Source of the DNA: an uncultured Clostridia bacterium
GTDB taxonomy: Bacteria > Bacillota > Clostridia > Lachnospirales > Lachnospiraceae
NCBI GenBank assembly: GCA_946184675.1
Contig: CAMHFW010000005.1
Coordinates: forward strand, 1-32,022
Length of the DNA stretch: 32,022 bases
Direction: 5' to 3'
Shown: positions 1-32,022 of the stretch, piece after piece
How the letters are laid out: every line of letters starts with the position of its first letter
Position numbering within the stretch: position 1 is the stretch's first letter
Position numbers and translations under genes: made by a program
The notes under the pieces: generated by a model
The model's input: the letters and a program-made list of their open reading frames with translations, nothing else
The model's database searches: none
What the model was told of the DNA's origin: nothing

Positions 1-2
1 TT

Positions 3-122
3 TTTCGATGTTTTAAAAGTTATGACCCTCGGACAGGCCTCCCGCACCTGCGCTATGCTCGCGATTCTCTCGTCGGCGGTCAGACTGTCCCAGGCAGTTT
101 ACTGCTGGCTGCGCTGGTTCAT
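3..122 (-). pseudogene. possible 3'-truncated or interrupted reading frame at window edge (MNQRSQQ*TAWDSLTADERIASIAQVREACPRVITFKTSK...)
   Basis: Minus-strand ATG at 122-120, seven codons, in-frame TAA at 101-99, then 32 open codons with protein-like composition running to the window edge. No homology recognised. Confidence 0.25.
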
Positions 123-170
123 ATGATTGCCTATCGTCCCACGGGAACCGCCCGGGGACAGGACTTGCTT

Positions 171-211
171 CCATAAAAAAGAGACGGCGCGGCGGCCGTC
201 TCTTTTTATGG
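171..211 (-). terminator. bidirectional-looking rho-independent terminator downstream of glyA
   Basis: CCATAAAAAAGAGACGG / CCGTCTCTTTTTATGG long inverted repeat with a GC core and A/T tracts on both sides, just after the glyA stop at 228. Confidence 0.85.
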
Positions 212-227
212 TTGTTTTGTTTTCTGC

Positions 228-1466
228 TTATTTGTACAGGGGATACTTGGCTGTGAGGGATGCTACAATCTTTGCTGCTTCTTCCTTGTTGGCCTCGAAG
301 TCCCTGAGTACCAGTGCGATTGCTTCTGCAATCTGATCCATGTCTGCAGTGTCATAGCCTCTTGTTGTGGCAGCGGGTGTACCAAGGCGAAGGCCGCTGG
401 TAACGAAAGGAGACTGCGGATCATTGGGAATGGTATTCTTATTGCAGGTGATGTGTACTTCGTCAAGCATCTTCTCTGCCGCCTTGCCGGTAAGGCCGAG
501 GGCGCGCAGGTCAACCAGCATCAGATGGTTGTCTGTACCGCGGGATACGATATCAATTCCTCTGTCCATCAGCCCCTTGCACAGTGCCTGGGCATTGTCG
601 ATGATATGCTGCTGATAGAGCTTGAAATCATCGCTGAGCGCTTCCTTAAATGCAACTGCCTTGCCAGCGATCACATGCATCAGGGGACCGCCCTGTGTGC
701 CGGGGAAAATCGCGGAATTGAGCTTCTTATCGTAATCATTGGTCCCTGCCAGGATCAGACCGCCTCTGGGACCGCGCAGGGTCTTGTGGGTGGTAGTCGT
801 CACAACATGGGCATAGGGAATGGGGCTCGGATGAAGTCCTGCTGCTACAAGACCTGCAATATGAGCCATGTCTACCATCAGGATAGCGCCTACCTGGTCA
901 GCAATCTGGCGGAAGCGTTTGAAATCGATCTCTCTGCAGTAAGCGCTGGCTCCTGCTACGATCAGCTTTGGATTGCACTCTCTGGCGATACGCTCTACTT
1001 CATCATAATCAATAAATCCGTCATCATTGACGCCATAGGGGACACATTTGAACACTTTACCGGAATAATTGGCCGGGCTTCCGTGCGTCAGATGTCCGCC
1101 GTGGTCAAGATTCATACCCATAAAGGTGTCGCCGGGCTGCAGAAATGCCTGGAATACTGCCATGTTGGCCTGTGCGCCGGAATGAGGCTGCACATTGGCA
1201 TAAGCTGCTCCGAAGAGTTCCTTCGCACGGTCGCGCGCCAGATCCTCTACGATATCCACATACTGGCATCCGCCGTAGTATCTTTTTCCCGGATAACCCT
1301 CTGCGTACTTGTTAGTCAGCGGGCTGCCCATAGCGGCCATAACCGCCTTGCTTACAAAATTCTCGGAAGCAATCAGCTCGATATTGGAGTTCTGTCTGCC
1401 TACTTCCAGTTGGATGGCCTCTGCGACCTGCGGATCCGCGGCCAGAACCTCATCAAATGAAAACAT
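228..1466 (-). CDS. glyA: serine hydroxymethyltransferase
   Basis: 412 aa; [38 protein letters not shown] motifs. Confidence 0.98.
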
Positions 1467-1504
1467 CTTTTGTTTCCTCCCCTTGTGTGTAATCCTGAAA
1501 GAAC

Positions 1505-2770
1505 TTAGTCCTTATATACTTTCTCGAAGCTGTGATACCCTTCCTCTTCGAGTTTTGCAATCTGCTGTTTCATGTTTTTGCGCATGGGCAGGATGGTCAC
1601 ATGACCTCCTGCTTCCCGCAGCTGGCGCGCTCTTGCAAAAGTCTCGAGTTTCTTGTCCATAGGCGCATTTTTGTCAATTAATATCGCTACAGAATTCTCA
1701 GCGACAGGTGTACCATTCTCCAGGTGATCCTTGAGGATGGTAATGATCCTCTCAAATCCGATGGAGAAACCGCAGGCACTCACGTCCTGTCCGCAGAATC
1801 TGCCAATCATCTTGTCATAGCGGCCGCCGCCGGCGATCGAGAAGGAATAGCCGTCGATGCCTGCCTCAAAGATCGTACCGGTATAGTAACCCATCCCTCG
1901 TACCAGAGTGGGATCAAATACCAGCTTTACATGCTCAGAGATCATCGCTCTGGCACCTGCCATAATCTCTTCCAGGCCCTGTACCACCTTATCCGGGAGG
2001 TAGTCCTCACCGATTTGTGCACAAAAAGCGCGGCAGTCCATATCCTGCCCCAGATCTGCATAGATGCTCAGATAGTTATCTACCGCTTCCTCCGCAAATC
2101 CATTTTCAATCAGGTCTTTGCGAATGCCGTCCAGGCCGATCTTGTCAAATTTATCCAGGGAAATCAGAACCGCGGGGATATCCTCTTCGGCAAAGCCTGC
2201 CTTAAGTGCAGCCCCCTTCAGAATCTGACGGTCATTGATATGAATGGTAAAATCTGTGATTCCGATCTCTGCAAAAATCCTGGAGAGCATATCCGAAGTC
2301 GCAGAGACCAGCTCGATCTCTGCCAGATTGGTGTCATCTCCCAGAATGTCGATATCACATTGCATAAACTGGCGGAAACGCCCCTTCTGCGGATTGTCCG
2401 CTCTCCAGACATTTCCGATCTGCAGCGCCTTAAAAGGCACCGGCAGTTTTTCTTTATTATTGGCATAGTAACGGGCCAGCGGGACAGTCAGATCATATCG
2501 GAGACCGTTGTCTGCAAACTCTTCCTTGCCGGCATCGATCGCCCTGCGGAGCTCCGCCCCTCTCTTCATTACCTTAAAGATCAGTTTTTCATTATCTCCG
2601 CCCTGCTTAGACGTAAGATTCTCGATATGCTCCATGACAGGCGTCTCAATCTCCATAAATCCATAAGACGCATACGTCGATTTGATCAGGCTGAGAATAT
2701 GTTCTCTGAGCCTCATATCCGACGGCAGCATGTCGCACATGCCTTTTACAGGCGTTTTGACAAATTTCAT
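1505..2770 (-). CDS. hisS: histidyl-tRNA synthetase
   Basis: 421 aa; class II aaRS N-terminus [36 protein letters not shown] motifs. Confidence 0.97.
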
Positions 2771-2810
2771 TTTCTTCTACTCCTGCCTCATTTTACTTCA
2801 GTTGTTTATC

Positions 2811-2839
2811 ATTCTAACGTATTATCATCATTACCGCAA
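2811..2839 (-). promoter_or_regulatory. candidate sigma-A promoter for hisS-glyA
   Basis: Minus strand TTGCGG-17 nt-TAGAAT upstream of hisS; the -35 lies within the last codons of the MATE gene. Confidence 0.4.
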
Positions 2840-4210
2840 GAACTCTTTTGTTTTTATTTTCATTCCTCTGCTGCATATTTTTCTCTGATACAGAAGATAC
2901 CAGGTCACAAGTACCGTGCCCTTGCACATGCTGGAAATGGAGATGGTCCACCAGATGGCATCCAGTCCAAAGGAAGCTCTCTGCAGGATCAGAATGACCG
3001 GAACTCTCATAAAGGTAAAGAAAATGCTGACCACGGACGGGGGCAGAGTCCTTCCCAGCCCGGCAAAAGCACCGGAAGTCGTAATCTCCGCACACATGAA
3101 GAGCTGGGAAAAGCCGATGACGGAAAGATACTGTATGCCGACCGGAATCACGTCCGGGTCGTTCAGGAACAGACGAAAGACCGGTCCGGGCACTAATACC
3201 AGGAGCAGGGTGCAGGCTGTTCCCCAGATCAGAACGATGAGCATAATGCTTCGATATCCTCCCCGGATTCTGTCTGCCTTACCCGCCCCGTAGTTTTGAG
3301 AGATAAAGGCATTGATGGCTGCCATAAAGCCATCTGCCGCCATCCAGGAGATCGATTCGATCTGGGTCCCGATCTTCTGGGCTGCTACCGGTCCGTCTCC
3401 GTATGCTGCCACAAAACGGGCTATGATCATGGAGCAGACGGAAAAGAGCATATCCTGCAGGGCCGCAGGAAACCCGATCCCGATGATCTGACGATAATAA
3501 GACACAGGTCTTCTCCGAAACAGATCCAGTCCCTGAAAGATTTCATTGTTCCCGATGATCCTGGTCAGAAATATCAGAAAGACCAGAATCTGTGAGACCA
3601 CAGTGGCCAGAGCCGCACCGGCTGCTCCCAGTCCGGGAACCGGGCCCAGTCCGAAGATCAGGACCGGATCTGCCGCCAGATTGATCAGAAGGCCTGCTGT
3701 ATTAATGTAGAAAGGCGTCCTGCTGTCTCCGCAGACATTATAGGTACAGGTAAAAGCCTGGTTAAGAAAAGGAAAAATCACCATGCCGCAGGTAATGCGC
3801 AGATAAATCAGAGCACTTCTGACCGCATCTGCCCCGCTCAGCTGAAAAAAGCCAACCAGATGCCCGGCAGACAGATTGACCGCCAGTCCGTAGAGTACCG
3901 CCAAAAATGCGCTCAGCTGCAGCATGCTGCCCAGATACTCTTTGGCTTCCCGCCCGTCACCCGCCCCAAGGCTGTGCCCGATCTTGACCTGACCGCCGAT
4001 GCGTGACATGAGAGAAAGGCCATTGGAAAACCAGACAAACATACCGGAGACACCTACACCTGCTACGGCTGCGCTTCCAACCTTTCCGATCCAGATCATA
4101 TCGACCAGGCTATAGGCCGTCTGCACAAAGGAGGTCAGCATGATGGGAACGGCCAGAGCAAAAAGAGTCCGCATAATCTTCCCGCTCAAAAAATCCACCG
4201 GCCTGCTCAT
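2831..4210 (-). CDS. MATE family efflux transporter
   Basis: Multi-TM protein with MATE features (MLTSFVQTAYSLVDMIWIGKVGS). The ORF extends to 4240, but the ATG at 4210 (MSRPVDFLSG...) has a good SD (AAGGAGGG). Confidence 0.93.
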   Translation of the reverse strand: MSRPVDFLSGKIMRTLFALAVPIMLTSFVQTAYSLVDMIWIGKVGSAAVAGVGVSGMFVWFSNGLSLMSRIGGQVKIGHSLGAGDGREAKEYLGSMLQLSAFLAVLYGLAVNLSAGHLVGFFQLSGADAVRSALIYLRITCGMVIFPFLNQAFTCTYNVCGDSRTPFYINTAGLLINLAADPVLIFGLGPVPGLGAAGAALATVVSQILVFLIFLTRIIGNNEIFQGLDLFRRRPVSYYRQIIGIGFPAALQDMLFSVCSMIIARFVAAYGDGPVAAQKIGTQIESISWMAADGFMAAINAFISQNYGAGKADRIRGGYRSIMLIVLIWGTACTLLLVLVPGPVFRLFLNDPDVIPVGIQYLSVIGFSQLFMCAEITTSGAFAGLGRTLPPSVVSIFFTFMRVPVILILQRASFGLDAIWWTISISSMCKGTVLVTWYLLYQRKICSRGMKIKTKEFLR

Positions 4211-4346
4211 CAGATCTCCCTCCTTTTTCTGCTCGCGCAACGCGTAAATCGTAACATATAAGCAGACCGGAACGCAATGTACAAAATCGGGATTTCAGAA
4301 AAGGCAATAGAGATGTTTTTCAGTAAAATGCCGAAAAGAGACAGAG

Positions 4347-4408
4347 AGAGACAGGGGACGGTTCTGTGTCTCCCTTTCCTGAGAGACACAGAACCGTCCC
4401 CTGTCTCT
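4347..4408. repeat. REP/terminator-like perfect inverted repeat
   Basis: AGAGACAGGGGACGGTTCTGTGTCTC - 10-nt loop - GAGACACAGAACCGTCCCCTGTCTCT, about 26-bp perfect stem, 2 nt from the ATPase stop codon. Confidence 0.9.
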
Positions 4409-4410
4409 TT

Positions 4411-6483
4411 TCAGAGCAGATTGCGCATGCTGTGAAGTCCGATTGCAATGGTTGATGTATTATGCAGAAGTGAAGAAGCCGCCGGCTGCAGCAGGCCGAA
4501 CACTCCGAGCAGGATAAGCAGGGAATTGAATCCCATAATCTGTCTGTAGTTGCGGTAGATCCGCTTCATCTGCAGAGTGCTGATCTGCCGGAGTGTTACC
4601 AGACAGTTCAGATCATCAGCCATGATAATAATGTCAGCGATCTCCCGTGCAATCTCTGCGCCGTCGCTGATGGCGATTCCCGCATCCGCGGCAGAAAGGG
4701 CCGGGGAATCATTGATACCGTCGCCAATCATGATCAGCTTTTCCCCGCGGGCCTTCGCCTGCTGGATATATCCGGCTTTGTCCTCCGGAAGCACTTCGGA
4801 ATAGTATTCATCTACACCGATCTGTGCCGCTACTGCAGCAGCAGTCCTCTCACTATCCCCGGTCATCATGACTACCTTGCGTATCCCGCATTCCCGCAGT
4901 TTCCGGATAGCCTCTGCTGCTTCCGGACGGATCGGATCTTCGATACAGATCACAGCTGCCAGTTTCCCGTCCACTGCCATATACAAATGGGAATAACAGT
5001 CGGGCAGCTTTTCAAAACTGTCTTTGTACTCTTCCCCGATTATGCAGCCTTCGTCTTCAAAGACAAAATGGTAGCTGCCGATGATCACCTTTTTATCATT
5101 GATAGAAGAGGCAATTCCGTGGGCAACGATATACTCGACCCTGGAGTGCATTTCCTCATGCTCCAGCCCTCGCTCTCTGGCTGCTGTCACAACAGCTTTT
5201 GCCATAGAATGAGGGAAATGTTCCTCCAGACAGGCCGCAATGCGCAAAAGTTCATCTGTCTGCACCGGGCAGAAGGGAACGATATCCGCTACCCTCGGTT
5301 TCGCTGCTGTAAGTGTCCCTGTCTTGTCAAAAACAATCATATCAGCCTCTGAAACGGCTTCCAGATATTTGCCTCCCTTGACCGTGATACTGTAATTGCC
5401 CGCCTCCCGGATTGCTGAGAGGACAGAGACCGGCATGGCCAGCTTGAGAGCGCAGGAAAAATCCACCATCAGGAAAGACAAAGCCCGTGTGGCATTGCGG
5501 GTGAGCAGGTAGGTCAGCCCTGTACCCAGAAGGGCATAAGGAACCAGCTTATCTGCCAGATGTTCTGCTCTTCCCTCCGCAGCGGATTTGAGCTTTTCCG
5601 AATCCTCAATCATCCGGATGATCTGCTCATATCTGGTCTTTCCGCTGCTCTCGCGTACCCGGAAAGAAATCTCTCCTTCTTCCAGAACGGTTCCGGCATA
5701 GACCGTATCGCCTGCAATCTTTCTGACAGGAACAGATTCTCCTGTCAGAGATGCGTGATTGACCATACCCTCGCCTGCGCAGACTTCCCCGTCAAAAGGA
5801 ATCACGTTGCCCATGCGGACGATAACCTCATCTCCGGCTTGTACGCTGTCTGCCGGCACCAGAAGTTCCTGACCGTCTGCCCTGATCCATACACTGCCGA
5901 TTTTAAGCGACATACTTCTGGCTAGATCATTGACAGACTTTTTATGTGTCCACTCCTCCAGCAGCTCGCCAATCTCCAGAAGGAACATGGTCGATCCTGC
6001 TGTGGAAAAGCTTCCTCGCAGCAGGGAAACAGTGATAGCCGCCGCATCCAGCACCGGCACTTCGATCCTTCCCCGCCGCAAACAGGACAGTCCGCTGCGG
6101 ATATATCGCAGAGACTGTAAAACAGTCCAGGGAATGCGGATCCACTGCGGCAGCAAAAGCCTTCTCAGCGCCCGGCCTGTCACCTTCATAATCAGCTTTT
6201 CCCGGTACATGGCATTGAGCTGTCTGGACTGGATATCACTCTCCTGCGGCAGCAGGAGGACCTCTTCAAAATCCATCTTCTGAATGGCGGTCAGAACCGG
6301 CTCCTGCGCTCCGCACAGACTGATCGCCGCATCTGCCGTCCGCTCATATACTTTTGCATCCGCAACCCCGGGCAGTTTTTTCAGATACTCTTCCAAAGCC
6401 CCGGCTTCCTCAAAACTCAGATGCTTCTTGTCCAGGTGCACACGGAGCCTGGTTCTGCTTTTATGTCTGACCCAGAAGCGCAT
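4411..6483 (-). CDS. heavy-metal P1B-type ATPase, divergent clade lacking the CPC motif
   Basis: 690 aa; TGES, DKTGTLT, MTGDSERTA, GDGINDSPAL motifs. TM metal-site motif reads DFSCALKLAMP; N-terminal HMA-like region without CxxC. Confidence 0.93.
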   Translation of the reverse strand: MRFWVRHKSRTRLRVHLDKKHLSFEEAGALEEYLKKLPGVADAKVYERTADAAISLCGAQEPVLTAIQKMDFEEVLLLPQESDIQSRQLNAMYREKLIMKVTGRALRRLLLPQWIRIPWTVLQSLRYIRSGLSCLRRGRIEVPVLDAAAITVSLLRGSFSTAGSTMFLLEIGELLEEWTHKKSVNDLARSMSLKIGSVWIRADGQELLVPADSVQAGDEVIVRMGNVIPFDGEVCAGEGMVNHASLTGESVPVRKIAGDTVYAGTVLEEGEISFRVRESSGKTRYEQIIRMIEDSEKLKSAAEGRAEHLADKLVPYALLGTGLTYLLTRNATRALSFLMVDFSCALKLAMPVSVLSAIREAGNYSITVKGGKYLEAVSEADMIVFDKTGTLTAAKPRVADIVPFCPVQTDELLRIAACLEEHFPHSMAKAVVTAARERGLEHEEMHSRVEYIVAHGIASSINDKKVIIGSYHFVFEDEGCIIGEEYKDSFEKLPDCYSHLYMAVDGKLAAVICIEDPIRPEAAEAIRKLRECGIRKVVMMTGDSERTAAAVAAQIGVDEYYSEVLPEDKAGYIQQAKARGEKLIMIGDGINDSPALSAADAGIAISDGAEIAREIADIIIMADDLNCLVTLRQISTLQMKRIYRNYRQIMGFNSLLILLGVFGLLQPAASSLLHNTSTIAIGLHSMRNLL

Positions 6484-6486
6484 GAC

Positions 6487-6798
6487 TTAACCCTCTGCCT
6501 TGGCAGATGCCTCCCTTGCAGCTCTTTTTGCTGCTTTTTCATCTTCATAAACAAGGTCTGCAGCTGCATACTCTTCATTGATGGCTTTGGCATCCTCCAG
6601 GATATCCTCTGCGTTTTCCTGCACTACTGCAGCGGTATCAAGCACACATTCTCTGGCTCGTAGAACAGCAGCCGTACAGTGGGTGTAAACCTTTTTCGCA
6701 TCGCGGCTGGAAAGTACCTTGATTCCTGCTGTTCCAAAAAGAACACCCAGCGCGAAAAGTCCTGCGTGTCTGCCATTGATATTACGGAATTTAGACAT
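6487..6798 (-). CDS. small DUF6110-like protein next to P-type ATPase
   Basis: 103 aa; GVLFGTAGIKVLSSRDAKKVYTHCTAAVLRARECVLDTAAVVQENAEDILEDAKAINEEYA. Family assignment from memory; 3 nt from the ATPase start. Confidence 0.75.
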   Translation of the reverse strand: MSKFRNINGRHAGLFALGVLFGTAGIKVLSSRDAKKVYTHCTAAVLRARECVLDTAAVVQENAEDILEDAKAINEEYAAADLVYEDEKAAKRAAREASAKAEG

Positions 6799-6843
6799 AA
6801 AAAAGACCCCTTTCTGTCATTTCAAAGTAGTTTTCACACTTTA

Positions 6844-6865
6844 ATTATAACAAAGGAGTCTTTGT
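6844..6865 (-). promoter_or_regulatory. candidate -10 (TATAAT) with abutting palindromic operator ACAAAG-N4-CTTTGT
   Basis: + strand 6844-6849 ATTATA (TATAAT on minus) directly next to ACAAAGGAGTCTTTGT (6850-6865), upstream of the DUF6110-like gene. Confidence 0.5.
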
Positions 6866-6889
6866 AAGCTGAAGATAACACTCCGGCCC

Positions 6890-8593
6890 TTATTCGTCTA
6901 TTTTTCTCAACAACTCGCTTTTTCTCTGCAATGCAAGCTTTCTCATCTCACCTGCACTATCCATGACAGCCTCCGTAATCCTGGCTCCTCCAAGCAGTCT
7001 TGCCAGTTCGGTTATGCTTTCTTCTTCCGGAAGCGGGCTGATCTGTGTCCTTGTTCTGCTGCCGTCACTTTCCTTTTCAATTACGAAATGCCTGTCCGCC
7101 ATAGATGCAATCTGGGGCAGATGGGTAATGCAGATTATCTGGTGACTTCCTGAGAGCAGGGCCAGCTTTTCAGATACCTTCTGGGCTGTCCGCCCGCTGA
7201 TCCCCGCATCGATTTCATCAAATATCAGAGTTTCAATTGAATCGGTATCCGCCATGACGGATTTGATTGCCAGCATGATGCGGGACAGTTCGCCGCCGCT
7301 CGCGACTTTGGCAAGGGGCCGGACATCTTCACCCGGATTGGTGGAGATCAGAAACTGCACCCGGTCTGCACCGTTTGCCGTGCACTGCTGTAATGTTTCA
7401 CAACGGATTTCGAAACGAACGCCCAGGAAATTGAGATCCTCCAGGGCTTTCACGATCTTTTTTTCCAGAACCACGCTTTTCTCCCTGCGGATCGCGGATA
7501 CGCGCCTTGTCAGATCGGCAAGTTTTTTCTCTTCTCCGGAAAGTCGCTGCTCCAGTTCCTCCATATACTGTTCATAGTGGTCATACTTGTCATAGGAAGC
7601 CTGACACGCATCCCGGTGTGCCAGCACATCCGCGATGGTCTGGCCATACTTTGTCTCCAGTCTGGAAATGAGCTCCAGCCTTTCTTCCGTTTCCCGGAAG
7701 ACTGCCTCATCAAATACCAGGGACTCTTCATAGTCGGACAGATCCCTTCCAAAATCATACAAAAGGCTCTCGATCTGTTCCAGCTGCTCCCGCAGGCCTT
7801 CAATGGCCGGATCAAACCGTTCCAGACCGGATAGTTCCCGGATTGCCCGGCTGATCTGATCCCCTGCGCAGTCATTGCCGCTGGAACCGGTCAGGCCGGA
7901 AACCGCCGAAACCGCAGAAACAATCTCTCTGGCATTTGACATCTTCCGGTAAAGGGTCCGCAGTTCTTCTTCCTCTCCGTCCTTCAAGGCTGCCGCATCG
8001 ATCTCATCGATTTGAAAACGCAGATAGTCTTTCTCTTTCAGATAAGAACCGGCATGTTCCTTCTCTCTTTCCATTTCCTGTCTGATGGCTGTCCAGCTTT
8101 GATAAGCCGCCCGCAAAGCAGGTTTTATCCCTGCCAGGTCCTCCTGGGCAAACCTGTCCAGAATGGCTATATGATTCTCTTCGTGCAGAAGAGACTGATG
8201 CTCATGCTGACCATGGATATCAATCAGGAGAGCAGCTGCCTTCTGCAGCACCGGAACTGACACGACTTCCCCATTGATCCGTGCGACGGACCTTCCTTCC
8301 GTCAGACGTCTGGAAAGAAGAACATGATTCTCATCCGCCGGAATATCCATAGCCTCAAGCTCCTGCAGAATCTGTCTGTCCCTAACTTCAAAATCAAGTT
8401 CCACAAGGGCACTGTCAGCGCCGGTGCGGATCAGGTCGCGGGAAGCCTTTGCGCCAAGTGCCATCCCCGCGCTGCCGATGATCACAGATTTACCTGCGCC
8501 GGTCTCACCGGTCAGGATATTGAGTCCCTCTCCGAACTCAACGAAGGCCTCTTCGATCAGGGCAATATTTTTTACATGAATACTTTTAAGCAA
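6890..8593 (-). CDS. recN: DNA repair protein RecN
   Basis: 567 aa; GEGLNILTGETGAGKSVIIGS Walker A, SGGELSRIMLAIK, LIFDEIDAGISG. Confidence 0.98.
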   Translation of the reverse strand: MLKSIHVKNIALIEEAFVEFGEGLNILTGETGAGKSVIIGSAGMALGAKASRDLIRTGADSALVELDFEVRDRQILQELEAMDIPADENHVLLSRRLTEGRSVARINGEVVSVPVLQKAAALLIDIHGQHEHQSLLHEENHIAILDRFAQEDLAGIKPALRAAYQSWTAIRQEMEREKEHAGSYLKEKDYLRFQIDEIDAAALKDGEEEELRTLYRKMSNAREIVSAVSAVSGLTGSSGNDCAGDQISRAIRELSGLERFDPAIEGLREQLEQIESLLYDFGRDLSDYEESLVFDEAVFRETEERLELISRLETKYGQTIADVLAHRDACQASYDKYDHYEQYMEELEQRLSGEEKKLADLTRRVSAIRREKSVVLEKKIVKALEDLNFLGVRFEIRCETLQQCTANGADRVQFLISTNPGEDVRPLAKVASGGELSRIMLAIKSVMADTDSIETLIFDEIDAGISGRTAQKVSEKLALLSGSHQIICITHLPQIASMADRHFVIEKESDGSRTRTQISPLPEEESITELARLLGGARITEAVMDSAGEMRKLALQRKSELLRKIDE

Positions 8594-8629
8594 TTACCCA
8601 CGCTCCTTTTTCCGGGAAGCAGCCAGTCT

Positions 8630-9103
8630 TCATCGTTTGCCTGCAGCCTCCTCGATCTGTGCGATAATGGCATGTTCATCTGATTCGCTGCTCAGGGCAC
8701 AAAAAACAGTGTCGTCTCCTGCCACGCAGCCGATGAACCCTTTGATGGGCATAGCGTCCAGGGCAGCAGCCACTGCCATGGCCATTCCCGGCATGGTCCT
8801 GACTGCGATCATCTTAGACACATGGGCACTTTCCAGATACCCCTCTGCAAGGACTCTGCCAAGCTTATCGCTCATCACATTTCCGATTTCCCGCACGGCA
8901 ACATACTTCTGTCTTCCGGCGTGACCGTTCACCTTAGAAAGCTTCAGCTCACGGATATCGCGTGAGATGGTTGCCTGCGTCACATGAAAACCTGCTTTTC
9001 TCAGATAATCCGCAAGTTCTTCCTGTGTCTCTATCTCGTATGTATTTACCAGCTCAATCATCTTTTGCTGTCTTTTGGATTTTGATTCGCCCAACGTTTT
9101 CAC
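8630..9103 (-). CDS. argR: arginine repressor
   Basis: 157 aa; QATISRDIRELKLSKV HTH, C-terminal GCVAGDDTVFCA. Confidence 0.97.
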   Translation of the reverse strand: MKTLGESKSKRQQKMIELVNTYEIETQEELADYLRKAGFHVTQATISRDIRELKLSKVNGHAGRQKYVAVREIGNVMSDKLGRVLAEGYLESAHVSKMIAVRTMPGMAMAVAAALDAMPIKGFIGCVAGDDTVFCALSSESDEHAIIAQIEEAAGKR

Positions 9104-9114
9104 CTCACAGTAGC

Positions 9115-10029
9115 TTAAAAACTATTCATTTTTTTCTGCAGTATCTGATAGGGGTTCATACCGCGGATCCGCAATATGCGCGCAGTCTCCTGCGCCTTGC
9201 AGATCTCGGTCTCCCCGTAGATTCCGAGTTTCTGTCCAATCTGCCCGTCAAAGGTGCAGACTGCTTCCTCTTCCTGTGTCTTGTGCCGCTTGCTGATGCT
9301 GACGCGGATCCGGTCCGTTCCCGGAACCACAATGCTTCGCGCCTGCAGAGAATGCGGACAGATCGGCGTAACAACCATAACATCTGCCTGGGGCATGACA
9401 ACAGGTCCGCCCGCCGACAGGTTATAGCCGGTCGAACCGGTTGCTGTAGACACAATCAATCCGTCAGCTCCGTATATGTTCATCAGATTATCATTGACAT
9501 AGATCTTCAGATCAACCAGTCTGGAAAAGCCGGATCTGGCAACAACGATATCATTGAGAGCTGTACTCTCCATGATAATCTGCCTTTTCGCCTCTTCCGT
9601 CTCATCCGCTCTTTCCAGCACTTTTCCATGAAGCATGGTCCGTTCGTCCACAATATACGCGTCATGGAGCAGGGCATCCAGCCCTTCCTGCATATTGTCT
9701 CTGGATGCAGATGTCAGAAAACCCAGATTTCCCAGATTAATCCCGAAAAGGGGAACATTTTTCCCCAGGAGCATCCTGGCTGCCTGCAGGAGCGTGCCAT
9801 CTCCGCCCAGAGTGACCGCGCATTCCGTATCCGCGGGCAGGTCAGACAAATCCCTGACCATAAAGTTTGCATCATCCTCTGCCAGCTTGTTGCTGTCGTA
9901 GCCAAGACCCTCCTTAAAATCCGGAATCCATGCTTCCCCGCCGTGACTGCAGATATAGTCAGCAATATGTATGGTGATGCTGCGGTCCGGATCTTTGGAA
10001 TAATTTGTCAGGATGGCGATTTTTCTCAT
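9115..10029 (-). CDS. nadK: NAD kinase
   Basis: 304 aa; LGGDGTLLQAAR, GINLGNLGFLT, DGLIVSTATGSTGYNLSAGGP. Confidence 0.97.
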   Translation of the reverse strand: MRKIAILTNYSKDPDRSITIHIADYICSHGGEAWIPDFKEGLGYDSNKLAEDDANFMVRDLSDLPADTECAVTLGGDGTLLQAARMLLGKNVPLFGINLGNLGFLTSASRDNMQEGLDALLHDAYIVDERTMLHGKVLERADETEEAKRQIIMESTALNDIVVARSGFSRLVDLKIYVNDNLMNIYGADGLIVSTATGSTGYNLSAGGPVVMPQADVMVVTPICPHSLQARSIVVPGTDRIRVSISKRHKTQEEEAVCTFDGQIGQKLGIYGETEICKAQETARILRIRGMNPYQILQKKMNSF

Positions 10030-10847
10030 TTGCTTCCCCCTGTATCCAACGCATCAAATGCCTGATTCACAATGTCTGTGATCTCTGCTTCCGGCAGAGC
10101 TTCTGCCTCATCCGCACTTTTCTGCAGATAGAGCAGATATTCAATATTGCCCTCCGGTCCCTTGATTGGAGAATGATCCAGTCCAAGGATCACAAAGCCG
10201 GTCTTCCTGGCGAAATCCGCGATTTCACCGATGACCTCTTTATGTACCGACCGATCTCTGACAACACCCTTTTTCCCGACCTTCTCACGGCCTGCTTCAA
10301 ACTGCGGCTTGATCAGACAGACCATACTGGCTCCCTCCCTGAGCAAGGCATATGCCGGCCCGAGAATCAATTTCAGGGATATGAAGGCTACGTCAGCTGA
10401 TGCAAAATCAATCTGCTCCGGCACCTGCTCCGAAGTCACATAGCGGAAATTGGTCTTCTCCATACAGATCACACGGGGATCCTGGCGCAGTTTCCAGGCC
10501 AGCTGTCCCCTTCCCACATCAATGGCATAAACCTTTTCTGCCCCGTTTTGCAGCATACAGTCGGTAAAGCCTCCGGTAGAAGCTCCTATATCCATGCATG
10601 TCATACCGTCAAACCGCAGGCCAAAACACTCCACAGCCTTTTCCAGCTTCAATCCGCCCCGGCTGACATACCTGAGCGAACTGCCTTTGACCTCGATCTG
10701 ACTTTTATCCGGATCAAAGGTGCTTCCTGCTTTGTCCTCCCGATTGCCGTTTACAAAAACCTGTCCTGCCATGATTACAGCTTTTGCTTTTTCCCGGCTC
10801 TCGGCAAGTCCCCTATTGACCAGCAGTACATCAAGCCTTTCTTTCAT
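10026..10847 (-). CDS. TlyA family RNA methyltransferase (S4 domain + FtsJ-like)
   Basis: MKERLDVLLVNRGLAESREKAKAVIMAG S4 start at 10847; MDIGASTGGFTDCMLQNGA. The upstream ORF extension to 11000 overlaps dxs out of frame and is not used. Confidence 0.94.
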   Translation of the reverse strand: MKERLDVLLVNRGLAESREKAKAVIMAGQVFVNGNREDKAGSTFDPDKSQIEVKGSSLRYVSRGGLKLEKAVECFGLRFDGMTCMDIGASTGGFTDCMLQNGAEKVYAIDVGRGQLAWKLRQDPRVICMEKTNFRYVTSEQVPEQIDFASADVAFISLKLILGPAYALLREGASMVCLIKPQFEAGREKVGKKGVVRDRSVHKEVIGEIADFARKTGFVILGLDHSPIKGPEGNIEYLLYLQKSADEAEALPEAEITDIVNQAFDALDTGGSK

Positions 10848-12726
10848 CTGCCTTACCATCCTCCTGCTGCAGCTTTTCAATGATTTTTTCCGCAATGGAC
10901 TCTGCATCCATACCCAGCATCTGATAGAGCTGGTCCGGCGTGCCATGTGTGACAAAAGTGTCCGGTACGCCAATATGCAGCAGATCATTGTCATACCCAT
11001 GATTGATCAGGTAGTCTGCACAAGCCTCGCCGAAACCGCCTCGCAGGACATTGTCCTCTGCCGTTACGATCAGTCTGTGGCTGTCTGCCATCTTTTCCAG
11101 GCAATCCGTATCGATCGGCTTTACAAATCTGGCATTGACCAGAGTCACATCAATCCCCTTTTCCGCCAGAATCTGTCTGGCTTTCTCTGCCGCCTTTACC
11201 ATACCACCCACAGCAAAGATGGCGGCTCTGCTTCCGGCATGGATTACTTCACTTTTTCCGTAAACAACGGGCTCTCTGCACTCTGTCAGACCGGTATAGG
11301 CCGTGCCGCGGGAATAGCGCAAAGCGATCGGTCCATCAAACTGATAAGCGAATTCCATCATATCTTCCAGCTCATCTGCGTTTTTCGGCGCGCATACTGT
11401 CATATTCGGAATCACGGACAGATAGGAAAGATCCAGAATGCCCTGATGGGTCTCGCCGTCCGCTCCGACAATTCCCGCCCTGTCTACGCAGAAAACGACA
11501 GGCAGCTTCTGGATACAGACATCATGCACAATCTGGTCAAAAGCCCTCTGCAGGAAAGAAGAATAAATCGCCACGAAAGGCTTTTCCCCGCCTGCTGCCA
11601 GACCGGCCGCGAAGGTGACGGCATGCTGTTCTGCGATACCGACATCATAAAGCCTTTTAGGAAATCTTTTCTGGAAAGCCGCTAGACCGGTTCCGTCCAG
11701 CATAGCAGCCGAAATAGCTATGATATTCCGATGTTCCGATGCCATGCTGACCAGCTTGTCCGAAAATACCGATGTATAGCTCTTTCCAGCGGAGGCCGCA
11801 AGTTTTCCGGTCTCAACATCAAACTTCCCGACGCCATGGAAAACAGAAGGATTCTTTTCGGCAGGTCTGTATCCGCGCCCCTTCTTTGTGACTACATGCA
11901 CCAGAACAGGCTCGTTCATGGCTCTGACTGCCCGGAAAATCTGAAGCATCATGGGAATATCATGTCCATCTACAGGACCGATATATTTAATGCCCAGTTC
12001 TTCAAAAAAACTGTCCTTCATGACCAGATTGCGAAGCTGGTCCTTGGAGCGCTTCACTTGTCTGGCCATGCCATTTCCGACGCGGGGAATCTGGCGCAGG
12101 GTTCGCTCCACTTCTTTTTTTAACTCAATATACGGCTTCTGCACACGCAGCACCGAGAGATGGCCGGACAATCCCCCGACATTCTCGGAAATAGACATAT
12201 TATTATCGTTGAGTACGATCATCAGATTATGATCCAGCCTGGAGACATTATTGAGAGCCTCATAGGCCATCCCCCCTGTCATGGCACCGTCACCTATGAC
12301 AGCAGTGACCATCCAGTCTCCGTTTCTCCGGTCTCTGGCCGCGGCCAGTCCCAAAGCTGCCGAGATGGAAGTGGAACTGTGTCCGGTACCGAATGCGTCA
12401 CTGGGGCTTTCTGATCTGCGGGGAAATCCGCTGATTCCGCCCATCATGCGAAGGGTGTCGAAATCCTTTTTCCTTCCGGTCAGAATCTTATGCGTATAAG
12501 ACTGGTGTCCCACATCCCATACAATCTTATCCCTTGGAAGTTCCATACTCAGATGCAGTGCCATCGTAAGCTCTACGCTGCCCAGGCTCGAAGCCAAGTG
12601 TCCGCCTGTCTGACTGACAGAGGAAATGATAAAGGAGCGGATCTCTTCCGCAAGCCTGTCATAATCCTCCGGTGCGATTTTTTTGATATCATTTGCTTTC
12701 TGTATTCTGTCAAGTAAGCCAGCCAT
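10831..12726 (-). CDS. dxs: 1-deoxy-D-xylulose-5-phosphate synthase
   Basis: 631 aa; VGHQSYTHKILTGR, GDGAMTGGMAYEALN, GIAEQHAVTFAAGLA, DRAGIVGADGETHQG. Confidence 0.98.
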   Translation of the reverse strand: MAGLLDRIQKANDIKKIAPEDYDRLAEEIRSFIISSVSQTGGHLASSLGSVELTMALHLSMELPRDKIVWDVGHQSYTHKILTGRKKDFDTLRMMGGISGFPRRSESPSDAFGTGHSSTSISAALGLAAARDRRNGDWMVTAVIGDGAMTGGMAYEALNNVSRLDHNLMIVLNDNNMSISENVGGLSGHLSVLRVQKPYIELKKEVERTLRQIPRVGNGMARQVKRSKDQLRNLVMKDSFFEELGIKYIGPVDGHDIPMMLQIFRAVRAMNEPVLVHVVTKKGRGYRPAEKNPSVFHGVGKFDVETGKLAASAGKSYTSVFSDKLVSMASEHRNIIAISAAMLDGTGLAAFQKRFPKRLYDVGIAEQHAVTFAAGLAAGGEKPFVAIYSSFLQRAFDQIVHDVCIQKLPVVFCVDRAGIVGADGETHQGILDLSYLSVIPNMTVCAPKNADELEDMMEFAYQFDGPIALRYSRGTAYTGLTECREPVVYGKSEVIHAGSRAAIFAVGGMVKAAEKARQILAEKGIDVTLVNARFVKPIDTDCLEKMADSHRLIVTAEDNVLRGGFGEACADYLINHGYDNDLLHIGVPDTFVTHGTPDQLYQMLGMDAESIAEKIIEKLQQEDGKADERKA

Positions 12727-12773
12727 AGCCGCCCCTCCTTAGCCGTCTGCGTTTTTTATACCGGGCCGGTTCA

Positions 12774-13694
12774 TCAGTGATCTCTGGCAATCAGCCATTT
12801 AACTAATGCGTAAAGGAAGGTATCTTCCACATTTTCCACACCCAGTTTTTTCAATCCGTAAAAAGCAAATTCGGAATACTTGTCCACATCTTCCATTGCC
12901 TGATCCATACCATAAAGCGTTACCCAGGTCGTCTTTTCATTTTTCGCATCACTCTGGGTGTCTTTTCCAAGTTTGTCGATCGAACTGATCACATCCAGAA
13001 TATCATCCCGGATCTGGAAGGCCATACCGATACAGTAGGCTACATGCTCTACATCATGGATCTGATCCCGGTCTGCTCCTGCAAGGCAGGCTCCGATCAT
13101 CATGGAGGCTTCAATCATAGCACCTGTTTTCAGCTCAAAAATGAACTGCAGAACCTTTTCATCAACAGGCTTTCCGGTCAGCTCTACATCAACTGTCTGA
13201 CCTCCGATCATTCCGTTGACTCCGGGTTTCTCGGTCAGAATCCTCATGGCTCTTACCACTCTGCGGACCATCTCCGGGTCTCCCTGGTTAGTCACAGAAG
13301 AGAGTTTCTTCGCTGCCAGTTCATAGGCATAACTCTGCAGACCATCTCCGGCAAGGACTGCCATAGCCTCGCCAAACATCTTATGGGAAGTCGGCTTTCC
13401 CCGTCTGAAATCGTCATTGTCCAGTGCAGGCAGATCATCGTGGATCAGGGAATAGGTGTGGATCATCTCAATAGCAGCCATAAAAGGCGCAACCAGTTCC
13501 ATATCTGTTCCGCCCATAGTCCGGTAAGTCTCCATCATCAGAATGGGACGGATCCTCTTGCCTCCGGCATTGACACTGTAATTCATGGCCTTAAAAATGG
13601 TTTTGTGAAGTCCCTCTTCCTTTGGAAGATATTTTTTTATAATCTCTTCCGCTTCTGCGGCTCTTTTTTCAAGTTCTGCATCAAAATACATCAT
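12774..13694 (-). CDS. ispA: polyprenyl (farnesyl/geranyl-type) diphosphate synthase
   Basis: GGKRIRP, DDLPALDNDD (first Asp-rich), FQIRDDILD (second Asp-rich). Likely start at the ATG overlapping the xseB 3' end; the ORF track extends to 13718. Confidence 0.93.
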   Translation of the reverse strand: MMYFDAELEKRAAEAEEIIKKYLPKEEGLHKTIFKAMNYSVNAGGKRIRPILMMETYRTMGGTDMELVAPFMAAIEMIHTYSLIHDDLPALDNDDFRRGKPTSHKMFGEAMAVLAGDGLQSYAYELAAKKLSSVTNQGDPEMVRRVVRAMRILTEKPGVNGMIGGQTVDVELTGKPVDEKVLQFIFELKTGAMIEASMMIGACLAGADRDQIHDVEHVAYCIGMAFQIRDDILDVISSIDKLGKDTQSDAKNEKTTWVTLYGMDQAMEDVDKYSEFAFYGLKKLGVENVEDTFLYALVKWLIARDH

Positions 13695-13896
13695 GTTCCT
13701 GTTCTCCCTGGATCTCAATCATTTGCTTTTCCACACGGGAAATCTTTTCATTGCAGAGTTTCAGAAGCTGTACGCCCTTCTGATAATACTCAAATGCATC
13801 CTCCAGCGGCAGATTGCGGTTTTCCATCTTGGCCACGATCTCATCCAGCTGTGTAAAAGCCTTCTCCAGACTCAGTTCCTTCTGATTCTCATCCAT
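13681..13896 (-). CDS. xseB: exodeoxyribonuclease VII small subunit
   Basis: 71 aa; LEKAFTQLDEIVAKMENRNLPLEDAFEYYQKGVQLLKLCNEKI. Confidence 0.96.
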   Translation of the reverse strand: MDENQKELSLEKAFTQLDEIVAKMENRNLPLEDAFEYYQKGVQLLKLCNEKISRVEKQMIEIQGEQEHDVF

Positions 13897-13898
13897 AT

Positions 13899-15197
13899 TT
13901 ATTGTTCTCCATAGCTCTCCCGCACTGCCGGGACTGCTTCCGTAACCTTTGCCCGGATCCGTCCGTCAGTTACTTCGATCTGCAATTCACTTCCTGCCGG
14001 CGCCTGCGCGATCTGCGATACCCCGCGCCCTTCCTCATCGCTGACATAGGCATAGCCCCGCTCCAGCTGGCGCAGAGGCGACAAACCGTTCAATTTCTGT
14101 GCGTATATAGCATTTTTATTTTTTGTATCTTCCATTCTCTGGCGCATCAATCTGCCAAGACTGCTTTCCATCTCCAGAAGGCTCTGCTTTTCATCTGACA
14201 GACGGTGATCCATCATCACCTGCATCCTCTTATACAGAGTCTCCAGATAGTCTTTCCGGTCTTTCAGCACTCTTCCCGGACTGAGCAGTCGCAGCTGGGC
14301 TTCATAATGCGCCATCTGTGCCTGCGATCTCTCGATGCAGGCTCTCATGACCCGATCCAGCCGGCTGCCTGTCTGATCCATATAAGCGGCGACCTTTACC
14401 ATGTCAGGAATCGCCAGTTCTGCTGCTGCAGAAGGAGTGGAAGCAATCCGGTCCGCCACGTAATCTATAATCGTGACATCACTGTCATGCCCTACAGCTG
14501 ATATAACCGGGACAGAACAGGAATACACTGTTCGGGCAAGCCTCTCATCATTGAACTCCCAGAGTTCTTCGATTGATCCGCCGCCTCTGCCGATGATGAT
14601 GACATCCACGCCGTATGCTTCCAGCGCCTGGATTGCCCGGATCATAGTCGCAGCCGCGCCTTCTCCCTGGACAGAAGCCGGGCATAAAACAAGCTGAATC
14701 CATGGATTTCGCCTGGTCCCGACCGTCATAATATCATGAATAACTTTACCGGTTCTGGCCGTCACAATCCCTACCTTGTCCGGATAAGCCGGAAGAGGCT
14801 TCTTATGTGCCTCATCAAAAAGGCCTTCTGCACGCAGTCTGGCTTTGAGCTTCTCATACCTCTCGTACAAGAGCCCTGTTCCATCCTTTTGCACAGCAGA
14901 GACTTTGATCTGATACTGACCGCTTGCCTCATACAGATCCACATCTCCAGTCACGATTACGCCGCTGCCGTCAGTCAGCCGGAAATTCAATCCTGCCGCC
15001 TTGCTTTTGAACATAAGGCAGCGGATGGATGCCCCTGCATCCTTCAGGGTAAAATAAATGTGTCCAGACGCTGCATAGGTACAGTTGGAGATCTCTCCGC
15101 GCACCTTGACCCCGTGCAGATTCATGTCCTCCCAGAGGACTCCTCTGACATAGCTGTTCAGTCTGGATACACTGATGGCTCCGTCTTTGCTGCTCAT
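13899..15197 (-). CDS. xseA: exodeoxyribonuclease VII large subunit
   Basis: 432 aa; VTARTGKVIHDI, IIGRGGGSIEELWEFNDE, SAVGHDSDVTIIDYVADRIASTPSAAAEL. Confidence 0.97.
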   Translation of the reverse strand: MSSKDGAISVSRLNSYVRGVLWEDMNLHGVKVRGEISNCTYAASGHIYFTLKDAGASIRCLMFKSKAAGLNFRLTDGSGVIVTGDVDLYEASGQYQIKVSAVQKDGTGLLYERYEKLKARLRAEGLFDEAHKKPLPAYPDKVGIVTARTGKVIHDIMTVGTRRNPWIQLVLCPASVQGEGAAATMIRAIQALEAYGVDVIIIGRGGGSIEELWEFNDERLARTVYSCSVPVISAVGHDSDVTIIDYVADRIASTPSAAAELAIPDMVKVAAYMDQTGSRLDRVMRACIERSQAQMAHYEAQLRLLSPGRVLKDRKDYLETLYKRMQVMMDHRLSDEKQSLLEMESSLGRLMRQRMEDTKNKNAIYAQKLNGLSPLRQLERGYAYVSDEEGRGVSQIAQAPAGSELQIEVTDGRIRAKVTEAVPAVRESYGEQ

Positions 15198-15589
15198 ACC
15201 AGCTTTGCCAGGATCCCGTTTACAAAGGAGGTGGAACTGTCGCCGCTGTATTTTCTGGCCAGCTCTACTGCCTCATTGATAGAGACTGCTGCCGGGATCG
15301 TATCATCATACTTCATCTCATAAACAGCCAGACGCAGGATGGTCAGATCCACCCGGCTCATACGGCTGACTCTCCAGCCGACAGAAACCTCATCGATCAT
15401 CTGATCAATTTCCGGAATCTTTTCTATGATGCGGTCCACCTTTTCTCTGATTGCGTCTGCATCCTCTTTAGAGACATTTTCCAGGGCATCTGTGTATAAT
15501 TCACCCTGCTCCTGCATCTCAGCTTCTTCAAAAAAGTTGCTGCGGAACAGGAGTTTAAATGTATGCTCTCTTAATAAGCTTCTTTTCAT
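15194..15589 (-). CDS. nusB: transcription antitermination factor NusB
   Basis: 131 aa; REHTFKLLF, SINEAVELARKYSGDSSTSFVNGILAKL. Confidence 0.97.
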   Translation of the reverse strand: MKRSLLREHTFKLLFRSNFFEEAEMQEQGELYTDALENVSKEDADAIREKVDRIIEKIPEIDQMIDEVSVGWRVSRMSRVDLTILRLAVYEMKYDDTIPAAVSINEAVELARKYSGDSSTSFVNGILAKLV

Positions 15590-15710
15590 ATCTTATACCT
15601 GATTATTCTGCCATTTCGCGCAAGTAAGAGGACATGACGAAGACCGGAAGCCCTCGTTTCTGTCCTCCATATTGTTTCCTGTGTTCATATAACCTGCTGA
15701 GCCGGAAATA

Positions 15711-16121
15711 TTATTCCTCCTCCAGCTTCACATCAGCGACCTGTACATTGACCTCCGCAACGGTAAGGCCTGTCATCGTTTCAATCGCACTCTTTACCTT
15801 TTCCTGAATAGCCGCAGTCACATCAGGAATCACGCATCCGTAGTCAAGAACAACAGAGAGATTCGCTTTTACAAGACCATCTTCCATATGGATCTTAACG
15901 CCTTTGGAGAGCACCTTATTGCCAAGTCTGCTGATGATCTCTTTCTGCAGGCTGCCTGCGTTGCCGGCCATGGATACCACGCCATCCACATCCATTGCAG
16001 AAATACCTGCGATGATCGCTACAACCTCGTCCGCGATTCTGACATCGCCGAGGGCATCATCCTCATATATTGTATAATTTGTCTCATTCTCACGTTCGTT
16101 TGCCATGTTTTGTTCCTCCAT
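15711..16121 (-). CDS. Asp23/Gls24 family envelope stress protein
   Basis: 136 aa; VRIADEVVAIIAGISAMDVDGVVSMAGN...VNVQVADVKLEEE. The likely start is internal (MANERENE). Confidence 0.94.
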   Translation of the reverse strand: MEEQNMANERENETNYTIYEDDALGDVRIADEVVAIIAGISAMDVDGVVSMAGNAGSLQKEIISRLGNKVLSKGVKIHMEDGLVKANLSVVLDYGCVIPDVTAAIQEKVKSAIETMTGLTVAEVNVQVADVKLEEE

Positions 16122-16140
16122 GTATTATAGCTATTTGCTT

Positions 16141-17739
16141 TTATCTGTCCCATTTATCGCATAGACTGTTGATCTCATTTGCAAACTTGGTCAAGTCCTT
16201 ATTGGTGCCTCCCTCATTATTGCGGATTACCTGCAGCAAACGCCTGCCGGCGGCAAGAAGCCTGTCAAAGACTGCAGCTGCTTTTCTGGCCTGCGGCTTC
16301 TCCGAGATCCTGGAAGGTTCCGGAGCACTCAGGCAGGTATTCGCGATCAGATCATAGGAGTAGCCGGAATAAGGTGCTGTTGCGTCCAGCTCAAGCTTCT
16401 CCCGGAGCTCCTCCGCGAAAAGGCCGGCGACCTCATCCTCTCCATGAACGATGAAGACCCGTCTGGGCTTCTTCTCAAAGGCCGAGATCCAGCGCACCAG
16501 GCCGTCATGATCCGCATGGCCGCTGATGCCGGCCAGCACGCAGATCTCCGCCTGCACATTTATCGTCTCTCCAAATAGCTTGACCTCATCGATTCCATCC
16601 ACCAGGAGACGTCCCAGAGTTCCGACCGACTGGTAACCGACAAACAGTACTGTACACTCTTTTCTCCAGAGATTGTGTTTGAGATGGTGACGGATCCGGC
16701 CGGCATCACACATACCGGATGCCGAAATAATTACCTTGGGGGTCGCTGACACATTGATGGCGATTGATTCATCACTTGTCGTAGCTGTCTTCAGCCCCGG
16801 GAACTGCAGAGGATTGATGCCCTGTCTGATCAGGGCGTCTGCCTCTTCATCGTAGTAATCTTCCGTCTTATTATTGAAAATATTAGTCGCCTCTATGGCA
16901 AGGGGGCTGTCCACATAGACCTCAAAGCCTTCATGCCCCTTCACCAGTCCCTGCTCCTTGATCTCACGGATGAAATAGAGCATCTCCTGTGTGCGGCCGA
17001 CCGCAAAGGACGGAATCACAACGTTGCCGCCCCGGTCAAATGTCCTCTGGATCACATCTGCAAGCGATACAACATAATCCGGTCTTTCCCCGTGATTTCT
17101 GTCGCCGTAGGTCGACTCCATAATCACATAATCTGCTTCACGGATGTATTCCGGATCACGGATGATCGGCTGATCGGTATTGCCGATATCACCGGAGAAT
17201 ACCAGCTTCCTGGTCTCTCCTTCTTCCTCAGCCCAGATCTCAATACTGGCGGAGCCCAGCAAGTGACCCGCATCTATAAAGCGGATCCGGATCCCGTCAC
17301 AGATATCAATAACCGTATTATAAGCGCATGGAATAAAGTGTTCCAGCACTCCCGCAGCATCATTGCTCGTATAAAGAGGAACAACCGGAGCTCTGCCGGC
17401 CCTTTTCCCTTTGCGGTTGCGCCATTCCGCCTCAAACTCCTGAATATGCGCACTGTCACGCAGCATTATGTCACAGAGCGAGCAGGTCGCGTCAGTGGCG
17501 TAGATACTGCCCTGAAATCCCTGTGCGTAAAGAAGGGGGAGCAGTCCGGAATGATCGATATGAGCATGTGTCAGAAATACATAATCTACTTCTGATGCAG
17601 GAATCGGAATGTCCTGATTGACAAAGATATCCTTCCCCTGTTCCATGCCGCAGTCGATCAGTATGTGCTTGCCTGCGGCCTCCAGATAATGTTTACTTCC
17701 TGTTACCTCATGAGCGGCTCCTGAAAAAAACAGTTTCAT
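16141..17739 (-). CDS. MBL-fold / beta-CASP RNA-processing-type metallohydrolase
   Basis: 532 aa; FLTHAHIDHSGLLPLL, ESTYGDRNHGERPDY, SGMCDAGRIRHHLKHNLW, SGHADHDGLVRWI, VFIVHGEDE. Confidence 0.95.
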   Translation of the reverse strand: MKLFFSGAAHEVTGSKHYLEAAGKHILIDCGMEQGKDIFVNQDIPIPASEVDYVFLTHAHIDHSGLLPLLYAQGFQGSIYATDATCSLCDIMLRDSAHIQEFEAEWRNRKGKRAGRAPVVPLYTSNDAAGVLEHFIPCAYNTVIDICDGIRIRFIDAGHLLGSASIEIWAEEEGETRKLVFSGDIGNTDQPIIRDPEYIREADYVIMESTYGDRNHGERPDYVVSLADVIQRTFDRGGNVVIPSFAVGRTQEMLYFIREIKEQGLVKGHEGFEVYVDSPLAIEATNIFNNKTEDYYDEEADALIRQGINPLQFPGLKTATTSDESIAINVSATPKVIISASGMCDAGRIRHHLKHNLWRKECTVLFVGYQSVGTLGRLLVDGIDEVKLFGETINVQAEICVLAGISGHADHDGLVRWISAFEKKPRRVFIVHGEDEVAGLFAEELREKLELDATAPYSGYSYDLIANTCLSAPEPSRISEKPQARKAAAVFDRLLAAGRRLLQVIRNNEGGTNKDLTKFANEINSLCDKWDR

Positions 17740-17892
17740 ATGCCGAAGTCTCCTTTCTTCCGGCTGGAGTCTGCAATTTAACCAAAAGACGATTTCATTT
17801 TCGGATGTCTTTTAATCAGTATACCAAATTCAGGAAGATACTTCCATGTTTTATGCATTTTTTTATAAATATTTATTACTTTTATTCATTTT

Positions 17893-17947
17893 CCATAAAA
17901 AAGCAGAAGGCCTGTCCGCAATCTTCTCCGGATTCAGTCTCCTGCTT
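17893..17947 (-). terminator. rho-independent terminator of engB/ysxC
   Basis: Minus: AAGCAGGAGACTGAATCCGGAGAAGATTGCGGACAGGCCTTCTGCTTTTTTATGG; outer AAGCAG/CTGCTT stem followed by T6. Confidence 0.65.
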
Positions 17948-17966
17948 ATCTTTTGTTTATTGTTTT

Positions 17967-18569
17967 TTACGACTCCTCTTCCGCCGCCAGCACATACTGC
18001 TCGATCAGACTCCAGACATCATCCCGTCCGGCCTTGGTCAGAGCGGAATATGCCACTACAGGGGTCTCCTCTCCCAGCTGAAGTTTTTTCCGTATCCGGG
18101 CGATAGAAGCCTTTGCCTGACTGCGGCTGAGTTTATCCAGCTTGGTCGCTATGATAGCCGGATAAAAACCGTTATCCACAATCCAGTTATACATCTGTAC
18201 ATCATTGGCGGATGGCTCGTGCCGGATATCGACCAGCAAAAAGATCATGCGCAGCTGCGGTGAAAGCCGCAGATACCGTTCAATCATCTTGCCCCAGGAT
18301 GCCTTGACCGCCGGCGATACATTGGCAAAACCGTACCCCGGCAGGTCTACGATATACACTTCATCATTGATATTATAATAATTGATGGTCTGCGTCTTGC
18401 CGGGCTTCTGCGATACTTTCGCATAAGCCTTGCGGTTCATCAGCCCGTTGATCAGGGATGATTTTCCGACATTAGACTTGCCCGCAAACGCCACCTCAGG
18501 GAGCTTCGTTTCCGGCATGCTGCTTGTCACACCGCAGACGATCTCCAAGTCCACTTTCCTGATAACCAT
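17967..18569 (-). CDS. ysxC: ribosome biogenesis GTP-binding protein YihA/YsxC/EngB
   Basis: [34 protein letters not shown]. Start taken at M ([11 protein letters not shown]) rather than the ORF extension to 18668 that overlaps lon. Confidence 0.96.
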
Positions 18570-18570
18570 A

Positions 18571-20931
18571 TCAGCCTTCCTGTGCCCCGGCCTGCTCTGC
18601 GGGCGCGGCCTCCGGCATCTTTTTGAGTGCTGCCTGCAGCACATCTTTAATCGTGCGGGCATACACAAAGCTCATGCCCTTGGTAATCTCTTTATCCAGC
18701 TCCCTGATGTCCCGGCGGTTTTTCTCCGGGACGATGACTGTGCGGATCCCTGCTGTCCGGGCCGCGATTGTCTTCTCCCGCAGACCTCCGATCGGAAGTA
18801 CCCTGCCCCGCAGGGTTATTTCACCTGTCATCGCAATATCTGCTTTGACCGGGATTCCGGTAATCGCAGAAATCATGGCTGTTGTCATGGTAATGCCGGC
18901 GGATGGTCCATCCTTGGGAACAGCCCCCTCCGGGATATGAATATGAATATCATGCTCCTCAAAGAAGGTAGGACTGATGCCATAAACAGCACTCATGGAA
19001 CGGATATAGCTGATACCGGCCATGGCAGACTCTTTCATAACGTCTCCCATCTGTCCGGTCAGTTCAAACTTGCCCTTGCCGGGCATAGTGCATACTTCTA
19101 CAGAGAGGGTCTCTCCGCCAACACTGGTCCAGGCCAGGCCCCGCACGATACCGACCTCGCTCCGTTCTCCTGCAAGATCAATGTCATATTTTTTCGGTCC
19201 TAGGAACTTGTCAATGTTCCGGTCCGTCACATGGACCGTTTTTCTGCCATTTTGCAGGATCATCCTGGCAGCCTTCCGGCAGCAGTCTCCGATGGCTCTC
19301 TCCAGATTTCTGACACCGGCTTCTCTTGTATAATAAATGATGATCGATTCCAGACCTTTGTCTGTCAGTGTGAACTGACGGGGCTTGAGGCCATTGGCGG
19401 CGATCTGCTTATCAATCAGATGCTCCCTGGCAATATGGAACTTTTCATTCTGCGTGTAGCTGCTGATCTCGATGACTTCCATACGGTCCAGCAGAGGACG
19501 GGGAATGGTATATGTGGTATTTGCCGTTGCTATGAAAAAGACATCTGACAAATCCAGAGGCAATTCCAGATAATTATCGCGGAAATTGACATTCTGCTCG
19601 GAATCAAGAACTTCCAGCAAAGCGGAGAAAGTATCTCCTTTGTTGTAATCCGCCCCGACCTTGTCAATCTCATCCAGCAGCATTACCGGATTCCGCACTC
19701 CAGCCTGACGCAGAGAAGTTGCGATACGGCCGGGCATGGCTCCGATGTAAGTTTTGCGGTGTCCGCGGATCTCAGCCTCATCATGAACGCCGCCAAGGCT
19801 CATGCGGACATACTTCTTTCCCAGAGCCCGGGCAACAGATCTGCCGATGGAGGTCTTGCCGGTTCCGGGAGGGCCTACCAGACACAGAATGGGCGTGTCG
19901 CCCTTCTTGCTGAGCATACGGACCGCAAGGTACTCCAGGATGCGCTCCTTCACCTTCTCCAGGCCGTAGTGATCCTCCCGCAGGATCCGCTCGGCTTTCT
20001 CAAAATCTTTATTGTCTGTGCTCTTCCGGCTCCAGGGAATCTCCAGGGCCGTTTCAATATAATTGCGGTATACCGCGCTCTCCGACGAATTAGGCGCGCA
20101 GGCCTTATATCTGGCCAGCTCTTTGCGAAGCTTCTCCTTTACAGGGGCAGGCGCACGCAGATGGGAAACTTTTTCCTCCAGCTCATCCGCCTCACTCAGG
20201 ACATCATCCCCAAGCTCTTCTCTGAGCTGTTTCATCTCCTCGCGGAGCACATACTCTCTCTGGTTCTTTTCCAGACGGACACGGACCTTCTGCTCGATCT
20301 CTTTGCGGAGGAGAATGGCCTCATATCCAAGGTTGAGCATCTTGCAGAGCTCCTCAAAGAAAACCTTGTAATCCCGGATTTCAAGCAGGGTCTGCTTATT
20401 TTCCCAGTCCGCCAGCATGTCAACTGCCGTATTGCCGGCCAGCTGTTCCAAAGTGGAAGATTCCTTCAGAATCCTGGCTACCGATGTATTAAACTTCACA
20501 TCCACCCGGACATATTTGACAATGATCGCTCTGAGAGTGGACGTCATCGCCTCTTTTTCTTTTTTGTCCAGGCCTGAATCTGTATTATCTGTATATACAA
20601 GTGCATCACAAACCATAAATGGCCATTTCTGGAGCACTTCGTCTATCTTTGCCGCATAGAGTCCTTCTGCTATAAAGCTTACTCCGCGCTGGCTCCTCTG
20701 GACATTACTGATCCGTGCTATGGTGCCGACAGCGCATAAATCATCTTTATCCAGATCCTGAGCTGCCGGATTTCTATAGGCAATAAACAGAGCTGTCTCA
20801 TTTTCCTGCATCGCCTTTTCCAGAGCGGAAACGGCCGCCTCATCCTCCAGTTCAATCCTTACTGTGGAATGAGGCAGGATCACGCTCATCAGGAGCGGGA
20901 TTACAGGCACTCTGATATTCATTTCATTCAT
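18571..20931 (-). CDS. lon: ATP-dependent protease Lon
   Basis: 786 aa; [51 protein letters not shown]; catalytic PKDGPSAG. Confidence 0.99.
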
Positions 20932-20951
20932 GCAAAGTCTCCCTTTCCGGG

Positions 20952-22250
20952 TTATGCTATCTCATTATGTCCGCTGATTCTTCTGCGCAAACCTGCTGCG
21001 TCGCTGCCGTCTGCGCCATGCTCGAGCAGGGGAGCTGCCGTGCCGGCCACTACATCCTTTGTGATGATGCAGCGGGTTACTGTCTCATCAGAGGGGATTG
21101 TGAACATGATATCCATCAGGATATCCTCTACAATCGCGCGAAGTCCTCTGGCACCGGTATTTCTGGCTGCAGAGAGTCTGGCGATCTCCCGGATCGCTTC
21201 TTCCTCAAATACCAGATCTACCCCGTCCATCTCAAAGAGTTTCTGGTACTGTTTGATGATGGCGCTCTTAGGCTCAGTCAGTACGCGGACCAGCATATCC
21301 ACATCGAGCTGGTCGAGGGAAACGCTGACCGGCACACGGCCTACAAACTCCGGAATCAGACCGAACTTTACAAAGTCCTGCGGAAGTGCCTGACTCATCA
21401 GTTCGCCAATCCTCTTATCTGTCTCATCCACGCGGATATTAGCTCCAAAACCGATCGAATGGCCGCCGATTCTGGCGTCTACGATCTTTTCCAGGCCGTC
21501 AAATGCTCCGCCGCAGATGAAAAGGATATTGGTAGTGTCGATCTGGATCAGCTGCTGGTGGGGATGCTTTCTCCCGCCCTGAGGAGGCACGGAGGCCACA
21601 GTACCCTCCAGGATCTTGAGCAGAGCCTGCTGCACGCCTTCCCCGGATACGTCTCTGGTAATGGATACATTTTCCGATTTTTTAGAGATCTTGTCGATCT
21701 CATCGATATATACGATTCCTCTCTGGGCGCGCTCGATATCATAATCCGCCGCCTGGATCAGCTTCAGGAGAATGTTTTCCACATCCTCGCCGACATAACC
21801 TGCCTCTGTCAGAGAAGTCGCGTCAGCGATTGCGAAAGGCACGCCAAGGATTTTTGCCAGAGTCTGCGCGAGCAGAGTCTTGCCGGAGCCTGTCGGTCCG
21901 ACCATGAGGATGTTGCTCTTCTGCAGTTCCACATCAGACTGCACATCAGACATAATTCTCTTATAATGGTTGTAAACAGCCACAGAAAGGGCCTTTTTCG
22001 CCTTCTCCTGGCCGATGACATATTCATCCAGAAAAGCCTTGAGCTCTATGGGCTTGATCAGATTGACATCCTGCTGGCCAAAGCTCAGCTCTTCCCTCAT
22101 TTCCTCGTCGAGGATGGAATTGCAGACACCGACGCACTCATCGCAGATATAGACATTGGGGCCGGCCAGAAGCTTGTGGACCTGGGCCTTTGTCTTTCCG
22201 CAGAAGGAACATCTGGGTACCTGTTTTTTTTCGTCATTACGACTTGCCAT
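20952..22250 (-). CDS. clpX: ATP-dependent Clp protease ATP-binding subunit ClpX
   Basis: 432 aa; N-terminal zinc finger [26 protein letters not shown]. Confidence 0.99.
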
Positions 22251-22296
22251 ACTATCTCTTCTCCCTGTTGTCTGTCATAATATGCAAAACATATGA

Positions 22297-22893
22297 TCAG
22301 ATTCTCTTTGCAACAACCTCATCGATGATGCCGTACGCTTTTGCCTCTTCTGAGGTCATATAGAAATCTCTTTCCACATCGCGCGCGATCTTTTCCAGCG
22401 GCTGATGGGTATTCTGCGCGAGCAGCTGGTTGAGTACTCCCTTGGTGTGCTCGATATTTCTGGCCAGGATCTCCATATCTGCCGCCTGTCCGTAGGTATA
22501 TCCGGAAATAGACGGCTGGTGGATCATGATTTCAGAATGGGGCAGAGCAAATCTCTTTCCGGGAGCACCGCCTGCCAGAAGGAATGCGCCCATGCTGGCT
22601 GCAAGTCCCATGCAGATCGTGGAAACATCACACTTTACATACTGCATGGTATCATAGATGGCCAGACCTGCAGAGACAGAACCGCCAGGGCTGTTGATAT
22701 AGAGCAAAATATCTTTGTCAGGTCCTTCTGACTCCAGGAAAAGAATCTGGGAAACGACCAGGCTGGCTGTTACATCTGTCACAGGCTCACCCAGAAAAAT
22801 GATTCTCTCCTTAAGCAGGCGCGAATAAATGTCATAGGCCCGCTCGCCCATGCTTGACTTTTCAATGACTGTAGGCACTAAACTCATACTCAT
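22297..22893 (-). CDS. clpP: ATP-dependent Clp protease proteolytic subunit ClpP
   Basis: 198 aa; [31 protein letters not shown] (Ser), MIHQPS (His). Confidence 0.99.
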
Positions 22894-22909
22894 TCACTTC
22901 CTTAATAAG

Positions 22910-22970
22910 ACGATACAAGGCCGACAGCCTGCGCTGCGCGCATGCCTGCCAGCCTGATGTATCGTAATTG
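22910..22970 (-). promoter_or_regulatory. imperfect hairpin in tig-clpP intergenic region
   Basis: Minus: GATACATCAGGCTGGCAGGC...GCAGGCTGTCGGCCTTGTATC, long imperfect stem between tig and clpP. Confidence 0.5.
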
Positions 22971-22980
22971 TCATGAACAT

Positions 22981-23008
22981 GGATGCGTTATGGAGCATCC
23001 TGTTTTTT
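22981..23008 (+). terminator. plus-strand (antisense-facing) terminator-like hairpin
   Basis: GGATGC-GTTATGGA-GCATCC-TGTTTTTT on the plus strand, although no plus-strand gene is present. Confidence 0.45.
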
Positions 23009-23018
23009 ACTGTTTGGA

Positions 23019-24326
23019 TTATTCAGCATCCTCTGCCTTGGGAGCAACCTCTGCTGCAGCATCCGTTACAAAACGGAGTGCCTTCTGTGCAACATAATCT
23101 CCCTTCATGGCTGCCATGGAGTTATTATCAAAGAGCTCTTTGAGCTTATCAACCTGCATGTTGTTCTGCTCAGCGAGCTTCTCAAACTCTGCCTCCATCT
23201 CCTCATCTGTCATCTCAATGCCTTCAGCCTCAGCAATAGCCTGAAGAACGAGGCTTGTCTGAATATTCTTGAGGGCCGGATCCATAACAGGGCTCAGAGC
23301 ATCCTCTCTGGACATGCCGGTGTACTGCATATACTGCTGCAGGCCGATACCCATCTGAGAAGTGTAGCGCTCTAAGAGCTCTTCTGCGGCAGACTCAACC
23401 ATAACCTGAGGAATGTCCATCTCGGAATTCTCAATGATCATATCAACGAGCTTCTGCTGCTTAGCTTCCAGAGCTGCCTTCTCTTTTCTCTCGCGGATCT
23501 GCTTCTCCAGATCAGCCTTATACTCATCCAGTGTATCAAACTCAGAAACATCCTGAGCAAAATCATCATCGATCTCGGGAAGCTCTGTATGCTTTACTTC
23601 ATGCACCTTTACCTGGAATACGGCAGCCTTGCCTGCAAGCTCCTCTGCGTGATACTCTTCAGGGAAAGTAACCTCAACCTTGACATCATCGCCTGCCTTG
23701 GCGCCAATCAGCTGATCCTCAAATCCTGGAATGAAAGCACCGGAGCCAAGCTTTAAGGAATGGTTCTCAGCGGAACCGCCCTCAAACTCCTCACCATCAA
23801 CCGTGCCGACATAATCGATCACAACGGTGTCATCCTTCTCAGCGGGAGTCTCGATGGAGATCTCACGGCCATTCTGTTTCTGTACGCTGGCCAGCTCTGC
23901 ATCAACATCCTCTGCTGTTACAGTAATCTCCTCAGCCTCTACCTCAAGACCCTTGTACTGGCCAAGAGTGACCTCGGGCTTGGTTGCCACTTCTGCTGTA
24001 TAGATAAAATCCTCGCCCTTCTCAATCTTAACAAGATCAAAAGCCGGCATGGAAGTCACGGTAAGATCTTCCAGCTGCTCCAGAGCCTCGGGATAAGTCG
24101 TATTTACCAGCTCGTTGGCTGCATCCTCATAAAAAATCTCAGCGCCGTAAAGCTTCTCAGCAAGTTTCTGAGGAACCTTTCCCTTGCGGAAACCGGGGGC
24201 TGTGATATTCTTTCTCATTTTTACATAGGCATTTGTGATTGCCTGATCCAGACGGTCAGCACCAACGGTGATCGTCAGTTTTGCCATGTTATGCTCCAGT
24301 TTTTCAACACTTACCTGTACACTCAT
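23019..24326 (-). CDS. tig: trigger factor
   Basis: 435 aa; ITAPGFRKGKVPQKL, FKBP-type core GTVDGEEFEGGSAENHSLKLGSGAFIPGFEDQLIG. Confidence 0.98.
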   Translation of the reverse strand: MSVQVSVEKLEHNMAKLTITVGADRLDQAITNAYVKMRKNITAPGFRKGKVPQKLAEKLYGAEIFYEDAANELVNTTYPEALEQLEDLTVTSMPAFDLVKIEKGEDFIYTAEVATKPEVTLGQYKGLEVEAEEITVTAEDVDAELASVQKQNGREISIETPAEKDDTVVIDYVGTVDGEEFEGGSAENHSLKLGSGAFIPGFEDQLIGAKAGDDVKVEVTFPEEYHAEELAGKAAVFQVKVHEVKHTELPEIDDDFAQDVSEFDTLDEYKADLEKQIRERKEKAALEAKQQKLVDMIIENSEMDIPQVMVESAAEELLERYTSQMGIGLQQYMQYTGMSREDALSPVMDPALKNIQTSLVLQAIAEAEGIEMTDEEMEAEFEKLAEQNNMQVDKLKELFDNNSMAAMKGDYVAQKALRFVTDAAAEVAPKAEDAE

Positions 24327-24357
24327 GATAGTAATATCCTCCTTAATCTATGGCAAA

Positions 24358-24376
24358 ACAGGCGCACTGCGCCTGT
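24358..24376. promoter_or_regulatory. perfect hairpin in tig 5' leader
   Basis: ACAGGCGC-ACT-GCGCCTGT inverted repeat, 8-bp stem and 3-nt loop; candidate TATAAT lies further upstream on the minus strand. Confidence 0.5.
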
Positions 24377-24478
24377 CTATGCACAAACTCACACCATATA
24401 AGTATATTATAGGAAATTCCGCTTGTAAATACTTGTTCCGCGAATTTTTTAAATATTTCATAAAATATTAATTCAAAA

Positions 24479-25351
24479 TCAGCCGTTCTGCGCCTGCGCC
24501 TGCCGGTTGTTGACGATAAACATCATCACCGACATGGTCAGTATGATGACATATCCGATCATGCTGATGAAGTCGGGAAGTTCTCCGAAAAAGACAGCGC
24601 TCCAGATAGCCGCGAAAAATACCAGGGAATAATCGTAGATAGATACTTCCCTTGCCGGCGCATAGGTGTAGGCCGCCGTGATGCCAAACTGTCCCCCGGC
24701 TGCGCCGGCGCCGGCCCCGAGTAAGATCAGAAACTGCGTCAGACTCATGGGCTGGAAGAAAAAGAGCATGTAGGGCAGGGATGCCAGGCAGGAAAAGACG
24801 GAAAAGAAAAAGACGATCATGGGGCCTCTTTCTCCCCGCAGTCCCAGATGGCGGACACAGGTATAAGCACCGCCGGCACTCATACCGCCGATGGCCCCGC
24901 AGACAGCCGGGAAAACAGCCGTAAAATCAAAAGTCGGCTTGATGATCAGAAGGCTGCCGAAAAATGCCGCGGCAATACTGAAAACCTGCAGAGGCGTCAG
25001 CTTCTCCTTCAGAAACAGGTAGGAAAAGAGCAGGGTAAAAAAGGGCGAAAGCTTATTGAGCATGGAGGCGTCCGGCAGTACCATATTGCTCAGTGCATAA
25101 AAGTTGCAGAAAATGCCGATTGTGCCCAGTGCAGACCGAAGCAGCAGAAAAGGAAGGTTTTTCTTCTGGAAAGAAAAACCTCCGCCGCTTCTTTTTAATA
25201 TAACAAATGCGATCACTGCTGCCACGATATTCCGGAAAAAGCTTTTCTCGATCGGCGGCAGATCTCCCGCCAGCTTGACGCAAAGATTCATGATGGAAAA
25301 GCTGAAAGCAGAAAAAAGAATACAGAGGACTGCCTTATATTTCTGGTTCAT
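24479..25351 (-). CDS. EamA/DMT family transporter
   Basis: 290 aa; two EamA repeats, multi-TM; SFSIMNLCVKLAGDLPPIEKSFFRN. Confidence 0.92.
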   Translation of the reverse strand: MNQKYKAVLCILFSAFSFSIMNLCVKLAGDLPPIEKSFFRNIVAAVIAFVILKRSGGGFSFQKKNLPFLLLRSALGTIGIFCNFYALSNMVLPDASMLNKLSPFFTLLFSYLFLKEKLTPLQVFSIAAAFFGSLLIIKPTFDFTAVFPAVCGAIGGMSAGGAYTCVRHLGLRGERGPMIVFFFSVFSCLASLPYMLFFFQPMSLTQFLILLGAGAGAAGGQFGITAAYTYAPAREVSIYDYSLVFFAAIWSAVFFGELPDFISMIGYVIILTMSVMMFIVNNRQAQAQNG

Positions 25352-25806
25352 TACATATCCTCTTTCCCGTGTCTGCTCAGCCAGGAATTGTGGTAGCGTC
25401 TGTCATAGGTAACTTCCTCTCCCATCCATTCCGGCGGGAGAAAAGCCCCGGCGCTTTCCAGATCCGGGAACTCGACCTCCGCGATCACAAGTCCCTCCCA
25501 GACCCCCTCAAAAACATCCAGCTCGGCTGTATATCTGTCAAGCGGTATCATATATCTTTTTTTGCTGATCACAGTGCCGTCTGCCTTGGCCAGCAGATGA
25601 CGATAGGACGTTTCATCCAGAGGATGCTCATGCTCCTGGCGTGCCATCATTCCGCCGCCCTTATAAGTCAGCCAGAAGTTGTCATTATCCCTGCGCACCC
25701 GCACTACCGGACTGATACACAGATATCCCTGCTCAATCTTCCGGCAGGGATACTGCTCCAGATCAGCAGGCATCCGGGCGACGAGGAACTTTCTCTCGAT
25801 CTCCAC
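25351..25806 (-). CDS. CYTH (triphosphate tunnel) domain protein
   Basis: 151 aa; N-terminal EIERKFLV (ExExK), EQGYLC, RVRR, LTYKG, ELDVFEG. Stop overlaps the next start as TAATG. Confidence 0.92.
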   Translation of the reverse strand: MEIERKFLVARMPADLEQYPCRKIEQGYLCISPVVRVRRDNDNFWLTYKGGGMMARQEHEHPLDETSYRHLLAKADGTVISKKRYMIPLDRYTAELDVFEGVWEGLVIAEVEFPDLESAGAFLPPEWMGEEVTYDRRYHNSWLSRHGKEDM

Positions 25807-25829
25807 GAGGTAAGCCTCCTTTTATGCTC

Positions 25830-26564
25830 TTACAAATCTACTTTTCTCTTAGGATCATGGAATTCCGGGAGACGTTTTTCATAGGCTGCCACTGCCACTT
25901 CCTCAAAGGCCAGGGTCACATCTCCCGCTCCAGCAAGCCGCAGCAGGTATTTGGCAAAATACGGATTCATGATCAGGATAGGACCGGTCAGGTATGTTCC
26001 AAAGAAATTGCCCATCCGGATACCCTCCTGGTCAAAGGCCTTATTCAAGCCATAACCGCGGATCTTCCGGAAACAGTAACCTTCCGCCTTGTCAGCGTAG
26101 GTCTGCGTAAACTGGCTCTTAAAGCCAATGATTTCCATGTCCTTTCCTGTGTCGTCTGTCAGTGTCCCCAGAAACATGGAATTGTGGCGCTGCATCATGC
26201 GGCGGACAGCATATCCCTCATAAAGACCCAGACAGGGAATCCGGCTGCCGTCATCCTTTTCGATATAGGAACCAAATACTTCAAAGGCATTACCTGTAAA
26301 AAGCATGACTTTGCCGGCATCAATCAGCTGACGGAGCCTGTCTGTATAAGGACGAAGTCTGTCTATGACATACTCCTGCTCCTTCTCGGGCATGGCTCCC
26401 ATATAGATCATATCCACATCTTCCGTCACAAAGCGCGGCGTCTCATTCAGGGAAGTATAGATAAACTCTGCCTGTCCCTGCAGGCTTTTCTCCAGGTATG
26501 TGACATTAAACCTGTCACCGTAGAGGTTGCAGGCTTCTGTGTAAAGTGCTTCGATTTTAATCAT
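25830..26564 (-). CDS. GatD-like type 1 glutamine amidotransferase, predicted catalytically degenerate
   Basis: 244 aa; fold and operon position of GatD (overlaps the MurT-like gene), but TGNAF replaces CGGYQ and GTYLTGP replaces GTYLHGP. Confidence 0.85.
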   Translation of the reverse strand: MIKIEALYTEACNLYGDRFNVTYLEKSLQGQAEFIYTSLNETPRFVTEDVDMIYMGAMPEKEQEYVIDRLRPYTDRLRQLIDAGKVMLFTGNAFEVFGSYIEKDDGSRIPCLGLYEGYAVRRMMQRHNSMFLGTLTDDTGKDMEIIGFKSQFTQTYADKAEGYCFRKIRGYGLNKAFDQEGIRMGNFFGTYLTGPILIMNPYFAKYLLRLAGAGDVTLAFEEVAVAAYEKRLPEFHDPKRKVDL

Positions 26565-27952
26565 GCCTGCTTCCCTCCCCTGATGGCGTCTTTGACAGTC
26601 TGGCGGATCTTTTCATAATTTACCATCTGATGCATATCATAAATGATGTGCACGTCAATATCCTTGCTGAAATGCATCAGTTTCGGAATATCGCTGATGT
26701 TTTCTGTGCAGTGAATACGGTCTTCATCGATTCCCGCAAGAAGCATGCGGAGCAGATAATCCTTGGAACGCACACCGATAACTACAATATTTTCTATCAG
26801 AGGATCATTCAGGAATTCAAAATCCGTATCGTACATATAGGTCAGATTTTCCGATGCAATGACGTTGTAATCGGTATCCTCGATCATGAGAACGATTTCC
26901 TTGCGGTGAGGCAGATTTCTGACATAGTCAAATACCACGCTGACCGCCGGCGCGATCCAGCTCTTAGCCATGGTGGAAATGACCTGGATCCCGTTTACAA
27001 CTTCGAATCTGTACCGGGAATCCACGATCCTGGTATCCGCAAGGGCATCGCAGATCTTGTCTGCAGAAACGCCGAAAGTTCGCAGGAAGGTAACGACCGT
27101 CAGCTCATTATAGATGTTAAAGATACTATCAGATACCATGGGATACTCTTCCCGCATTCCATTATGCTCAATGGTGACGAGACGGTTATCATAATCGATA
27201 GCGCTTACGTGGAAATCCGGTTCCGGAGATCGGAGTCCGCATTTTGGACAGTGCACTCTGCCGATCTGGTTATAGCGGACATAGTCATACTCCAGTGTTT
27301 CCTGACAGCGGGGACAGATTCTCATATCATTGAGAATATTAAAAGGCTCTGTCCGGTCTTCCGGCTGGCGGTCAATGGAGTAATAAATCCGCTTATTATC
27401 TTTCTTCAGGCGGCTGCTTAAGATATCATCCGCATTGAGGAAAAGGGTCGTGGTATCGGGCATGGCCTGCTCAATGATATCGTAGATAAAATGGGGATGA
27501 GCATTTCTCATGCAGGAATCCCGAAAGAGATTGGTGCAGATGGTATAGTCCGGTCTCACGTAAGGATAGATCCTGAGAGAGCTTCTCTCATCCACCTCCA
27601 GAACTGCCAGAGGATAACGGGGTTTATTGGACAGGCTGACGCCGTTCATCAGACAGGTCGCGATTCCGGAAGCGATATTGCCGCCCTCCCGGTTGGAAAG
27701 AACCTGATAGCCGCTCTTTTCCAGGACATCGACAATCATATTCGTTGTCGTTGTTTTTCCGTTTGTTCCTGTTACAGTCACAATTTGGGGAGGTCTGCCT
27801 ATATACTTCAAAAAGTCCGGGCAGATCTTAAGAGCAACCTCTCCCGGAAGGTTGGTGCCGCCCCGGTGCATGACTTTTCCAAGCACCTTGCAGCCAATCA
27901 CAGCTAATTTCCCTGCAAGCAGGGCGCAATAAAATCTAAACATAATAATCAA
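26561..27952 (-). CDS. MurT-like Mur ligase family protein (lipid II isoglutaminyl synthase-type)
   Basis: 463 aa; VTVTGTNGKTTTTNMI P-loop; Cys4 zinc ribbon CPRC...CPKCG; C-terminal MurT domain. Confidence 0.9.
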   Translation of the reverse strand: MIIMFRFYCALLAGKLAVIGCKVLGKVMHRGGTNLPGEVALKICPDFLKYIGRPPQIVTVTGTNGKTTTTNMIVDVLEKSGYQVLSNREGGNIASGIATCLMNGVSLSNKPRYPLAVLEVDERSSLRIYPYVRPDYTICTNLFRDSCMRNAHPHFIYDIIEQAMPDTTTLFLNADDILSSRLKKDNKRIYYSIDRQPEDRTEPFNILNDMRICPRCQETLEYDYVRYNQIGRVHCPKCGLRSPEPDFHVSAIDYDNRLVTIEHNGMREEYPMVSDSIFNIYNELTVVTFLRTFGVSADKICDALADTRIVDSRYRFEVVNGIQVISTMAKSWIAPAVSVVFDYVRNLPHRKEIVLMIEDTDYNVIASENLTYMYDTDFEFLNDPLIENIVVIGVRSKDYLLRMLLAGIDEDRIHCTENISDIPKLMHFSKDIDVHIIYDMHQMVNYEKIRQTVKDAIRGGKQA

Positions 27953-28006
27953 CGCATCCTAATCATCAAGCGGCGGCAAAAAGCCGCGTTTTCAGGTTCA
28001 ACGTGT

Positions 28007-28035
28007 ATTGTAACACAAGCGTCAAGTTCTGTCGA
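28007..28035 (-). promoter_or_regulatory. candidate sigma-A promoter for murT/gatD-like operon
   Basis: Minus strand TCGACA-17 nt-TACAAT, about 55 nt upstream of the 27952 start; followed by a GCGGC/GCCGC leader hairpin (27970-27987). Confidence 0.6.
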
Positions 28036-28088
28036 GGGGAGGCTTGCCGGCTTTTGTCAGCGGGTTGTCGCTGGCTTGTCGCCGCTTT

Positions 28089-28174
28089 ACGGTGGAATTT
28101 CTTAATTCTCTTCTTTCTTCCGTATTGTTCTGCTTTTTACGGAGGAAAAGCTTGCTTCTCCCTTTTTCCACCGT
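28089..28174. repeat. nested inverted repeats, possible structured RNA/DNA element
   Basis: ACGGTGGAA (28089-28097) pairs with TTCCACCGT (28166-28174); nested TCCGTA (28119-28124) pairs with TACGGA (28138-28143). Confidence 0.5.
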
Positions 28175-28209
28175 CCTGCCGCTCTGTTCGCAGCTTTTAG
28201 CTGCTCACT

Positions 28210-28281
28210 GTCGCGGCTTTCGCCAGATTACAGCCACCATCAAGCCATGCCGCCGGTCCGCAGGCATGCCGCAGTGCCTGC
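28210..28281. repeat. left flanking copy of direct repeat bracketing the array
   Basis: GTCGCGGCTTTCGCC (28210-28224) and CATCAAGCCATGCCGCCGGT (28238-28257), plus hairpin GCAGGCA/TGCCTGC (28260-28281). Confidence 0.75.
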
Positions 28282-28304
28282 CAGAAGATTTGTTGTATGA
28301 CAAA

Positions 28305-28632
28305 GCAGTGCATAGTTAGTTAATATCCCTTTTCCACTGCCTTCTCTTTAAATATTCTGCACCAAAAGCAGTTTTGTTAAGAGTTTTACTTTTTTCCACT
28401 GCCATAACACTAAGCATACTATTGTTAAAGCAGTTTTTTTAGATTAATTATAAATCCCCACTGCCTGTAAAGCAGTGATTTCAGAGCATTTATTCCCCTG
28501 CACTGCAATCTACAAACTTCTCAGTATACCAAGGCAGTGCTTTTTTAGTTAATTTCTCTTTTCCACTGCCAATGGTCTATATTTACTGCATAGTAAGCAG
28601 TGATTTTGAATAGATGTGCTGCTCTCCACTGC
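28305..28632. repeat. array of six diverged palindromic units GCAGTK-N23/24-CACTGC
   Basis: Units at 28305-28340, 28368-28402, 28430-28464, 28472-28506, 28534-28569, 28597-28632; gaps 27, 27, 7, 27, 27 bp. Confidence 0.92.
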
Positions 28633-28652
28633 CTGCCCTGCTTATCTCATAC

Positions 28653-28745
28653 GTCCGCGGCTTTGACCTTTCTTCAGTGCCGCATCGAGCCATGCCGCCG
28701 GTTCATAAAATGCTTTGCATTTTATTCACGGTCGCGGCTTTCGCC
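28653..28745. repeat. right flanking copy of direct repeat plus hairpin
   Basis: GTCCGCGGCTTTGACC (28653-28668) and CATCGAGCCATGCCGCCGGT (28683-28702); ATAAAATGC-TTT-GCATTTTAT hairpin (28705-28725); GTCGCGGCTTTCGCC again at 28731-28745. Confidence 0.75.
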
Positions 28746-28750
28746 GTATG

Positions 28751-28813
28751 CTCATATAGAAAGACCCCCCTGCCTTCGTGCGAGCACGATGCAGGGGGGT
28801 CTTTTTATATGAG
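28751..28813. terminator. strong bidirectional terminator-like hairpin downstream of tuf
   Basis: CTCATATAGAAAGACCCCCCTGC / GCAGGGGGGTCTTTTTATATGAG, 23-bp stem with one G-T mismatch, inner CGTGC/GCACG loop stem. Confidence 0.85.
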
Positions 28814-28835
28814 CGCATGGCTCGATGCTACGCGC

Positions 28836-29988
28836 CTATTCGATGATCTCGATTACTCGGCCTGATCCTACTGTGTGGCCACCCTCACGGATAGCGAATG
28901 TAAGACCCTGCTCCATAGCGATCGGGTGAAGAAGCTTAACTTCCATAACTACGTTGTCACCAGGCATGCACATGGGAACATCCTCAGGAAGGCTGATGGT
29001 TCCGGTGATGTCGGTTGTTCTGAAATAGAACTGCGGGCTGTAGTTGTTTACGAAAGGAGTGTGACGGCCGCCCTCTTCCTTCTTAAGAACGTAAACCTGA
29101 AGCTGCAAGAACCTGGCCTCTCTCGATCTCGTCTCTCTTAACACCACGAAGGAGTGCGCCAACATTGTCGCCGGCCTCAGCATAGTCAAGAGTCTTACGG
29201 AACATCTCAAGACCTGTGCAGACAACCTTTCTAACCTCTTCCTTAACACCAACGATCTCAACTTCGTTGTTGACATTGATAGTACCTCTCTCTACACGAC
29301 CGGTAGCAACGGTACCACGACCGGTGATGGTGAATACGTCCTCGACGGGCATAAGGAAAGGCTTATCAACGTCACGCTGAGGATCCGGAATGTAGCTGTC
29401 AACAGCGTCCATAAGCTCCATGATCTTGTCGCCCCACTCGCTGTCGGGATCTTCAAGAGCCTTCAGAGCGGAACCCTGGATGATCGGGCATCCCTCGAAC
29501 CCATACTCGTTAAGGATATCTTCGATATCCATCTCAACGAGCTCAAGAAGCTCAGGGTCGTCAACCATGTCGATCTTGTTCATGAATACTACGATGTAAG
29601 GAACACCTACCTGTCTGGAAAGAAGGATGTGCTCTCTTGTCTGAGCCATAACACCGTCAGTAGCAGCAACTACGAGGATAGCGCCGTCCATCTGAGCAGC
29701 ACCGGTGATCATGTTCTTGATGTAGTCAGCATGTCCCGGGCAGTCAACGTGTGCGTAATGTCTCTTCTCAGTCTCATACTCAACGTGTGCGGTGGAGATT
29801 GTGATACCACGCTCTCTCTCTTCGGGAGCCTTATCGATATTCTCGAAATCAACAGCTGCGTTGCCGGCTACTCTCTTGGAGAGAACCTTTGTGATTGCTG
29901 CAGTAAGAGTTGTTTTGCCGTGGTCAACATGTCCGATGGTTCCGATGTTGCAATGCGGCTTAGTACGCTCGAATTTAGCTTTTGCCAT
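28836..29988 (-). pseudogene. tuf: elongation factor Tu, frameshifted by an internal deletion
   Basis: N-terminal 301-aa ORF (29083-29988) to ...[12 protein letters not shown]; the C-terminal part ([16 protein letters not shown]...VIEIIE) continues in another frame to 28836. Junction at about 29100-29103. Confidence 0.93.
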
Positions 29989-30010
29989 TTTTCATTTCCT
30001 CCTTTTTAGG

Positions 30011-30037
30011 GCCCTCCCGGAAAGCCCAGGGGAGGGC
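30011..30037. promoter_or_regulatory. hairpin in tuf leader
   Basis: GCCCTCCC ... GGGAGGGC inverted repeat between the fusA stop and the tuf SD (AAGGAGGA). Confidence 0.45.
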
Positions 30038-30129
30038 TGAGTTTGTTTTAACTCGGCTAATACCGATTATATTGCATTTTACAGACAGAATCAAGTCTGT
30101 TCTTTTAAAAATTATACCAACTAAAAGAC

Positions 30130-32022
30130 TCAGTCTTTCTTGTTGAGTACCTTGTCGGCGATGTTCTTGGGAGTAGGTTCATACTTCTCAAAGAACATGG
30201 AATAGTTGCCTCTTCCCTGTGTCTTGGAACGCAGGTCATTGGAGTAACCGAACATCTCTGCCAGAGGCACCATGGCCTTAACCATCTTGCCGCCGCCGAT
30301 GTCTTCCATACCCTGTACGCGTCCGCGTCTGGAGTTGAGGTCGCCGATGATGTCGCCCATGTATTCCTCAGGCATTGTTACCTCGACCTTCATGATAGGC
30401 TCAAGAAGAACGGGTTCTGCCTTGCGCATTGCTTCCTTAAATGCCATGGAACCGGCAATGTGGAAAGCCATCTCACTGGAGTCTACCTCATGGTAGGAAC
30501 CGTCAAATACGGTAGCATGGATACCCAGTACCGGATATCCGCCGAGAATACCTGCCTTTGCAGCTTCCTCGATACCTGCGCCGACTGCCGGGATATACTC
30601 CTTGGGGATCGCGCCGCCAACAACAGTGGAATCGAACTTGAAGAGCTCGTCTCCGTTGGCATCCATAGGCTCAAAGTGTACCTTACAGTGGCCGTACTGG
30701 CCGCGGCCGCCGGACTGCTTCGCATACTTGCTGTCTACATCAACAGCCTTGGTAAAGCCTTCCTTATATGCTACATGAGGTGCTCCGACATTTGCCTCGA
30801 CCTTGAACTCACGGAGCAGACGGTCGACGATGATCTCCAGATGGAGCTCGCCCATACCGGCGATGATCGTCTGGCCCGTTTCCTCGTCCGTGTAGGTCTT
30901 GAACGTGGGGTCCTCCTCGGCGAGCTTCATCAGCGCGACCGTCATCTTCTCCTGACCGGCTTTGGTCTTGGGCTCGATGGCGACGCGGATGACCGGCTCG
31001 GGGAACTCCATGCTCTCGAGCACGATGGGCGCCTTCTCGTCGCAGAGCGTGTCGCCCGTCGTGGTGTTCTTGAGGCCGACCGCCGCGGCGATATCGCCGG
31101 CGTAGACCGTCTCAATGTCCTCACGGTGGTTGGCGTGCATCTGCAGGATGCGGCCGATGCGCTCACGGTGACCCTTGGTGGCGTTGAGCACGGCAGAGCC
31201 GGTGTTCAGCGTGCCCGAGTAGACGCGGAAGAAGCCCAGACGGCCGACATAAGGGTCGGTCATGATCTTGAACGCGAGCGCCGCGAACGGGCCTTCGTCC
31301 TCGCTGTGACGCTCCTCTTCCTGCTCGGTCTTGGGGTTGATGCCCTTGATGGCAGGAATGTCGGTCGGGGCGGGCATATAGTCGACGATGGCGTCGAGCA
31401 GCTTCTGCACGCCCTTGTTGCGGTACGAGGTGCCGCAGACCACGGGGATCATCTCCACGGCGACGGTCGCCGCGCGGATCGCCTTGCGGATCTTGTCGGT
31501 GGGGATGTCCTTGCCTTCGAGATACATTTCCATGATCTCGTCGTCGAACATCGACACGGCGTCGAGGAGCTTCTCGCGATACTCCGTCGCCATGTCCATC
31601 ATGTCCTCGGGGATGGGCTCCACACGCATGTCCTTGCCCATCTCATCGTAGTAGACGTCGGCGTTCATCTCGACGAGGTCGACGATGCCGCGGAAGTCCG
31701 CTTCCTTGCCGATGGGCAGCTGGATGGGAACGGCGTTGCACTTGAGACGCTCGTCGATCATGCGCAGCACGTTGAAGAAGTCGGCGCCCATGATGTCCAT
31801 CTTGTTGACGTAGATCATGCGCGGAACATGATAGTGATCCGCCTGACGCCAGACCGTCTCGGACTGCGGCTCGACGCCGCCCTTGGCGCACAGCACCGTC
31901 ACGCTGCCGTCGAGCACGCGCAGACTGCGCTCGACCTCAACGGTGAAGTCGACGTGGCCCGGGGTGTCGATGATGTTGATGCGGTGCTCCTTCCAGAAGC
32001 AGGTGGTCGCGGCGGACGTAAT
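30130..32022 (-). CDS. fusA: elongation factor G, 5'-truncated by the window
   Basis: The frame stays open past the ORF-track Met to the window edge: [43 protein letters not shown]...; C-terminal ...[29 protein letters not shown]. Confidence 0.97.

Follow-up and report, generated by a model that had tools for sequence, protein, structure and literature searches.

A gene pair in a stretch of 32,022 nucleotides from an uncultured rumen or gut bacterium of the Lachnospiraceae (here called the window) raises the question of what a MurT/GatD-like complex does once its GatD half has lost the catalytic Cys and His. An earlier note, made from the sequence alone, took the gene for a maintained pseudoenzyme and left three options for the pair: the use of free ammonia, no amidation at all, or a different ligase reaction.

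The pair in the window

The GatD-like frame is intact and its start overlaps the MurT-like frame by 4 nt (Table 1). The protein matches Pfam GATase_3 (31.9 bits against a cut-off of 27) and the solved GatD chains 9sq9, 5n9m, 6gs2 and 6fqb (E values of 9e-16 to 1.5e-12). An AF2 model built with 65 sequences from the window and related loci has a pLDDT of 95.8, and its best PDB matches are GatD structures (TM 0.77 to 0.80), with CPS1 also among the fold matches. By sequence and fold the protein belongs with GATase_3/GatD, and the earlier description of an intact GatD-like gene overlapping its partner holds. The partner matches MurT chains 7q8e/6gs2 at an E value of 5e-53, exceeds the Pfam cut-offs for both the Mur ligase middle domain and MurT_C, and misses the NCBIfam MurT equivalog cut-off (194 and 191 bits against 800). 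A promoter before the pair had been thought plausible, and a 10/12 match with an extended -10 does lie some 55 nt before the murT-like start; a scan finding 6 sites against 3.6 in shuffled sequence makes it weak evidence.

Table 1. Features of the pair and of its former active site, in window coordinates
Feature	Position	Strand	Basis
GatD-like pseudo-glutaminase gene, 244 aa	25830..26564	-	ORF list, Pfam, PDB matches, AF2 model
GTYLTGP, T193 (25986-25988) in place of catalytic His189	25980..26000	-	alignment
K149-S150-Q151-F152 in place of the canonical E-N-H-G motif	26109..26120	-	alignment
T90-G91-N92, former nucleophile elbow	26289..26297	-	alignment; G91 codon 26292-26294 at the place of S. 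aureus Cys94
G56-A57-M58 in place of oxyanion-hole GGG	26391..26399	-	alignment; GGG role from PMC6085368
MurT-like Mur ligase gene, TTG start, in-frame ATG at 27943	26561..27952	-	Pfam, 7q8e/6gs2 MurT matches
MurT Asn369 in place of triad Asp349 (S. aureus MurT)	26846..26848	-	alignment; D349 role from PMC6113224
MurT Cys4 zinc ribbon, intact	27239..27316	-	alignment
MurT D145-H154 (DSCMRNAHPH), remodelled GatD-facing loop	27491..27520	-	alignment; canonical DQ[LM]DR[YF]GE
MurT GTNGKT ATP-binding motif, intact	27752..27769	-	alignment
Promoter-like site (-35/-10) upstream of the pair	28007..28035	-	consensus match only

Alignment with S. aureus GatD bears out the absence of both catalytic residues. 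The TGN codons are where the earlier note placed them, and His189 aligns with Thr193 as it had proposed; its reading of Cys as Thr was wrong, as the nucleophile Cys94 aligns with Gly91 and not with Thr90. Beyond its list, the oxyanion GGG has become GAM, the ENHG motif KSQF, and MurT Asp349 an Asn. In S. aureus, GatD C94 and H189 form the catalytic triad with MurT D349, and with D349N the enzyme is severely impaired or inactive (PMC6113224); the roles of the GatD-facing MurT loop, the MurT Asn and the oxyanion GGG are taken from PMC6085368. Without the Cys, the His and the GGG, and at 81 bits against the NCBIfam GatD equivalog cut-off of 400, the window protein is not a GatD glutaminase as judged from its sequence. 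The MurT half has the ATP site (GTNGKT, E108 and N267) and Cys4 zinc ribbon of its family and lacks Asp349.

The nearby tuf gene (EF-Tu; 28836-29988, minus strand) is split over two frames; the shift lies close to where the 301-aa N-terminal ORF stops and is probably an error of assembly.

Spread and remodelling of the family

A search with 11 degenerate sequences found 402 relatives in one genome collection. The 80 that were retrieved come from MAGs and isolates labelled Lachnospiraceae, Oscillospiraceae, Acutalibacteraceae, Clostridiaceae, Erysipelotrichaceae and others, and cultured carriers of degenerate pairs include Coprococcus catus and Frisingicoccus caecimuris DSM 28559. Among 397 genomes of the window's family, 18 carry a degenerate pair and about 66 a canonical one, judged by scores and by reading the loci. 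A MurT-like gene adjoins the pseudo-GatD in nearly every locus with enough flank, the two frames overlap in 66 of 108 pairs (canonical ones counted too), and in five loci the pair is fused. A model of one 717-aa fusion (pLDDT 94, pTM 0.91) has halves that match MurT and GatD structures.

The first alignment separates the two types completely: all 22 canonical rows have both Cys and His, and all 100 degenerate rows have neither. The Cys of the canonical xCGG[YF]Q motif is found in 0 of these 100, its place being taken by Gly in 90 and otherwise by Ser (7/100), Asn or Ala; the His of [ST]Y[LFS]HGP, Thr in the window protein, is L, I or V in most homologues; and the oxyanion triplet mostly reads G-[PSAT]-M. 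In the MurT partners, position 349 is Asn in 77/100, and eight non-Asp residues cover 99/100. The degenerate MurT proteins keep GTNGKT, E108, N85, N267, R298, K315 and the four zinc Cys, and the alignment shows the acceptor Asn (S. aureus N85) conserved across MurT-like proteins.

Eleven GatD positions hold one conserved residue in canonical proteins and another in degenerate ones, and eight of these (61, 63, 94, 95, 96, 98, 147 and 149, S. aureus numbering) lie in or beside the old active site, which argues that this site, as read from the alignment, is remodelled and not decayed. Within the degenerate set, conservation is higher in columns of the old active site than elsewhere in the protein (mean 0.80 vs 0.60, p=1.6e-4, a value that is indicative because the rows are related). 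New signatures have appeared, T-G-N-[AS]-x-E, in which N92 is invariant, and K-S-Q-F, and the GatD-facing MurT loop has become DSxxRN[AG]H, with its positions 135, 139 and 141 among the switched MurT residues. The proposal of a maintained pseudoenzyme is supported by this clade-wide change, the newly conserved old site, the pairing with MurT, the occasional fusion and the lost Asp of the partner. It is well supported that this GatD is real, widespread and non-catalytic; its MurT partner is expected to be competent as a ligase, in a complex predicted to be without its glutaminase. As the same change is common to hundreds of relatives, the ammonia-making half has probably been re-purposed.

Class-level loci add further degenerate subclades (GSG...TGN...VNK) and two genes without the Cys yet with the His, so that the loss, on sequence grounds, probably occurred more than once. 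In a MurT tree, rooted at its midpoint only, canonical MurT proteins form one group (support 98), and the degenerate lineages fall outside it. Genome G003, of the window's genus, holds four pairs from different subclades, and tandem arrangements occur. In Frisingicoccus and G317 (L094, L224) a full pair is followed by a 372-aa MurT without zinc ribbon and another pseudo-GatD, and at L073 and L078 the gene order is GatD-MurT-MurT-GatD, the two MurTs of each cluster coming from different subclades.

A second, canonical MurT/GatD pair, which the earlier note had suggested looking for, was not found in the window's genome (87% complete), which has one MurT_C only and whose other GATase_3 matches include the HisH-type L003; this fits a maintained pseudo-glutaminase. 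Within the family sample no genome has both pair types, where 3.0 were expected (P=0.035). Two genomes, G742 (L191, L203) and G438 (L190, L199), carry a divergent degenerate pair in addition to a canonical one, and L199 of G438 has lost the Cys and kept the His.

Gene neighbours and wall chemistry

No neighbour is general to degenerate pairs, and most pairs have no informative one. A diaminobutyrate-2-oxoglutarate aminotransferase gene adjoins 8 of the 80 pairs, which are spread over several subclades. It mostly lies downstream of the pair, with one case upstream and one behind a fused pair; all five of these enzymes that were tested exceed the NCBIfam NF006733 cut-off. The gene is rare, in 9/397 and 9/391 genomes of two samples, and is enriched with degenerate pairs in both (5/18 vs 4/379, p=1.2e-5, and 4/30 vs 5/361, p=0.003; Fisher tests that ignore phylogeny). 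Elsewhere it adjoins MurE-type ligases (G693, G777, G677) or a Mur ligase (G234), which ties diaminobutyrate to wall precursors. It is absent from the window's genome and from G003 of the same genus, so the amine used by the window's pair would have to differ.

Other neighbours were seen at some loci. In G234 (L136) an AsnB-like gene adjoins the aminotransferase and the Mur ligase, and in G208 (L227) one directly follows a divergent pseudo pair. Genes of the sugar-transfer associated ATP-grasp type (PF14397) lie by pseudo pairs or the aminotransferase at L038, L067, L079, L095, L138 and L215, three being tested by Pfam and the rest assigned by clustering or by eye.

The window's genus has peculiarities of its own. 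DapF (diaminopimelate epimerase) and DAP dehydrogenase are both absent from all six of its genomes (G000-G005), leaving them without the usual route to meso-DAP; DapF is present in most members of the family. The MurE proteins of G000, G003 and G002 (L186, L180 and L182) read GHNRWE where DAP-type MurE has DNPR, and G000 carries a further MurE-like gene (L179) that differs from the first. We draw no conclusion on MurE specificity from GHNRWE, as it preserves the Arg of DNPR. Together this suggests that the genus has an unusual stem peptide. We rejected the idea that DapF was lost as a consequence of pseudo-GatD, as G005, which has a canonical pair, lacks DapF and other carriers of degenerate pairs have it; with G005 sharing the suspected unusual wall chemistry, that chemistry is not tied to pseudo-GatD.

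The reaction of the complex and its meaning

The reading we favour, at a probability of roughly 45%, is an ATP-dependent ligase in which pseudo-GatD has ceased to make ammonia and assists in bringing another amine, probably an amino acid, to the activated carboxyl of D-Glu. From its conserved motifs and family, MurT is expected to bind ATP and to activate a carboxylate, most likely the D-Glu alpha-carboxyl of a lipid-linked peptidoglycan precursor. The complex would no longer hydrolyze glutamine, since the Cys, His, oxyanion Gly and MurT Asp are lost. The remodelled GatD pocket and MurT loop may instead admit or hold another amine, likely an amino acid and in some members possibly 2,4-diaminobutyrate, which would attack the acyl-phosphate to give an amide branch; sister pairs in one genome may differ in amine or in order of addition. 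The remodelled active site, the changes in MurT and the pairing with it, the aminotransferase beside some pairs, diverged pairs within one genome and the rarity of both pair types together count in favor of the amino-acid reading, and the attachment of amino acids (Gly, D-Ser) to the D-Glu alpha-carboxyl has precedent (PMC11555704). Counting against it are the window genome without the aminotransferase, the many pairs without an informative neighbour, and G742 with both pair types.

A strong rival, if a less probable one, is amidation with free NH3/NH4+, giving D-isoglutamine, with pseudo-GatD kept only as a structural partner that MurT needs. Ammonia is plentiful in rumen and gut, and the MurT ATP site and acceptor Asn are kept. 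A new amine does not follow from the lost Cys by itself, as S. aureus GatD-C94G, carrying the same Cys-to-Gly change, still supports NH3-dependent amidation of lipid II with MurT in vitro at pH 8.5, a reaction for which MurT needs GatD (PMC3266927). Human CPS1, with its inactive glutaminase-like domain, is a precedent (PMC4655335) and was itself a fold match. At pH 7.5, however, the S. aureus enzyme uses no ammonia (PMC3266927), and free ammonia alone leaves unexplained the newly conserved residues of the old glutamine pocket and loop, the four diverged pairs of G003 and the link with the aminotransferase. Among the three options of the earlier note, we therefore favor a different ligase reaction over free ammonia, and consider that the pair amidates nothing the least likely, because the ATP/ligase site is conserved.

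It is rather improbable that the carboxylate is another one, on a different stem residue or a non-wall metabolite, or that pseudo-GatD is a regulatory ligand sensor gating MurT. The conserved pocket could be a sensor site, some members adjoin ATP-grasp (PF14397), AsnB-like or other genes, and the genus-wide absence of DapF and DAP dehydrogenase suggests unusual wall chemistry; the acceptor-side MurT residues, however, are conserved with canonical MurT, and the near mutual exclusion of the two pair types points, weakly, to the same acceptor. A glutaminase still active through a substitute nucleophile or a triad elsewhere is very unlikely: Ser at the Cys position in a few homologues and a Cys12 in 62% of the family speak for it, but Gly prevails at the nucleophile position (90%), no alternative Cys or His exceeds that 62%, the oxyanion Gly and MurT Asp are gone, and C94S and C94G abolish glutamine-dependent activity in S. 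aureus (PMC6113224; PMC3266927). A decaying pseudogene or assembly artefact, brought to mind by a fragmented, MAG-like assembly (209 contigs) and the frameshifted tuf, is ruled out for the family by intact, overlapping frames and by 100 aligned homologues, taken from many genomes and all with open frames, that have lost the same residues; it has next to no probability.

The pair shares with the lipid II isoglutaminyl synthase MurT/GatD of S. aureus, S. pneumoniae and S. pyogenes both folds, the overlapping operon, the MurT ATP motif, zinc ribbon, acceptor Asn and hinge Arg. It differs in lacking the GatD Cys, His and oxyanion Gly and MurT Asp349, in having the new TGN[AS]xE, KSQF and MurT DSxxRN[AG]H motifs, and in being sometimes fused or multi-copy. 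Like the pair, human CPS1 is a synthetase that retains a glutaminase-like partner without the catalytic Cys (Ser294; PMC4655335), but it has ATP-grasp phosphorylation domains in place of a Mur ligase and takes its nitrogen from free ammonia. MurC-F, the pseudomurein ligases and cyanophycin synthetase have the same ligase fold as the MurT half, and what they couple to an activated carboxyl is an amino acid and not ammonia, as is proposed for the pair. A GATase subunit is absent from them, and they carry an extra N-terminal domain or another architecture.

Taken further, and as an unlikely though specific form of the amino-acid proposal, pseudo-GatD/MurT pairs would be undescribed ligases of peptidoglycan branching or cross-bridge formation that attach an amino acid (2,4-diaminobutyrate where the aminotransferase adjoins) to the D-Glu alpha-carboxyl, with the dead glutaminase as amine-binding subunit, a step needed by 2-4 (B-type) cross-links. 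The literature searched, mostly outside subscription journals, held nothing specific on a pseudo-GatD or a D-Glu branching enzyme.

Several pathogens cannot do without MurT/GatD, and amidation of D-Glu influences both cross-linking and immune sensing. Automated annotation would probably label the proteins described here GatD amidotransferases. A large gut and rumen clade that has kept the machine but given up its glutaminase illustrates how the nitrogen donor of an amidotransferase can change. If amino acids are attached, these pairs would be candidate enzymes for D-Glu-linked branches, and the wall chemistry of many uncharacterised gut Clostridia would become predictable.

Follow-up and report, generated by a model that had tools for sequence, protein, structure and literature searches.

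Inverted GCAGTG half-sites spaced near whole helical turns: a dispersed intergenic repeat in Lachnospiraceae and a candidate docking array for a putative DNA-binding protein

BOX elements of Streptococcus pneumoniae are modular, variable-copy intergenic repeats of a low-GC Gram-positive bacterium, whilst NrdR boxes represent a different kind of arrangement in which paired operator boxes are held at whole-turn spacing, about three turns apart. Paired whole-turn operators usually comprise two boxes and are found at promoters. REPs are palindromes of 20-40 bp, mostly with unpaired GTAG or CGTC tags (PMC2817692, PMC3733652), and are usually present in more than 100 copies per genome (PMC2817692); short inverted repeats of this type often lie between unidirectional or convergent genes (PMC3733652). 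The locus analysed here, in an uncultured, gut-type member of the Lachnospiraceae, resembles REPs and BIMEs in that its repeats are intergenic, palindromic, clustered and regularly spaced, with alternating orientation.

The array lies between tuf and a murT-like gene on a contig that we call C5, within the window (the whole stretch of 32,022 nucleotides that was analysed). It is built from two inverted half-sites, GCAGTG (F) and CACTGC (R), and the features of the locus are as follows.

26561 to 27952, minus strand: murT-like gene downstream of the array, with homologues in all six genus members (1-5 matches each)
28007 to 28035, minus strand: promoter-like site TCGACA-17-TACAAT with TG before the -10, between array and murT (consensus match only)
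28271 to 28276, no strand assigned: extra outlying F half-site GCAGTG (GCCGCAGTGCC), 34 bp ahead of unit 1
28305 to 28632, minus strand: whole array of six inverted-repeat units and 12 half-sites, from direct reading and a script
28305 to 28340, minus strand: unit 1, 36 bp, reading GCAGTGGAAAAGGGATATTAACTAACTATGCACTGC on the minus strand
28368 to 28402, minus strand: unit 2, 35 bp, F half-site altered to GCAGTT
28430 to 28464, minus strand: unit 3, 35 bp, F half-site altered to GCAGTT
28472 to 28506, minus strand: unit 4, 35 bp, after a 7-bp gap from unit 3 (step 42)
28534 to 28569, minus strand: unit 5, 36 bp, loop 79% identical to that of unit 1
28597 to 28632, minus strand: unit 6, 36 bp, from the half-site script
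28760 to 28805, minus strand: terminator-like hairpin after tuf (AAAGACCCCCCTGC..GCAGGGGGGTCTTT), read directly, which parts tuf from the array
28836 to 29988, minus strand: tuf (EF-Tu) in two overlapping frames, ORFs 29083-29988 and 28836-29276

The F half-sites (GCAGTG or GCAGTT) start at 28305, 28368, 28430, 28472, 28534 and 28597 and alternate with R half-sites at 28335, 28397, 28459, 28501, 28564 and 28627; just two of the 12 carry a change, in each case a single one (GCAGTT), and a near R half-site, TACTGC, stands at 28584 within the array. Unit lengths run 36, 35, 35, 35, 36 and 36 bp, with F-to-F steps of 63, 62, 42, 62 and 63 bp and gaps of 27, 27, 7, 27 and 27 bp. The original prediction had described six units with these positions, steps and gaps, and both direct reading and the script matched it exactly. 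On the sense strand of both tuf and murT, the minus strand, the type-a half (GGCAGTGG-purines) lies 5'. Unit 1 scores 33.3 bits against the R1 model, whose training set included unit 1 itself, and by eye it resembles a unit from E. uniforme (GCAGTGTAAAAGAAGGATAT..ATGCACTGC).

The array is real and non-random. The 370 bp from 28281 to 28650 contain 13 GCAGT/ACTGC words (the 5-mers of the half-sites), compared with a mean of 1.25 (sd 1.08) and at most 7 in 20,000 dinucleotide shuffles of the same region, which excludes a chance origin; the background over the whole window is 1.05 per 370 bp. Other details of the surroundings were also recorded. The terminator-like hairpin was not called by our pattern scan, which takes loops of 3-8 only, and the same promoter and terminator scan found no minus-strand promoter-like site between this hairpin and the array. 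The split tuf frames suggest a short deletion with a frameshift near 29100, which could be an assembly error or mark a damaged second copy. On either side of the array, at 28205-28257 and 28683-28745, lies another repeat pair, TCAC[T/G]GTCGCGGCTTTCGCC and CATC[A/G]AGCCATGCCGCCGGT, with both members present on each side (95% identical) and arranged as A B array B' A'; this pair was not found in the other scanned loci of the host genome.

Recurrence of the unit within the genome was one of the checks proposed with the original prediction, and it was borne out. The three-half-site pattern F-R-F gave 9 forward and 10 reverse matches in the host genome, with 0 and 0 for a reversed-pattern control. 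In total there are about 19 units at five loci in 1.9 Mb (the genome being 87% complete), and a covariance model of the unit recovers 17 host units as well as 6 in E. uniforme. The four further host loci, with gene names taken from reading ORF translations, are these.

C10, 19020 to 19407: array of seven units of a 62-bp repeat, between divergent ackA and a sortase-like gene, upstream of ackA
C18, 3175 to 3354: array of four units between convergent pncB-like and gltD-like genes, after pncB
C22: single unit, with both neighbouring genes on one strand
C1: single unit upstream of the rpsJ/rplC operon

The host arrays occupy co-directional, convergent and divergent gaps alike. C10, C22 and C1 also contain a tight CACTGC-NNN-GCAGTG arrangement that lies off the phasing described below.

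Outside the host, the family is rare and sporadic in the roughly 400 Lachnospiraceae genomes sampled. The F-R-F pattern, sought in 299 family genomes, occurs only in the host, in E. uniforme ATCC 35992 and in G288, where the single match may be due to chance (we estimate that about one is expected). E. uniforme has two arrays at unrelated loci which are 82% identical over 265 bp, one of them inside the fab operon between fabG and fabF. The second (L058 7360-9876) is flanked, by eye, by genes for an Rpn-like (PD-(D/E)XK) and an HNH-like protein. A second motif, AAGCAAGTT/AACTTGCTT, recurs in both E. uniforme arrays (L057 and L058), there in both orientations, and at L036 7021-7408. A scan of named genomes revealed a two-unit array in a Pseudobutyrivibrio MAG. 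The five congeners of the host gave only background matches and no array, and a DNA search with the whole array against 60 relatives returned only itself. The covariance model, run on 397 family genomes, gave one match per genome beyond the host and E. uniforme, that in G005 representing both strands of one place; the portion of these extra matches that we inspected consists of single units without arrays, many lying in the starts of MATE-type transporter genes, in other coding regions or in ordinary terminators. Ordinary terminators with GGCAGTG..CACTGCC stems were also seen in other Lachnospiraceae (for example L108 and L119, among L102-L129). Viral contigs gave 0 matches to a four-half-site pattern and many, probably by chance, to looser ones; the C10 array had no match among plasmids, nor the E. 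uniforme array among phages. Further afield, an Oligosphaeraceae MAG (L083 6117-6400) carries a five-unit tandem with GGCAGTGGAACC..GGCACTGC, which has the same half-site and a 35-bp unit by hand count but otherwise looks different, and which represents either convergence or a wider family.

What is kept among these copies, and what is not, is most informative as to how they may be read. Within the C5 array, pairwise identity is 95% for the half-sites, 49% for the loops (37% in shuffles) and 36% for the long gaps (30% in shuffles). The proposed check, whether termini and spacing are conserved whilst loops vary, had a positive outcome, and the gaps vary as well. The step run 62, 42, 62, 63 is common to C5 and C10, their gap lengths are equal (27 and 7, with one of 28) and their half-site cores are intact, and their loops are alike (45% vs 33%), yet the sequences of their long gaps are unrelated (27% identity vs 26% when shuffled). 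The same holds across arrays, which retain GCAGTG half-sites and the unit length but have unrelated gap sequences. That the word and the distance are kept whilst the filling is free is our main argument for sequence recognition under a spacing constraint. G-C/A-T covariation, which had been put forward as a check, was not found, with none of seven stem pairs showing a compensatory change, and this suggests that it is the word itself that is kept rather than the pairing. A long foldback was also considered as a structure and was ruled out, since the spacers pair at 24-34% about the centre.

The distances themselves follow the helix. F and R start 29-30 bp apart at every intact unit of the host, E. 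uniforme and Pseudobutyrivibrio arrays, the R-to-F distances are mostly 11-13, 23 or 33-35 bp, and the step classes of 62-63, 52-53 and 40-42 bp fall near multiples of 10.5 bp, as first proposed for C5. Rayleigh analysis at 10.5 bp gave R=0.91 over all steps and R=0.86 over step classes, with a mean phase of -0.3 to -0.1 bp, although the steps are not independent, the units being duplicated, and so the phase p-values overstate the case. The half-sites are thus phased to the helix, as in an array of DNA-binding sites, with the exception of extra R' half-sites in the C10 spacers, which lie 9 bp before F and outside the phasing.

Our preferred reading, to which we would give a probability of around 40%, is that these arrays belong to a small family of non-coding repeats, apparently not described before, that are dispersed among intergenic sites, and that a putative protein recognises their half-sites as DNA. 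The building block would be the unit of 35-36 bp with its inverted pair of GCAGTG half-sites, joined head to tail at spacings that would bring the half-sites close to one face of the helix. By analogy with the proteins that bind E. coli BIMEs, a candidate sequence-specific and probably dimeric protein may bind cooperatively to the half-site pairs along the length of the array, with an effect on local chromosome organisation or on spread of the repeat rather than on control of murT or tuf. Of the modes considered, binding by a protein on DNA appears the most likely; occupancy of the half-sites themselves is a prediction. Recurrence at C10, C18, C22, C1 and in E. uniforme and Pseudobutyrivibrio, in gaps of every gene orientation in the host, speaks for DNA-level recognition, as do the selective retention of half-sites and spacing, the helical phasing and the stems that lack compensatory change. 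The non-independent steps, the off-phase half-sites of C10 and two hints of an RNA role, considered below, speak against it. Should a protein bind here, the arrays would point to a new factor, architectural or mobilising, and provide a ready-made DNA bait for it, and the spacing retained over saturated gap sequence is a clear signature for in silico searches. A bolder and rather improbable version is that this is a new chromosomal docking array, in which copies of a conserved six-base word, alternating in orientation and placed about three helical turns apart, would be read in Lachnospiraceae by a putative oligomeric protein of a nucleoid or mobilising kind; given the Oligosphaeraceae tandem, it would possibly extend beyond that family. 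In the part of the literature that we covered, we found no published description of such a Lachnospiraceae repeat.

A passive dispersed repeat, MITE-like or minisatellite and without host function, is possible but in our view doubtful. Such a repeat would spread from one intergenic site to another through recombination or a transposase and grow by slippage, the half-sites acting as termini for the mobilising enzyme. The rare, sporadic distribution at non-orthologous positions, the 62-bp tandem of C10 with its 93% matches, the 82% identity of the E. uniforme arrays at two unrelated loci, and half-sites at or near the ends of homologous blocks would all be in line with this. Passive decay, however, would not predict the C5 gaps, which look saturated whilst half-sites and spacing are intact; moreover, we noticed no target-site duplication, and Y1_Tnp was not found in the host genome at its 87% completeness.

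An element acting at the RNA level, in which sense-strand hairpins of the units would stabilise mRNA, mark processing sites or terminate transcription, is in our judgement unlikely. We keep it under consideration because at five of five co-directional sites (C5, C22, both E. uniforme arrays and Pseudobutyrivibrio, by our own reading and with a loose assignment for the last) the purine-rich half is oriented in the sense direction, and because fabG and fabF flank one of the E. uniforme arrays. The units of C18 and Pseudobutyrivibrio form strong hairpins, long and stable (z about -8 to -10), with a TTTTTT tail in C18, and some stem changes are G-U tolerant on the sense strand. In C5 and C10, however, hairpins are weak. 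The C5 array folds better than its shuffles (z of -4.3 on the minus strand and -2.9 on the plus), but its best fold is one long-range structure and not six unit hairpins, and z-scores across arrays have no consistent strand preference. The missing compensatory changes also weigh against RNA, at low power given that the word hardly varies, and Rfam gave no match above the gathering threshold. For the C5 copy, the cassette of RNA hairpins suggested in the original prediction is thus weakened, its better-than-shuffled folding notwithstanding: the array lies between the terminator-like hairpin of tuf and the promoter-like site of murT, no minus-strand promoter-like site was found between that hairpin and the array, and folding across arrays favours neither strand consistently.

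An operator array dedicated to murT or tuf would fit the position of the array between tuf and the murT promoter-like site, but is very improbable: the same arrays stand beside unrelated genes (ackA, pncB, fabG-fabF and elsewhere), the five congeners have background matches only, and the flanks of those of their murT homologues that were examined (~1.5 kb) contain no tuf match. A link to the tuf-murT gap was not supported. A CsrB-like sponge, whose GGA-bearing hairpins would titrate CsrA, can be dismissed as next to negligible, since although most sense-strand loops contain GGA by eye, CsrA (PF02599) was not found in E. uniforme (99% complete), G288 (98%) or the host (87%), and among the four genomes examined it passes the family cut-off only in the Pseudobutyrivibrio MAG.

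Set against known systems, the array shares with BOX elements a modular, variable-copy, intergenic character in a low-GC Gram-positive bacterium, but its sequence is different, the boxA-B-C order is not seen, and it has inverted half-sites at helical spacing. It is like the NrdR type in holding half-sites about three turns apart on one face of the DNA, which suits cooperative binding, but it differs in its word, in having up to 14 half-sites and in occupying non-promoter gaps as well. REPs and BIMEs are the closest kind, yet here there are about 19 units at five loci rather than the usual >100, the building blocks are 6-bp half-sites that are not self-palindromic, no GTAG or CGTC tag was read by eye beside the C5 units, and no RAYT/Y1_Tnp was found in the host at 87% completeness (counts are 0 in the host, 3 in E. 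uniforme, 3 in G288 and 1 in Pseudobutyrivibrio). A RAYT-mobilised REP was marked down on this last count. Given the differences in copy number, tag and transposase, we do not file the array as a REP; at most it may work like a BIME, and we judge it to be a variant within the dispersed intergenic inverted repeats.
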